Positions 1 through 64,000 of a stretch of DNA of 64,000 nucleotides are shown here, piece by piece. Below the pieces are notes generated by a model. It had not been told where the DNA came from. It was given only the letters and a program-made list of their open reading frames with translations, and did no database searches. Numbering within the stretch: position 1 is the stretch's first letter; every line of letters begins with the position of its first letter. The stretch is taken from positions 18,589 to 82,588 of IMG/VR virus record IMGVR_UViG_3300025141_015211, one strand, 5' to 3'. Source of the DNA: a virus. The translations under genes and the position numbers were made by a program.

Positions 1-8
1 ATCTATAT

Positions 9-461
9 GTGTTAACTTCAAAAGAATTCGATGCATTTACTGTGTTGTTTTTCGATCAATTAACAGCAGATGATTTTTATCCTCCGTCTACTGGAGCACG
101 AGGAAAATCAAGGATGAATAAGGCTAAGGGCATGCAAAAATGCACAGTCTTAGTCGGATCAGTAACAACAAAAAATGAATTTGAACTTAAGAAAATTAAA
201 TTTAAGCTTAATGAAACACAATCCAAAAAGTCTGCACGTGTTAGGGAATTACAGGGTCGATTAAAGAATGCAAAAAAAATGACGCCTAAAAAGACAAAGA
301 TGGTCACAGGCATTCTTGAAAGAGAATCAGCGAGATTTGATAAAAAAATTAATAAGCTTACAAAACGTGCAAAGTATTGGTGCAACGAAGGGCCAAAATT
401 TAGATTTCACCTAGAGCAGATATGTATAGGAGATGGCACAAAAAGCGCTAATCTTAGATGA
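9..461 (+). CDS. Hypothetical basic protein, possibly 5'-truncated
   Basis: The frame is open back to the first base of the window, so the GTG used here may be internal and the gene may begin upstream. The 150-residue product is very rich in Lys and Arg, with a long, probably helical basic stretch over residues 55-125 and a Cys near the end. I recognise no family. Its last 29 bases overlap the next gene in another frame. It could bind nucleic acid, but only the charge suggests this. Confidence 0.6.
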   Translation: MLTSKEFDAFTVLFFDQLTADDFYPPSTGARGKSRMNKAKGMQKCTVLVGSVTTKNEFELKKIKFKLNETQSKKSARVRELQGRLKNAKKMTPKKTKMVTGILERESARFDKKINKLTKRAKYWCNEGPKFRFHLEQICIGDGTKSANLR

Positions 462-636
462 ACTATTACTTGACGCAATATCGTCAGGCAGGTGCTTAAC
501 AGTCGGTAGAGAAAATCTAATAAGTCTTGATAACAAAATGAGACTATCAGGATTTATGTGGAGTGAGCACAAAAATAGGTACATAAAAGTTGAATTTGGT
601 CCTCCGCCCATAAGAAAAGCTAGCAAAATATTGTGA
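433..636 (+). CDS. Small hypothetical protein (67 aa)
   Basis: This short frame starts with ATG directly after an AGGAG, which is closer than usual, and ends overlapping the GTG of the next gene by 4 bases. The product has an amphipathic N-terminus (LILDELLLDAI) and a basic tail ending GPPPIRKASKIL. The coupled overlaps on both sides support a real gene. No family is recognised. Confidence 0.55.
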   Translation: MAQKALILDELLLDAISSGRCLTVGRENLISLDNKMRLSGFMWSEHKNRYIKVEFGPPPIRKASKIL

Positions 637-878
637 AGCCTGGCGATCTTGTCAGGTATGTTGAAAGAAGAAAAAGTAAAAATAGACACGTTTTGCCAAA
701 AAATGTGTGTCCTGTGGGGATTATTATTTCTGTTGATGAAAAGACAATTCACAATGATGAGGGTCCAGAAGCTTTAATGCGAGTTGTAAGAGTTAAATGG
801 TCAATTGATGCATGGAATAATGATTCAGGACTTTCAGAAGAATGTTATACAGACTTAGAGATAATTCAAAACATCTGA
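633..878 (+). CDS. Small SH3-barrel-like protein (81 aa)
   Basis: The protein begins MKPGDLVRYVERR, continues with a GIIISVDE strand, and has a VVRVKWSIDAW strand and a C-terminal LEIIQ strand. This order (G-D-[LIV]-V, then G-[IV]-[IV], then V-x-W) is what I expect of the small SH3-like barrel proteins common in marine phages. Several others occur in this window. The GTG start overlaps the upstream stop by 4 bases. The molecular role is unknown. Confidence 0.6.
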   Translation: MKPGDLVRYVERRKSKNRHVLPKNVCPVGIIISVDEKTIHNDEGPEALMRVVRVKWSIDAWNNDSGLSEECYTDLEIIQNI

Positions 879-912
879 TTATACCACATTAGAATTACTA
901 AGAGATTATACT

Positions 913-1269
913 TTGATTACAGACTACCCTAAATTCTTTATCGGCTTTTTTCTATTTACGCTTGGGCACACATTTGCATGGTTTCAGCTTAACTCTCAAT
1001 TTGTTTGGGAATGGTGGCAAAACAAACCTGTGCACGCAACGCTTATTTTCTCTATCCCAATTGGTTTTTCTTTCTGGTATGGTGTGAATTACATGTACCA
1101 GGCGATGAATGAGTTGTGGGGGCCTCGTCTTGTCGCCTTTGGTGCTTCTTATCTCGTATTCCCTCTCCTCACATGGCTGCTAGCAGGGGAGACAATGTTT
1201 ACACCTAAGACATTGATATGCATTTTCTTATCCATTATGATTGTAATGGTTCAGCTCTTCTGGAACTAG
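913..1269 (+). CDS. Four-helix membrane protein (118 aa)
   Basis: The product is almost entirely hydrophobic, with about four predicted membrane helices: residues 7-24, 38-60, 72-90 and 98-117. Aromatic clusters such as FVWEWWQNKP lie between the first two. It starts with TTG. The layout resembles a short EamA/DMT-half-like membrane protein that I recall from marine myoviruses; I cannot verify this. It would sit in the inner membrane; transport is a guess. A weakly initiating start codon would fit low expression. Confidence 0.65.
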   Translation: MITDYPKFFIGFFLFTLGHTFAWFQLNSQFVWEWWQNKPVHATLIFSIPIGFSFWYGVNYMYQAMNELWGPRLVAFGASYLVFPLLTWLLAGETMFTPKTLICIFLSIMIVMVQLFWN

Positions 1270-1270
1270 T

Positions 1271-1468
1271 TTGGAAATAGGCGATGCAATTATTTGGAAT
1301 GATGATCACAGAATGTGTGATCAAAAAATTGGAATCATTCTAGACAAGTATGAAGATATCTACGATACAGAAATGACATGGTTATATGTCCAGTGGCCGA
1401 ATGAAACAAGTTATGTTTACTCTGGAATGATAGATGTAATTTCAGAAGTCTCTTCTAATTATAAATGA
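1271..1468 (+). CDS. Small SH3-barrel-like protein (65 aa)
   Basis: It begins MEIGDAIIWNDD and has GIILDKYEDIYD and WLYVQWPNE strands, the same G-D, G-I-I, V-x-W order seen in the protein at 633-878. TTG is the start; it lies one base after the upstream stop, so translation is probably coupled. The function is unknown. Confidence 0.55.
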   Translation: MEIGDAIIWNDDHRMCDQKIGIILDKYEDIYDTEMTWLYVQWPNETSYVYSGMIDVISEVSSNYK

Positions 1469-1493
1469 TAATTAGTTTTAGAGGCTTAATTGC

Positions 1494-4436
1494 GTGCATT
1501 TAAAAAGACAACAGCTTAGACAAATTATTAAAGAAGTACTTACTGAATCAACTGAGCTTGATAAGGCACTATACGGTTCTCTTGAGAAAGTTATAGCGGG
1601 TTCTAACTTCTGGCAGCAAGGAAACACAGAAGACGACGGTGACTACGAAGATGTCCCGGGTCTGGGCTTAATGCACCAAACAAGTGCTGCTCAATATCTG
1701 CAAGACACACTACAAAATGCAATCAACAATGCGGAGCAAGATATTATTATAGCAGTCCAGTCACCTGAATTGGATGCTAATCCGGGCTTCCTGTTAACCC
1801 CAGATAAACCGCAGTATCCTGACAGTGTTATATCAGGTGGCTACGCGACAGTTACACCAGATGGCAAACAGGCAGTGGTTCTCAACATGTCACTGTTTGA
1901 CGACTCTTTTAATGATGACGACGTTAATGCTCAAAGAATAGCTCGAAAGGGTGCAGCAATCTTGAGACATGAGATAGTACACCTTCAACAGGTTGCAGCA
2001 CGAGCCGAGTCTGAAGGTATTAGTTTGCTCGATGCGTTTGAAAACTTTAAAAAGGAACCTAAGTCAATCCCACCATCCGGTGCTGGACGTCAACAGTATA
2101 TTAAGTCACACATCGAAGTCGACGCACACGCTCACCAGGCTGCCGATGAGTTGTTATCTCTTTACGGCAAGGAAGAAGCACTTAGACTTATATCAAAGAC
2201 AGTTGACTTTGAGGACTTAGGTGTTGACTTACCTCACGCTATTGAAGATTATCTAATAGACAATCCTTCTGGAAAAACCGCGCGTCAGTTTAGAAAGAAG
2301 GTGTATGAATACATTAACTCGATAAGCGAGAAACTTAGTGAGGCAAGCGACCCTGATTCGTGGTTTGGTACGGGCTTCAAGCTTGGTACTAGCGTCAATC
2401 TCAAAAAAGACATAAACGTTGAAGGAACTTTAATTGGTGAAAAAGGACAGTACAAACTTGTCTTGTGGTCAAAGAGTGTATCAAAACTAATGCGCTCAGG
2501 TCAGGAAATTATTACGAAAAAGTCTAAACAAAACATCAAAATGTTTAAGCTTGCAAAAGGATTTACTCAAGCTTCACTAGAAAGAGTTATCAACAATCCT
2601 GAAAAAGGTGTATTGACAATAGAAACTACGAGTACGATTGTCCCTCAGGGGTCAACAGGCAAAACAGCGCGTGGATCGCGAGGTGAGAGTACTGTTGGTG
2701 AGCTAACGAATATTAAAGATCTTGCTTTAGAAATTACAGGGATCCAATTTGCATGGGACTTTGGTAGTGCAATCGGAAGACTTAATACTGCGCTAGCAGC
2801 GTTTGCAAGATCCAATCTACACCCATCTGAACGTGAAAGTTATAAAAAAGAGTTAGACGAAGCATTTGTTCAGCTTGCATTTCTTGTTATAGTAACTGCC
2901 GTGATTTTAGTTTCATTTGGAATAGGTAAGATAGCTGTACAAACACTTGCTTCACGATTTCCGATCTTGTCACGTAACATCACAAAAGCTGGTATCGCGG
3001 CCAGCGGTAAGGCTTCGGACCCTACACCTTCAGAAATCAAATACCCTACACCTTCAGAGATCAAAGCAGCTAGGCAATCACTTACAAATTTTAAAGAAAC
3101 AAGACTATCTAAAGCTGGAGTGAGTACAAACACTGGTCTTGCAAAAGAAATTGCTGATGAAGCTATAAAGGCAGCAGACAAACTATATGGCGCTGGGAAA
3201 GGTGTTATAGCACTTCCTACTAATCGACAACCTCCGGTTCCTAAAATTAAAAAATCAGATGCACTAAGAAGCATGTCTATTGTAGATAGAGTAGCAATTG
3301 AAAAACAGGTTGGTGGGAAACTCTTGAGTAAAGCAGGTGCGGGTGCTGACGGTGAGGTTTTCATCATTCGATTAGATGATGCTATCGGCATTCACAAAGA
3401 GGTTGCACTTAAAATTATTGGCAACATGTCTCCCGACTCAAACATGAAAGCTGCACGGTGGATATTAAAGAAGCGAGCATCACTAGATGCAGACACAGCA
3501 AAATACCTTCCTCGCGTTTTAAAAATCGGTAAGTTAAAGTTGCAAGGAGAATTTAATGTCGAACCGCATTACATTGTAATGGAGCGACTTTTACCTTTGC
3601 CGTCGAGTGTCAGGAAATTATTTCTCGACACAGAAAAAAATATCTCACAAAAGATTTTAAAAGATCCTGATTTATTTGACAGCTATATTGATGTATTTGT
3701 CACACAACTTCGCAAATCGTTAGATAATAGACTAACAGGTATTATGGGTCCTGGTGCTACCAATAACATAAAGAGTATTGTCATAAAGGTCGCAAATAAC
3801 CCTAAGACTGTATCGCCAGAAGCAAATGCACTTTTTAATAAAATTGACTGGTCTCAAGTCAACCTGATCAACCAGCCAGCGCAAAAAGAAAGTCTTAAAA
3901 AAATTGTCCCTGGTGTCTTAGAGTATCTAGTGAAGCTTAGGAAAACTGTAAAGTTTGAAACACGCCAGAGAGAAAAAGCCAATAAAGATGTCTCGAACGT
4001 CTACAAATATCTTAAATTATTAGACGATGAAATTGCAAGAATTTCAAGTACTCGTTTTTGGGTGCATTCTCGTGGAAGCCTCGGTAAATTTACGCCAAGC
4101 GTAGGGTCGCCACCTGGTACAGCAAGGAGTATTGGTAGAAATTTAGGTGATACGACAATTGCTGATACAATTGGAGCGTCAGCTGCTGAATCTGATCCTG
4201 CTGTAAAGGGTGCTATAAATGCAATGGCGAAGCTCGAGGCGGCTGGATTCCAACCGATGGACCTTCATAGTGAAAATTGGTTACTACGGCCTGGTTCGGG
4301 GGAAATAGTAATGGCAGACTTTGGAAGATTTAATGTGAAATGGGCAGGAGCCCAAAGCGGTAGATCTATAAAAGAAGCACACGAACTTACTCTAAGAAAG
4401 TTGATCCAGCAAATGTCTAAGGATCTTACAGAATGA
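1494..4436 (+). CDS. Leader-bearing metallopeptidase/kinase-like fusion protein (980 aa)
   Basis: Residues 1-18 are a leader with the core LRQIIKEVLTE (residues 8-18) shared with other proteins here. A zinc-peptidase signature follows, HEIVH at 159-163, with E208 in HIEVDAHA as the likely third ligand. A membrane helix spans about 461-480, and a PTPSEIK repeat lies at 510-524. The C-terminal third looks like a protein-kinase or phosphotransferase fold: glycine-rich GAGADGEVF (615-623), K640 in VALKII, D923 in MDLHSEN and D942 in ADFG. The protein ends EAHELTLRKLIQQ with a final LTE. GTG start after AGAGG. The next gene starts inside its stop. I infer a virion-packaged effector; whether both active sites work is unknown. 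Confidence 0.8.
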   Translation: MHLKRQQLRQIIKEVLTESTELDKALYGSLEKVIAGSNFWQQGNTEDDGDYEDVPGLGLMHQTSAAQYLQDTLQNAINNAEQDIIIAVQSPELDANPGFLLTPDKPQYPDSVISGGYATVTPDGKQAVVLNMSLFDDSFNDDDVNAQRIARKGAAILRHEIVHLQQVAARAESEGISLLDAFENFKKEPKSIPPSGAGRQQYIKSHIEVDAHAHQAADELLSLYGKEEALRLISKTVDFEDLGVDLPHAIEDYLIDNPSGKTARQFRKKVYEYINSISEKLSEASDPDSWFGTGFKLGTSVNLKKDINVEGTLIGEKGQYKLVLWSKSVSKLMRSGQEIITKKSKQNIKMFKLAKGFTQASLERVINNPEKGVLTIETTSTIVPQGSTGKTARGSRGESTVGELTNIKDLALEITGIQFAWDFGSAIGRLNTALAAFARSNLHPSERESYKKELDEAFVQLAFLVIVTAVILVSFGIGKIAVQTLASRFPILSRNITKAGIAASGKASDPTPSEIKYPTPSEIKAARQSLTNFKETRLSKAGVSTNTGLAKEIADEAIKAADKLYGAGKGVIALPTNRQPPVPKIKKSDALRSMSIVDRVAIEKQVGGKLLSKAGAGADGEVFIIRLDDAIGIHKEVALKIIGNMSPDSNMKAARWILKKRASLDADTAKYLPRVLKIGKLKLQGEFNVEPHYIVMERLLPLPSSVRKLFLDTEKNISQKILKDPDLFDSYIDVFVTQLRKSLDNRLTGIMGPGATNNIKSIVIKVANNPKTVSPEANALFNKIDWSQVNLINQPAQKESLKKIVPGVLEYLVKLRKTVKFETRQREKANKDVSNVYKYLKLLDDEIARISSTRFWVHSRGSLGKFTPSVGSPPGTARSIGRNLGDTTIADTIGASAAESDPAVKGAINAMAKLEAAGFQPMDLHSENWLLRPGSGEIVMADFGRFNVKWAGAQSGRSIKEAHELTLRKLIQQMSKDLTE
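3020..3067 (+). repeat. 24-base tandem duplication inside the 980-aa gene
   Basis: Two near-identical 24-base units follow each other, encoding PTPSEIK twice, with one or two base differences. They lie in the linker between the membrane helix and the kinase-like domain, so they probably change linker length only. Confidence 0.7.
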
Positions 4437-5332
4437 AAATCACAGAATCATCATTAAGACAACTCATCCAAGTAGAGTTTCAACGTGCTCAGCTTAATGA
4501 AGCAGTTGAAATTGCATGTGATATGCTACCTGCACAATCACTTAGATATCTTGCATGTCAAGCAACTGGCTGGATTTGGGCAAAAACTCCGCACACTGAA
4601 TACTTTACTGGTGTTACACTTAAGCGCACACTTCCAAATGCGTTGAGATATCTAGGCTTTTCAGAAGCAGTCACTGGTTCAGCAGTTACACTTACTAGTC
4701 TTGCTGCAGCTGGTGTCTTTGTAATAGGCATGTTTGCAGCGCTACCAATGATGATTAAACGTAGAATTGAACTTCTTGATTCTACCAAAGGTTTTTTCAT
4801 GAACCTGCAACACCATAGGAATCTTATATTTGATTCGACAAAGGAACCTAAATATTACGGGCCGCTCGAATATGACCATATCGATCCATCAAATTCGCCG
4901 CTCGCAATGATGTTTGGGAAATCGACAAGAAATAGAGACGACATAATAGATTTAATAGCTAGTCAGATGGGCACACCTGAGGGTAAGAAATTATATGGCG
5001 AGCTAATATCAACAGATAGTTGGGCGATACCCGGCATATTTGGATTTGAAGATTTAGGACAAAAGTGGCGTGGGCCAATTATTGGAAAGTCTATATCTTC
5101 AAGAATACTGAAAAGAAGAAAAGAAATTATTGCAGATGCAAACAAGAAGATGATTGACAAAATATTAAAGCGGACAAAAGAACTACAGACTGAAGGTGAG
5201 TATAAAAAAATCATTGAGTTTGCACAGTCAATGGGCTGGGATCCTTCTAGCGCAGGTAATGCGGACGACCTTGATGAAGCACACGCGCTTACGCTAAGAA
5301 GCATTGTGCGACAAGCAATTAGAAGGACATGA
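4433..5332 (+). CDS. Leader-bearing membrane protein (299 aa)
   Basis: The N-terminus MKITESSLRQLIQ with LNE at residues 21-23 is one of the six MKIT-type leaders in this window. A strong membrane helix lies at about 84-107, followed by a soluble basic and helical region. The C-terminus has EAHALTLRSIVRQ, closely matching the C-terminus of the upstream 980-residue protein (EAHELTLRKLIQQ). The ATG overlaps the upstream stop (ATGA). The paired N- and C-terminal signatures and the coupling suggest the two proteins act together, perhaps as packaged or injected proteins. No enzymatic motif is visible. Confidence 0.75.
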   Translation: MKITESSLRQLIQVEFQRAQLNEAVEIACDMLPAQSLRYLACQATGWIWAKTPHTEYFTGVTLKRTLPNALRYLGFSEAVTGSAVTLTSLAAAGVFVIGMFAALPMMIKRRIELLDSTKGFFMNLQHHRNLIFDSTKEPKYYGPLEYDHIDPSNSPLAMMFGKSTRNRDDIIDLIASQMGTPEGKKLYGELISTDSWAIPGIFGFEDLGQKWRGPIIGKSISSRILKRRKEIIADANKKMIDKILKRTKELQTEGEYKKIIEFAQSMGWDPSSAGNADDLDEAHALTLRSIVRQAIRRT

Positions 5333-5658
5333 AGTTTGCAAGCCTTATGCTGTTGATGTTGACAACAGGTTGCTACTCAAAACTAAACCTCGCAGGTAAG
5401 AATCTAGAAGTATCAGGTAGCACATGTGTTGACGGCCTCATAGTCAACATTGATGCGGCAGGATGTGAATCACTATACTTCGGTAATCTACCTGATGAGA
5501 GAATATTAAAGGTTGCATGTAAATATTCTCCTGTCGACAATCTGTGGACACGGGCTGAGTACTATGCTATTCCATTCAAACACACGCTCATCAATCCTAC
5601 ATGGCAGCTCCTGTGTGAAGATGAATATATGAAAGTCTATAGAGTCTGTTGTAAGTAA
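5329..5658 (+). CDS. Small cysteine-rich lipoprotein, family A
   Basis: A signal peptide ends in the lipobox LTTGC, so the mature protein should be lipid-anchored at Cys15. It is a paralogue of the protein at 18779-19120: both have, after the lipobox, N-x-AGKN-x-E, then S-x-C-x-D-x-L-x-VN-x-x-A-x-GC. Six or more cysteines suggest disulfides in the periplasm. The ATG overlaps the upstream stop. Surface exclusion of other phages is a common job for phage lipoproteins, but nothing here proves it. Confidence 0.75.
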   Translation: MKFASLMLLMLTTGCYSKLNLAGKNLEVSGSTCVDGLIVNIDAAGCESLYFGNLPDERILKVACKYSPVDNLWTRAEYYAIPFKHTLINPTWQLLCEDEYMKVYRVCCK

Positions 5659-5663
5659 GTTAC

Positions 5664-5692
5664 GTGTAAAACACAAAGAGACATATTATAAT
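5664..5692 (+). promoter_or_regulatory. Promoter of the CGTGTAA-17-TATAAT class, before tRNA-Arg
   Basis: GTGTAA (5664-5669, preceded by C) and TATAAT (5687-5692) are separated by exactly 17 bases. The same arrangement precedes four other genes here. The expected start of transcription, about 7 bases after the -10 box, falls within two or three bases of the mature 5' end of the tRNA. Confidence 0.7.
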
Positions 5693-5700
5693 ATTCTCAT

Positions 5701-5777
<77 letters not shown>

Positions 5778-5802
5778 TTTCAAAATGGAAATTAGTTAGC
5801 CA

Positions 5803-6093
5803 ATGAGTGACTATGAATTTTATGAAGTTGCAAAATTGTGGCTTCCAGATGAAAGTAAGGGTGTTGTTAAAATTGTATCTTTTGCAAATGAGGGTGGCTA
5901 TGCAACACTTCACTTTGACGATGAGTATGTTTTACATATCTCAAAAGAAACGCTATTGAATTTAAAATCCCTGATTAACGAGACAGTAGACGCTTTAGAA
6001 GGTTTCGAAAAGTTTAACAACTTTACATCAAAGTCTTGCACAAAAGAAAACCCTGATAATGTTTTAGAATTTAAAAGAAAAGATGATGATTAA
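5803..6093 (+). CDS. Hypothetical protein (96 aa)
   Basis: The product is acidic, with a predicted beta-rich first half (GVVKIVSFAN, YATLHFDDEYVLHIS) and a helical second half. No family is recognised. It follows the tRNA and overlaps the next gene by 11 bases. Confidence 0.6.
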   Translation: MSDYEFYEVAKLWLPDESKGVVKIVSFANEGGYATLHFDDEYVLHISKETLLNLKSLINETVDALEGFEKFNNFTSKSCTKENPDNVLEFKRKDDD

Positions 6094-6397
6094 AATTATA
6101 ATACTTCTCATATTTAGCATGACGCAAGCATCTTACGCACAAGAAGAGACGTGTGTTGTGGGTCAATCATACGTACCTCCTGCAACTACAAAACACCCAC
6201 ATATTATAAAAACTCAGTCAGTTGATGTTGTCTTATGGTCTAGTGTTGTCCATTCATTAGAAATATCACCCTGGACTTTAGTATGCAAAAAAATGTGTTT
6301 TAATACTAGTGAAATAAAAACAAACAAGAAGTCTAAAGAAGTTATCATTAATAATCACAAGGACATAAAAATTCAGTGGGAAAACATCTGTAACTAA
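6083..6397 (+). CDS. Exported hypothetical protein (104 aa)
   Basis: A signal peptide is clear (basic start, IIILLIFSM core, cleavage near ASYAQ). The mature part has four or five Cys and no recognised domain. Two adjacent ATGs (6083 and 6086) could serve as the start; both lie inside the end of the previous gene. It is a candidate periplasmic protein and part of the unusually large exported set of this phage. Confidence 0.6.
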   Translation: MMIKIIILLIFSMTQASYAQEETCVVGQSYVPPATTKHPHIIKTQSVDVVLWSSVVHSLEISPWTLVCKKMCFNTSEIKTNKKSKEVIINNHKDIKIQWENICN

Positions 6398-6436
6398 AAA
6401 GAAACTAATCTATTTTTAAGAACACATATTTATTAT

Positions 6437-6646
6437 GTGTCAAAAACTGAAGAAAATCTTAAGATAGGTGATTTAGTTGAGAATGTCACCGATGGGTGCC
6501 AACGCGGTATTGTCTTAAAAAAACGATTCTCTCCACAAGATGTACGCGGTCAAAAGTATAATATTCTTACTTATGACATTCTATTTGATGATGGTGATAT
6601 AAGAAATCTCAAGCCTACTACACTTCGCATAGTTCAGAAATTGTAG
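6437..6646 (+). CDS. Small SH3-barrel-like protein (69 aa)
   Basis: It contains LKIGDLVENV, then GIVLKKRFS, then a Y-x-I-L-F-DDGD strand and a C-terminal LRIVQKL. This is the same strand order as in the other small barrel-like proteins of this window. It starts with GTG. The role is unknown. Confidence 0.6.
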   Translation: MSKTEENLKIGDLVENVTDGCQRGIVLKKRFSPQDVRGQKYNILTYDILFDDGDIRNLKPTTLRIVQKL

Positions 6647-6664
6647 CGAATTTATAATTTCTTT

Positions 6665-6694
6665 TTGTAATTTGATCTATCTGTACCGTATAAT
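6665..6694 (+). promoter_or_regulatory. Probable promoter of the GapR-like gene
   Basis: TATAAT (6689-6694) has TTGTAA 18 bases upstream (6665-6670), a variant of the GTGTAA class found elsewhere. Bases 6689-6702 match the tRNA-Arg promoter (TATAATATTNTCAT) at 13 of 14 positions. Confidence 0.55.
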
Positions 6695-6726
6695 ATTGTC
6701 ATGACAGTGTTATTAAAGGAGAAGGC

Positions 6727-6963
6727 ATGTCTAATAAAGAAGTTGTTAAAGAGCTAGTAGAAAAATTACTGACAATTGAAAATGAAATTAGTCTACTACA
6801 AGAAGATAGAAAAGTCACACTTAGTGATTACAAAGATAGATTAGATATCAAGGCTTTTAGAGCAGCGCTACGTATTGCAAAAATTAAGTCGAAGCTTGGT
6901 ACTTCTGAAGATGCGCTTGATAATATTTTAGATGTTGTTGAGGATCGCCTCACAGTAATTTAG
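6727..6963 (+). CDS. GapR-like / DUF2312-like DNA-binding protein (78 aa)
   Basis: Residues 16-60 (ENEISLLQEDRKVTL, then DYKDRLDIKAFRAAL) follow the GapR/DUF2312 pattern: a helical hairpin in which an E-x-x-x-L-x-E-[DE]-x-K helix leads into a lysine-rich D-x-KA-[FL]-R segment. Known GapR encircles overtwisted DNA in alphaproteobacteria. The spacing and charge fit, but identity is low and I could be over-reading a short coiled coil. It has a strong AAAGGAG ribosome-binding site and its own promoter, so it is probably well expressed. Confidence 0.5.
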   Translation: MSNKEVVKELVEKLLTIENEISLLQEDRKVTLSDYKDRLDIKAFRAALRIAKIKSKLGTSEDALDNILDVVEDRLTVI

Positions 6964-6990
6964 TGGGTCATTAGTCTGTGTGAGTGATGT

Positions 6991-7314
6991 ATGAATAAAG
7001 ATATTATCTGGAAAGCCCAGCTGGCTGCTCTTCGAGAAATGGAAGTAAATATTAAATCACTCATTAAGGCTGCGCAAGAAGCAGAAAGACGTATTAAAAA
7101 TGACGGACTAAATAACAACTATAGTGCCAATCATGATTGTTACGATTATGCAGCAAAAGTTTGGAAACAGAGCTTAAGACTTTCAGAACTTAAAAAGCTT
7201 GAATACGATGTTACAGGTAAAGACCCGTGGGGGATGCCTAAAAAAGATAAACATCAAGTAAAGTCAAAACCCGCGGCACAAAATAAAAAAAAGAAAAAGT
7301 CTAAGAAGAAGTAA
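6991..7314 (+). CDS. Hypothetical protein with poly-lysine tail (107 aa)
   Basis: The first 80 residues are helical and amphipathic (REMEVNIKSLIKAA). The last 30 are almost all Lys with some Pro and Ser. Such tails bind nucleic acid or other polyanions non-specifically. No family is recognised. Confidence 0.6.
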   Translation: MNKDIIWKAQLAALREMEVNIKSLIKAAQEAERRIKNDGLNNNYSANHDCYDYAAKVWKQSLRLSELKKLEYDVTGKDPWGMPKKDKHQVKSKPAAQNKKKKKSKKK

Positions 7315-7324
7315 TTGCATAAAA

Positions 7325-7408
7325 ATGATTTTATTTATTGAAGGGTTTATAGCTGGATTCATGGTTTGCATAATGTTTGTAATAGCTGCTAATAATCAAA
7401 AGTTTTAA
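7325..7408 (+). CDS. 27-residue single-span membrane peptide
   Basis: ATG to TAA encodes a peptide with one hydrophobic span (ILFIEGFIAGFMVCIMFVIAA) and a short polar tail NNQKF. It sits alone in the gap between two genes, ends two bases before the next ATG, and is followed by no other candidate. There is no strong ribosome-binding site, so it is only a reasonable candidate. Confidence 0.4.
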   Translation: MILFIEGFIAGFMVCIMFVIAANNQKF

Positions 7409-7410
7409 TT

Positions 7411-7704
7411 ATGCCTAGAAAAAAAAAGAAAAACTCGACACGAAAAAACAAGGAAACAGTAAGACCCACCAAGGTGATCATCACAGAGTGGGAAGACTGG
7501 AAATCAGGTGATCTTGCTTGGGGTAAAACATTTGCACTGAATAAAAGCATTTATGGAGAAATTATAGAGTTTCATCCTAATGATAATCATGGCCCAGCTG
7601 TAACACTCTTAGATGCTAACCAGGGTGGTTATATAACAATTTTAGCAAGCACATTAAGTGACAAAGACCCTAAGAAAATTAGAATAAGAAGAAATAAAAA
7701 GTAG
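7411..7704 (+). CDS. Small SH3-barrel-like protein with basic N-terminus (97 aa)
   Basis: A Lys/Arg-rich head (MPRKKKKNSTRKNK) precedes WKSGDLAWGK, then YGEIIEFHPND and VTLLDANQGGY strands. The G-D-L entry strand places it in the same loose group as the proteins at 633, 1271 and 6437. The basic head suggests contact with nucleic acid; this is inferred from charge only. Confidence 0.55.
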   Translation: MPRKKKKNSTRKNKETVRPTKVIITEWEDWKSGDLAWGKTFALNKSIYGEIIEFHPNDNHGPAVTLLDANQGGYITILASTLSDKDPKKIRIRRNKK

Positions 7705-7707
7705 TAA

Positions 7708-7959
7708 ATGGACAATTCAAACGTACTCCTCAAAGATCTCATACATGTAAAAAAAGGTGATATTGTTTTGATTACAGATCCTGAACATGAGCTAGCAGGC
7801 TTTCCAGGGGTAATTAAAAAAATTATCCCAAAGAATACAAGAGCAATTGTTAAGATTTCAACAAATAAAAAAACAGTATGGATAAGTCAATCTTACCTAA
7901 TTAAAATCACAAAAAAGCAACAAGAAGTATTTGTAGATCTTCTAAAGGAGTCATCATGA
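7708..7959 (+). CDS. KOW/SH3-like small protein (83 aa)
   Basis: The core VKKGDIVLITDPEHELAG, then GVIKKIIPKNTRAIVKI, is a KOW-like pattern (K-G-D-x-V followed by a G-x-[IV] strand) as found in ribosomal proteins and NusG. No NGN domain is present. It ends 4 bases before the next start, after an AAAGGAG. Confidence 0.55.
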   Translation: MDNSNVLLKDLIHVKKGDIVLITDPEHELAGFPGVIKKIIPKNTRAIVKISTNKKTVWISQSYLIKITKKQQEVFVDLLKESS

Positions 7960-7962
7960 CAG

Positions 7963-15893: not shown

Positions 15894-17582
15894 CTAAGTA
15901 CCTGTATCACCAAAAAGATCACAATCTGCAAGTACTGAGTAGCTTATTTCTATTTCTGTTCCTGCTTCTGGTACGTAGCTTCCCATAAAGTCAACTGAAT
16001 TCTCTATATCGTTGTAAGTCCAATCACTTACCGCTGTTCCATCAACCTCTACAACAATTGTTTCCTCATAGGGAATGTCTGTCAACTCAAATGATCTGTT
16101 CAGTATAGAGTCGTGTGCAAGACCTTCAAGATCAGCACCCCAATCTTCAGAGCAAAGTGATACAAACTCACCTCCCATTAGTGCAGTTACCTCAATATAA
16201 CCCTCGCCATAATCTGCACTGGCCCAAGAAGACGTTGTGCTTGAGCATCCGCTTGGTGAATCACCAACAACTGCATGTGTTACTGCCATGCTGTCAGTTG
16301 CCTTGAGAGATTTAAAGTGGGTTGCATATTCTAGGTCTGTCTTTGAAGACCAGTCCTTCTCATCAGAGACGAAGATAACAATTAGTTTTGCATCAGTTCT
16401 AAGAAACCCAGCACCGGGTGCTGCATCACCCCCAGGTGATGTAGCAAGCTCTGCGTAGTGAAGACCCTTCTCCATGGAAGAACCGTATGTTCCCGCAATT
16501 GCCTGATCTGTAAACTCTGTCTCTAAGTCAGGTGTTGTGTCTGTTAGTATAGGCCCTTGAAATGTTTCGTCGTCAGTTGTTATGACAGCAATCTGATAGT
16601 CAACACCTGTTATACCAAAGACGCCTATAAAGGAAGTGAAGTTATCTGTAAGTGCAGTTTGCCATATAGACATCGAGCCTGAATTATCAATAACAAAAAG
16701 AATGTCTGCGCTTGTGACTTCATCTTGCTCGAAGTCATCTATTAAATCTAGCGCAAAATCACCGTCAGCTATCTGGTCAGCACGTGCCATTGGTGTGACA
16801 GGATCATTAGACCTCACCTCAACAAATCCTGAGTCTGTTAGTTCATCATACGGTTCGTGACCAATCATAACATTCTTAGAAGCGCCTGGTGTTATTGTCC
16901 ACGGAAGTGGACCATTAACTTCTTCGTATAATGTGATCTCTAATTCAGCTGGATATGAAACATAAAAGTCTAAGCTCGTCACTACAAGATCAACATCTCC
17001 CACATTAGAGATTTTAACCTCTTTTTCACCGTCACAGCCAATCAATGTTAACCCGAAATCGTGATAGTAAGGATCAATCTCAATAACAGGGGCTGACCCA
17101 TTGCCTGTGACGGGGATTGTTACAGTTGGTTCGTCTGGGTCGTTAGATATGATTGTTACTGACTCTGTATTAGTCTCATAAGTCACTGGATCGTATGAAA
17201 CACTAAAGTCGCTTTGCTGTGCTGGCGACAAAATAGGTGACCCGAGCGGCGTGAGTGTGTAGACGCTTGATCCAACATTGAGCCTAATATCTGTTACATT
17301 TAGATCAGCGTCGCCAACATTCTTAACAGTTACAACCTCTGTCCCAACATCTCCAAGTGCATTGAGGTTGCCAAAATCAATTGCCGTATGTGACACCTCT
17401 ATATCTGGATAGACTGGATCAGGTTCGGGAGGTGCAGTATCTGGATCTGGTGTTGGCTCTGCAGAATCAACTGCAATATCGCCGGGTTCAGAAACATCTT
17501 CATTTAGTGCGTGTATCTTATAATCACTGCACCCTACTAGGAATAGTGTATAGAAAATAAAACTGACGAAACGAGATGTCAT
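15894..17582 (-). CDS. VWA lipoprotein with ASH-like repeats (562 aa)
   Basis: Lipobox FLVGC (Cys18) is followed by an acidic Pro/Asp/Glu linker (about 25-58). Two Ig-like ASH-type domains then lie at about 59-162 (IDFGNLNALG, VTVKNVGDADLNV) and 165-265 (HDFGLTLIG, VKISNVGDVDLVV). A VWA domain with MIDAS D299-N-S-G-S303 and a C-terminal beta module like that of the 292-residue VWA lipoprotein follow. It should be a large extracytoplasmic lipoprotein. This architecture is familiar from Myxococcota and Bdellovibrionota genomes and unexpected in a phage. Confidence 0.85.
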   Translation of the reverse strand: MTSRFVSFIFYTLFLVGCSDYKIHALNEDVSEPGDIAVDSAEPTPDPDTAPPEPDPVYPDIEVSHTAIDFGNLNALGDVGTEVVTVKNVGDADLNVTDIRLNVGSSVYTLTPLGSPILSPAQQSDFSVSYDPVTYETNTESVTIISNDPDEPTVTIPVTGNGSAPVIEIDPYYHDFGLTLIGCDGEKEVKISNVGDVDLVVTSLDFYVSYPAELEITLYEEVNGPLPWTITPGASKNVMIGHEPYDELTDSGFVEVRSNDPVTPMARADQIADGDFALDLIDDFEQDEVTSADILFVIDNSGSMSIWQTALTDNFTSFIGVFGITGVDYQIAVITTDDETFQGPILTDTTPDLETEFTDQAIAGTYGSSMEKGLHYAELATSPGGDAAPGAGFLRTDAKLIVIFVSDEKDWSSKTDLEYATHFKSLKATDSMAVTHAVVGDSPSGCSSTTSSWASADYGEGYIEVTALMGGEFVSLCSEDWGADLEGLAHDSILNRSFELTDIPYEETIVVEVDGTAVSDWTYNDIENSVDFMGSYVPEAGTEIEISYSVLADCDLFGDTGT

Positions 17583-17628
17583 ATAATTAAATATGATCTA
17601 CTATAGTTTTATTATTTTATTACAATAT

Positions 17629-17705
17629 TGGCTGGGGCGGCTGGACTCGAACCAGCAACCTCCCGGGTAACAACCGGGTGTCCTTGCCTGTAGGACCTCA
17701 CCCCA
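17629..17705 (-). tRNA. tRNA-Asn (anticodon GTT), CCA encoded
   Basis: On the minus strand the acceptor is TGGGGTG/CGCCCCA, the D arm GTCC/GGAC, the anticodon stem CCCGG/CCGGG around TTGTTAC, the T arm GCTGG-TTCGAGT-CCAGC, with discriminator G and encoded CCA. It is the last of a three-gene tRNA array. Confidence 0.96.
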
Positions 17706-17707
17706 AT

Positions 17708-17782
17708 TGGAGCGGATGACTGGATTTGAACCAGCGACAACCACGTTGGCAACGTGGAGCTCTACCACTGAGCTACATCCGC
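17708..17782 (-). tRNA. tRNA-Gly (anticodon GCC), CCA encoded
   Basis: Acceptor GCGGATG/CATCCGC, D arm GCTC/GAGC, anticodon stem CCACG/CGTGG around TTGCCAA and a T arm with loop TTCAAAT are all present, with discriminator T and encoded CCA. It lies between tRNA-Thr and tRNA-Asn with gaps of only a few bases, so the three are probably cut from one transcript. Confidence 0.96.
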
Positions 17783-17787
17783 AATTG

Positions 17788-17863
17788 TGGAGCCACCTAT
17801 CAGATTTGAACTGATGACCTACGGTTTACAAAACCGTTGCTCTACCGACTGAGCTAAGATGGC
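17788..17863 (-). tRNA. tRNA-Thr (anticodon TGT), CCA encoded
   Basis: Acceptor GCCATCT/AGGTGGC, D arm GCTC/GAGC, anticodon stem ACGGT/ACCGT around TTTGTAA and T arm ATCAG-TTCAAAT-CTGAT complete the cloverleaf, with encoded CCA. Its first base is also the last base of the stop codon of the upstream VOC-family gene, so the tRNA must be excised from the end of that mRNA. Confidence 0.96.
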
Positions 17864-18156
17864 TAATCTGTGTATTTAATCAATTCAATTGTATTACCGT
17901 CCGGATCAGATTTATAAATATAATTGCTACCATCTCGATGTTTCTTAGGTTTTTCTTGTTCTTTGAAATCATCAACTAAAAATGCTACATGAGGCGGGTG
18001 CTGACCCCTAGAAGTAAGCGCTAATTTTGTTGAGCCTATTTGAAGCATTGCCCATGTTTTATCAACATACAAAATGCATGCATCAAGATTTTCTCTATAC
18101 CAAATTACGGATCTTTCTATGTCTTCTACACAAATTGCAACATGATCAAACTGCAT
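17863..18156 (-). CDS. VOC/glyoxalase-superfamily protein (97 aa)
   Basis: The product is a single vicinal-oxygen-chelate unit: FDHVAICVEDIERSVIWYRENL at the start and SDPDGNTIELIKY at the end, with HVAFLVDDF between. H4 and E92 could bind metal. Members include glyoxalases, dioxygenases and antibiotic-resistance proteins, and the substrate cannot be told. The stop overlaps the tRNA-Thr by one base. Confidence 0.8.
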   Translation of the reverse strand: MQFDHVAICVEDIERSVIWYRENLDACILYVDKTWAMLQIGSTKLALTSRGQHPPHVAFLVDDFKEQEKPKKHRDGSNYIYKSDPDGNTIELIKYTD

Positions 18157-18157
18157 T

Positions 18158-18712
18158 TTATTTTTGACCTTTTTCTACTGCTTCTTTTCTTAGTTCACCT
18201 TCCATAACTGCCTTTGCAAGCTCTGAGCTAGATCTAATCTTTCCGCCGCCTACATTAAAAATTACTTCGCAGCCGATATCTTCACATAGATTAAACTCAG
18301 GTACGTTTTCTGCTGAGTCTCGATCGCCGCCCTTTGTAAAAAAATTTGGCCTCAAGGCATCTATTGCGCCTGTTACAGTCTGTGTACCGTCATCCCATCC
18401 GAGGACGTAATCAACACCATCGATTCCTGCGACAATTTCCATACGCTCTGGATGCGGCATAAATGCGTAACCTTTTTTTCGATAGAGAAATCCGTCGCCG
18501 TTAACTATCACTACAAAGACACCCGGCTTTCCTCTTCCTGTTGGTCCGCCCTCACACATTAGTGCTGTCTGTTGTAAACACCTTAAATGACCTACGTGAA
18601 GCGGATCAAACCCGCCGGAAGTGCAGTAGATATTAAATCCTAATGACTTAATCTCTTCACTTAACTTGTCAATTTCGCTGTGAGAAAAAATTTTCTTAGT
18701 TGAATACATCAT
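18158..18712 (-). CDS. Cytidylyltransferase-fold protein, RfaE/HldE C-domain-like
   Basis: TSGGFDPLHVGHLRCL contains the H-x-G-H signature of the nucleotidyltransferase fold. TKGGDRD in the middle and a late KIRSSSEL helix match the ADP-heptose synthase C-terminal domain (RfaE/HldE). It may form a nucleotide-activated sugar for surface glycans, consistent with the epimerases and sulfotransferase in the window. No sugar kinase domain is attached. Confidence 0.8.
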   Translation of the reverse strand: MMYSTKKIFSHSEIDKLSEEIKSLGFNIYCTSGGFDPLHVGHLRCLQQTALMCEGGPTGRGKPGVFVVIVNGDGFLYRKKGYAFMPHPERMEIVAGIDGVDYVLGWDDGTQTVTGAIDALRPNFFTKGGDRDSAENVPEFNLCEDIGCEVIFNVGGGKIRSSSELAKAVMEGELRKEAVEKGQK

Positions 18713-18778
18713 AAAATAAGCCCTTTACATATTTTTAGATTCTAAACACGCTATTTGAAATGTTTCAATCTATTCAAC

Positions 18779-19120
18779 TTATCTTTGGCGCACGTACGTC
18801 ATTGATAAACTAGGGTCTACACACATAGGCATTCCCGGCATTTTTATAATCTCTACAATCTCTGTGCTTGCAAAGTAAAAAGTATGTGTAACCCACGGGG
18901 AGTTCCCATCTATCTTAGTATCATCACAATAAAGTTTCAATACTTTAGCTTCTTCATCTTTCTCTGCAGCTATATTTTTGCAACCGTCTGCTTCCATATT
19001 GACAACAAGTGCATCTAAACACAAACTATTAGAAGATTCAAAATTCTTCCCTGCAAAATTATGCTTAGCAAAGCAGCCAAAGAAAACTACAGGTAAAAAC
19101 ATCAAAAGATACTTTGTCAT
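18779..19120 (-). CDS. Small cysteine-rich lipoprotein, family A paralogue
   Basis: Signal peptide with lipobox VFFGC, then FAKHNFAGKNFESSNSLC, which aligns with the lipoprotein at 5329-5658 (N-x-AGKN-x-E-x-S-x-x-C). Both then have D-x-L-x-VN-x-x-A-x-GC. The ATG overlaps the stop of the nucleotidyltransferase gene upstream (ATGA). Its role is unknown. Confidence 0.75.
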   Translation of the reverse strand: MTKYLLMFLPVVFFGCFAKHNFAGKNFESSNSLCLDALVVNMEADGCKNIAAEKDEEAKVLKLYCDDTKIDGNSPWVTHTFYFASTEIVEIIKMPGMPMCVDPSLSMTYVRQR

Positions 19121-19851
19121 TTTAATTTCTCGCTTTGATGTATTTCATCAAGTGACATATAAGAATCATAATCTCTATCATAGGCGTCGTATAGCATTTT
19201 TATATAATCTGTCCTACGAAGCAGTTTGAATGCTAAATTTTCTGCTGAATACTCGCCCGACCTTTGGAGACCTGATTGCCGCATATTTTTTATTTTTTCT
19301 TTCATTTTTTCAATTCTTGGCATACGATTTGGTGACTTTAAGATCACATTGATCTCTCGCATTATCTGTTTTGCTTTCTTTTTTGCAGAATCTAAATTTG
19401 TGACGCCCCTAATCCGTTCAGGCTTTACTATCCAATCATCTTTGACAATGCTGTATACCCCTGTAGAATGATGTGGTTCTGTTTCATTCTGTGCATATAG
19501 TTCAACTTCATGACCTTTTATTGTTATATCATGCTTTTGATTCCACACAGACTTTTTAGCGCTCAATAACTTTTCAACTAAAGCTTCATTATCATCTACG
19601 TCTTTATAATTGATTATTAAGTGTAAATCAAAGTCTGACACTTTTGTATAATTGAAATTTGCAAGACTCCCTGTCAATGTAACATCTAATAGTTGTGCAC
19701 CCACATCTAAGTAAGCATAAAAATCTTGAGCAATTTTCAATAGCTTTAACCTGATTTCAGGTAATAATTTTTCATTTTTCCACACTTTAGTACTCAAGTT
19801 TTTATGAGGAACTAAAGCAAGAATCTGTGATCTTGTTATCACTTTTATCAC
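19117..19851 (-). CDS. Polymerase-beta-type nucleotidyltransferase
   Basis: TLTGSLANFNYTKVSDFDLHLII holds the G-S of the catalytic loop and the paired Asp residues (D-F-D) of the minimal nucleotidyltransferase fold. The rest is helical, with IKGHEVELYAQ supplying a possible third acidic residue. Such stand-alone enzymes are common in phages and may modify nucleotides, tRNA or proteins. The substrate is not evident. Confidence 0.75.
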   Translation of the reverse strand: MIKVITRSQILALVPHKNLSTKVWKNEKLLPEIRLKLLKIAQDFYAYLDVGAQLLDVTLTGSLANFNYTKVSDFDLHLIINYKDVDDNEALVEKLLSAKKSVWNQKHDITIKGHEVELYAQNETEPHHSTGVYSIVKDDWIVKPERIRGVTNLDSAKKKAKQIMREINVILKSPNRMPRIEKMKEKIKNMRQSGLQRSGEYSAENLAFKLLRRTDYIKMLYDAYDRDYDSYMSLDEIHQSEKLK

Positions 19852-19865
19852 CTGATGATGCTGTA

Positions 19866-20111
19866 TTAATTATACTCTTCATCACCAGGTATATAGATTA
19901 ATTCTTCGCAAGTCTTACCTTCATGTTGAAATGTTCCGCATGATATTTCAGTTAACTCAAGTAAGCTAGTTCGTGTGTCACTCAATATCCTGCAAAGCTC
20001 TGAAAATTCTTCAAGATTGAATGTCATAGTTGTCTTATCTGTAACAGCAACTATTACTTCACCGTCTGCAAAGTCAAACCACGAAAAATCTGTAAGCGCT
20101 TTAGGTTTCAT
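19866..20111 (-). CDS. Hypothetical protein (81 aa)
   Basis: The product alternates strands and a helix (DFSWFDFADGEVIVAVTDKTTMTF-type pattern, then EFSELCRILSDTRTSLLEL) and ends with an acidic tail. Its start lies 11 bases inside the upstream SH3-like gene. No family is recognised. Confidence 0.55.
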   Translation of the reverse strand: MKPKALTDFSWFDFADGEVIVAVTDKTTMTFNLEEFSELCRILSDTRTSLLELTEISCGTFQHEGKTCEELIYIPGDEEYN

Positions 20112-20289
20112 CTTTAACTACTTCTAGTTTTTTTAAATTAAATTCGAACCAACTTTCAACACCATTAGTACTAAGCACTTTCCAAAAGTGTGGATGTGTG
20201 TCTTCTGGCATGATTAACACACCTATTTCGTTATTCTTGTCTTCGGACTGATTTTGTACTAAATCACCTTGTGTATAGACAGCACTCAT
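20101..20289 (-). CDS. Small SH3-barrel-like protein (62 aa)
   Basis: TQGDLVQNQ, then EIGVLIMPED, then FWKVLSTNG, WFEFNLKKLEVV, reproduces the G-D-L-V, G-[IV], L-E-V order of the other small barrel-like proteins, here on the minus strand. Function unknown. Confidence 0.6.
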   Translation of the reverse strand: MSAVYTQGDLVQNQSEDKNNEIGVLIMPEDTHPHFWKVLSTNGVESWFEFNLKKLEVVKDET

Positions 20290-20580
20290 TTAACACCTGT
20301 CTGGTTCACTAATCTTATTGTTTTGAAGATCATTTTTTAGATGCTTCAAAACAATATGTATCTGACTTTCATGTGCATGTACAGACATCTTGTCAATAAA
20401 TATCTTTTCAAATTGCGCAAAGCTATCTATAAGAATATCTAATTTTTTTATTTCAAAAATTACGTCATCTGTGCACTGTAAAAGTACAGCTAAATCTTCT
20501 TCAGACCAATCACATGCTTCAAGAAGCTCTGTCTGCCTTATTATGTCAACCTTCAGGGAAGTTATAAAATTGAGAAACAT
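20290..20580 (-). CDS. Helical hypothetical protein (96 aa)
   Basis: The product is predicted to be nearly all helix (SEEDLAVLLQCTDDVIFEIKKLDILI). It overlaps the end of the upstream helix-turn-helix gene by 35 bases, so a later non-ATG start cannot be excluded. No family is recognised. Confidence 0.5.
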   Translation of the reverse strand: MFLNFITSLKVDIIRQTELLEACDWSEEDLAVLLQCTDDVIFEIKKLDILIDSFAQFEKIFIDKMSVHAHESQIHIVLKHLKNDLQNNKISEPDRC

Positions 20581-20851
20581 CTTCTAAATCCACTATGGCA
20601 GTCATTAGACCCGACTGAAATCGTGGATCAGATGATACTTTCTTAATCTTACCCTTTGACACGGGAATGTTATACACATCAAACAATTCTGTTACAAATT
20701 TTGACATTGCTGAAAGAAAAATATTCCTCGCAGTAGAGTGATTCATCTTACAACCTTCATCTGTCATCTTTTCTGCTATTTCTCTATAGCCTAACCCGCT
20801 ATCAACAGTTGCATAACCATGCTCAACTTTGTATCCTTTTGGCATCGACAT
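20546..20851 (-). CDS. Helix-turn-helix protein, candidate detached sigma region 4
   Basis: The start chosen (MSMPKGYK) has AAAGGGG about 10 bases upstream and lies 5 bases after the sigma-gene stop. Residues about 19-50, GLGYREIAEKMTDEG then KMNHSTARNIFLSAMSKF, form a helix-turn-helix whose order ([YL]-x-E-I-A, turn, V/A-R-x-[IV], A-[LM]-x-K) parallels sigma region 4.2 (L-x-E-[IV]-G, then R-x-R-x-x-Q-I-x-x-x-A-x-x-K-L). The neighbouring sigma factor stops inside its own region 4. I infer the two proteins may cooperate. An independent regulator is equally possible. Confidence 0.6.
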   Translation of the reverse strand: MSMPKGYKVEHGYATVDSGLGYREIAEKMTDEGCKMNHSTARNIFLSAMSKFVTELFDVYNIPVSKGKIKKVSSDPRFQSGLMTAIVDLEDVSQFYNFPEG

Positions 20852-20855
20852 AACT

Positions 20856-21617
20856 TTACCCCTTTGCGATTTGCTGAATTGTTTCTTTAGTAGCTTCAAA
20901 GTCGCTGCTAGCGACTAAATCATCAGAAATTCCAAACCTAAGCCTCAAAATTTTCTCTTCACGCTCAGATAGCCCTTCCAGGCAATTTTTTATTGCAATC
21001 ATAATCTTTTCTTTATCAAGCTCACTATCAATATTTACAGCTTCATCGTCAACAATCACTTCAAGTAATGTGCGCCCTTCTGAATCTGTCCACGGATTTG
21101 TATCTAGTGACATAATTTTTGTCAAATTTATGGACTCTATGCTGGCACGTATCATACCGTCAGACACGCCTAAAAGATCTGCAAGTTCGTTTACAGTGGG
21201 TAACTGTCCAAACTCTTCTTCATATTCAACATTTAACTTCTGTATTTTCCAAGCAATGCTTGCTGTATGTGACGGGATCCTCACTGTGTTTCTATGCATG
21301 CTTACATGTCTACTAACAGCTTGTCTAATCCACCAACATGCATATGTAGAAAACTTAAAGCCGCGACGCCAGTCAAACCGATCAACTGCTTTCATTAGAC
21401 CAATATTTGATTCTTGAATTAGATCTTCAAAGTCACAGCCACGTTTTGCATATTTTTTTGCAATGCTTATCGCAAGCCTTAAATTTGCTTCTATCATACG
21501 ATCTCTTGCAGATTGATCTCCTTTTTCTATTGCTTTCGCAAGAACAACTTCCTGTTCTCTTGACAAAAGACTGTTTCTGGATACGTCTTTAAAATAAGAA
21601 TCTAAAATATTCGCCAT
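20856..21617 (-). CDS. Sigma-70-family factor with truncated region 4
   Basis: Region 1.2/2 is present (LSREQEVVLAKAI, then ANLRLAISIAKKYAKRG, DLIQESNIGLMKAVDRFD and FSTYACWWIRQAVSRHV). Region 3 follows (RIPSHTASIAWKIQ, LADLLGVS), as does the start of region 4 (LSEREEKILRLRFGI). The chain then ends at KETIQQIAKG, within the first helix of the region 4.2 helix-turn-helix, so the recognition helix is missing. T4 gp55 is a known sigma without a region 4 that acts with a co-activator. A CGTGTAT-17-TATAAT promoter lies upstream with AGGAG near the ATG. Confidence 0.88.
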   Translation of the reverse strand: MANILDSYFKDVSRNSLLSREQEVVLAKAIEKGDQSARDRMIEANLRLAISIAKKYAKRGCDFEDLIQESNIGLMKAVDRFDWRRGFKFSTYACWWIRQAVSRHVSMHRNTVRIPSHTASIAWKIQKLNVEYEEEFGQLPTVNELADLLGVSDGMIRASIESINLTKIMSLDTNPWTDSEGRTLLEVIVDDEAVNIDSELDKEKIMIAIKNCLEGLSEREEKILRLRFGISDDLVASSDFEATKETIQQIAKG

Positions 21618-21649
21618 AAGGTATTGTCTCCTGATTTGTTGACACTATT

Positions 21650-21678
21650 ATTATATCATTTTTTTTTAAAAAATACAC
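21650..21678 (-). promoter_or_regulatory. Promoter of the CGTGTAA-17-TATAAT class, before the sigma gene
   Basis: Reading the minus strand, GTGTAT (21678-21673, preceded by C) and TATAAT (21655-21650) are 17 bases apart. Transcription should begin near 21643, leaving a leader of about 26 bases containing AGGAG. Confidence 0.65.
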
Positions 21679-21698
21679 GAAAGCGAGCCTTATCTGCT

Positions 21699-21727
21699 AA
21701 GCGTGCAGATATAATATAATCACGCTT
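21699..21727. promoter_or_regulatory. Inverted repeat upstream of the sigma promoter
   Basis: AAGCGTG (21699-21705) and CACGCTT (21721-21727) are perfect complements separated by an AT-rich 15-base centre that itself contains two overlapping TATAAT-like strings. There is no T-run in either direction, so an operator or a divergent promoter site is likelier than a terminator. Confidence 0.4.
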
Positions 21728-21754
21728 ACATCAAAGAAAAGGATCTTTTGTGTA

Positions 21755-21997
21755 TTAAAAAGCTCGAGTATTCCTACGCGAGTTATTTGGCCGAGGGTTG
21801 TTTAATACATACTCCCTGTGGGCCTCCTGACGACGGTATCTAACTTCAAGCTCTCGCTGGACGTAACAAAGATCAAGCTCTGCTGATTCTCTTTGACGCC
21901 CTCTTGAATTTTTAATAATTGACTTCAGGCGACGTGCATGTTGATTAAGATCAGACTCATCAATCTTTGAAAGATAATCAATATTTAGCATACGCAT
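21755..21997 (-). CDS. Basic helical protein (80 aa)
   Basis: Helical and rich in Arg (HARRLKSIIKNSRGRQRESAEL, then RELEVRYRRQEAHREY). It could bind nucleic acid. No family is recognised. A long untranslated stretch holding the inverted repeat and sigma promoter follows it. Confidence 0.55.
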   Translation of the reverse strand: MRMLNIDYLSKIDESDLNQHARRLKSIIKNSRGRQRESAELDLCYVQRELEVRYRRQEAHREYVLNNPRPNNSRRNTRAF

Positions 21998-22081
21998 ATT
22001 TTCACACTATTATTTTTATTGTTTTGTGCCCATGATTGAGCTTTTAAATTTAACACAATACAGTAAATTGTTCAAATAAAC

Positions 22082-22429
22082 TTACATAATTTCAGGAAAA
22101 ATAAGTCTTGCTATAATGCCTACAATTGATGCTGTAACAAGCCAAAGAAACTTTTGATAAGTCGATAGTTGTGCTTTCATTAGTGCAATATCTTCGTTTA
22201 TAGTGCTAGGTATTGTTTTACACGTAGCTTCTAAAAGTGCAATCCTAGTCTCTTGACTATTTGACTGTGTGTTCAATGTAGAAATTGAGTTTTGTATAGA
22301 CTCAAACCCTTCTTTTAATTGATCTAGTTTAGACTCCACGCTTGTTGTTGTTACTTTAAGATCTGTTAGAGCATCTTGTAATTTAATCAACCAGTCTTCT
22401 GCGCTTTTATTACCATTTGGCATATTCAC
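22082..22429 (-). CDS. Coiled-coil protein with C-terminal membrane anchor (115 aa)
   Basis: Residues 15-85 form a coiled coil (heptads in TTSVESKLDQLKEGFESIQ) and residues 93-111 (FLWLVTASIVGIIARLIF) a single C-terminal membrane span. The layout matches XhlA-type hemolysin/holin-accessory proteins, and is like that of 12362-12685, but length and layout are all there is. The start overlaps the preceding gene's stop by 4 bases. Confidence 0.6.
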   Translation of the reverse strand: MNMPNGNKSAEDWLIKLQDALTDLKVTTTSVESKLDQLKEGFESIQNSISTLNTQSNSQETRIALLEATCKTIPSTINEDIALMKAQLSTYQKFLWLVTASIVGIIARLIFPEIM

Positions 22430-22635
22430 CTCACGTTTATAAACACGCCGAATCTATCTTTTACAAGATTTTTAAGCGCATTCTTACTTATCTTCGATCT
22501 TACAGATGCTGTGTAACCTTTTGCACTTTTTTTAATTTGAGGAACAGAATTGATAGCATCATTTGCTTTTATCCATGTTAGTGCTAAGTGCAAATCAACT
22601 CTAGACGCTGAGCTTATTTTAGCTTCATTTAACAT
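22426..22635 (-). CDS. Hypothetical basic protein (69 aa)
   Basis: ATG giving MLNEAKIS is chosen over a TTG 18 bases upstream. A helix (RVDLHLALTWIKANDAIN) is followed by basic strands (YTASVRSKIS, FGVFINVR). No family is recognised. Confidence 0.5.
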   Translation of the reverse strand: MLNEAKISSASRVDLHLALTWIKANDAINSVPQIKKSAKGYTASVRSKISKNALKNLVKDRFGVFINVR

Positions 22636-22660
22636 TTTTAGTTCTCGACACAAAAATTGT

Positions 22661-23008
22661 TTAAATTACTATAGGATTACCCTTATAGCTAACTCTTCTA
22701 TCTCCCAAGTCTATAACTCTAATAACTTCTACACCCGGTAGCTTTTTAACTTCTTTAAGAATCTTCTCAAGACTATCAAAAACTGGTCCAGGCTCGGGTA
22801 AAAATTTAATGTATATATCAAGAACAGCTTTTCCTGCTTTCTTTCTAACAACTTGATCTGACTGACCGACAACAGCAACTCCGCTTAACACGCGAATCCT
22901 TGTCATTGTATCGGGAACATGTGCCTTGTATGCCATTGTAAGCTTTACTGTGGCTTTTAACAACCCCCGATGGAGGCGCATTGAATCTTTTTGTTCTTTT
23001 AAATACAT
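22661..23008 (-). CDS. Hypothetical alpha/beta protein (115 aa)
   Basis: The ATG (MYLKEQKDSM) is preferred over TTG nine bases upstream because GAAAG lies at a suitable distance. Strands TRIRVLSGVAVV, AVLDIYIKFLP and VIRVIDLGDRRV alternate with a helix (SLEKILKEVKKL), suggesting a ferredoxin-like fold. A perfect hairpin lies just upstream of the ribosome-binding site. Function unknown. Confidence 0.6.
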   Translation of the reverse strand: MYLKEQKDSMRLHRGLLKATVKLTMAYKAHVPDTMTRIRVLSGVAVVGQSDQVVRKKAGKAVLDIYIKFLPEPGPVFDSLEKILKEVKKLPGVEVIRVIDLGDRRVSYKGNPIVI

Positions 23009-23015
23009 GTCTTTC

Positions 23016-23038
23016 AAGTGTAGTAATTGACTACACTT
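23016..23038 (-). promoter_or_regulatory. Perfect 9-bp hairpin between groEL and the next gene
   Basis: AAGTGTAGT and ACTACACTT flank a 5-base loop, in the 42-base gap after the groEL stop. No T-run follows, so it is not a typical terminator. Lying immediately before the ribosome-binding site of the next gene, it could be an mRNA processing or stability element, or a protein-binding site. Confidence 0.5.
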
Positions 23039-23050
23039 ATAAATATCACA

Positions 23051-24856
<1,806 letters not shown>

Positions 24857-24857
<1 letters not shown>

Positions 24858-25318
24858 TATGTCTCCAGACCACTAACACTTACTTTTGCCTTCATTCCTT
24901 GTCCTAAATCAACTTCAATGCGCTCATCTAAGTTAAAAGAATGTGCATGTTGATATCCTGTTGTTTCGGTATCATGTGCTTCATGCTTAACATGTGCATC
25001 GTCTTCAATTTTACTTGATGATGTTAAGTCCACATTAAATGCTGTTTTTGCTATATCTTCAGCTTTCTTAACAATACCTGCAATAGTTGTTCTTGCGTTC
25101 TCAATCATAACTGACATCGCGTCAGCGCTAGATGAATAAATACCTGTGCCTAGTTTTTGCAAATCAATTTGATCTTGGGCTGGTGTTGGTAGTTCAACAA
25201 TGTAAGAAATTGACTCCCCTTCTAGTGTCTTTCTCAGAATTTTTTCTACAACTTTAACAGGTATTACACTGTGATCTTTTTTTATAAGCACATATAATAC
25301 TTGACCTACTTCATACAT
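24857..25318 (-). CDS. Hypothetical protein with N-terminal barrel-like domain (153 aa)
   Basis: The ATG giving MYEVGQVLYVLIKKD has AAGGTAAG upstream and is preferred over a start 30 bases earlier. The first 50 residues (VGQVLYVLI, VIPVKVVEKILR, SISYIVELPT) look like a small beta barrel. A helical middle and a His-rich acidic segment (AHVKHEAHDTETTGYQHAHS) follow. It lies two genes upstream of groEL in the same operon. No family is recognised. Confidence 0.55.
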
Positions 25319-25346
25319 TAGACTTACCTTACAGTTAAAGATACAC

Positions 25347-25390
25347 AAAAAAACAAACTTATAAAGGTTTTAAATTATCTTTATAAGTTT
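25347..25390 (-). terminator. Intrinsic terminator in the gap before the groEL operon
   Basis: On the minus strand an 11-base-pair stem (AAACTTATAAA/TTTATAAGTTT, arms 25380-25390 and 25355-25365) is followed by GTTTTTTT (25354-25347). A second pair of arms outside it (AAAGATACAC at 25337-25346 and GTGTATCTTT at 25396-25405) could form an alternative structure, so read-through may be regulated. Confidence 0.65.
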
Positions 25391-25574
25391 ACTGTGTGTA
25401 TCTTTTTAAGTCTTCTGATAAGACAAGAACAGTTTGTCTATTCCCAGTCTGTTGCTCGTATGAGTCAAGGTTTACCTCTTGAAGCGCCTGTCTCAGCTTT
25501 CTCTCTTCTGGGTAACCGCCGTATGTTGTATATATTTTAATAAGTTTTTCTATAGTTGTGTTATGTAGTTTCAT
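25389..25574 (-). CDS. Small helical protein (61 aa)
   Basis: The start MKLHNTTIEK, overlapping the upstream gene's stop region, is preferred over an ATG 15 bases earlier. The segment GYPEERKLRQALQEVN resembles the leader helix found elsewhere, though without a clear L-x-E end. Its terminal codons form one arm of the nested inverted repeat. Confidence 0.5.
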   Translation of the reverse strand: MKLHNTTIEKLIKIYTTYGGYPEERKLRQALQEVNLDSYEQQTGNRQTVLVLSEDLKRYTQ

Positions 25575-25575
25575 C

Positions 25576-26232
25576 TCACTCAAATCCAATGCCTAAAGCA
25601 CCTACAGTAACGTGACCTTTCTTGCTACGTGTAGGCTTATTATCACCATACAGCCAAGAGGCATCACTGTTTAGGCCTTCTTCAGACATTTCGTTGAGCA
25701 TATCGATAATCTCATCTCTTACAACATCTCTAACTTTCGATTCGTTAAGGCGTTGTGCTCTCTCTTGACGCATTCTTTGGAGCTCTTCTCTTAACATATC
25801 TTCATCAATGTCATAGACAACATTTGCTTTTTCACTAAGTGCTCTATTTGCGGCTGCTCCACCTGCAGAATAAGCTGCACCCTTCACGAATTCTCGCCCA
25901 GCTGGAGAAGCAACAGCACGACCTACGACTGCTAACGCTGGATGAAGTTCTTCAAGTTCATCATCGTCTGTCGGTGGACCATCATCTGACTGTCCGTCGT
26001 CGTCGCCCTCTTGATAGACGCCTTCTTCTTCAAGAGACAGGTCAAAAACTTGATCTGCATCGGGATCGTCGCCGGCCTCAGCAAGCTGTCCTTTTCCAAA
26101 GCGGTGGTCGATATCATCTTCCACAGCAGAATCGTCATGCATGCTTCTGTTACTTGCTTCTGTAAGCATGTTTGAGGTTTCTTGGCCTGAAAGCCCTGCC
26201 AGTTTTGCCATTCTAGTTGCGTCAAATTTCAT
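25576..26232 (-). CDS. Acidic virion-like protein (218 aa)
   Basis: The N-terminus MKFDATRMAKLAGLS leads to MLTEASNRS, where LTE (residues 22-24) fits the same cleavage-like pattern as the leader proteins. A very acidic region (about 35-95), an Ala/Gly-rich helix and a second leader-like helix (ESKVRDVVRDEI then MLNE) follow. I recall similar N-termini in marine myovirus structural genes, but cannot check. A scaffold or internal head role is plausible. Confidence 0.6.
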   Translation of the reverse strand: MKFDATRMAKLAGLSGQETSNMLTEASNRSMHDDSAVEDDIDHRFGKGQLAEAGDDPDADQVFDLSLEEEGVYQEGDDDGQSDDGPPTDDDELEELHPALAVVGRAVASPAGREFVKGAAYSAGGAAANRALSEKANVVYDIDEDMLREELQRMRQERAQRLNESKVRDVVRDEIIDMLNEMSEEGLNSDASWLYGDNKPTRSKKGHVTVGALGIGFE

Positions 26233-26285
26233 TTGTCAGTCTCCGAGACATTCAATACTAACTATTAACCTGCAAGTGAATTTTC

Positions 26286-26636
26286 TTAACTATCACTTAA
26301 GTTATCTCTTACATTTTCTGTAATTTTTTGACCTTTTGATGCAGCTACTGAAAGTGGTTCTAGTCCCAAGGCTACTCTAACAGTGTCATAGACTTCACCC
26401 TTTAACTTTTCTTTTAAAACAAGCATGTCAGCATACTGATGTAAATCCCACTGCACTACTGGCATTTCTTCGCCATCATGCCCGGGTTCTGTTTCACCTG
26501 TTTCTCTACTTTCAAAAACGTAAAGCAAAGAAGGCATTTGCTCTTCTTGGGGCACCATAATAAAAGGAATTTGAGAGGAAACGCCTTCGTTTGATTCCTC
26601 ATACATAATCTCTGGTACCCAATTTCCCGCAGGCAT
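26286..26636 (-). CDS. Conserved-looking phage protein (116 aa)
   Basis: MPAGNWVPEIMYEE, FIMVPQEEQMPSLLYVFESRETGE and WDLHQYADMLVLK are segments I recall from marine T4-like phage proteins of unknown function, which is memory rather than search. It is acidic and soluble. It lies upstream of the acidic virion-like protein in the same direction. Confidence 0.6.
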   Translation of the reverse strand: MPAGNWVPEIMYEESNEGVSSQIPFIMVPQEEQMPSLLYVFESRETGETEPGHDGEEMPVVQWDLHQYADMLVLKEKLKGEVYDTVRVALGLEPLSVAASKGQKITENVRDNLSDS

Positions 26637-26711
26637 AAATTTCTCCTAGTAAAAAATAGTCACAAATACGACTATAAACTGTAAAAAATACTAGTAAAAA
26701 TACAAGCTAAA

Positions 26712-26978
26712 TTAAAGGACAAATAAATCTCGTCTTTCAGACAGTGTTCTTAACTTAAGATCAACACCTGTTTTTTCCTTCCAGTATTGGATAATAGACT
26801 TCTCAAAATTATTCAATGACTGTTCTTTTGTTTTGGGATCTCTAGTTGAAAAATTAGAACGTAACTGTGAAGGTATTCCTAATAAGATCTGCTTCTTAAC
26901 TTGAACCCAATCATCACAGTCGTCAACATATGTAATTACAAAGTCTATCTGTTCTAAAACCCTTGCCGGTATTTTCAC
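26712..26978 (-). CDS. Hypothetical protein (88 aa)
   Basis: A helical protein (ARVLEQIDFVITYVDDCDDW, then NNFEKSIIQYWKEKTG). It overlaps the stop of the large polyprotein upstream by 4 bases, so it is probably co-translated with it. No family is recognised. Confidence 0.55.
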   Translation of the reverse strand: MKIPARVLEQIDFVITYVDDCDDWVQVKKQILLGIPSQLRSNFSTRDPKTKEQSLNNFEKSIIQYWKEKTGVDLKLRTLSERRDLFVL

Positions 26979-29900
26979 TTATTGCTCTTAACTAGTGACT
27001 TTGCATCAGGAAAAGTCATCTCACTCACAGCACGAGCGAATGTCTCTCTATCACTAGGATCATCAAGATTAATTCCTGACTGTTCAAGCTTTGTAAGAGG
27101 CTTGGCGCTGAACTGTGTTCTCATTGCGTAGTTGATTCCCCTGTTATTTCTGAAGTATACAGCACCCTGCGCAGGCGGAAAGTCAAATAGTTTTGTCTTC
27201 TTGCCCCCTCCGAGATCAATTTCAAATGCTGGATTGAGATGATATAGACCTTTTCCTTTTACCTGCACAACGCCTGCACCCTTGTACATGTAATAATCAC
27301 GTAATGCGTCAGTTGAGACCGTGTATGCTGCAAGCCTTAACCCTGAGGGTGTGTCATTAAGGATCTTGTGAACGACGCTTTTATACTCATCTCTTGTAAT
27401 TGATCCCAAGATAGATTCAATTGGTGCAACCTCACCCTTTTCAGATCTCTGCTTATTGATACCATCACGGATTGCAATCATTCTCTTTTGAACATTTGAC
27501 ATATCAGGGTCCATGTTAACAAGATTTGCAATGTCCTGATTTTGTGGTTTAGGGTTAGAGGCATAGAACTCGCCCTTATCGTAATCGTATCTCATAGTAG
27601 GCTCGCCTGCTTGAGCATTGGGTAGCTTAACCTCGATGCCTAGTTCACCATTAGCTGCCTTGACATAGACATCTGAATATGCGTTGTCTGTTTCGGCCCT
27701 TACGCTCATTCCTGCAGACTGAAGCTGATCACCTATTTCATCCTCATAGATGTACCCAGCTTTTCTTTGACCTCCTGAGGTTCCAGCTGTGCCGAATATT
27801 ACCATAAGATTATTAAGGCCAGGCATCATATACGCTGTGTATGTTCCGCTTGGATTGGGCGATTCATGAGGAGCTAGCTCCACTACAGAATCTGTAGCAT
27901 TTGGGAGTAATTGACTATAAAGCTTATTTACAACGTCATTAAAGTCGTATGAATCTCCTGAGCCTGCTTTAAGACCGAATCGCATGAGATTTAGACTTGG
28001 AGAAGTTGTATTCACCTTTTCTATATCGCCATTTAATAGGTCTGCACTCTGTAAAATATTAAGAATAATTCGAGCTTTACCTGCAAATGATTTTTGTGCA
28101 TCTAATGGTGATTCTTGGAAATCAGAGTCTATTACGGGATCAGCATCTTCGTCTTCTATCTCATGAAGCATTTGTCTTATTGCAAGTCTTAAATTATTTT
28201 CAGCAACTATCGTTGTCCTTGCGGCATTAATTGCTTCTATTGCTTTCTGCGCTGCTTTCCTTGTACTCTCTGCTTTAGCATTAAACCTATTACTAATGTA
28301 CTCCTCAAATCTATCCAGCGCCTCTCTGAACTCATCTGTGTTAACTTTAGACATATATGTTATTAACTCCTCAAATGTTCTGATTTCATGCTTAGAAATA
28401 TTAATCCCTAGCAATGGAAGATATTCATCAGGATCAACAACTCTACCTTCAATATTCTCTGCACCATTTATCTTTTCTCTCCAGCCGCCTGGAAAAGAAA
28501 CAGTATACTTGATTGTTTGATCAGGGGTAGATTCTCTCTCACCTCTAATTTTTGCAAGAAGTGATAACATCAGCTTGTGATATTCTCCTTTAACCTTGCC
28601 TTCTCCCCCGCCAGATAATTCCCAAGATGTATCGTCCATGCTTGCGCTAGGAAAAAGATCAACTTGAAAAAGTTGACCTGTCTGGGTATCTTGCACCATG
28701 ATGGCAACTAGTTGACCCATCTTTAAAACACGTGGGACACCATCTACAAGCTCTTCGCTGAGATACGGTGCGCTCATCATCATCTTATAAAGGTTGTCTT
28801 TACTAGGTTCGCTAACAATCAAGTCAATATCGCCAATCTCTTTCTTATCTGTTCCTGTGCTTCCTGCAGGTAAAAATTCTATTCCGAGAGGGCCGAGGAG
28901 GTTCTGCTTAAGATCATCCATAATTCGGACAGCCTGCTCTCGAGTAATTCTATCTTCTGACGTGACAACAGTCTTCTTGCCAAGCTCATCTTTTTGTTTG
29001 AATGCGTTACCGCCTTCTGAGAGCATTTTCATTATGATTTTTTTTAGGGACTCTTTAAGTTCTTCCTTATCGCCTTGATCGGGAAGCGACGCCTTCCCAA
29101 ATCCCTCGCGCCCCATGGCACTTCCGAAGAATCCACGCATTTTATTAATGGGTGTAAAGAGCCCTGTTAGTTTGTAAGTCTTTCCATTATAAGTAAAGAC
29201 TATACCTTCGGTTGCACGCTGGAAGAGGTCCTCATTGGCCTCAAGCCTAGCAAGCGCCACTCTGATCCCCTCTAGAGTCTTTGCATCTCCTGACTCAAGG
29301 CCAAAATCAAACCCTGACTCAAAAGCACTTCTGACGTCTTTTATGAACCCTAGCAGCTCTTCCTGATTACTAGCAGTAAGTGCAAGATCAAGCTTGTCGA
29401 CAATCATTACGCCCAAGCGCTGGATTATGTTTTCTAGTGGAATAATAGCCTCTTGAACAACCCTAGGTTTGACCTTATCTAATGCTCTAAATTTTTGATA
29501 ATCTTCAGGTGATACCATTTTCTTTAGTTTTAAAGCTATTTTGCCCTTACCCGTCATAAACCTATCAGCAACATCTGGGATTAGTGAGTCAGGAATAAAA
29601 TCATAGTTCTCACTCAAGAATTTTTCCAACCTGGCTTTGATGTAGTCACCGACTGTATTGTTACCTACAGACATCCCGACTTCACTAACTACAGATTCTA
29701 GATCTTTCTCAAGCTGTTCAATCTGCTTATCATCTTGTTCCAAACCTTTCATAAGTTGTGCAGTAGGAACCTCGTCCATAGTGAACGCTTCAGTTGATGC
29801 TTGACTCATCTCTGATTTAAATGTCCCTAGCGCAGCTTGGTTCACTGGTTCTTCTGTCAAGGGAATTGCAAGGACAGTTCGAAGTGAGTCTTTATCATAT

Positions 29901-30415
29901 AGAATTGTGTTAGGATTTTTTGACACCATGATTTGTGATGCCATCACAACCTCTCCGTTTCTAAAGAGTGAGTCCTGATATTTTAATGCGACGGGTTCAA
30001 GGGCTTCATAGGCTATCGCAAATCCCTCTGCTATGTTTGACCTTCCTCCCGTGTAGGTTGACATGATCTCATCAAGAGTCATGCCTCCGCCCTTGCCACC
30101 TGATTGTATAGCCGCAAGCTTTTTATCTTTAGCCGTCTGACCTTGTAGGTCCATCTTTGTAAAGAATCTTAGCTGACCGTCAACAACTGTAAATGCAAGG
30201 AACTGACCGTCCATCTTTTCCTGAACATTTTCTAGCTTACCTTCCAGTCCAAGCCTGCCGATCTCAATGATATCACTAAGCTGCATCGAGAATTCTTCAT
30301 AGAGATTGTAAATATGTGCCTCTTCTCCTGGTGCAACTACAGGTTCTGTCTGCTCGTTAATTGCAAATCTTGTTGCTGCCCTGTGAAGAATATCAGGTGT
30401 TATTAGTATAGCCAT
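26975..30415 (-). CDS. Ligase/nucleotidyltransferase/nuclease polyprotein (1146 aa)
   Basis: Three modules can be seen. Module 1 (1-454) has the ligase-type K67-M-D-G, EGFAIAYEAL and NGEVVMAS, and later EGIVFTYNGKTYKL (403-416), so an adenylating ligase with a long insertion is likely. Module 2 (about 468-737) has GSTGTDKKEIGDID (D529, D531), a polymerase-beta-type nucleotidyltransferase. Module 3 (753-1146) has D915 and E928-V-K930 after YIYEDEIGDQL, a PD-(D/E)xK nuclease pattern. Exactly at the joints lie SLKKIIMKMLSE (456-467) and NLRLAIRQMLHE (741-752), copies of the leader motif ending L-x-E. Cleavage there would free three enzymes. Confidence 0.75.
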   Translation of the reverse strand: MAILITPDILHRAATRFAINEQTEPVVAPGEEAHIYNLYEEFSMQLSDIIEIGRLGLEGKLENVQEKMDGQFLAFTVVDGQLRFFTKMDLQGQTAKDKKLAAIQSGGKGGGMTLDEIMSTYTGGRSNIAEGFAIAYEALEPVALKYQDSLFRNGEVVMASQIMVSKNPNTILYDKDSLRTVLAIPLTEEPVNQAALGTFKSEMSQASTEAFTMDEVPTAQLMKGLEQDDKQIEQLEKDLESVVSEVGMSVGNNTVGDYIKARLEKFLSENYDFIPDSLIPDVADRFMTGKGKIALKLKKMVSPEDYQKFRALDKVKPRVVQEAIIPLENIIQRLGVMIVDKLDLALTASNQEELLGFIKDVRSAFESGFDFGLESGDAKTLEGIRVALARLEANEDLFQRATEGIVFTYNGKTYKLTGLFTPINKMRGFFGSAMGREGFGKASLPDQGDKEELKESLKKIIMKMLSEGGNAFKQKDELGKKTVVTSEDRITREQAVRIMDDLKQNLLGPLGIEFLPAGSTGTDKKEIGDIDLIVSEPSKDNLYKMMMSAPYLSEELVDGVPRVLKMGQLVAIMVQDTQTGQLFQVDLFPSASMDDTSWELSGGGEGKVKGEYHKLMLSLLAKIRGERESTPDQTIKYTVSFPGGWREKINGAENIEGRVVDPDEYLPLLGINISKHEIRTFEELITYMSKVNTDEFREALDRFEEYISNRFNAKAESTRKAAQKAIEAINAARTTIVAENNLRLAIRQMLHEIEDEDADPVIDSDFQESPLDAQKSFAGKARIILNILQSADLLNGDIEKVNTTSPSLNLMRFGLKAGSGDSYDFNDVVNKLYSQLLPNATDSVVELAPHESPNPSGTYTAYMMPGLNNLMVIFGTAGTSGGQRKAGYIYEDEIGDQLQSAGMSVRAETDNAYSDVYVKAANGELGIEVKLPNAQAGEPTMRYDYDKGEFYASNPKPQNQDIANLVNMDPDMSNVQKRMIAIRDGINKQRSEKGEVAPIESILGSITRDEYKSVVHKILNDTPSGLRLAAYTVSTDALRDYYMYKGAGVVQVKGKGLYHLNPAFEIDLGGGKKTKLFDFPPAQGAVYFRNNRGINYAMRTQFSAKPLTKLEQSGINLDDPSDRETFARAVSEMTFPDAKSLVKSNK

Positions 30416-30416
30416 C

Positions 30417-31250
30417 TTACCCTCTTATGAAACCTCTAATAAGACTACGAAGTTGTGATTCTGCGACTTGCTTTTGCTCGTCTTCTTGACCCACTAAGAT
30501 CTGAATGATCTGATCTTTTTCATCACTGTTAAGAAATGGCGGCAAAAAGCGTTTGGCTTGGTCAGCTGTCTTTCGAGAAGAAGCAAGATTTCTAACATGA
30601 GTTCCTCTTACAGATTGTCTTGCAGCAACCTCTTCATCATCAAGCTCTTCACCCTGGCTAGCATAAAAATCTTTTAAAGCTTCACGTGCTTCATTTTCAC
30701 CTTGTGACATAAGCTGGTCAAGCTTTTCTGTATAATCATCAGAGCTAGACGGAACTGCTCCGCCGAACTGAATCTTTCCGTTTTGGACGTGATCTTTGAA
30801 CTTGGGACTCCTCATGTATGGTCGCATCGAGTCGGCGTCACCATAAATTGTCACCTTTTCTATCTCTCCCGGGTCGTCAACAAAGTCTTCTAACGTTTTG
30901 AAAATTGCCGTAACGGGGGCCCGTATAGCTGCTAGATTGCCTTGCGCATCTTTTGCTTGACTTTGAACGAGAACAACTTCAACTTCAGGAATTCTTTCAA
31001 GCGCTGTTTTATATATGTTAAAAATATTCTGTGCAACATTTTCATCGTAAGTTCTACCTGTAGCTCCAAGCCCTCTGAACTTTTGGCGTGCTTTAAGCTG
31101 TTGACCCTTCTTTCCATACCTGGGTGGTTCAAGCTGTTGCATACCATAAAACAAATACACCTTGTCATTATCTCTGATGGCATCTGCTAATTTTGCAAAG
31201 TGTCCAGTCGTAAAGGGTTTAAAACCTCCTCCATACAGACCTAATTTCAT
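30417..31250 (-). CDS. Cytidylyltransferase-fold protein (277 aa)
   Basis: LGLYGGGFKPFTTGHFAKL contains the (H/T)-x-G-H signature of the adenylyl/cytidylyltransferase fold. ATGRTYDEN, VTIYGDADSMRPYM and SVRGTHVRNL follow the HIGH-fold order, the last resembling the I-S-[ST]-[ST]-x-[IV]-R motif. It ends with ESQLRSLIRGFIRG, leader-like. It lies two bases upstream of the polyprotein, so the two may act in one nucleic-acid repair or modification process. NAD-synthesis activity is possible. Confidence 0.75.
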   Translation of the reverse strand: MKLGLYGGGFKPFTTGHFAKLADAIRDNDKVYLFYGMQQLEPPRYGKKGQQLKARQKFRGLGATGRTYDENVAQNIFNIYKTALERIPEVEVVLVQSQAKDAQGNLAAIRAPVTAIFKTLEDFVDDPGEIEKVTIYGDADSMRPYMRSPKFKDHVQNGKIQFGGAVPSSSDDYTEKLDQLMSQGENEAREALKDFYASQGEELDDEEVAARQSVRGTHVRNLASSRKTADQAKRFLPPFLNSDEKDQIIQILVGQEDEQKQVAESQLRSLIRGFIRG

Positions 31251-31540
31251 TTTTTGCCCTTCTTGTCGCGTTCGCCCATTAATTGTTTGCGCTCATTTTC
31301 TCTTACTGCTTTTTTCTTAAGGTGTCTCAGGCTGTCTATTGATCGACTAAGCGTGTACCTTTCTTTTCTATCTTTTCTTCCCATGTTTTTTCTAAACTGA
31401 TCAAGCATAGAAATCATGCGATCAAGCTCTTTAATATGGCGCTTTGAACCATAATTAGCAGATGTCCCGTTCAAGAGTTTAATTTTCCTCTCTACTAGTA
31501 CTTCTCTTACTAACTCGCGTAATTCTTTTTCAGAACTCAT
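31247..31540 (-). CDS. Leader-bearing basic protein (97 aa)
   Basis: KELRELVREVLVE (residues 5-17) is the compact leader ending L-V-E. The body is very basic and helical (RHIKELDRMISMLDQF, RKDRKERYTLSRSIDSLRHLKKK). It overlaps the next gene's start by four bases. A packaged DNA-binding protein would fit; this is inference. Confidence 0.65.
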   Translation of the reverse strand: MSSEKELRELVREVLVERKIKLLNGTSANYGSKRHIKELDRMISMLDQFRKNMGRKDRKERYTLSRSIDSLRHLKKKAVRENERKQLMGERDKKGKK

Positions 31541-31571
31541 CTTAAGCCTCTGAAATAATTATCAAATCACA

Positions 31572-31829
31572 TTAAACTTTTTGTGAAAGGTCTAAGATAT
31601 GTATGTCATTTGTATCTTTTGTGGCAATATTTTGTCCTAATGTGCTGTTTTCAGCTTTAATAACTGCATTTTTGCACATTGTAATGACAAACTCCTTTAG
31701 TTGCTTGTCAGTAATTTGTACTGGCTCAAGAAGGTTAAAGTAAAACCTTGCTGCTTCAAGCAATTTATCAGTACACTCTATCTCTAGAGTTGAGCCATTG
31801 TCAAGTTCTATTGTTCTTAATCTATCCAT
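31572..31829 (-). CDS. Hypothetical protein (85 aa)
   Basis: Opening strands (RTIELDNGSTLEIECTD) are followed by helices (LLEAARFYFNLL, LKEFVITMCKNAVIK). No family is recognised. ATG start at the end of a 35-base gap. Confidence 0.55.
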   Translation of the reverse strand: MDRLRTIELDNGSTLEIECTDKLLEAARFYFNLLEPVQITDKQLKEFVITMCKNAVIKAENSTLGQNIATKDTNDIHILDLSQKV

Positions 31830-31864
31830 ACTATATAAAATACAGCAAAAACTAAGATTTTATA

Positions 31865-32485
31865 TTAACTTAGCATCAATTTTTGAATTTTTTGACGCAA
31901 ATTTTCTGTTTGTTGTACACCCACCTTTATAGGTGGTGAAGTGTCTTCATCTTCTTGTGATTTTTCTTCTTTGTCAGATGAAGTCTGCTTTTCTTTTGAA
32001 ACCTGTAAACTTGTAGGTGGTTCGCTAGGATCTTTTGCATCTGCTCCCGAAACAACATCAGTCATTATATTGCCAATTGCAGATAAAAATGTATGTAAAA
32101 CACGTTTCTCATCATCATCGAGTCTGTCTACATACTGTTCTAACTCTGTACGAAGCTCTTTATCTTTTAAAGATCTACCACTTCTAATTGTATTTAGTTC
32201 ATCTCTTATTTTAAAGAATGTAACATCTTCAGCAGGTTTATTGGGCTTTTCTTTTTGCTCAGGCTGGGATGACACTTCAACTTCTTCTTCTGTTTCTTCT
32301 GTTTCTTCTTGCTCATTCATGTTCACAGTTTTAAATCTACTTTTATCAGTAGGTATTTGTTTTTCATAATAAGACTGCTCATTGTCTTCTTGGATAGAAG
32401 TTCTAGCCTTGGACACACTTTCTTCAGCGAGTATTTTCAAAAACTTTTCGAGATCTTGGCTTGAATCGATTGTAATTTTACTCAT
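31865..32485 (-). CDS. Acidic protein with leader-like N-terminus (206 aa)
   Basis: MSKITIDSSQDLEKFLKILAEE has LAE at 19-21, the same cut position as in the MKIT-type leaders. Two disordered acidic stretches flank a helical core (LKDKELRTELEQYVDRLDD, then VLHTFLSAIGNIMTD), and the end is TENLRQKIQKLML. A scaffold or internal head role is plausible. It overlaps its upstream gene by 4 bases. Confidence 0.6.
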   Translation of the reverse strand: MSKITIDSSQDLEKFLKILAEESVSKARTSIQEDNEQSYYEKQIPTDKSRFKTVNMNEQEETEETEEEVEVSSQPEQKEKPNKPAEDVTFFKIRDELNTIRSGRSLKDKELRTELEQYVDRLDDDEKRVLHTFLSAIGNIMTDVVSGADAKDPSEPPTSLQVSKEKQTSSDKEEKSQEDEDTSPPIKVGVQQTENLRQKIQKLMLS

Positions 32486-32664
32486 TTCTTTCTCTTATAC
32501 CTTATGGAGTTTTGCCAAGCTTCACGATAAAGACGATTATACTTTCTTTGTGGTAGTTCTTCTTGACCTTCTAAGTGTTCTTCAATTTTTTTCTGTGATT
32601 GCTTTTCACGTCGCCTAATATCTTTTATGAATTTATCAAACTTAAAACCTTTTTTATCTGACAT
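32482..32664 (-). CDS. Small basic protein (60 aa)
   Basis: Lys/Arg-rich and helical (FDKFIKDIRRREKQSQKK, then RKYNRLYREAWQNS). No family is recognised. Coupled to the acidic gene downstream. Confidence 0.55.
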   Translation of the reverse strand: MSDKKGFKFDKFIKDIRRREKQSQKKIEEHLEGQEELPQRKYNRLYREAWQNSIRYKRKK

Positions 32665-32692
32665 GTGAACCTCGCTATGTTTAATTATCTTT

Positions 32693-33070
32693 CTAATTTT
32701 GAATGGTAAGTTTTACTTGACAATTTACGTCTTGCACAAACTTAATATCAACTGTAGCTTCATGATTATTGATATCTCTTAAACGAAATATCTCATCGCC
32801 AGCAGCATAAATGTATATGCTTATCCAAGGTGTCGTCGACGGATCTATAAAATGCTGGATTTCTGTTTGATCACATAAAATTGTAACTTCAGTCTCTTTT
32901 GCATTTCTTTTAAACGTTAGTATTTTTGAAAATACTTCGACCATTATGTCAGTATCGTGAAACTGAAGAGTGCAATTAAATTCTAACGAACCCTGCTGCT
33001 TACCATAAAATTGACTCATGTCAACTTTATCAACTATCGACTGACTAATCATGGTTGATGAGCTGTCCAT
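32693..33070 (-). CDS. Beta-rich hypothetical protein (125 aa)
   Basis: Almost all predicted strands (SLEFNCTLQFHDTDIMVEVF, EVTILCDQTEI, PWISIYIYAAGDEIFRL). ATG at 33052 (MISQSIVDK) is an alternative start that overlaps the upstream stop; both are possible. It could be a virion or tail accessory protein. Coupled to the PCD-like gene. Confidence 0.5.
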   Translation of the reverse strand: MDSSSTMISQSIVDKVDMSQFYGKQQGSLEFNCTLQFHDTDIMVEVFSKILTFKRNAKETEVTILCDQTEIQHFIDPSTTPWISIYIYAAGDEIFRLRDINNHEATVDIKFVQDVNCQVKLTIQN

Positions 33071-33476
33071 CTCTTTCTCGCCTCTTTACTAAAAAATAGT
33101 ACTGAACATCTTGATATACTAGATCTGCAAACTTTGCTAGTTCTAAGTCAAGCTCTGTTATTTCTTCTACATTATGTGTGTATGATTCAATTGTAACAAT
33201 ATTCCCTTCTACTATAATTTTTGGGTGATGTCCTAATTTTTCTTGATAATCGATCAACTCATTTAAAAACGCTTTTAAAATCTTGTGATGCTTAAATTGA
33301 AAAGATTTGACAAGTCTCTCAGGTGACTCAAGAGTGGTCCAGTCAAATTTCTTAGGTGAAATTGGTAAATTGTCTGACGGATTCTCTAAACTTCCTATCA
33401 CAGGTTTTAGATTGACTGAGCTATCATATGACTCAGTCAGTGTATCTTTGCTTATTAATGTTAGCAGCGATTTCAT
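33045..33476 (-). CDS. Pterin-4a-carbinolamine dehydratase-like protein
   Basis: Residues 55-115 follow the PCD/DCoH pattern: SFQFKHHKILKAFLNELI, then E79-K-L-G-H83-H84-P, then a VTIESYTHN strand (H101) and ITELDLELAKFAD (D110). Known enzymes dehydrate 4a-hydroxytetrahydropterin. The first 16 residues, MKSLLTLISKDTLTES, end in LTE like the packaging leaders, which is odd for a metabolic enzyme. The usual aromatic residue after HHP is not evident. Confidence 0.65.
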   Translation of the reverse strand: MKSLLTLISKDTLTESYDSSVNLKPVIGSLENPSDNLPISPKKFDWTTLESPERLVKSFQFKHHKILKAFLNELIDYQEKLGHHPKIIVEGNIVTIESYTHNVEEITELDLELAKFADLVYQDVQYYFLVKRRERDGQLINHD

Positions 33477-33482
33477 AAGCCT

Positions 33483-35120
33483 CTATCCTTGTTGAGCTAG
33501 AACTTTCTTTAAAACATTTTTACCCTTAGACTTTGATTTTAGTTGTGCATCAATAAAATCACGGGCAAATGCATTCATTCCCTCAGTATTCTGTATCCAA
33601 TTTCTAGCTTTTGATCTTGCTTTTTTAAAGTCTTGCATTGACATCACGAGCTCTATTTTTTTAGAATTGGCCTTTGTTTCACCATTTATCATCTTTGTAA
33701 GCGTTCTTTTTGGATCTTCTACACCCATTTCACCAAGTATGTCTTGCTGAATTTTTTCTTCCCAAGCAGACAAAACCTTATTAATAAAAGGTTGATAGAA
33801 AAACATGCCAAAAAATTCTCTAAACTTTTCATTTCCTGTAACTTTTGGGCCCATTCTAGCGTTACTCATAAGATCTCTTGCATCTTGTGCACTAATCTGT
33901 CCTTTTTTATTTAACTCTATAACTTCTTTTCTAAAAGCTCTTGATGCCTTTGATACTATTATTTCCATTGTAGCTTTTAATATTACTTCAGACTGCAAAA
34001 ACATTTTCAATGTTGGCTTAAATGCAAACTGTCTAGCCCCGGCTGCACTTGCAAAACCTTCTTCTTTAGCAATTCTTGTCCAGGTGTCTATAGCGCTTTC
34101 TTTCTCTTCTTTCTTTTCTTCTTCAGGTGTATCGTCTTCAACTTCTTCTTCTTCATCATACTGATATTGGACAGACGGGTCTTCACCTGCAAGCAATGTC
34201 TCAAGTCGTTTAGCGCCTATCATTACCATAAGGCCTGACATTGCTTTGTCTTTTTCTGACATTTTTTCTACTGTAGCATCCAAAAGTTTCTTAAATTCTT
34301 CTGGATTATTTTCTGATTTTTTCAGGATTGCATCAACTTTTGAGCTAGCATTACCTATAGCAATGTCCTCATCCGTAACACTTTCAGGATTTTTTAGAAA
34401 GCCAAGTACATAATCATAAATTTCACTTACAACTTGTGCTCTTTGCTCTTTTGTGAGTCCTGCAAGGGATCGACGAACTGCGTCTTTATTCATTAATTCT
34501 TTTGTAATTGCAGGTGCTTCTGATTTAAACTTCGCAAATCGCACGGGAAATTTATGCAACTCACCATAATGTGCTATGTTTTGTGTGACCTTTTCATAAA
34601 CAAGACTTTCAAAAACTTCGGGACTATGAAAGTAGTCTAAAATTTCGTCTGTAGCTCTAACAACATCATCTTCAATAGAAAGCGGTCGATCATACTCTTC
34701 TTCGCCTATTTCTGGTAGATCTTCATCATCTTCATCATCTTCATTTTCACTAAGTTGACTTGCTTCTTTAAGCTCTTGATTTTCTATGCGTGTGTTATCA
34801 TTCAGATCTAATGTCTTGTCTAATAGTTTGTGTAGCATCCTATAGAAATATTCTATTTGATCATTAGGCACTTCTTTTGCTATTTCACCAGCAGACAGCG
34901 CGAGCTCTTCTAAAGACGCAGGAATAAACTCAGCGTCTTCAACAGGCGGCCTATCAGTTGATAATTGAACTGCAACTTGGGGTGATGCTTCAATTGGTGC
35001 ATTATCATCTTCATCCTTTGCAGGAATTTCTGTCATGTTAGATGAACTGCCAGTTCTGTTCTCTTTAAGTGCTTTATTTATAAATTCTTTAAGTGCCTGC
35101 TTTTTTATAGAAATTTCCAT
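33483..35120 (-). CDS. Leader-bearing acidic virion-like protein (545 aa)
   Basis: The start MEISIKKQALKEF is chosen because GGAGAG lies at the right distance. An ATG 18 bases upstream would place that site inside the gene. ALKEFINKALKE (residues 9-20) is the compact leader ending L-K-E. A very acidic region at about 25-180, with runs of Asp/Glu, precedes a helical, more basic C-terminal half. This charge layout is seen in scaffold or internal head proteins. No enzymatic motif is visible. Confidence 0.65.
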   Translation of the reverse strand: MEISIKKQALKEFINKALKENRTGSSSNMTEIPAKDEDDNAPIEASPQVAVQLSTDRPPVEDAEFIPASLEELALSAGEIAKEVPNDQIEYFYRMLHKLLDKTLDLNDNTRIENQELKEASQLSENEDDEDDEDLPEIGEEEYDRPLSIEDDVVRATDEILDYFHSPEVFESLVYEKVTQNIAHYGELHKFPVRFAKFKSEAPAITKELMNKDAVRRSLAGLTKEQRAQVVSEIYDYVLGFLKNPESVTDEDIAIGNASSKVDAILKKSENNPEEFKKLLDATVEKMSEKDKAMSGLMVMIGAKRLETLLAGEDPSVQYQYDEEEEVEDDTPEEEKKEEKESAIDTWTRIAKEEGFASAAGARQFAFKPTLKMFLQSEVILKATMEIIVSKASRAFRKEVIELNKKGQISAQDARDLMSNARMGPKVTGNEKFREFFGMFFYQPFINKVLSAWEEKIQQDILGEMGVEDPKRTLTKMINGETKANSKKIELVMSMQDFKKARSKARNWIQNTEGMNAFARDFIDAQLKSKSKGKNVLKKVLAQQG

Positions 35121-35161
35121 ACGAGACTCTCCTAACATTAATTATAACAATGGGATTGACT

Positions 35162-35611
35162 TTATCGTGAGTTGGCCGTAGAAATGTGACTATATGCGTA
35201 TGCTGTTAATAAAGACACAGTTATTCCACCTACAACGCCGCCTGCGAACCACCAAGCAGGTTGCGATCCCGTATTTTTCTTTAGCTGATCTGTTAAATCA
35301 TCTATCTGGTTTTGTTTAAGATCTACAACTACTGTGTATTTCTCTAGACATGAATCAAGTCCTGCTTGCTTAAGATCAAGCTGAAATTGATCATATGCTT
35401 TTTGTTTTTCAACTGCTTCACCTATTTTTAATCCACAGGCTGTTTCACTATTCTCTAGCTCAATTGCAATACGAGCAGCTGCACTAGTACTAAATAATGT
35501 ACCTCCGAATGGTGCAGGATCATTCTTTTTTAAAGTTACAATTTGATCATTACCTTGTGCAATAGAAAGAAATGCAGAACACACAGCAACTATTAAAAAT
35601 CTACTCAACAT
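35162..35611 (-). CDS. Exported coiled-coil protein with C-terminal anchor (149 aa)
   Basis: The start MLSRFLIVAV gives a signal peptide ending near IAQG. Another ATG lies 9 bases earlier. The mature part has NDPAPFGGTLFSTSAAARI, a short coiled coil (LKQNQIDDLTDQLKK) and a C-terminal span AGGVVGGITVSLLTAYAY. With the next gene this looks like a candidate spanin-type pair for outer-membrane disruption during lysis, but motif evidence is only layout. Confidence 0.55.
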   Translation of the reverse strand: MLSRFLIVAVCSAFLSIAQGNDQIVTLKKNDPAPFGGTLFSTSAAARIAIELENSETACGLKIGEAVEKQKAYDQFQLDLKQAGLDSCLEKYTVVVDLKQNQIDDLTDQLKKNTGSQPAWWFAGGVVGGITVSLLTAYAYSHISTANSR

Positions 35612-36011
35612 AAATATCAAATCCTGTTAGGCTAGCGAGCTTCTCTGTTATAACATCAGGATCCTCATGATTTTCCTTAATGATCTTTTCTACTTGCTTC
35701 TTTTTCTTAGAGTCAAGTTTCTTTTCTGCTTCAGCATATTTGATCTCAACTTCACGCATTGTCGTCTCCAACGTTACTCTTGCTTTTTCAATCTTTTTAA
35801 CTTCTGCTTGGTGTGCTTTTTCAATTGCATCAACTTCTTTTTTATGTGACTCATTGATTGTCTCTAGAGCTTTCGCCATTGAATGCACCTTAGATCTCGA
35901 CGTAAGATAAACAACTGCTAATACAATAACCCCCAGAACTAGCTTCCAGTACTTTTTAATATACAACCTTGCTTTTTGAAAAAATAGCTTAAATGTTAAA
36001 AGGCTCGTCAT
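35601..36011 (-). CDS. Membrane-anchored coiled-coil protein, spanin-like (136 aa)
   Basis: An N-terminal span (LVLGVIVLAVVYLTS, about 23-38) is followed by a long highly charged coiled coil (about 45-110). This is the topology of inner-membrane spanins: N-in anchor with a periplasmic rod. Its end overlaps the next gene by 11 bases, as i-spanin and o-spanin genes often do. A holin-like protein is encoded just upstream. Confidence 0.55.
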   Translation of the reverse strand: MTSLLTFKLFFQKARLYIKKYWKLVLGVIVLAVVYLTSRSKVHSMAKALETINESHKKEVDAIEKAHQAEVKKIEKARVTLETTMREVEIKYAEAEKKLDSKKKKQVEKIIKENHEDPDVITEKLASLTGFDIYVE

Positions 36012-36015
36012 TCAA

Positions 36016-36219
36016 TTAATCTCTGTTTCCATGTTTCCAGGAAAGTGCAGCATCGATCACACCTTGACTACCAATGTAGACTATTGCAATCATTCCCCAT
36101 GTATCTGATGTTAGATCTGACCATAACATTAATGCTGTTGCAGTTAAAAATACGGTAAATTTTCTTGAAATTACCTTTTCAGTGATTCTATCTAAGTAAC
36201 CTTTTTTCATATTTTTCAT
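36016..36219 (-). CDS. Small membrane protein, holin candidate (67 aa)
   Basis: Two hydrophobic stretches (FTVFLTATALMLWSDL and WGMIAIVYIGSQGVIDAAL) with short charged ends suit a small holin. It lies directly upstream of the spanin-like genes. No endolysin is seen nearby, so the lysis assignment rests on neighbours and topology. Confidence 0.5.
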   Translation of the reverse strand: MKNMKKGYLDRITEKVISRKFTVFLTATALMLWSDLTSDTWGMIAIVYIGSQGVIDAALSWKHGNRD

Positions 36220-36249
36220 CCATTATTAAATTATCAGCAAGTTTTATTC

Positions 36250-36543
36250 TTAGTTTAACAAGTCGTCATCATCAATATCTATAGGGAACATTGATGCATA
36301 ATTGCTTTTTTCTAAGTCATCTAATTGGTCGACTGAGACGCTTGCAGATATAGCATTTTGTTCTAACACACACTGTGCTAAAATTTCAGAAATATTTTCA
36401 AGAATCTTTTGTGTCTCGAAAAGCTCTTTAGACTGATAGGCAAGTTTGATTTCAAGCGCAAATATACTTTTTCTAATTTCTTGTATTTCATGTTTTCTAT
36501 TATTAAGGCCGAAAAAACCCAATAATTTTGAAATAAAGCTCAT
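36250..36543 (-). CDS. Coiled-coil hypothetical protein (97 aa)
   Basis: Start MSFISKLLGFFGLNN is chosen because GGAGAA lies just upstream. A start 27 bases earlier is less likely. An amphipathic start is followed by heptads (EIQEIRKSIFALEIKLAYQ) and an acidic tail ending DDDDLLN. No family is recognised. Confidence 0.55.
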   Translation of the reverse strand: MSFISKLLGFFGLNNRKHEIQEIRKSIFALEIKLAYQSKELFETQKILENISEILAQCVLEQNAISASVSVDQLDDLEKSNYASMFPIDIDDDDLLN

Positions 36544-36544
36544 A

Positions 36545-36829
36545 CTAATTCTCCGACAGTGGGTTTTCACTTTCTATAACAGAAAAGATTGATTCTGCAT
36601 CAGTTTCTGAAAACTTTTTAATTTCTCTATTCTTCTTTTTTAATGCAATGTCTTCCAGCATATCTATCATGTCAGACATATCAGCTGCTATTCTTTGCGA
36701 AAACTCTTCAAACACTTCTTGCATCGACAAACCCAGCTTAAACAAACGTATTCTAAGTTCTGCATGTGTATCTTTTGTCAAAGTAAAGTGTATTGATTTT
36801 TTAATTTTTCGATCTAGAGGTGTAGACAA
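36545..36829 (-). CDS. Ribbon-helix-helix-like protein (94 aa)
   Basis: KKSIHFTLTKDTHAELRIRLFKLGLSMQ fits a ribbon-helix-helix: a short strand (SIHFTL), then two helices with a Gly turn. This is the DNA-binding form of CopG/Arc-type regulators. An acidic helical tail follows. It could be a phage transcription regulator, though the strand lacks strongly basic residues. Confidence 0.55.
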   Translation of the reverse strand: MSTPLDRKIKKSIHFTLTKDTHAELRIRLFKLGLSMQEVFEEFSQRIAADMSDMIDMLEDIALKKKNREIKKFSETDAESIFSVIESENPLSEN

Positions 36830-36903
36830 AGCATATGCTCCTTTAGCATCATCCTCTTTATCGTACAGCGAAACTTTCAGCAGTTTATCTTCAAGATTTT
36901 ATG

Positions 36904-37488
36904 TTATCCACCTGCGGGTGATGCTCCACCCTCAGTGCCACCAAAAGCACCGACTGCAACTGCCCTATCGTTTTCTTCTCGCTCTACACCCAAATTAAAA
37001 TCAAACTGTGTATTAAGAATATCAACCATTCTATCTACATGTGTTTGATCATAGTTGTTTAGCAAAAAGTTTACTGCTCGATTTATTACTGCAGTTGCAG
37101 GATCAAGAAGATCTTCTGTGTTCAGTGCTAGCCTAGCAACTTTTTTTGTAAAAACATCTAAATCTAATTTGGGCTTGAGCTCTTTTTCAGCAGGCTCTTC
37201 TACATCAACATCTTCACTACCGGCAGGATCGTCTGGCTCAGGTTCATCCTCTTCTTGTTCAAAGATAAGTGCTCGTAGAGATTTTACCTCAAAGATAGAT
37301 TCTAATAACTCGTCGTCTTCATCAATGATTGATTCTTTTTCAAACTTCAATATCATAGAATCAATTTGATCATCAACAGAGTCTCTCGAAAGTCTTGAGA
37401 CATTTTGTGCCCTGTCCATGACGAACATGTCTTCTACAGCCTCTCTAATAAAATCTCTTAATATATTTTCTTGAGTTCTGTTACTCAT
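36904..37488 (-). CDS. Acidic virion-like protein with leader-like helix (194 aa)
   Basis: NILRDFIREAVEDM (residues 8-21) resembles the leader helix but lacks the L-x-E end. An acidic disordered middle (about 75-105) and a helical C-terminal half (LNTEDLLDPATAVINRAVNFLL) follow, ending in a Gly-rich tail. A similar acidic-then-helical layout is seen at 31865 and 33483. Structural or scaffold role inferred only. Confidence 0.55.
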   Translation of the reverse strand: MSNRTQENILRDFIREAVEDMFVMDRAQNVSRLSRDSVDDQIDSMILKFEKESIIDEDDELLESIFEVKSLRALIFEQEEDEPEPDDPAGSEDVDVEEPAEKELKPKLDLDVFTKKVARLALNTEDLLDPATAVINRAVNFLLNNYDQTHVDRMVDILNTQFDFNLGVEREENDRAVAVGAFGGTEGGASPAGG

Positions 37489-38189
37489 GTTACATTCCTA
37501 AGTATCTGCCCTATTTTTTCTGCTTTTCTAATTCTAGACTCTATAACTTTCCAATTAAACTGCTTCATCATTGCAACTGTGTATGTTTTGGTATTATTTA
37601 GATAATCTCTATAATATGAATGCTCCCACATATCAAGTACTATGACTGGGAATACACCGATAGGCACATTATCACTATGTAAATCAATTACGCAGTTTTG
37701 ATAACTTTGCAGCCATACATTGTAAACTGTGCATGCCCAACCATTTCGACTTGACAAGCAACATGCCATGAAATCTTTCTGCCAATCATCAAATGTTCCA
37801 AAGTCTCTTGATAAGCGCATGTACGAAAGAGAGTCCATCGCAACTTCACTGTGTAGATCGCTAATATTTGCGAAATAAAGCTCATGCAAATAAGCTGCGT
37901 TAGCATTATAAGTTTCATCAATTTTGAGAGATCTAAATTTTGAATTATTTTTATTGACATCATCTCTGCTGACTGTGTCAAGTTCTGCACTAATTTTATT
38001 AAACTCTGTTACATAACCTTCGTAGAGAGCAATGTGTGCTCTCTTGTTTGAACTGCTTAAGAGTTCAGTAGGAAGATTAAAATTCTTAACTTGAGCAACA
38101 TATGACTCACTCAATTGCGAATCATTACTCTCAAGACCTAATGATTTTTTAATATTTTCTTTTATATCTTTGTTTGTGAACTCACTCAT
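37485..38189 (-). CDS. Fe/Mn superoxide dismutase-like protein (234 aa)
   Basis: Metal ligands of the Fe/Mn SOD family are all in place: H52 in RAHIALYEGYV, H102 in NAAYLHELYFANI, D186 and H190 in LDMWEHSYYRDY. WACTVYNVWLQ replaces the common GSGW-x-W strand. The 40 residues before the SOD fold include DIKENIKKSLGLES and QLSES, like a packaging leader. The start MSEF is used because AAAGG lies 8 bases upstream. Known SODs remove superoxide. It could protect the virion or the infected cell. Confidence 0.8.
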   Translation of the reverse strand: MSEFTNKDIKENIKKSLGLESNDSQLSESYVAQVKNFNLPTELLSSSNKRAHIALYEGYVTEFNKISAELDTVSRDDVNKNNSKFRSLKIDETYNANAAYLHELYFANISDLHSEVAMDSLSYMRLSRDFGTFDDWQKDFMACCLSSRNGWACTVYNVWLQSYQNCVIDLHSDNVPIGVFPVIVLDMWEHSYYRDYLNNTKTYTVAMMKQFNWKVIESRIRKAEKIGQILRNVT

Positions 38190-38190
38190 T

Positions 38191-38478
38191 TTATAGCCTT
38201 TCATACTGTTTGAGATCAGACTTTCTAATTCTAAATTCTTCGCCTGATGGTTTTACTGTTACTAGAACAGGCCCGTCGTCTGATTCTTCTACGCCTGATA
38301 CCGTGTAATTTAATCCTGTTTCTTTGTGTACTATTTTGAAACCAGGTGACACAAGAAGCTTTTTTCTTTTACCTTTTCCTGCATACATCTTTATATTTTC
38401 AATTAAATCATCAATGATCTGAGAGTGTTCCTCTAAAATCATTTCAATGAGTGCTGTTTGTGTAAGAAGCTGTGACAA
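38191..38478 (-). CDS. Small protein with barrel-like C-terminal half (95 aa)
   Basis: A helical N-terminal half (TALIEMILEEHSQIIDDLIENI) precedes a basic linker and a strand-rich part (SPGFKIVHKETGLNYTVSGVEE, PVLVTVKPSGEEFRI, KSDLKQYERL) like the SH3-like group. It is followed with a one-base gap by the SOD gene. Confidence 0.55.
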   Translation of the reverse strand: MSQLLTQTALIEMILEEHSQIIDDLIENIKMYAGKGKRKKLLVSPGFKIVHKETGLNYTVSGVEESDDGPVLVTVKPSGEEFRIRKSDLKQYERL

Positions 38479-38509
38479 AAGAATACCCTACCTTAACTTA
38501 ATTATGTGT

Positions 38510-38926
38510 TTAAAGGTTAAATTTTCTAACCTCTATGCCCGCATCTTTAAGTATTTTAATTCCTGATAAGTCTCTGTACTCTACATCATAGACTACTTTA
38601 TCAATTCCTGAGTTAATCATTGCTTTTGCGCACATCTTGCAAGGACTTAGCGTGACATATAAAATCTTTTTCTTTGGATTGTTATAATCCATTTTTAATA
38701 GGCAGTTAATTTCTGCATGTAACATTCCAGATTCACCTGGCACAGCTGATTCAACTTCATTTGGGCCGCCTGAATAGTTTCCATTATAACCAACAGCTAG
38801 GACCTGTGTGTTGTCATCTGTAACAACAATTGCACCTACTTGAAATCTGGGGTCGTACGAACGTTTTGAAATAGAATGTGCAAATTCCATCCAGACTTCG
38901 GGCCAGTCAGGTCTGGATACTTCCAC
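38510..38926 (-). CDS. dCMP deaminase-like protein (138 aa)
   Basis: The zinc site is H70-A-E72 (LHAEINCLL) and P95-C96-K-M-C99 (SPCKMCAKAMI), with the preceding FQVGAIVV and GYNGNYSGGPNEVE loop typical of dCMP deaminases. It would turn dCMP into dUMP for thymidylate synthesis by ThyX. It overlaps the DHH phosphoesterase gene and is near the thymidine kinase gene, in a nucleotide block. Confidence 0.85.
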   Translation of the reverse strand: MEVSRPDWPEVWMEFAHSISKRSYDPRFQVGAIVVTDDNTQVLAVGYNGNYSGGPNEVESAVPGESGMLHAEINCLLKMDYNNPKKKILYVTLSPCKMCAKAMINSGIDKVVYDVEYRDLSGIKILKDAGIEVRKFNL

Positions 38927-39902
38927 TTGTGACCTCTTTCTGTGTTATTTCTATTGTATCTGTCACGCTTTCAATTGAAACACCGGCCTCTTGAGCCTTT
39001 TTGGCAATATTCTCAAGATCTGCCTTTATTTCTTCTACTACTTCTGGATCTGGTTCAACTTTCTCTTCTTCTAAATCAAATATGTCATCTACGCATAGTT
39101 CACCTGACATTTGAAACCCTGATGCTTTTTTATGTCCGCCGCCGCCAAAATCTTTTGCAATTTCTGATACATCAATTTTATCATGAAAAGATCTCAAACT
39201 TACCTTAATCATCCTGTCATCATGATCATAGTACCAAATTAAAGCAAAGTCACAGTCTGGCGAAAGTCTTGAGCCTATCTCAGATATCCAGTGAGATGAG
39301 TTTACAACTAGGACATCTTTACCCTTATACTTTCTAGAGACAGCTTTTTCACAAACCTTTTTAATGACTGTTTTCGAATATGCAAGTATGTAAGAGCCTC
39401 GTTTTACAGCATCGTCAAAAACTGAATCATCTTCAAATTTTTCAAACTCTTCAAATTCAAAGGGCACCATGTCAAAAGCAGCACTAAATTCTTTTGAATA
39501 GTCAAGCTCCCATTTCCAAAGATCTCGATCTTGAATATATCTAATAAACTTAGGTGGCTCTTTGCCAGGATGAAAAAACTCCCAGGACAATATTGCACCT
39601 GACTTAGTCATATCAAAAAAAGTGTTTGATATGTCGTGAAGCTCGACCATCGCTGATTTGTGATGATCAATTACAAGGAGATTGTCAGCCTCAGCTATCA
39701 TATCTTTTGTAGTTTTATTATCAAAAGAGAAATCTAAGATAACAACATTTTTGCCTTTTATCTTAGGCGGTCTTGTTCCGTGTTTGCATGCATGATATTC
39801 TGCTCTATTACCTAATAATTTCCATGCAGAATAAGCAGAGCCGAAACCATCTGTACAATCTGCATGATATATTACACAGTTTATGGAAGAAGGTTCAAGC
39901 AT
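38907..39902 (-). CDS. DHH/DHHA1-family phosphoesterase (331 aa)
   Basis: Motifs HADCTDGFGSA, VVILDFSF, LLVIDHHKSA and the late DFGGGGHKKASGF define a DHH domain followed by DHHA1. Relatives hydrolyse short RNAs (NrnA/NrnB), pAp or cyclic dinucleotides. The C-terminal 60 residues are an acidic extension without known domain. Its position among nucleotide genes favours nanoRNA or pAp recycling. Removal of an immune signal nucleotide is an alternative worth testing. Confidence 0.85.
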   Translation of the reverse strand: MLEPSSINCVIYHADCTDGFGSAYSAWKLLGNRAEYHACKHGTRPPKIKGKNVVILDFSFDNKTTKDMIAEADNLLVIDHHKSAMVELHDISNTFFDMTKSGAILSWEFFHPGKEPPKFIRYIQDRDLWKWELDYSKEFSAAFDMVPFEFEEFEKFEDDSVFDDAVKRGSYILAYSKTVIKKVCEKAVSRKYKGKDVLVVNSSHWISEIGSRLSPDCDFALIWYYDHDDRMIKVSLRSFHDKIDVSEIAKDFGGGGHKKASGFQMSGELCVDDIFDLEEEKVEPDPEVVEEIKADLENIAKKAQEAGVSIESVTDTIEITQKEVTSGSIQT

Positions 39903-40470
39903 TTTTTACGCTCACTACTACATTTGTTTCATCATGGTGGTGCCAACACCTGGGCTCATACATGTCAGACCCACCCACAGCAATCTCACTTAAGTCTTTA
40001 TTCTTCTTATATGTGTAGTACGCATCCCGCCCGCAGGTAACACAAACCGCAGGACACTTTTTAATTTTTGTTGCCCAAGGCATTAATTTTTCAATTTCTT
40101 CAAATGGTTTCAATGTCGCAGAAAGATCCAAAGAAGAAATGATTATTGTTTTTCCAGACTTAAATAAGTTTATTAGTATGTCTGCAACGCCATCTATCAT
40201 GAATGCTTCATCTATTGCAATAACGTCAACTTGTTCTGGGTAATTATTTATAAACTTCATAATATCATACCCATCTCTAATAACATGGGCATCTATTGAT
40301 CCCCCATTATGTGTAACTATCTTGCTAATTGAGTATCTATCGTCAAGCTTAGGCTTGAAAGCAATAACATTCTTGTTTTGATATCTGTATCTATCAATTG
40401 CGCCTAGAAGATTAGTAGTCTTTGACCCGAACATAGGGCCAGTAAATATAACTAGTTCAGGTGTGTTCAC
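39895..40470 (-). CDS. tdk: Thymidine kinase, type II
   Basis: The P-loop is GPMFGSKTTNLL (residues 11-22), the Walker B-like segment is DVIAIDEAFMI, and the zinc-binding CPAVCVTCGRDAYYTYK follows, with a C-terminal CWHHH. This matches the bacterial/viral type II thymidine kinase. It salvages thymidine to dTMP. It overlaps its neighbours on both sides, within the nucleotide block. Confidence 0.92.
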   Translation of the reverse strand: MNTPELVIFTGPMFGSKTTNLLGAIDRYRYQNKNVIAFKPKLDDRYSISKIVTHNGGSIDAHVIRDGYDIMKFINNYPEQVDVIAIDEAFMIDGVADILINLFKSGKTIIISSLDLSATLKPFEEIEKLMPWATKIKKCPAVCVTCGRDAYYTYKKNKDLSEIAVGGSDMYEPRCWHHHDETNVVVSVKNA

Positions 40471-40918
40471 TAATAACCTCTAATAAATCTTCAATGTCTT
40501 CTGACTCACGCTCATAATCGTCTATAACCCTCACAGGTTTGTCTCCACTATGATTACCTATTTCAATAATTTCACTGTCTTCTAGTGCAATTATACGATA
40601 TGGGCAGTCTGATTGTACAAGCAATGCATCACCTGGCCCTAAGGTTTCTGTTTGTAAGGGATTTGCAACTGGGTCTGAGAATGTACACTCATTTCCAAAT
40701 AAAACCTCTACTTTTCCAATTGTCAAATAAAGAACTTCCGCCTTTAACTTATGAAACTTTAGGCTTGTTCTCTTTCCTTTTGAAACAGTCAAAATCTTTC
40801 CGTGTATACCACCGAATCCTGCCCAGACTTTTTCAGTCCCCCAAGGTTTTGTTATGATTTCATCTTTTCCACGTGTTACCCATGCAGTTTTAAGATGCTT
40901 TTTAGTCCTATACTTCAT
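40457..40918 (-). CDS. Cupin, mannose-6-phosphate isomerase type II-like
   Basis: KPWGTEKVWAG is the usual start of the C-terminal cupin domain of ManC-type enzymes. LKFHKLKAEVLYLTIG supplies a His/Glu site and LGPGDALLVQSDCPYRIIAL the second cupin strand, with IIEIGNH at the end. Only the cupin is present; no nucleotidyltransferase part. It could isomerise a hexose phosphate for nucleotide-sugar synthesis. Confidence 0.75.
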   Translation of the reverse strand: MKYRTKKHLKTAWVTRGKDEIITKPWGTEKVWAGFGGIHGKILTVSKGKRTSLKFHKLKAEVLYLTIGKVEVLFGNECTFSDPVANPLQTETLGPGDALLVQSDCPYRIIALEDSEIIEIGNHSGDKPVRVIDDYERESEDIEDLLEVISEHT

Positions 40919-41912
40919 CTAGGCCCCACCACTCAATAGTGCGGTCAAGCCCATCCCAAAATTTAACAAGCGGCTCATACCCAAGATCTTCTGTTATTTT
41001 AGAAATATCTGCCTGAGTGTGCATAACATCGCCAGGTCGCCAAGGTGCATCAAGCACGACAGCATGATGAAATTTTCCTGTCAAATATTTTAAAATTTCA
41101 GCATTTGATGTTCTGTCTCCACAAGATACATTATAACATTCGCCTAAGAATCTCTTACTTGACTCTGCTGCAAGCATATTGGCATGAACAGCATTGTCAA
41201 TATAACAAAGGTCTCTTGACTGAGAGCCGTCGCCGTCGCTCCTTAGAGGTTGACAGTGTTTAATTGCATGACACCATGCTGACACTGCAGTTGAATATGG
41301 CGAATCTCCATATTGCCCAGGACCAAACACATTAAAGTATCTCAAACATACAATGTCTAAATCGTATAGTTCACCAAAAATCTTTGCCATGTCCTCTATC
41401 GCGCTTTTTTGCCAAGCATAAGGCGATTTTGGCCCTTTTTCACTAGACTCTTTAGTAGGTAATGCAGCTGTTCCACCGTAAACTGATGATGAAGATGCCC
41501 ACACAATTCTATTAACATTGTCACGACAAGCTTCAAAAAGACGAGTTGTTCTTAAAATGTTTACCTCTGTTGTTCTAGCAGGATTCTCTACTGAGTACAA
41601 AACACGTGGGATCGCTGCCTGATGAAAGACTACATCGTACTGTTTATTTTGTATTCGATCAATCACACCATCATGTGTAAAATCACCCTGCAACACAAGT
41701 AATGTATCATTAGTTCTATTATATCCTGAATCATCAAATTGATCCAGTAGATCTAACGGTACAACTCGCATATTGCAGCCTTCAAGCAATTCAAGATGTC
41801 CGTTTGACATATCATCTACTATGTCAACACACCAACCGCTGCTTAAAAGTTTTCGTGAAAGGTTTGACCCTATAAATCCACAGCCGCCTGTGACTAAAGC
41901 TCTCTTGTTCAT
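40908..41912 (-). CDS. NAD-dependent sugar epimerase/dehydratase (334 aa)
   Basis: The Rossmann motif is VTGGCGFIGSNLSRKL. FHQAAIPRV, WASSSSVYGG and the catalytic Y-x-x-x-K (YAWQKSAIE) are all seen, with a final GYEPLVKFWDGLDRTIEWW typical of UDP-hexose 4-epimerases. The UDP-GlcNAc or GalE activity cannot be separated by motif. It overlaps the cupin gene and works in sugar-nucleotide synthesis. Confidence 0.9.
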   Translation of the reverse strand: MNKRALVTGGCGFIGSNLSRKLLSSGWCVDIVDDMSNGHLELLEGCNMRVVPLDLLDQFDDSGYNRTNDTLLVLQGDFTHDGVIDRIQNKQYDVVFHQAAIPRVLYSVENPARTTEVNILRTTRLFEACRDNVNRIVWASSSSVYGGTAALPTKESSEKGPKSPYAWQKSAIEDMAKIFGELYDLDIVCLRYFNVFGPGQYGDSPYSTAVSAWCHAIKHCQPLRSDGDGSQSRDLCYIDNAVHANMLAAESSKRFLGECYNVSCGDRTSNAEILKYLTGKFHHAVVLDAPWRPGDVMHTQADISKITEDLGYEPLVKFWDGLDRTIEWWGLDEV

Positions 41913-41931
41913 TTTTTACTCCTCTTGTATT

Positions 41932-42840
41932 CTAACTCAAAATATGAGCAGAGTTTAAGTTAAATCTCATCCTAACTGAATCTTTTAAATTGTTCAAGCC
42001 TAATGACAAAAAGACAGAAGACGCGAGATAATATAAAAATTTCAAATCATACCTGAAAGTTTCAGCAACTTCTGAAGACCTCAATACAAAATGCATGTCA
42101 AGTATATTTTCTCTGTATGATGCGTGTATTAAAGATATGCATGTATCATCTGTATAGATAAATCTTCTTGAGTAAGCTGTCTCAACACGATTGTATGGGT
42201 TCTTGCCTGCCAGTTCATTTTGTATTGTCTGTGTCAAAGCTGACAAAATCCTTTCATAGTACTCTTTTTCAGGCTCATACTCCATTACGTTAGCGTCTGC
42301 TTCTAAGAACTTGCCATCGTCATAAATTGTAAAACATAGTGGTGATGCTTCATAGCCGTTAGACGAACTTGCATAATCAAACACCATTTTTGATATCTCG
42401 TCTAAAGAAGCTGTTTCAGTTGATGCAAAGTCTTTTGCGACTTTTTTTGCAATACTATGTGTCGTGTCTCTTATAACTAAAACATTTGGTAATCTTTCTA
42501 AGCGCTCTGCGTAATTTGTAAATTCAGCATGGAGGACTTTTATATTTTCTAAACTCTGGATTTCATCGCCACGGGCTTCATAGCGTGCCTGTATCACATC
42601 AAATTCTGGCAATAATATTACCAACTTATTGTTCATGTTGAGAATTTCTCTTTTAAAATTTTCATTATGAAAAAAGTAATCACGACTGTATTGCTTGGCA
42701 TGTATTAGCATGGAAAGGCATGACCTGTCATGTATGTTCCAAGCATAAGACGTAGCTTTGTGCAACGACGAATAAAGTGTAGTCTTGCCTGATAGATCTG
42801 GCCCTTCTAATAGAATGTAATTTATTGGAAAACGTGTCAT
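41932..42840 (-). CDS. dNMP kinase-like / ThyA-fold-like fusion (302 aa)
   Basis: Residues 9-22 (LLEGPDLSGKTTLY) are a thymidylate-kinase-type P-loop, and LPEFDVIQARYEARGDE fits its lid region. From about residue 190 the chain changes to a region like the second half of thymidylate synthase (LHASYRENILDMHFVLRS, then a helix, then NLNSAHIL), with a typical R-x-x-[DE] turn and final [DS]-A-H-[IL]. The ThyA catalytic Cys is not seen. A substrate-binding or modified-nucleotide role is possible. Confidence 0.6.
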   Translation of the reverse strand: MTRFPINYILLEGPDLSGKTTLYSSLHKATSYAWNIHDRSCLSMLIHAKQYSRDYFFHNENFKREILNMNNKLVILLPEFDVIQARYEARGDEIQSLENIKVLHAEFTNYAERLERLPNVLVIRDTTHSIAKKVAKDFASTETASLDEISKMVFDYASSSNGYEASPLCFTIYDDGKFLEADANVMEYEPEKEYYERILSALTQTIQNELAGKNPYNRVETAYSRRFIYTDDTCISLIHASYRENILDMHFVLRSSEVAETFRYDLKFLYYLASSVFLSLGLNNLKDSVRMRFNLNSAHILS

Positions 42841-42844
42841 CTTT

Positions 42845-45800
42845 CTATACTACCAAGGGTTTCATTTTTGCCCCTGAGGTGCTTGCACCCCACTGACCAT
42901 CATTCTTGACATCAGCAATCCATATTGTAAAAGGGCTTGCTTCTTTTGGCAAGAATCCCCATACCCTAAGCCAGGCTGATGCGTTTTGATCATCACAAAT
43001 TCTTAATCTATAAAATGTCTTACCTGTCTTTGTTTTCTTTTTTATAATTTCTTGTATGCAAAACCAAGCCACATCCCTTGTATCACCTGATAGTGTTGTA
43101 ACAGCAGGTATTTCTGCTCTTTCAATTTTACCAAGCACACCATCTGGATATAACAAGTCTTGCGGGACAGATGATGTTAATTCATAATACATTTCTAGCA
43201 TTTCTGACCTTGACCAATCTTGTTCTTCGAGCGTGTCTTCAATGAGCTTAGGTAGTATTAATTGTGCGCCACTTTTCAATGCTTGACGTGCAGTCATACC
43301 ATGCTGACCTTTTCTTAATTGCTCATAGTTTTCAATAATAATTTTATGTAACTGCTTATGATTTTTTATTCTGCCCATTTCAAAATCATCCAAAGAATAG
43401 AAAGCGCTAATTTTGCACAAAGAAGCAAAACAAGTTTTGTTCATTTTAGAATGTTTCCACTTGCCATTCTCGTCGTAAAGCATATCTTGCAAGCTTTTAT
43501 AAGGCCGCATTATCATGATCTCATTAACAGCATTTATACCGACACCCTTGACGGAAGATAACGGGGGTACAAATGATGATTTATCTTCTGAATAAATCCA
43601 TTCATCACCCGAATAATTGATATCAGCAGGCGCAAACTCATACCCCATTTGCTTAATTTCACCAATTGTTTTTACCATTGCCTTAGGGTTGCTATTTTCT
43701 GATTGTAGAATTGTGGCCAACCAAAGTTTTTCATGATGCGTGTGAAGCCACGCCGCATAGTAAGAGTCAATTGCATAAGCAACAGCATGTGACTTGTTAA
43801 ACCCATACACGCTGAAAAATTCAATTCTATCAAACAACTTATGTAGTGAATCCTCAGGTAGGTCATGCAATTCTTTTGCGCCTTCTACAAATTTTTTCCG
43901 AAGTTCGTCTCTCTCTGCGCCCTTTTTACCCATTGTGTCAAGAGACTTTTTAACCAACGTCTTGCGCATTTTATCAGACTCTCCTGGTGTAAAGCCTGAT
44001 AGTTTTTGTGCAAGCAGCATAAACTGCTCTTGAAAAGTGATATGACCAAATGTTGATCCCAATATCTCTTCGATTACTGGATGGTCATACTGAATACTAT
44101 TTGCATTTTTCTTATCTTTGACATATTTTTTATGAACATTCGCACGCAATGGACCAGGTCTATAAATTGCAGTTAATGCTGCAAGTTCTTCGATTGAAGT
44201 AGGCTTAGCTTCTTCACAGAAATTTCTTGCGCCTTCGGCCGTAAATTGAAACACTCCTGTCTTTCTACGCTGGTGATAAACATGCTTCCACACTTTTTCA
44301 TCATCTTGTTGATTAAACCTACAATTTAAGTGTTCATCAAAGTATTCTTTGATTTGTAAAAATGTCGGACTCGTATTGCCAGACGCTTTAAGAATACGCC
44401 TAATACAGTTCTCTACATCCTTAAGTAGTGTTAGACCTAGAAAATCAAACTTAATAAAACCGTTATCTTCCAAGTTTCTAAAGTTCATACCTTCAGTCCA
44501 GGGCGTCTGGAGCTCGCCACGAACACCTACAAGGGGCATTGTCTTTTCAAGCTCTTCAGCAGGCGCAATGATCACTCCGCCAGCATGTCGACCAATACTT
44601 CTATTTTGCATAAACAACGCTTCGATGTGATCCTTAACTTTAGGGTACTTTTCCATGAACGACTGATATCGACTAGAATGTTGCATGCAATCTTCATGCT
44701 TTAAGACAAAGACAGACTTTTCTGTATTTTCATCTCTAACACAAGGCATTACTTCATTTTGGAGTGGGCCAGTAACAGCATTAATTTCATCGAACGGTAC
44801 ATCATAGAACTTAGCAATATCTTTGACAAGTGATTTAAGTTTTAGGGTGTTAAAGTTAGACACAGGAATGACAGCGTCATCGCCATACAACTCTCTAGCT
44901 GCATCAATCAGCGCATCGCGATCACCTGCGTCAGAATCAATGTCAGGCCAAGATGTTCTGTGACGTCCCAAAAAGCGGTCCCACAGCAACCCGTACGGTA
45001 GCGGGTCGAGTTGTGTAATCCCTAGGAGGTAATTTACCAAGCTACCGCCGCCAGAACCACGTGCAGGACCGAACAGAGTCCGATCTTCAGCCTTGTGGAA
45101 GACTTGGTACATTGTCAGGAAGTAATTTTCAAAGCCTAGAAATTTAATATCTTCTAATTCGGTTTTTGCACGTGCAACATACTCCGGCTTTAAGTGTAAC
45201 TCTGATTCTACCATCCCCTTTTTTACAAGGTCGACAAGCTGATCAAATGCTGTCTTAGCAGGCGTATTAAAGTTTGGCAGTTTGACTGATTGATCGATCC
45301 ATGTGTCTTCACACATTTCCCAGGCTATATCGTGTGTACGTTCAATGGCATCACAAATCAGTTGATCTTGCCCTTTATAAAACTCATGTTTGTCGCGGTG
45401 GAGTAGATACTCATCCCACATTTGAGAAGCATTTTTAGGATACAGCTCACACTTTAGATCATCAAACTCAGGTAGCGGAGAAGGATCATTCCCCATCCAC
45501 CCGAGCTTTTTATAGAGCTCCCTTGCTTCCCACTTATCTGGACCGTAGTAGTGAGAATCAGCTGTAGCAATCAACGGCACGCCCGTTGCATTGTGAAGCT
45601 GTATTAGGTGATTGTTTACCTTATGTTGTGCTTCAAGACGATTAAATTGAAGTTCTAAAAAGAAATTTTCGACGCCGACACATGATGTGAAACGATCCGT
45701 TAAATTCTGCAATTCCCTTTGAATCTCATCATGTGGCTTATTAAGTGCCTCGCCGCGTAAAACGCGGTTTGAGTATATTCCTCCCAAGCAGGCTGTAGAT

Positions 45801-46375
45801 ACAACTAGTCCTTCGCCATGTTCTTGAAGCATTTTAAAATCAATGCGCGGGAATCGGTAAAAACCATGCTTATAAGCTTTTTTGATTAGTGTAAAAAGGT
45901 TACCTAGACCAACTCTATTTTTGGCAACTACAACTAAGTGATAGCGGCGTTTCCACTCGTCCTTTTGAACATCAATTGTTTTGGTCTCGTCTTCATTTTC
46001 AACAGTGTGACCAGCAGCAACTACATCTTCATCGGCATCAATATCTGTTCTTTCCTTTGCCTTCTTTTCAGACTTAGCATCTCTAACGGCTTGCCTGTGG
46101 GCTTCATAGTCATTGCGCCAGTCTGAAAGTGAGGGGACAAAGTAGAACTCGCAACCGTAAAGCTGGCGATATTTTCTGCCTGCCTTTTGCATCTTTTCAG
46201 CATGCTTTCGTGCATGTGCCAGGCCTGAACCATTTCCATGATCTGTTAAAGCCCACGCATCCATTTCATTCTTTAAAACAAAATCTATGTGATCAGCAGG
46301 ATATCCTAGCCCGTCGAAAACTGAAAATCCCGTATGGGCATGCAAGCCTACAAATCTATTTGGTTTAATAATCAC
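42845..46375 (-). CDS. dnaE: DNA polymerase III alpha subunit (1176 aa)
   Basis: The PHP domain starts FVGLHAHTGFSVFDG with ALTDHGNGSG. The palm has GPARGSGGGSLVNYLLGIT and PDIDSDAGDRD (the P-D-x-D-x-D catalytic motif), then SIGRHAGGVIIAP, TAIYRPGPLRAN and GFNKSHAVAYA. The length and order fit a complete C-family replicase, with a C-terminal OB-like region at about 1050-1176. Phages usually carry family A or B polymerases, so a DnaE is unusual. GTG start, AAGGA and a CGTGTAA-17-TATAAT promoter upstream. Confidence 0.95.
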   Translation of the reverse strand: MIIKPNRFVGLHAHTGFSVFDGLGYPADHIDFVLKNEMDAWALTDHGNGSGLAHARKHAEKMQKAGRKYRQLYGCEFYFVPSLSDWRNDYEAHRQAVRDAKSEKKAKERTDIDADEDVVAAGHTVENEDETKTIDVQKDEWKRRYHLVVVAKNRVGLGNLFTLIKKAYKHGFYRFPRIDFKMLQEHGEGLVVSTACLGGIYSNRVLRGEALNKPHDEIQRELQNLTDRFTSCVGVENFFLELQFNRLEAQHKVNNHLIQLHNATGVPLIATADSHYYGPDKWEARELYKKLGWMGNDPSPLPEFDDLKCELYPKNASQMWDEYLLHRDKHEFYKGQDQLICDAIERTHDIAWEMCEDTWIDQSVKLPNFNTPAKTAFDQLVDLVKKGMVESELHLKPEYVARAKTELEDIKFLGFENYFLTMYQVFHKAEDRTLFGPARGSGGGSLVNYLLGITQLDPLPYGLLWDRFLGRHRTSWPDIDSDAGDRDALIDAARELYGDDAVIPVSNFNTLKLKSLVKDIAKFYDVPFDEINAVTGPLQNEVMPCVRDENTEKSVFVLKHEDCMQHSSRYQSFMEKYPKVKDHIEALFMQNRSIGRHAGGVIIAPAEELEKTMPLVGVRGELQTPWTEGMNFRNLEDNGFIKFDFLGLTLLKDVENCIRRILKASGNTSPTFLQIKEYFDEHLNCRFNQQDDEKVWKHVYHQRRKTGVFQFTAEGARNFCEEAKPTSIEELAALTAIYRPGPLRANVHKKYVKDKKNANSIQYDHPVIEEILGSTFGHITFQEQFMLLAQKLSGFTPGESDKMRKTLVKKSLDTMGKKGAERDELRKKFVEGAKELHDLPEDSLHKLFDRIEFFSVYGFNKSHAVAYAIDSYYAAWLHTHHEKLWLATILQSENSNPKAMVKTIGEIKQMGYEFAPADINYSGDEWIYSEDKSSFVPPLSSVKGVGINAVNEIMIMRPYKSLQDMLYDENGKWKHSKMNKTCFASLCKISAFYSLDDFEMGRIKNHKQLHKIIIENYEQLRKGQHGMTARQALKSGAQLILPKLIEDTLEEQDWSRSEMLEMYYELTSSVPQDLLYPDGVLGKIERAEIPAVTTLSGDTRDVAWFCIQEIIKKKTKTGKTFYRLRICDDQNASAWLRVWGFLPKEASPFTIWIADVKNDGQWGASTSGAKMKPLVV

Positions 46376-46398
46376 TCTTGGTCCTTGTATTTATGTTT

Positions 46399-46427
46399 AT
46401 TATATCATAAGATAGTAAAAATTACAC
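46399..46427 (-). promoter_or_regulatory. Promoter of the CGTGTAA-17-TATAAT class, before dnaE
   Basis: On the minus strand GTGTAA (46427-46422, preceded by C) and TATAAT (46404-46399) are 17 bases apart. The expected start near 46392 leaves a leader of about 17 bases with AAGGA. Confidence 0.7.
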
Positions 46428-46454
46428 GTTTTCATGACAATTATCTTTAATGCA

Positions 46455-47195
46455 CTATGCGTGTCGATGATGCATTTTACTCATCACGTCTGGGTGACTT
46501 TTTATTTCATTAATAGTTTTTACAGCTGTGTCAAACCAAAACTTTGCTATAAAATTTTGTCTATGATCTGCAAAAAATATATGCTTGATTCTACTAACAG
46601 CGCCTGTTTCTAATAGTCTCCACATCAGCAGATATTCAAGGCCTTCAACATCAATTTTCAAAATATCAATGTCTTTATCAAGTTCGAAAATATATCTTGT
46701 TAAATCAACAATCGCTACCTTGTGAGTCATACCTGGATCGTGATTAAATCGACCTGAAACTTCTGAAGCATCTGTCGATATCTTAAAGGGGAGCATTGAA
46801 GCGCCACCATTATCGTCATCTGGTGAGCCCTTAAAATAAAGATGCGCCTCATCGCAGTCTGTGTGTCCAACGGCGCAATCATGGAAAATTAAGTTTTGAT
46901 AGTTTGAAAATCTTTCTTTGATTGCGTTTACATGTATAGGGTTGGGCTCAAAAGCGTGCACTTCAGCCCCCAAAGACACATAATCTGCAATCTGATCTCC
47001 GTGACAAGAACCTAAATCAAGAATTACGCTATTCTTATCAAGCTCTAAAGCGCTAATAATCTCAGAGGTTGTCATATCATAAAAACTTTGATCTAGTGAC
47101 TCATCAACAAATAATGCTATTTTATCATAGTTTTCTATTATAGCTGCGTAGTCTTCAGTATCTAATAATCTTTCTCTATGTGTGTCATGCGTCAT
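46455..47195 (-). CDS. FkbM-type methyltransferase (246 aa)
   Basis: VILDLGSCHGDQIADYV is the SAM-binding motif I, followed by AEVHAFEPNP, LIFHDCAVG and DILKIDVEGLEYLLM, the FkbM hallmark. It methylates hydroxyl groups, usually on sugars. It follows an epimerase gene with a 15-base gap, suggesting glycan modification. Confidence 0.8.
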   Translation of the reverse strand: MTHDTHRERLLDTEDYAAIIENYDKIALFVDESLDQSFYDMTTSEIISALELDKNSVILDLGSCHGDQIADYVSLGAEVHAFEPNPIHVNAIKERFSNYQNLIFHDCAVGHTDCDEAHLYFKGSPDDDNGGASMLPFKISTDASEVSGRFNHDPGMTHKVAIVDLTRYIFELDKDIDILKIDVEGLEYLLMWRLLETGAVSRIKHIFFADHRQNFIAKFWFDTAVKTINEIKSHPDVMSKMHHRHA

Positions 47196-47210
47196 CTAAA
47201 TAATTCTCTT

Positions 47211-48185
47211 TTAATAATATTCAGTCAAATCGATCTTCTTTTCTTTAGCATCGTTTAGGTATTTGAGTGGATTGTAATCGCCCATGGGTAAGTTTAATAA
47301 TGTTATCCAACTATTTTGTATACCACTGTCTAGTGAAATTCTGGGTGACCAACCTGAGATGTTTCTAAATTTTTCGCTTGATAAAATGTGATTGCCGAGA
47401 TAATCAGTTTCTGGGTGCCACTTAATAATTTTATTCACGTCAACGTTAACTACTTCAGATATTTTTGACACAATTTCTTGTGTGTTGTATGGATTTTCAG
47501 CAGAAACATTAAAGTCATCACACCACAGCCCTTTCGTGCACGCTAAAACAACAGCTTCACAAAAATCAACAACGTGCATGTAGTCCTTAATCTTTGTGGG
47601 ATCTAAAAACATATCTAAATCGCTCGAGTCTGTTAGGTGAGAATACAAAGTCTTAGCAATTAATGAATTCATATCACCATGACCACCGTAAGCAAAGAGA
47701 GGACGCACAATCATCCATTCATTACAGTTATGCTTAATAATCTGCTCTGCTGCAAGCTTTTGTATTCCATAGAATGTTTTAGGGTTTAACGCTGATAATT
47801 CAGTAATAGCACAATCTTGATAACTTTTTGTGTCGTATATTACTGTTGTACCTGTGTAGCAGACTGGTACGCCTACTTTGTTTGCTGCACGTGCTATTGT
47901 GTGTGTGCCCATAACATTACTTAATGTAGAAAACTCAGAGTTCAAGGCAACAACATCTGTACCTACTACAGCAGCATTGTGGATTAGCACATCAATCTTT
48001 TCAGCTGCCAATATACGTTCCCACTCTTTTTCAGAATTACCATAGACACATGGTTCTCCTGTGTCAATGCACACTAACCCTGTTTCATCACCCAGCAATG
48101 AAACGAATGTGTTGTCTGATTGTTCAATTGCCTTTGCAAGATTTGTGCCGATGAAACCTAGTTCACCTGTTATTGCAAATCTCAT
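47211..48185 (-). CDS. NAD-dependent epimerase/dehydratase (324 aa)
   Basis: FAITGELGFIGTNLAKAI is the Rossmann start (the usual G-G is changed), with LIHNAAVVG, YTGTTVIYD and the catalytic Y-x-x-x-K in FYGIQKLAAEQ. It is the second sugar-nucleotide epimerase in the window and precedes the FkbM methyltransferase. Substrate unknown. Confidence 0.85.
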   Translation of the reverse strand: MRFAITGELGFIGTNLAKAIEQSDNTFVSLLGDETGLVCIDTGEPCVYGNSEKEWERILAAEKIDVLIHNAAVVGTDVVALNSEFSTLSNVMGTHTIARAANKVGVPVCYTGTTVIYDTKSYQDCAITELSALNPKTFYGIQKLAAEQIIKHNCNEWMIVRPLFAYGGHGDMNSLIAKTLYSHLTDSSDLDMFLDPTKIKDYMHVVDFCEAVVLACTKGLWCDDFNVSAENPYNTQEIVSKISEVVNVDVNKIIKWHPETDYLGNHILSSEKFRNISGWSPRISLDSGIQNSWITLLNLPMGDYNPLKYLNDAKEKKIDLTEYY

Positions 48186-48202
48186 ATTTTACCCTCGCAC
48201 AT

Positions 48203-48232
48203 AAAAAAACCCATGAGTAAAAATACTCATGG
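48203..48232 (-). terminator. Intrinsic terminator after dnaK
   Basis: On the minus strand CCATGAGTA and TACTCATGG form a perfect 9-base-pair stem around a four-base loop, followed by GTTTTTTT (48210-48203). It closes the dnaJ-dnaK transcript before the epimerase gene. Confidence 0.85.
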
Positions 48233-48254
48233 ATTTAAGATTTTACATCACAAA

Positions 48255-50153
48255 TTACGGTGATGCTTCTTCAAAGTCTGCATCAATTGTTTCAGTGCTT
48301 ACAACTGGATCAATTTCTAAATCTTGCCCTTGCTCATTTGCCTGAGCTTGCATTTGCATTTGCTGTGTAAAAATTGATACTTCAATCATTACTTTTTGAA
48401 TTTCATCAAGTGACACTTTGATCTCATCAATATTGTCGCCCAAGACTGCAGACTTTGCCCTCTCAAGTGTGGTAGATGCTAAGTCTTTAATGTGGGGTGA
48501 TAAAAAGTCATCTGCTTCTCTTGCCGCAGACTCAAGCTGATACATGTTAGAATCAAGCTCATTCTTTTTATCAATTAATGCACGCCTAGTCTCATCTTCT
48601 TCTCGATTTACTTCAGCATCTTCAATCATTTGACTAATTTCTTGTTCATCAAGGGCACCTGTGTCTTCAATCTTTATCGACTGTACTACACCTGTCGCCT
48701 TGTTCTTTGCTGAGACATTAACGATTCCATTAGCATCAATATCAAAAGTTACTTCGATTTGAGGCGCGCCTCTAGGTGCTGGGTCAATTCCTGTTAATTG
48801 AAAATTACCCAATGTTCTGTTGTCTTTAGCAAACTGTCGCTCACCTTGTAGTGCATGAATATCAACAGATTGTTGTCCATCTACAGCTGTACTAAACACT
48901 TCAGACCTACTACAAGGTATTGTTGTATTTCTTTCGATCAGGGTTGTCATAACACTACCTATAGTTTCAACACCGAGTGATAATGGTGTAACGTCAAGTA
49001 AAAGAATATCTTCAACGTCTCCTGAGAAAACACCGCCTTGGACAGCTGCACCTAGTGAAACAACTTCATCAGGATTTACAGAGTGATTTAACTTCTTTCC
49101 AAAAAACTTTTCAACTGCACTTCTCACTGCAGGAATGCGTGTTGATCCACCCACAAGGAGTACCTCATCAATATCACCTACTTTAAGCTTAGCATCATCT
49201 ATAGCCTTCTTAACAGGCGTCAGCGATGTTGCAATAAAAATCTCGACCATCTGATCAAACTTTGCACGTGTCAAGGTTATTGCAAGATGTTTGGGACCTG
49301 CTGAGTCAGCTGTCAAAAAGGGTAAATTAATATCTGTACTACTAGCAGAAGAAAGTTCAATCTTAGCTTTTTCTGCAGCATCTTTAAGACGCTGAATAAC
49401 AATATTGTCATGTCCAACATTTATGCCTGTGTCTTTTTCAAATTCTGAAACAAGCCAATCGATGATGAGCTGATCTACGTCATCACCTCCCAAATGTGTA
49501 TCACCATTTGTGCTTAAAACTTCGACTACACCATCAGAGATTTCCAAAATAGATATATCAAAAGTGCCGCCGCCGAGATCGTACACAGCAATCTTTTGTT
49601 CACCCTTTTTGTCCATACCGTAAGCAAGTGCAGCAGCAGTTGGCTCATTAATAATGCGTTTAACATCAAGCCCGGCAATTTTACCAGCGTCCTTAGTTGC
49701 TTGACGCTGAGCATCATTAAAATAAGCAGGGACTGTAATGACAGCATCAGTAATCTTAGTACCTAAATAGTCTTCAGCGCTACGCTTTAGCTTTTCAAGA
49801 ATAAGTGCACTCACTTGTTGTGGCGCATACTTCTTTTTACCTATTGCAAACTGGCATGAGCCGTCTCTTTTTCGTTTAATATCGTAAGGCATATTTTCAA
49901 CATGCTTCTTGACATCCTTAAATTTAGCACCCATAAATCGCTTTGAAGAAAATATAGTATTTTCAGGATTGACAATAGCTTGCCTCCGTGCTGTTTTCCC
50001 TACAAGGCGGGCATCATCTGGTGTAAAAGCAACAACAGATGGCGTCGTTCTGTCACCCTCTTCATTCACAATTACTTTAGGAATACCATTTTCGACTACT
50101 GCAACAGCAGAATTTGTCGTCCCTAAATCAATTCCTATTACTTTATTACTCAT
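48255..50153 (-). CDS. dnaK: Hsp70 chaperone DnaK (632 aa)
   Basis: VIGIDLGTTNSAVAVVE, PAYFNDAQRQATKDAG, VYDLGGGTFDISIL and VLLVGGSTRIPAVR give a complete ATPase domain. DVTPLSLGVETIGSVMT links it to the substrate domain, and a helical lid follows. Length is normal for DnaK. No GrpE gene is visible. It lies after dnaJ, the reverse of the common order, and a terminator follows. Confidence 0.98.
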   Translation of the reverse strand: MSNKVIGIDLGTTNSAVAVVENGIPKVIVNEEGDRTTPSVVAFTPDDARLVGKTARRQAIVNPENTIFSSKRFMGAKFKDVKKHVENMPYDIKRKRDGSCQFAIGKKKYAPQQVSALILEKLKRSAEDYLGTKITDAVITVPAYFNDAQRQATKDAGKIAGLDVKRIINEPTAAALAYGMDKKGEQKIAVYDLGGGTFDISILEISDGVVEVLSTNGDTHLGGDDVDQLIIDWLVSEFEKDTGINVGHDNIVIQRLKDAAEKAKIELSSASSTDINLPFLTADSAGPKHLAITLTRAKFDQMVEIFIATSLTPVKKAIDDAKLKVGDIDEVLLVGGSTRIPAVRSAVEKFFGKKLNHSVNPDEVVSLGAAVQGGVFSGDVEDILLLDVTPLSLGVETIGSVMTTLIERNTTIPCSRSEVFSTAVDGQQSVDIHALQGERQFAKDNRTLGNFQLTGIDPAPRGAPQIEVTFDIDANGIVNVSAKNKATGVVQSIKIEDTGALDEQEISQMIEDAEVNREEDETRRALIDKKNELDSNMYQLESAAREADDFLSPHIKDLASTTLERAKSAVLGDNIDEIKVSLDEIQKVMIEVSIFTQQMQMQAQANEQGQDLEIDPVVSTETIDADFEEASP

Positions 50154-50223
50154 TAATCACATCTCCTATCTGTTTTGCGTGATATGCATAAATTAAACAC
50201 AATTTTTACTAAGAAAACCCTTT

Positions 50224-51294
50224 TTAATCATTTTTTTTAATGTCTTCTCTTAGCTGTTTAAATTTTCTAATTAAACCTAGTTCATCACTAGATAAATTTG
50301 TTGGTGTCAAAACATGAATCTGAACATGAAGTGTACCTCTATGTCCAGAACCTGCACCGTTTAGCAAGCCTTTTTCTTTGAATTGAAACACACTGTGTGT
50401 TTGTGTACCTGGCGGGATTTTAACTGTAATTTTTTCATCTATACCGTCAAATTCAAGTTCATTACCTAAAATTGCAGCTTCAATCGGTATTTGCATAGCT
50501 GTATACAAATTAGATCCATCTCGGTCAAACCTGTCATTTTCTTGTAAAATAATTTGGGCGTATGCATCACCCGGTTCACCACAGTTAGGTGCAAAATGCC
50601 CTAAGCCCTGTAGTCTAATTTGATCGCCTTCCAAAACGCCGGCAGGAATATTAACAGTTACGTCTTTGATTTCAGGGCGTAGACCTTGACCAGAGCATAA
50701 ACTGCAAGGTGTAGTAATCACTTTACCAGCGCCGCCACATGTCCTACAATTTTGAACAACAGACATAAAACCAGTTTGAAATGCAACTTCCCCTGTGCCT
50801 TTGCATTGTTCACAGGTAGAGATATCACTTTCACTTTGATAACCTTTGCTATCACACGCATCACATGATAAGTTTCTCTGAAATGTTACTCTTTTTTTGC
50901 AGCCCCTCAAGGCTTCTCGAAAAGACACTTCAACGCCTATTCCAATATTACCGCCTGTTCGAGGTCTTGCACTTGCACTAGAAGACCGTTTTCTTCTACC
51001 TCCAAAAATATCAAAACCAAAACCTTGAAAAATATCAGAAAAAGAACTAAAAATATCTTCAGGCATACCTGAAAAGTCTGCAGTCCCGTACTTATCATAA
51101 TTACTTTTCTTCTCAGAATCAGACAAAACAGCATAAGCTTGAGAGATTTCTTTAAATTTCTTTTCTGCTTCTTCATCATCCGGGTTCTTGTCAGGATGAT
51201 ACTTCATTGCTAGCTTTCTGTAAGCTTTCTTTATTTCGCTATCTGATGAATTTTTAGATACACCTAATAACTCATAAAAATCATGTGATGCCAC
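50224..51294 (-). CDS. dnaJ: Hsp40 co-chaperone DnaJ (356 aa)
   Basis: A J domain with HPD (KYHPDKNP), a Gly/Phe region, four C-x-x-C-x-G-x-G zinc motifs ([32 protein letters not shown]) and two beta C-terminal domains make a full type I DnaJ. It would stimulate the ATPase of the DnaK encoded 70 bases downstream. A second, unrelated J-domain protein lies at 59099. Confidence 0.97.
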
Positions 51295-51309
51295 GTTTAC
51301 ACTCTAGTA

Positions 51310-51756
51310 TTATTCTATTTCTTTGTCGTAAGGTTCAAAAAGCAAGGTATCAGACTCAAAGCATCTGTCTAAATAATCTTCAAGTTGCTCGAATGTTGTA
51401 CAAACTTTAACACCACTTCTTGCAAGCATTAAGTTAAATTTTGCACCCTGGGGTAAACCTTGACAAAAGTATACGATGGGCACTTCATTCGCATATGCGT
51501 AACCGGCTTCCCAGATAGTTCCAATGTCCTTATCTCTTGTATTTACAATGAGAAAATCTGCTGTCTTGATATGGTGTAAGTTTCCATCAAATGTTGCATC
51601 TTGAGTCTCTTTAGGCGCATTTGGCGGACAGACAAAGATTCTTCGTGGTGATGCTAAGTCAATCCACGACCTGGTGTCACAAACCTCTTCAAGGCGAGTG
51701 AGTTCTTCTGCTTGTGTCGGGTTAAACCAGCCCGATGCTAGATAAATCTTTTTCAT
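51310..51756 (-). CDS. Nucleoside 2-deoxyribosyltransferase-like protein
   Basis: IYLASGWFNPTQAEELTRLE at the start, DFLIVNTRDKDIGTIWEAGYAYANEVPIV in the middle. The D-x-G-T-x-x-E-x-G-x-A segment holds the catalytic Glu of this family. It exchanges bases between deoxynucleosides and could recycle host nucleosides or remove unwanted ones. Lies between ThyX and DnaJ. Confidence 0.85.
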   Translation of the reverse strand: MKKIYLASGWFNPTQAEELTRLEEVCDTRSWIDLASPRRIFVCPPNAPKETQDATFDGNLHHIKTADFLIVNTRDKDIGTIWEAGYAYANEVPIVYFCQGLPQGAKFNLMLARSGVKVCTTFEQLEDYLDRCFESDTLLFEPYDKEIE

Positions 51757-51765
51757 GTTAATCTC

Positions 51766-52737
51766 CTAAAAGTTATTTTCGTATTCTGACTTAAGACCTT
51801 GAAATTCATTCATTAGATCCAGCCACATTGTTGTAAAAATCTTTTCACCCGTACCGTGCGTCCCATTTAATTCTTCACGACGACATGGGTAAATTGTGTC
51901 ATCTTCATGGTAGTCAAACGTATCATTCTTCGGCTCTGGTTGATAAAGGTTTGTACCTCTACTGATCCACTTGTCACCTTCCTTAACGCGAAAAGTATTA
52001 ATATAGTGATAATCAGGCTTGTCAAAGTTAAATACCTGCGTCAGCTCTGGAATAGCTTTACACGCTTCAATTGCCATTCGTGCAGCAAGAACATTATCAG
52101 CAGCTGGCTGAATCTGTGCATCTTGCCGCTGTCGGACAAATCCAATTAAATCTTTAAGATTAAGTCGCATATAATAAAAAGAAGTCATACACTTTGGTAG
52201 TATCATGCGTGAATCCATCATTGAGACAACTTTGGAGTCAGTCATGTCAGCATAAAGCTGCTTTGACTCAATAACTAGTCTAGTATACCTTTCTAGAAAC
52301 TCAGGTGAGTTCTGAACAGATTCTGGCACAACAACAGGATCATCTCTTAAGTCTCTGTCTCCCGTACATTGTGCAGCAAAAGACCCGGCTCTGTGCCTAA
52401 TAATATGAGTTACTTCCTGAAACGAAAGACCCGAAAGCCTAAATGTAAATCCTAGACATTCCATCGGGGTAGGCAATGCTCGAAACTGGAGCACATCAAG
52501 CAGATTCTTACTCTTTACACTGACGCTTGCGCTTGCAGGATTAACTTCATTTGGATCATCAGCCCATGTTGCCTTTACATAATGCCACGCAACATTTCTA
52601 GCCTGATCTGTTGTGGGCGCATCAACAAGCTCGACCTTAAGTGCTTTAAGGTTGTTAAGAAAAGTTGTATTAGGTTGTTGATCAAATTTAAGATCCATGG
52701 GCAAAGTGATAGGGTCTAAATTATTATTCAGTGGCAT
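51766..52737 (-). CDS. thyX: Flavin-dependent thymidylate synthase ThyX-like (323 aa)
   Basis: IIRHRAGSFAAQCTGDRDL is a variant of the ThyX motif R-H-R-x-x-S-x-N-E-x-S-x-R: the RHR and Ser are kept, but the second half differs. The later RQRQDAQIQPAADNVLAARM fits the FAD/dUMP-binding helix. It is longer than the usual 220-250 residues, with an extended N-terminus. It would make dTMP from dUMP supplied by the deaminase and dUTPases. Confidence 0.8.
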   Translation of the reverse strand: MPLNNNLDPITLPMDLKFDQQPNTTFLNNLKALKVELVDAPTTDQARNVAWHYVKATWADDPNEVNPASASVSVKSKNLLDVLQFRALPTPMECLGFTFRLSGLSFQEVTHIIRHRAGSFAAQCTGDRDLRDDPVVVPESVQNSPEFLERYTRLVIESKQLYADMTDSKVVSMMDSRMILPKCMTSFYYMRLNLKDLIGFVRQRQDAQIQPAADNVLAARMAIEACKAIPELTQVFNFDKPDYHYINTFRVKEGDKWISRGTNLYQPEPKNDTFDYHEDDTIYPCRREELNGTHGTGEKIFTTMWLDLMNEFQGLKSEYENNF

Positions 52738-52778
52738 GTTTATTAGTCTCTCTTTCGTGGGTAGGTGAATAACAGTAT

Positions 52779-52807
52779 ATCATAAAGAAGAAATGTTTTT
52801 AATACAA
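52779..52807 (-). promoter_or_regulatory. Weak promoter candidate before thyX
   Basis: On the minus strand TTGTAT (52807-52802) and TATGAT (52784-52779) are 17 bases apart, a two-mismatch version of the CGTGTAA-17-TATAAT class. It overlaps the last codons of the upstream gene. Confidence 0.4.
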
Positions 52808-53718
52808 GAAATTAATTCTTTAGCATTTTTATACATTGTTACATTTTCAAGATCAGAAAGTTCTGTGTTGTAAGATTTGCAAGGTACACATGTCTTTACA
52901 CTGTGTTTAGCATACTCTGCTGAATGTTTTGCAGAGTCATCAATAGCACACACAATTTTCTCATTAGTGTAGTAATCAGTTTTTGTCAACCATCGGTATT
53001 TTTCAGGACTGAAGTCTACACGATGATATTTTAGGCCTGATTTTTTAAGCCATTGAAAAGTATCATATTTACATACAAGTGAATCATCTGGTCTTGCTGT
53101 AAGAATTTGTATCCAGTAACCCTCATCATGTAATTTATTTACAGCTTCAATAATTTCTTTATCTGGTTTGATATTTCTTAATTGTCGATTTGCAACAAAT
53201 TCTTCAAATACAGCCTCAGGGTTTAGCCCTGCTTCTTTTACCTCTGCTGTTGTATAATATTCTGTTGAATTTATATCTGCATCGATATCATGTGTGAGTT
53301 TAAGCCAATTTATAAATGTTTCCCTAAACTCACAAATTACATCATCTAAATCAAATATTAACACTGGTTGACCAGTCCACTTTACAGACTCCATCTGATG
53401 TCTGGTGTGTAAAAATAAATCTTTATCATCAAATGCAGAGATGAACTGTTCTGATCTTACATCCCAAAGATTTAGTATTGCAAGGAGGTAGCGAAATACG
53501 TCAATTGACTCGTACAGTATCTTCTCTTTATCTATTTGAGAACGAGACTGACGGTGATCTTTAAAATTAATTGCACTAATTAACTCAGAAACTTCTGTGT
53601 GCAACGCTAACGTCAAAGATTTAGTGATTTCTTCTTTTTCCAAATCTGCCAGATCGCCTGAATCAAAAAATAGTTTATTAAAATCACTCTGACATCTAAA
53701 CATGTCTTCAAGCGTCAT
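52780..53718 (-). CDS. All-alpha dUTPase-like / HAD phosphatase fusion (312 aa)
   Basis: Residues about 25-105 contain LALHTEVSELISAINFKDHR and ILYESIDVFRYLLAIL, the E-x-x-E and D-x-x-x-[FY] helices of MazG/dUTPase-type all-alpha pyrophosphatases. From residue 118 a HAD domain starts (LIFDLDDVICEF), with ILTARPDDS and a late IDDSAKHS. One enzyme could turn dUTP into dUMP, and the second could remove phosphate from a nucleotide. Such a fusion is unusual. Confidence 0.7.
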   Translation of the reverse strand: MTLEDMFRCQSDFNKLFFDSGDLADLEKEEITKSLTLALHTEVSELISAINFKDHRQSRSQIDKEKILYESIDVFRYLLAILNLWDVRSEQFISAFDDKDLFLHTRHQMESVKWTGQPVLIFDLDDVICEFRETFINWLKLTHDIDADINSTEYYTTAEVKEAGLNPEAVFEEFVANRQLRNIKPDKEIIEAVNKLHDEGYWIQILTARPDDSLVCKYDTFQWLKKSGLKYHRVDFSPEKYRWLTKTDYYTNEKIVCAIDDSAKHSAEYAKHSVKTCVPCKSYNTELSDLENVTMYKNAKELISCIKNISSL

Positions 53719-53935
53719 CTTTACTCTCAGGTAAATAATTCATAGCAGCTAAAACCTTAGCAAGATCGTGTCCGCCTACATGAAGCGATGCTTTGTTTCC
53801 TGGTGAAAAAATTTGCGCATGATACCGCTTAACGTCTAAAACGCTCAATGCTTTCTGCGTTTTTTTGTCAAACTTTTTAGGGATTTCAATTTCAAGATGT
53901 GAAAACACTAATTTGTATGTGTCATCAGTAGCCAT
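53708..53935 (-). CDS. Hypothetical protein (75 aa)
   Basis: ATG giving MATDDTYKL overlaps the stop region of the upstream dUTPase-like gene and has GAGAG eight bases upstream. Strands (YKLVFSHLEIEIPK, YHAQIFSPGNKASLHV) precede a helix. No family is recognised. It overlaps the fusion gene by 11 bases. Confidence 0.5.
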   Translation of the reverse strand: MATDDTYKLVFSHLEIEIPKKFDKKTQKALSVLDVKRYHAQIFSPGNKASLHVGGHDLAKVLAAMNYLPESKDDA

Positions 53936-54299
53936 TATCAATTCTCTCCCGTATTACAAAATCCTTATCTTCATAAGCTTGAAATAGATCGTCTGCAGAA
54001 AATCCAGTTAATACTAAAACTGACAAAAAATAATTGAAAGCATCGACAACTTCTTCAAGAAATAAATCTGTATTAAATTCACTTACCTCTGTCATCCGAT
54101 GGGGCTTCCAATTCTTAAGATGTTGTAAAGCTTCAAACATCTCTTCGACGCCTCGCAGTGCCATGTCTCTAACATGCTGCTGAGAACTTTTATCAAGTAG
54201 GTCTATGGGCCAAGTCGGAGAAGCACCTTCTGGGTTTGCCTCCTTAAGCCTTAGCATAAAAGACTCTCTCAACTCAAACATTTTATCAAGCTTATCCAT
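53925..54299 (-). CDS. All-alpha dUTPase-like protein (124 aa)
   Basis: LDKMFELRESFMLRL at the start, GVEEMFEALQHLKNWKP with the E-E-x-x-E segment, and DLFLEEVVDAFNYFLSVLVL with E-x-x-D follow the dimeric dUTPase/MazG fold. It is the second such protein in this block. Keeping dUTP low would protect phage DNA from uracil. One base follows the upstream gene. Confidence 0.75.
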   Translation of the reverse strand: MDKLDKMFELRESFMLRLKEANPEGASPTWPIDLLDKSSQQHVRDMALRGVEEMFEALQHLKNWKPHRMTEVSEFNTDLFLEEVVDAFNYFLSVLVLTGFSADDLFQAYEDKDFVIRERIDNGY

Positions 54300-54300
54300 T

Positions 54301-54549
54301 TCAGCCCTGCAGGTTAAAGTTTTCCTTATAGCTTTGAACTTCAGCCATCATCTTTTCAACATTGCTGTCGCTATTTTCCTTGTACTCTGACTCAAGCTTT
54401 AGTGCTTCTAAACCTTCACCAAGCGGTGTTAGTCGAATCATACGAAGATTATCAACAATGTCTGTACCCGTAAGAATTGCGAGTTGTAAAAGTTGTGCTA
54501 CATGAGCAATAACATCATCAGACAGTGTGTAACTAGTTTGATTGTCCAT
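54301..54549 (-). CDS. Helical hypothetical protein (82 aa)
   Basis: All-helical (SDDVIAHVAQLLQLAILTG, then EGLEALKLESEYKE). It is the first gene of the minus block after the strand switch. TATAAT on the minus strand (54586-54581) lies 32 bases upstream, without a GTGTAA or TTGACA. No family is recognised. Confidence 0.55.
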   Translation of the reverse strand: MDNQTSYTLSDDVIAHVAQLLQLAILTGTDIVDNLRMIRLTPLGEGLEALKLESEYKENSDSNVEKMMAEVQSYKENFNLQG

Positions 54550-54716
54550 TTTTTTCTCCTATTTTTGTATAGTATTTCTGATTATATACAGTACTCTATT
54601 ATCTGTATTTTCATTCTTAAACATCATATTAATCAATTCTTTCGTGGAAACCTTTTTTGACACAAAACACCTTGATATTTAAAGTTATAATATACTATAA
54701 GGATAAGTTTGTTCAA

Positions 54717-55379
54717 ATGAAAAGAGTCATCATCTCTGATACACACATCGGTACTAAATTTTATAAGAGCGATAAACTCTTAAAGTTTCTACAAACTGAA
54801 GAGTATGATGAGCTTGTCCTTGCTGGCGACATAATTGACTTTATTAAGATTCCCGTCTTTACAGAACGATGTATGGAGATTATAAATGCCATTGACTACG
54901 AGAACAAGAGTATAATCTACGTCGTGGGAAATCATGACGAGAGTTTATTAGGGCTCATTGGGAAGAGTTTCTTTAATGTCACGTTTTTAAAGCGTTACGA
55001 CTTTGAAGAAGACGGTAGAAAATTTAGAATTGAGCATGGTGATGCCTATGACAAAGGTCGAATACACAACAAGCTGTTTGTGAAATTTCTTTCTGTCCTG
55101 CAAAATGTATTAGAGTTTTCGTTTAGCTTTGACTTTACAAGCTGGTGGACAGAGATACAGATCAAGAAACACAAGCTGAGATCTATTATCGATATCCTAA
55201 GGCACAACCCACGTATAGATGTGTTTATTATGGGTCACACACACATTCCAGAAGCGCTTATCTGGGTTAATGAAGACCAACATATAAAGACCTACATCAA
55301 CTCAGGAGACTGGGTCACACATCAAACCTATGTGACAGTTACTAATGGCGTAGCCAGGCTGTGTAAATTTGAAGACTAA
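54717..55379 (+). CDS. Calcineurin-like metallophosphoesterase, LpxH-like (220 aa)
   Basis: The metal motifs are VIISDTHIGT (D8, H10), LAGDIIDF, YVVGNHDE and FIMGHTHIPE, and SGDW at the end. This is the UDP-2,3-diacylglucosamine hydrolase-like subgroup; the substrate in the phage is unknown. ATG with AAGGATAAG upstream is used; an earlier in-frame ATG is less likely. It is the only plus-strand gene between 9.5 and 64 kb, and its stop abuts the stop of the next minus gene. TATAAT (54686-54691) lies upstream. Confidence 0.85.
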   Translation: MKRVIISDTHIGTKFYKSDKLLKFLQTEEYDELVLAGDIIDFIKIPVFTERCMEIINAIDYENKSIIYVVGNHDESLLGLIGKSFFNVTFLKRYDFEEDGRKFRIEHGDAYDKGRIHNKLFVKFLSVLQNVLEFSFSFDFTSWWTEIQIKKHKLRSIIDILRHNPRIDVFIMGHTHIPEALIWVNEDQHIKTYINSGDWVTHQTYVTVTNGVARLCKFED

Positions 55380-55739
55380 CTACTTGGTCTTCTTATTAAA
55401 AAGCTGCTGGGCATAAATGATCTGCTTGTCATCTTGACAGTACACAAATTGATCAGCAGACTTAACATCATACCCAGCCCAGTAAAACCGATTGTAAGCT
55501 ACATAACTATTGTCTGTTACAGTGTTCTGCTCAAACGTGCTCACGCAGGCAAAAGCATTGATCTGATCTCCGTGCCCTTGTCGAAAGATAGTTTCACATC
55601 CTGATGTTCGCAACTCATCGAGCAGTTTATTAATACATGTGCTCTTATAATCTCTAGCAGCTTCAACAAATTCACGTGATGTTGAACCCTCAGCAGAGAC
55701 TGTGTAAAGCAAACCTAACATACAAAACAAGTTCTTCAT
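55380..55739 (-). CDS. Exported cysteine-containing protein (119 aa)
   Basis: A signal peptide (LFCMLGLLYTVSA) leads to a mature part with CINKLLDELRTSGCETIF, which is like the second half of the family A lipoproteins (C-x-x-x-L, then GC). No lipobox Cys follows the cleavage site, so it is likely soluble in the periplasm. It has its own strong promoter. Confidence 0.65.
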   Translation of the reverse strand: MKNLFCMLGLLYTVSAEGSTSREFVEAARDYKSTCINKLLDELRTSGCETIFRQGHGDQINAFACVSTFEQNTVTDNSYVAYNRFYWAGYDVKSADQFVYCQDDKQIIYAQQLFNKKTK

Positions 55740-55758
55740 TCCTGCTCCTAATGTTTAT

Positions 55759-55787
55759 ATTATACTACGCTTCACGCGTATTTACAC
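55759..55787 (-). promoter_or_regulatory. Promoter of the CGTGTAA-17-TATAAT class, before the exported-protein gene
   Basis: On the minus strand GTGTAA (55787-55782, preceded by C) and TATAAT (55764-55759) are 17 bases apart. It lies wholly between two genes. The expected start near 55752 leaves a short leader with AGGAGCAGGA. Confidence 0.7.
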
Positions 55788-55790
55788 GCG

Positions 55791-56924
55791 CTACTGGCCT
55801 GTGTTGAACAAGACAAACTCTTTTATATACTCTGCAGCTTTTGGATCTTTCTTCATCATATCATGCAATCTGCTTGCGCCATCCAGCATGCTGTCGGCAG
55901 CGCCGGTGGCGTCCATGTGGAGCCTGGAAAAAGCTTTTAATTTTTGACTAATCTTAGCAGGCGTACTTTTGTCAGTGATAAACTTGCTAAGTACGTTTCC
56001 TGAAATTAGCTTACGCCCGCCGGCTGTGTCTGTGGCGCCTTGATTCATAAATTCTTCATCGTCACTGAAATACGGGTCAGACGCATCCTGCTCATTGAGT
56101 TTCTGAATGATTACCTCGGCCGATGGCCCTCGCTTCTTGACTTGCTTAAGCAATTTTATCAACACTCTCTGCTGCTTGTTTTTAGTTCTAGCTTTTTTTC
56201 TATCTGAGTCGGAGCCATAAGACACAAACTGTTTCTTTACTCGGTCTTCCAGATATTCTAGGTGGGTGAGGGCATCACTGATCTCATCGGGTGTGTGACC
56301 GCCTGACATTGCCTGAGTGAGCATGTTTGCTAACTCTGTTCTCGCGTTATAGTCAAGATCTTTTACTAATCTGTGAGCTATTACTAACGCTTCGTCAACA
56401 AAATCGTCGCCAGTTTCGGGTAAAAATCTTCTACTAACTGCTTTCAAGCCTTTCAAGTTTGTTGGCATCTCATCTAACATACCTAAATCACCTGCAAATC
56501 TTGCGCCCGCCCTTATGAATAATGGTCCGCCGGGCAAGCTGTTGTATTTAGAAATAAATGGCCCGAGTGACTTGCCATACACAGCTGTATCATAAAACTG
56601 AAGCATCTTTATAGCTCTGTCTTCTAGCGTCTCAGCTTGTCCTTCAACTTCTGGCTTGGATGGGGCTAAATCTTTCAAGTCCACAGTTTTTTCTTTGTCA
56701 CCCTGAATTAACTTGTTAAGCAACGCAGTGTTTCCTTTTGATGTTCCTATAGTCTTAGGATCCAAACCGAGTTGTTGCGCAAGACGGCGCCTAGCCTTTA
56801 GTGAGGGAAGGCTCATCCCTTTACTATCGTACCAAGCAGATAGTGTCTTAGGCTCGGGGGCTTCAGCTAATCTCTCAAGCTCTTCTCTAATGATTCTTTT
56901 TAAAGATGACTCTGTAATCTTCAC
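55791..56924 (-). CDS. Leader-bearing protein (377 aa)
   Basis: Two GTG codons are possible. The second gives MKITESSLKRIIREEL, exactly the leader form of the other proteins, and has AGGAG at the right distance, so it is chosen. LAE lies at 19-21. The body is helical and basic, with no recognised domain (GLDPKTIGTSKGNTALLNKL, TRTELANMLTQAMSGGHT-like segments). Inferred to be packaged in the capsid. Confidence 0.75.
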   Translation of the reverse strand: MKITESSLKRIIREELERLAEAPEPKTLSAWYDSKGMSLPSLKARRRLAQQLGLDPKTIGTSKGNTALLNKLIQGDKEKTVDLKDLAPSKPEVEGQAETLEDRAIKMLQFYDTAVYGKSLGPFISKYNSLPGGPLFIRAGARFAGDLGMLDEMPTNLKGLKAVSRRFLPETGDDFVDEALVIAHRLVKDLDYNARTELANMLTQAMSGGHTPDEISDALTHLEYLEDRVKKQFVSYGSDSDRKKARTKNKQQRVLIKLLKQVKKRGPSAEVIIQKLNEQDASDPYFSDDEEFMNQGATDTAGGRKLISGNVLSKFITDKSTPAKISQKLKAFSRLHMDATGAADSMLDGASRLHDMMKKDPKAAEYIKEFVLFNTGQ

Positions 56925-56991
56925 GGTCACTCCTACACGCTATTAAATATACGCAGCAACAGCTAATATTTATCTACTTACTTTGATATAT

Positions 56992-57633
56992 TCAGTAGCT
57001 TACATGGAGTTTTTGAGCAGTTTCTTTATATGACTCGTGAAACTTAAAAGCAATCTTTTCTGAGTTGCCGGGAGAAAAAGCGTCATCAAGTGGATTACAA
57101 GCTGTCTGCCAGACATGCGACACCTCATGTGCAAGTGCCAGTTCACGCCACCAGCCATCAGTCTCATAATTGACACGTTTTGAGAGCTTAACCATGTCAT
57201 CGTAACAGTATGCAATTGCAAAGTCCCAATCTGATCGCTCCCAGTTGCTGCCTCTCTTCTCAGAAGCTGTGAGGCCAACAAGAACCCTGACATCGTCGAT
57301 TGGGTAGTCCTTAAGTTCACCTACACTGTAACTTTCATTAATAGTTGAACAAGGGACGTGGAACACCTCAAAACTGTGAATTCTATCAACACACTCCTCA
57401 AGGCCTCGTTCTGACACATCTGCCATGAAAGCCCGTGAAGCAAGTTGCACATGCTGCATATCTGACTTAGGTGTGTGTGTCAAACCGTTGAACTTCACCT
57501 TGACTGTATGTTTACCAATGTCAATAGATGTCGTCTCAGACCATGACGTCTCTTTTGACCAGCTTTCAACACTGATATCATATTCTGAAGGTTCTGTGCA
57601 CGCGAAAAGAAAAAATGGTAACATCTTAATCAT
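56992..57633 (-). CDS. Exported HExxH metallopeptidase-like lipoprotein (213 aa)
   Basis: MIKMLPFFLFAC is a signal peptide with lipobox LFAC. The mature part has a zinc-type HEVSHVWQTACNP late in the chain (ALAHEVSH). The ATG chosen lies about 7 bases after the promoter's TATAAT, so the mRNA would begin at or near it (leaderless). A GTG 18 bases upstream lies before the -10 box and cannot be transcribed from this promoter. It may act on envelope proteins or peptidoglycan. Confidence 0.65.
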   Translation of the reverse strand: MIKMLPFFLFACTEPSEYDISVESWSKETSWSETTSIDIGKHTVKVKFNGLTHTPKSDMQHVQLASRAFMADVSERGLEECVDRIHSFEVFHVPCSTINESYSVGELKDYPIDDVRVLVGLTASEKRGSNWERSDWDFAIAYCYDDMVKLSKRVNYETDGWWRELALAHEVSHVWQTACNPLDDAFSPGNSEKIAFKFHESYKETAQKLHVSY

Positions 57634-57639
57634 GTTACC

Positions 57640-57668
57640 ATTATACCACACTCTTTATGCGATTACAC
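57640..57668 (-). promoter_or_regulatory. Promoter of the CGTGTAA-17-TATAAT class, before the metallopeptidase gene
   Basis: On the minus strand GTGTAA (57668-57663, preceded by C) and TATAAT (57645-57640) are 17 bases apart. The predicted start of transcription coincides with the ATG at 57633. Confidence 0.65.
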
Positions 57669-57695
57669 GAAATGTGGAGCTAAAATAGATTTAAA

Positions 57696-57974
57696 TTAGA
57701 GGCCGACTGCTTTCTTTTGAGCAGAAGTGACGTCCATGCTGTATGCATTAACCACACTCTTAACATTTTTTGCGCTAGCGTTTCCTGTATCAATCAACAT
57801 CTGAACCATTGCAGAGCCTTGACTCGATAATGTACCTGCACCTTTATTGTCTGAAACAATACCTTTGAGTCCCTGTTCTCTTGTCAAAGGCTTTTCTTTT
57901 TCTTCTTCCTCGTTAATTAAACGGCTGTATTCTTCTCTAATAATCTGGCGAAGTGTTGAATCTTTGATTTTCAT
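57696..57974 (-). CDS. Leader-bearing small protein (92 aa)
   Basis: MKIKDSTLRQIIREEYSRL with INE at 20-22 is an MKIT-type leader. The mature part is short, with Gly/Ser-rich and helical segments (SAMVQMLIDTGNASAKNV). No family is recognised. It lies next to the metallopeptidase promoter in the same direction. Confidence 0.7.
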   Translation of the reverse strand: MKIKDSTLRQIIREEYSRLINEEEEKEKPLTREQGLKGIVSDNKGAGTLSSQGSAMVQMLIDTGNASAKNVKSVVNAYSMDVTSAQKKAVGL

Positions 57975-58060
57975 TGCGTTTTCTCCATGCTAAACGTGTG
58001 TACGCATCAAAACTAATTATGACATTGCAACCACTTTTTCACCAGATTATGTCTGTTATT

Positions 58061-58495
58061 TTAATATCTACCAAAGTTTTCCTTAAGAAAGTCATGGTAG
58101 TTGTTTAAAGCACTGTCCTTTGGATCAATATTTTGCCAGTCACCCAGACAAAACATCCTATACGCATCAGAACCATACTTTCCGATCCCATAGAGTGTTT
58201 CTGGATGATCTTGCCAGTCTTTTTGCAGGTAATCCTTAGACATTCTAACAAGTGTCTTAGACCGCCTTCTAGACAACCCCAAAGGTTGAATTATGCTTTC
58301 TATCTCTTCTGGGTTTGCATTTGACATTGATTCTGGTCCTGGCCATCGTTTTATACACTCCCAGAAGTATGGTTCTGCCTGCACACGTTTTGTTAGATTA
58401 CAAAATATGCATACAACAAAGATCTTCCACGGATCTTCCCAAAGTTGTTCTTGTATGAGGTTGTATGGAGACTTAGGGGGAATCCACTTTGACAT
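58061..58495 (-). CDS. MBD4-like HhH-GPD DNA glycosylase (144 aa)
   Basis: PKSPYNLIQEQLWEDPWK, VCIFCNLTKRVQAEP, IIQPLGLSRRRSKTLVRMS and LYGIGKYGSDAYRMFC, then IDPKDSALNNYHDFL, follow the catalytic domain of vertebrate MBD4, which removes T or U opposite G. The helix-hairpin-helix and the catalytic Asp (D127 in DPKDSALN) are kept. The MBD domain is absent. In a phage it may repair deaminated cytosine or act on a modified base. Confidence 0.8.
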   Translation of the reverse strand: MSKWIPPKSPYNLIQEQLWEDPWKIFVVCIFCNLTKRVQAEPYFWECIKRWPGPESMSNANPEEIESIIQPLGLSRRRSKTLVRMSKDYLQKDWQDHPETLYGIGKYGSDAYRMFCLGDWQNIDPKDSALNNYHDFLKENFGRY

Positions 58496-58706
58496 TTTTT
58501 ACTCTGCCTTTTCTCGTATATATAAGGACGTTAGAATGTTTGTCATCGGGCTCTTTGTAGTCATCTAATAATTTTTGGACTCTTCTATTTGTGCGCTTCA
58601 TTTGTGATTCTGCCTGCAAAATAATTGCAGATAAAAAGAGGACAAAGACAATTAGCGCTGATGTGGTTACAAGTATAATCGATTGATACAACTCATTCAT
58701 CGTCAT
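58473..58706 (-). CDS. Small membrane-anchored basic protein (77 aa)
   Basis: One N-terminal membrane span (SIILVTTSALIVFVLFLSAIIL) is followed by a basic, soluble tail. ATG at 58706 or 58700 could be used, both overlapping the upstream stop. It overlaps the glycosylase gene by 23 bases. Function unknown. Confidence 0.55.
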   Translation of the reverse strand: MTMNELYQSIILVTTSALIVFVLFLSAIILQAESQMKRTNRRVQKLLDDYKEPDDKHSNVLIYTRKGRVKNVKVDSP

Positions 58707-59049
58707 CTAACAGAGGGCCGTCGACGTCTTCATTGAGCTCATCATCAGGTTCCATTGTTAATATCTCATAAGCAACTTCGATACCCTGTAATTTTCCTGC
58801 CAATACACCCAGTGTATGCGTGTGTTTTTGTACTTCCTGATCTGCATACTTTTTTATTTCTTGCATCCCGTTTGTCATCACTTCAAGTCGTGCTTCATTT
58901 GTCTCTTGCGCTTTTGCAGTTGACACAGTTTGAAATATGAATTCATTCAAAAGTCTGTATGATTGTTGTAGCGTTTCTAATCTTAGTCTTGCTTTATTTA
59001 ATTCTTGAGCGACATCTTGCCGCATTACATCAAGTGCTGCTTGCGTCAT
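58693..59049 (-). CDS. Coiled-coil acidic-tailed protein (118 aa)
   Basis: Nearly all helical with heptads (QELNKARLRLETLQQSYRLL, GMQEIKKYADQEVQK) and an acidic C-terminal tail (DDELNEDVDGPLLDDDE). No family is recognised. Coupled to the following small membrane protein. Confidence 0.55.
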   Translation of the reverse strand: MTQAALDVMRQDVAQELNKARLRLETLQQSYRLLNEFIFQTVSTAKAQETNEARLEVMTNGMQEIKKYADQEVQKHTHTLGVLAGKLQGIEVAYEILTMEPDDELNEDVDGPLLDDDE

Positions 59050-59098
59050 ATTCTTTTCCTTAATTTTGTTATAATAATACGTTGCCTCAACAAAGTTT

Positions 59099-59839
59099 TC
59101 AATTATCTTCGCCTAATTTTCTAGCCCAAGACAAAGATTTACCTGGATTACCGTTTTTCTTTCTAGACTTTTTTACTGCAGATAAATTTGATGTCCATCC
59201 CCGTTCTTTCATAAAGGCTCTCAAGATTTTTTTCTTCTCAACGTCGCTAGACTGTGCATACACAATATACATGCTTTTTTTCAATACTATTATTTTTTGT
59301 GAAAACTCTAGAATTTTTTGATCAATTATGTCAAGCCACTCAGGCTTGTAATTATCTAATATAATATTGAGCTCATCCATAACAAGTAACAAGCTTGAAT
59401 AATCTCCAGCCTGATAGTCTTCAGTTATTTTTTCAAACTTCTTGATAAGGTAATCTTTTTCTTCATCAGGTATACTCTTAGATAATTTATCAGGATGCAG
59501 CTTCATTGCAATTTTTCTATAAAGCTTTTTTATTTGTGCGTCATGACTCTTTTTGAAAGCAGACTTAACCTGTTCGTTATTTTTAGATTTTGATTGTTCT
59601 TGCGTTTCTTGATGCGCACTGTTCTGTGTATCACTTTTTTTAGTACTGCTCTTCTCACTTGTTGCTTTAAACGGGTCATCAAGCGCGGCATCATAAACGT
59701 TCATCTTAGCGTGAACCTCACGCAAGTCTGCCATGAACGCATCTTTTCCCTGCTTATCTAGTTCTTCATACTCTAAGAACTCTTGTTCAAGATAACGAAA
59801 CTTGTAAAGCTTTTTCTTAAAACCTGTCTTTAGGTTCAT
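59099..59839 (-). CDS. J-domain-containing protein (246 aa)
   Basis: KKLYRKIAMKLHPDKLSK at about residues 98-115 has the HPD motif, and helices on both sides fit a J domain, here internal with a helical N-terminal part (LEQEFLEYEELDKQGKDAF) and a C-terminal helical part. It could recruit the phage or host DnaK to a particular substrate. It differs from the DnaJ at 50224 in lacking zinc and Gly/Phe parts. Confidence 0.75.
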   Translation of the reverse strand: MNLKTGFKKKLYKFRYLEQEFLEYEELDKQGKDAFMADLREVHAKMNVYDAALDDPFKATSEKSSTKKSDTQNSAHQETQEQSKSKNNEQVKSAFKKSHDAQIKKLYRKIAMKLHPDKLSKSIPDEEKDYLIKKFEKITEDYQAGDYSSLLLVMDELNIILDNYKPEWLDIIDQKILEFSQKIIVLKKSMYIVYAQSSDVEKKKILRAFMKERGWTSNLSAVKKSRKKNGNPGKSLSWARKLGEDN

Positions 59840-60086
59840 TTTCTTGTAATTCGTAGTGCTCTTTTACAACATCATGCAAATCTTTTGCTAACTTAATAGG
59901 CCACACAGGTGTAAACTTGAGGCAAGAAATATGATACTTTCGACACTTAGTCATTGCAAGCTTAACATCTCGAGACCTTGAAGACAAATTAATAACTTGA
60001 GTTCTTTTCAAACAAAGAACATGATAGCCAAAGTATAAAAGCAGAAGGAGTATGTACAGTGCTGTAGCTAAATTAATAAACGCCAT
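59817..60086 (-). CDS. Small membrane-anchored protein (89 aa)
   Basis: An N-terminal membrane span (LATALYILLLLLYFGYHVLCL) precedes a basic stretch (SSRSRDVKLAMTKCRKYH) with Cys and a helical acidic end. Its end overlaps the start of the J-domain gene by 23 bases. No family is recognised. Confidence 0.55.
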   Translation of the reverse strand: MAFINLATALYILLLLLYFGYHVLCLKRTQVINLSSRSRDVKLAMTKCRKYHISCLKFTPVWPIKLAKDLHDVVKEHYELQENEPKDRF

Positions 60087-60667
60087 TATTGTTTCCTCTT
60101 AGATATAAGTAGTGTTCTAATTTTATCTCGCAAATCATCTTCTGTTAAGTTTGATAGCTTAGACTCAATTATTTTTTGTGTTCTACTTGATAACTCACTT
60201 TCGATCTCAACAGGCCAGTCGGGCTTCATGTTCTTTAGAATCTCATCTATAGTTTGTGCCTTAGGTATATTTGTCGGGTTTTCAACAATACTTTCTTTGG
60301 GTTGTGATCTTGTAACAAGCACAGCTGACGCGCTTGGTTTCTGGAAACTTTCGTCTCTTGTCACAGTTTCAGCAAACACCTTGATAGACTTCTTAAAATT
60401 TACAGACAGTTCAAGGGGTTTAAAAATTCTATCATCTACTATCATTTCTAATATAGCTTTTTTAACCCCCTCTTCAATGATATGCTCAAGCGGAGGTACG
60501 CTCACAATTGCACGATCACTACCTTGTATCTTACCTGGGAAAGAAATATTAAAGTTTGAGTTTTCAAAAACGAGTCTACATGAAGCTTGTGCAGGCTTTG
60601 TGCCTTCAACTGAAATTTTAAATTCAAGTTCATTATTTAAATCTAAGTCTAAATCTATCTCATTCAT
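60086..60667 (-). CDS. Putative structural or assembly protein (193 aa)
   Basis: The first half is strand-rich (LEFKISVEGTKPAQASCRLVF, FNISFPGKIQG) and the second helical and charged, with a leader-like helix at the end (LTEDDLRDKIRTLL). An acidic start (EIDLDLDLNNEL) is notable. No family is recognised. Neighbouring virion-like genes suggest a role in assembly. Confidence 0.5.
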   Translation of the reverse strand: MNEIDLDLDLNNELEFKISVEGTKPAQASCRLVFENSNFNISFPGKIQGSDRAIVSVPPLEHIIEEGVKKAILEMIVDDRIFKPLELSVNFKKSIKVFAETVTRDESFQKPSASAVLVTRSQPKESIVENPTNIPKAQTIDEILKNMKPDWPVEIESELSSRTQKIIESKLSNLTEDDLRDKIRTLLISKRKQ

Positions 60668-60668
60668 T

Positions 60669-61040
60669 TTATACCCTCTTCTTTAGTCCAGTACATTCAA
60701 TAAATATTTTATAAAACGGGTTAGAACTAGAATTTCTTACATCAATAACACGAATGTCAATATCTTCGTGATATGCAGCTTTTGTTACTTTTAGCATCTT
60801 AGTACTATTAGATACTTTTTTATTATTCACAGAAAGCAATACTGCCCCTACAGTGAAAGCGTCATACAGTGCTTTTCCGGGTTCATACCTTTTGCTTTTA
60901 TCTAAACTTTCAAAACGGCGTCGTGCTCTCGAACCACCCAGCTTTTTTCTAATAGTCGCTTCAGTAGCAGGAGCAGGGCCAAACCCTACTGCGACTAGCC
61001 TTGATGTTGGGCCTAGACCTCTTGTTAATATGGGAAGCAT
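60669..61040 (-). CDS. Hypothetical protein near structural genes (123 aa)
   Basis: Gly/Pro-rich start (LTRGLGPTSRLVAVGFGPAPAT), then a basic stretch (KKLGGSRARRRFESLDKS) and strands (IDIRVIDVRNSS, FYKIFIECTG). No family is recognised. It abuts its neighbours closely. Confidence 0.55.
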   Translation of the reverse strand: MLPILTRGLGPTSRLVAVGFGPAPATEATIRKKLGGSRARRRFESLDKSKRYEPGKALYDAFTVGAVLLSVNNKKVSNSTKMLKVTKAAYHEDIDIRVIDVRNSSSNPFYKIFIECTGLKKRV

Positions 61041-61048
61041 TTAATTAA

Positions 61049-61477
61049 CTATTTCTTTACACGGTCAAAGACCTCTTCAAAGGAAGGATCTCCTGAGCGA
61101 TCTTTCAATGAATACCTTGCTATTTCAGTCTCATTATCTTCTCTATAGAAGATCATTTCAAATAAATCTTTATCAATTTGCCAGCGGCCTGCTGTTATGT
61201 GCCTTGTAAAGTCAATGGTTTCATCAAGGCCGTTATAATCCTCAGAAGCATATGCTGGTGTAGCTTCGCCTGTGTCCCACAATATTGAGCCGCTGAAAGC
61301 CTCTGTAAGGTAAACACTGCCAGAATAAATACCAGAGCCTGCAAGTACTTCACCAACTCCTGAGGTTGTTCTTGAACCACTCAACGTGCCTACTGAATTA
61401 AGCAACCTATATCCGACTGTTGACAGGCTACCCTTACCACTTCCAAAATTAACTGTCTTTGTTAGTTTTATTGACAT
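61049..61477 (-). CDS. Beta-rich phage structural-like protein (142 aa)
   Basis: SIKLTKTVNFGSGKGSLSTVGYRLL, SGSRTTSGVGEVLAGSGIYSGSVYL, GSILWDTGEATPAYASEDYN: repeated Ser/Gly strands, then a helical end (DPSFEEVFDRVKK). I recall similar small proteins next to phage neck or tail genes, without being able to check. A coiled-coil gene upstream overlaps it by 29 bases. Confidence 0.55.
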   Translation of the reverse strand: MSIKLTKTVNFGSGKGSLSTVGYRLLNSVGTLSGSRTTSGVGEVLAGSGIYSGSVYLTEAFSGSILWDTGEATPAYASEDYNGLDETIDFTRHITAGRWQIDKDLFEMIFYREDNETEIARYSLKDRSGDPSFEEVFDRVKK

Positions 61478-61946
61478 TTAATGACGACTCGCTCTTAACA
61501 TTTCTAATATCTTTTAGCTTTTCTGGGCGCTCTCCAAGTGTGCGCTTTTTAAAGTCTACACCGTCATTTACTTTTTTTAAAATTCTCTCTTTTCTTTTTT
61601 TCTCTTCTGTCGCTTGCTGCTTATAAGTTTCAACTTTTTCAATATTGTTATTTAATGTATCAAGTTGACCTTTTTTAAAATTTATCATATTTGCCCTCTT
61701 CATTGTTTCTGTCTGCACATACTGTTGAACTTGTGTCAATCCTTTTATAGCATTGCTAATCTTATTTTCTACTACAGGTTCTCTCTTTATTTCAAACACA
61801 ACAGAAGATACATGTGCTTGAAGATTTGTGCTGATTTCATCTACACATCTAAACTGTTCTGTAATACTTTCAATTTCTTTTACAAGCGTACTACAATCTT
61901 TTTGCCAATCTTCTTGTAGTTTCTCTAACAAATCTTTTTTTGACAT
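61449..61946 (-). CDS. Coiled-coil protein (165 aa)
   Basis: Long helical segments (TQVQQYVQTETMKRANMINF, QLDTLNNNIEKVETYKQQ) with basic C-terminal part (EEKKRKERILKKVND). It may bridge structural components. TATAAT on the minus strand (61982-61977) lies upstream but has no GTGTAA, so it may be served by a different promoter class. GGAGGG precedes its ATG. Confidence 0.55.
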   Translation of the reverse strand: MSKKDLLEKLQEDWQKDCSTLVKEIESITEQFRCVDEISTNLQAHVSSVVFEIKREPVVENKISNAIKGLTQVQQYVQTETMKRANMINFKKGQLDTLNNNIEKVETYKQQATEEKKRKERILKKVNDGVDFKKRTLGERPEKLKDIRNVKSESSLNVNKTNKDS

Positions 61947-61984
61947 CTTAAATGTCCCTCCGTTACATTGAATAAATTATAATT

Positions 61985-62028
61985 TAAAAAACAAAAATGA
62001 AAAGGCCTGGGCGATAAAATCGCCCAGG
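61985..62028 (-). terminator. Intrinsic terminator after the fibre-like gene
   Basis: On the minus strand CCTGGGCGA and TCGCCCAGG form a perfect 9-base-pair stem (62028-62006) around five bases, followed by CCTTTTCATTTTTGTTTTTT. It is strong and separates the fibre-like gene from those downstream. Confidence 0.9.
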
Positions 62029-62050
62029 ACCAAAAAGTAAGATAAGATTA

Positions 62051-64000
62051 TTACCTTGAATCCTCAATCATTGTAACAACATCGTCTACTTCAAGGGCGA
62101 AGAAGAACTGAAGTGCGTTAGTAGCTGTACCAACAACTTTGAAGTCGCCGCTTGCAGCAGCTGAACCAGAAGTCATCAATTGACCATTAACATAAACATC
62201 CAAGATAGCATCATTATTAGCTGCTGTTGAAGTGTTCAAATCACCTGCAATGTAAACTGCGTTAGCAGAAATACTAGATGTAACAGACTGGACAGTTTTG
62301 ACACGTGTGTTTTCTCCTGCCAGGTATGACACTAAGTCAGATGCTGGAATCTTCTTGGTTGTACCAGCGTCGTCGATGATAAACCCGTCAGTATCAGCAA
62401 TTGTAATGCTAGATCCAACAGCCACACCACCATCGAGCAAGTTAATCTCAGTTGCAGTTGAACTAATAAGAGTTCCGCCGTAAGAGAGTTTATCAGCAGT
62501 GAAGTCCGCTACGTGACTAGAGTCAATGGTAAAACATGTGGTTGAACCATGAGAAGCACCAAGACCAAACTCTAGCTTGTCAGTACCATCATCGAGACCA
62601 ATACGATAATCTTGAGCGTTTCCGTCAAAGATAAGTAATGTGTCTTCAGCGCCGGCATCACCAATTGTTAATGTTGGTGTTGTACCGCCAAGGGTCATGC
62701 CTGCAGCAGGAAGCTCAAATCTAAGCACATCTGTTCCGTTCTCATCATACTCAATTGAAGCATCACCGGCAGCACCAAATTCAAGCTTGGTATCATCAGC
62801 GAATCTCATACTAGCACCAGAGTAGTTAAGAACATCGTTGCCATCTTCATCATACTCGAACTGTGCATCATCATTAAGACCAAATGCCAAGGCCTTGTCG
62901 TCAGAAATCTGAAGACCGGCTGCTGCCAATGACATAATGTCTACACCACCACATTCGAAGTTAATTACATCATCGACCGCAGAACGGATTGATGTATCAG
63001 CATCTTCATCTAAGTCGATACGACCTTGACCGTTAAGATCAATGTCATCAACGTAGAGTTTAGCCCAAGCTGTACCATCTGCACCAAGCGCATCAGTTGA
63101 ATCAGCAGCTGAGACGAGGTTACCGTCAAGCACTAATTCGCCTCCGCCCGGGTCAACAATAACATCAGCAGCAGAGATGATTCTAACATCTGTACCGTCA
63201 AACTCTACATAGTCAGTAGAGCCAGAAAGCTCAAACTTAGCAGCACGAATTGACATTTCTGGGTTCATCGATGTTGCATCAGTAAGTGTACCACTAGTAC
63301 CAGCAACTGTACCTAATGCCCATGTGTTATTGGCAATACGACCAAAGACAACATCCGGACGGTCAGCGTTATTTGAACCTGATGCGAAAACAACACCTGA
63401 ATTAGAGTTGAGAGCGTTTGCTCCGTCACCCATAAAGATGAAAGGATCTTCGACATTTAAATTAGCAGTGTCAAGTGTTACTGTAGTACCGTTAACTGTA
63501 AGGTCACCTGTAACTATAGCGTTACCTGCAACAGTAAGGTTATCGGAAACTGTGGTTTCTGATGTAGAGTGACCAATTGTGACTGGAGCACCACTTACAT
63601 CACCAAGGATGACACCGTGATCTGTATCACCAGAGACTGTTACACCACCAACATCAGAAACTACATGTACAGAATCTGCACCTGTTCCCTGGTCAGAGTG
63701 AATCTTGATTGTCTCACTAGTACCGGCATTTGCTCTAATGTAGATAGAACTAGCTACATCATGTGCACTCGTCAGTAATAATTGCCCACCATTTATAGCA
63801 ACATCTTTACCAGCTGCAGCGTCAATATCAACACCGCCTGCTGTTGAAGTGATTGCAATAGCAGACTCACTAGTTCCCGCATCGTTAACAAGGGTTATTG
63901 TCTGTGAAGTTCCTGCATCTGCATGAAGCTTAATAGCGTCTGCAGCATCTTCATTGGCAGTTACAACTGCTCGACCACCTTCCATCCACAGATCTTTATC
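62051..64000 (-). CDS. Fibre- or baseplate-like structural protein, 5' end outside window
   Basis: The frame is open to the window edge, so 649 codons of the C-terminal part are seen, starting with residues DLWMEGGRAVV. It consists of short beta repeats rich in Ala, Asp, Gly and Thr (for example KLEFG-x-x-x-DA-x-x-EYDE-x-G-x-DVL, twice) and contains KLSYGGTLISSTATEINLLDG, a segment common in marine phage tail-fibre proteins. The end (VYIAGDLNTSTAANNDAILDVYVNGQLMTSG) is a compact domain. It should be on the virion surface. Codons here are richer in C and G than elsewhere. Confidence 0.85.
   Translation of the reverse strand, partial: DKDLWMEGGRAVVTANEDAADAIKLHADAGTSQTITLVNDAGTSESAIAITSTAGGVDIDAAAGKDVAINGGQLLLTSAHDVASSIYIRANAGTSETIKIHSDQGTGADSVHVVSDVGGVTVSGDTDHGVILGDVSGAPVTIGHSTSETTVSDNLTVAGNAIVTGDLTVNGTTVTLDTANLNVEDPFIFMGDGANALNSNSGVVFASGSNNADRPDVVFGRIANNTWALGTVAGTSGTLTDATSMNPEMSIRAAKFELSGSTDYVEFDGTDVRIISAADVIVDPGGGELVLDGNLVSAADSTDALGADGTAWAKLYVDDIDLNGQGRIDLDEDADTSIRSAVDDVINFECGGVDIMSLAAAGLQISDDKALAFGLNDDAQFEYDEDGNDVLNYSGASMRFADDTKLEFGAAGDASIEYDENGTDVLRFELPAAGMTLGGTTPTLTIGDAGAEDTLLIFDGNAQDYRIGLDDGTDKLEFGLGASHGSTTCFTIDSSHVADFTADKLSYGGTLISSTATEINLLDGGVAVGSSITIADTDGFIIDDAGTTKKIPASDLVSYLAGENTRVKTVQSVTSSISANAVYIAGDLNTSTAANNDAILDVYVNGQLMTSGSAAASGDFKVVGTATNALQFFFALEVDDVVTMIEDSR

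Follow-up and report, generated by a model that had tools for sequence, protein, structure and literature searches.

In eukaryotes MBD4 is known for protecting the genome where 5-methylcytosine has been deaminated; an MBD4-like gene in viral DNA raises the question of which base such an enzyme would remove. The gene considered here lies in the window, the whole stretch of 64,000 nucleotides that was analysed, which covers positions 18589 to 82588 of a virus record 82,588 bp long. The record is probably a fragment, and its source is a large marine phage. Judged by the MBD4-like gene the nearest relatives are L002 and L003, the latter (235,672 bp) being syntenic with the window.

Reading frame and family assignment

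58061-58495, minus strand: MBD4-type HhH-GPD DNA glycosylase, 144 aa (phmmer, profile, alignment and AlphaFold model)

The open reading frame is complete, with its ATG at 58495 and its stop at 58061-58063, and on the plus strand of the same interval stops interrupt reading; the initial annotation named no strand. In keeping with the initial annotation, which had the protein follow the catalytic domain of MBD4 including the HhH and Asp127, residues 2-141 of the 144 align with the catalytic domain of human MBD4 (phmmer, E = 1e-42, 45% identity over 140 residues). The next distinct family was MutY at E = 0.003, and a family profile built from 68 relatives scored 178 bits with MBD4 and 46 with archaeal MIG, its second-best match, so that no other HhH family lies closer. 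The AlphaFold model, made with the 68-sequence alignment (mean pLDDT 96.5, pTM 0.90), superimposes on MBD4 structures with TM scores of 0.91-0.94 and an rmsd of 0.7-0.9 Å, compared with TM scores of about 0.6 for MutY and EndoIII. Pfam detects HhH-GPD only in the protein, NCBIfam gives weak nth and mutY matches only, and PHROGs returned no family for any MBD4-like protein scanned.

EndoIII, MutY and MIG were ruled out as closer families by the phmmer result, the profile scores and the weakness of the NCBIfam matches. A chance reading frame was likewise ruled out by the match at E = 1e-42 and by a dN/dS of 0.07-0.14 against the nearest relatives, a ratio for which dS is high and partly saturated. 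The gene is under purifying selection, the open reading frame is genuine, and the MBD4 assignment is confirmed as far as the domain and its catalytic residues are concerned.

Active-site residues and the altered finger

In human MBD4, D560 activates the water, V448, Q449 and Y540 read the thymine edge, K562 contacts the 5′ phosphate of the flipped base, and R468 forms an arginine finger that senses the T:G pair and pinches the phosphate (PMC12073362). The corresponding residues of the phage protein are D127 (D560), I14 (V448), Q15 (Q449), Y107 (Y540), A129 (K562) and L34 (R468), with Y107 falling inside the HhH (LYGIGKYG, residues 101-108). Conservation was counted over 120 distinct MBD4-like proteins, each denominator being the number with data at that position. 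D127, whose loss in relatives would have spoken against the assignment, is invariant (119/119), as are Y107 (119/119) and N33 (117/117), while R78 is found in 117/118 and Q15 in 100/117. The K562-type lysine is missing here, and a lysine occupies that position in 4 of the 119 relatives.

The finger position differs throughout the family, with Leu in 68, Gln in 36, Cys in 10 and Met in 3 of 117 distinct relatives and neither Arg nor Lys in any of them. MutY and EndoIII-type enzymes function with Gln at the plug position. In human MBD4, R468L and R468Q are inactive or nearly so, with Arg or Lys needed for activity (PMC12073362). It had been stated that MBD4 removes T or U opposite G, and this activity cannot be carried over to the phage protein because the arginine finger is Leu34 here and is absent from all 117 relatives. 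The Leu finger could be compensated elsewhere.

The protein stops at residue 144, so that the HhH-GPD core is not followed by an Fe-S cluster loop, and its cysteines are C29, C32, C47 and C116, all of them located before the end of the core. Pfam finds no N-terminal methyl-CpG-binding domain in this single-domain protein. A Tyr is listed for MIG at the position of the EndoIII lysine (PMC11754123). On the basis of family knowledge, the Tyr at this position in the phage protein and the missing Fe-S loop point to a monofunctional enzyme.

A conserved gene module

The genes mapped around the glycosylase are as follows.

51310-51756, minus strand: probable nucleoside 2-deoxyribosyltransferase (one PF05014 match in the scanned set; this member inferred from sequence)
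51766-52737, minus strand: ThyX, flavin-dependent thymidylate synthase (cluster c12)
52780-53718, minus strand: dUTPase_2 domain followed by an NT5C-like pyrimidine 5′-nucleotidase domain (cluster c13)
53925-54299, minus strand: dUTPase_2 family protein, kept in the module (cluster c3)
54301-54549, minus strand: small conserved protein of 82 aa, no Pfam match, found after the MBD4-like gene or Fpg in 19 loci (cluster c2)
54657-55379, plus strand: calcineurin-like metallophosphoesterase, YfcE/LpxH-like, an opposite-strand neighbour kept in 9 loci
59099-59839, minus strand: protein of 246 aa (cluster c9), encoded ahead of the MBD4-like gene in several relatives (neighbourhood clusters and Pfam)

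Across 80 mapped loci the order in which the module recurs in the kin of the window is the MBD4-like gene, the metallophosphoesterase on the opposite strand, Fpg/Nei, the small c2 protein, dUTPase_2, the dUTPase_2/NT5C-like protein and ThyX, and the window carries every member except Fpg. The two dUTPases, ThyX and deaminases named in the initial annotation are all present in the window, both dUTPases belonging to the dUTPase_2 family and the deaminases being two members of the dCMP/cytidine family, and the context of pyrimidine and uracil metabolism proved to be kept as a gene module across relatives. The module also adjoins general replication genes, and the gene neighbourhood points only loosely to a shared pathway.

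The 246-aa protein is probably a DnaJ-domain protein, the scanned set holding two DnaJ matches of which the other is the phage DnaJ. A phage-encoded sigma-70-like factor, GroEL, DnaK and DnaJ are encoded at 20856-21617, 23051-24670 and 48255-51294. Many unrelated proteins share an N-terminal motif of the approximate form MKITxxxLRQIIKEE, at 1494, 4433, 10517, 11297, 56930 and 57974 of the window, at 6081, 7584 and 8890 of L101, and in relatives (L002:7081, L004:9248); it is perhaps a targeting or processing tag.

The Fpg/Nei partner and the UDG family

A reverse search that began from Fpg alone placed an MBD4-like gene no more than 8 kb away in 46 of 80 Fpg loci, in each case on the strand that carries Fpg. 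These counts are to be read as a pattern and not as a test statistic, since both searches favour the sequences most similar to their query and loci from a single lineage cannot be treated as independent. The MBD4-like gene is mostly directly upstream of Fpg, and the two reading frames often abut or overlap. Over whole records, Fpg is found in 18 of 46 with the MBD4-like gene and is thus lacking from more than half. No Fpg/Nei gene was found in the 82,588-bp record of the window, which is probably a fragment; the nearest relative L003 has one.

The phage Fpg/Nei proteins match Fpg/Nei models and keep P2, E3, K60 and the C-terminal finger arginine. The family corresponds to phrog_21295, whose function is unannotated, and occurs in at least 420 viral stretches (for example L036:6592-7837). 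At L139:7560-8801 a single open frame joins an MBD4-like domain directly to an Fpg/Nei protein (MPEGPEC...) and looks like a natural fusion. Fpg chemistry depends, however, on a proline that is free at the N-terminus, and the ATG inside the frame has been kept, so that an internal start or an assembly error is just as likely.

The UDG family (PF03167) was absent from 45 of 46 records that carry the MBD4-like gene and was found in 13 of 14 control genomes, which makes the MBD4-like protein the sole uracil-type glycosylase that most of these records encode. In the very large L049 record (416 kb; L208, L220-L221) the MBD4-like gene is accompanied by two genes of the UDG family and one for a TS-family enzyme of unusual type. 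Some phages may encode a base-excision route of their own, glycosylase plus Fpg/Nei lyase, which goes beyond merely blocking the host uracil glycosylase.

Distribution and evolution

At least 581 confirmed MBD4-like loci were found in IMG/VR, and among GenBank phages 8 records carry the gene, belonging to Bradleyvirinae-type phages and the cyanophage S-TIM54. A pattern scan of prokaryote genomes from 84,980 species gave 7 loci, too low a count given the longer patterns used, and several of these seed contigs look viral, with shared phage-like neighbours. The sole seed contig that looks cellular is from Candidatus Actinomarina (L092:4986-5375), where the gene lies amid ordinary cellular genes and is 63% identical to L088, near the cyanophage-type members; it looks to be a rare chromosomal copy. 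A profile search of 398, 296, 293 and 199 genomes in four phyla gave no new clear MBD4-type match besides each seed genome, and one borderline match of 59 bits was taken as the tree outgroup.

The phage-rich counts and the near-absence from sampled chromosomes indicate that, within this sampling, the MBD4 domain is carried in prokaryotic systems chiefly by phages. No published description of this widespread phage variant of MBD4, in which the finger is altered and Fpg/Nei is a frequent partner, was found in the literature searched. A catalytic domain found in hundreds of phages and few sampled bacterial or archaeal chromosomes, with no mismatch-sensing residue, makes both its substrate and the origin of MBD4 directly testable.

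In the first tree human MBD4, the one eukaryotic MBD4 sequence included, stood beside the phage clade of the window, nested in the phage radiation with support of 96/90. This placement lost support once long branches were removed, and a topology with human MBD4 outside every phage sequence was not rejected by the AU test (p = 0.55); a phage origin of eukaryotic MBD4 was dropped as a claim on these grounds. It is rather unlikely that the MBD4 domain was at its root a phage repair family with a Leu or Gln finger, probably uracil-type and acting in two steps with Fpg/Nei, from which eukaryotic MBD4 was derived by way of viruses, with the arginine finger for T:G gained later.

Proposed function and alternatives

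We infer, with a probability of about 0.6, that the protein is a monofunctional MBD4-type glycosylase that takes uracil-type bases from phage DNA as the first step of a phage base-excision route. In favour of this reading are the predicted fold, the pyrimidine-reading Gln15 and Tyr107, Asp127, the purifying selection and the conserved neighbourhood of uracil-excluding enzymes. A uracil-type base left by deaminated cytosine or by misincorporated dUTP, and perhaps a 5-substituted uracil as well, would be flipped out of the phage DNA and held at its Watson-Crick edge by Gln15 and Tyr107, and a water activated by Asp127 would cleave the glycosidic bond and so create an abasic site. Because Tyr occupies the position of the EndoIII lysine, no lyase activity would be expected, and another enzyme would have to cut the abasic site; this could be the adjacent phage Fpg/Nei in many relatives and here an enzyme of the host or one encoded beyond the ends of the 82.6-kb record. 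Since Leu34 takes the place of the arginine finger, the protein would not be expected to sense T:G in the manner of human MBD4, and a hydrophobic wedge would fit a uracil enzyme with looser demands on the base opposite. The neighbouring dUTPases and ThyX would keep the precursor pool free of uracil, with the glycosylase removing what gets through or arises in the DNA.

A possible but doubtful alternative is that the protein is a true functional MBD4, removing T (or 5hmU) opposite G and so repairing deaminated 5mC or 5hmC in phages whose cytosine is modified at C5. Its catalytic pocket corresponds to the one in which MBD4 binds thymine, and the Bradleyvirinae copy is two genes away from one for a TS-family enzyme that carries Asp177, a dCMP-type residue (PMC8670742). 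According to PMC9206674 the AXL1 copy has a counterpart in Xp12 alone, a phage with 5mC in place of every C, and the Asp177 enzyme occurs in 13 of 47 IMG/VR records with the MBD4-like gene. Against this stand the absence of the arginine finger in every relative examined and the absence of any TS-family enzyme from all 19 records of the clade of the window, including those of 235,672 and 202,054 bp. A DNA C5-methyltransferase (PF00145) is also absent from the record of the window and from 45 of 46 records with the MBD4-like gene.

Moreover, the Asp177 enzyme is a lineage trait, present equally in Bradleyvirinae without the MBD4-like gene (DLP4, DoCa10, Elanor, PaMx28, A1432 and Mallos) and also at Fpg loci without it. 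The MBD4-like gene is inserted in Bradleyvirinae between a small gene and a MazG-like/TS/dCMP deaminase/DHFR operon, and DLP4, DoCa10, Elanor and other near relatives have the same gene order without it. Asp177 together with Pro147 was seen in all Bradleyvirinae 'thymidylate synthases' examined and in that of Rhodobacter phage RcRudolph (L007, L008, L009, L189-L195); by their sequences these enzymes look dCMP-specific (C5-methylase or hydroxymethylase), which suggests C5-modified cytosine in phage DNA well beyond Xp12.

In the records searched no route to methylated cytosine was found for the clade of the window, neither a dCMP-type TS nor a DNA C5-methyltransferase, and for DNA methylation the record of the window offers only an MT-A70-like adenine methyltransferase candidate (L101:17373-17975, left of the window). 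As Asp177 tracks lineage, the clade is without the TS and the record is without a DNA C5-methyltransferase, the case for 5mC repair does not carry over to the phage of the window. A 5mC link was accordingly rejected as decisive, undone by the same enzyme in relatives without the MBD4-like gene and its absence from this clade, and stays as a rival. Repair of T:G or 5hmU:G is plausible in lineages with the Asp177 enzyme; strict T:G specificity is not supported for the phage of the window and fits the Xp12 relatives better.

Excision of 5hmU or another modified pyrimidine in a phage DNA-modification pathway, or discrimination against host bases, is improbable. There are crystal structures of human and mouse MBD4 bound to DNA with 5hmU (PDB 4ea5, 4e9h, 4ew0), and nucleotide-pool enzymes lie nearby, but Pfam, run on most proteins of the 82.6-kb record, gave no family for hydroxymethyl-pyrimidine synthesis or 5hmU kinase or transferase among the matches listed, and the product of ThyX is plain dTMP. 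Restriction and antiviral glycosylases are known (PMC10273834; PMC11078745), and yet a weapon that excises bases from host or mobile DNA and so aids its degradation is very unlikely for a gene that sits among replication and nucleotide genes with no evident host-takeover cluster, and whose pairing with Fpg and dUTPases fits repair. An inactive or structural DNA-binding relic, which the near-inactivity of human R468L (PMC12073362) would allow, is equally hard to credit when the catalytic residues are invariant in about 120 diverse relatives under strong purifying selection.

Comparison with known systems

The closest known systems are the C-terminal glycosylase domains of human and mouse MBD4 (MED1; PDB 4e9e, 6vjw, 4ofa), which the model matches with TM scores of 0.93-0.94 and with which the phage protein shares the catalytic Asp, the residues at Tyr540, Gln449, Asn467 and Arg512 and the lack of an Fe-S loop. 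It differs from them in Leu34 for R468, Ala129 for K562 and the missing methyl-CpG-binding domain, and its gene, unlike theirs, lies next to dUTPase and ThyX and, in relatives, Fpg. Plant MBD4 (AtMBD4L), likened here by description, is also an MBD4-type glycosylase without a methyl-CpG-binding domain (PMC10573277) but carries an extended N-terminal region and, opposite G, excises U and with lower efficiency T.

Within the same phage family, gp65 ('ENDO3c') of Stenotrophomonas phage AXL1 and its Bradleyvirinae relatives, including that of Xp12, have 36.7% identity, an intact Asp and a Leu finger, but the AXL1 gene lies in the MazG-like/TS(Asp177)/dCMP deaminase/DHFR operon. In the accessible part of its source gp65 is described as an EndoIII-like domain without a clear active site, and MBD4 is not named there (PMC9206674).

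The archaeal MIG T:G glycosylase (PDB 1kea), MutY and endonuclease III have the HhH-GPD superfamily in common with the phage protein and score at most 46 bits against 178 for MBD4. All three carry a C-terminal Fe-S domain, whereas the phage protein has neither such a domain nor a C-terminal cysteine cluster. MIG resembles it in the Tyr at the EndoIII lysine position (PMC11754123). The Fpg/Nei family (phrog_21295), with a fold unrelated to that of the MBD4-like protein, is its frequent operon partner in relatives.
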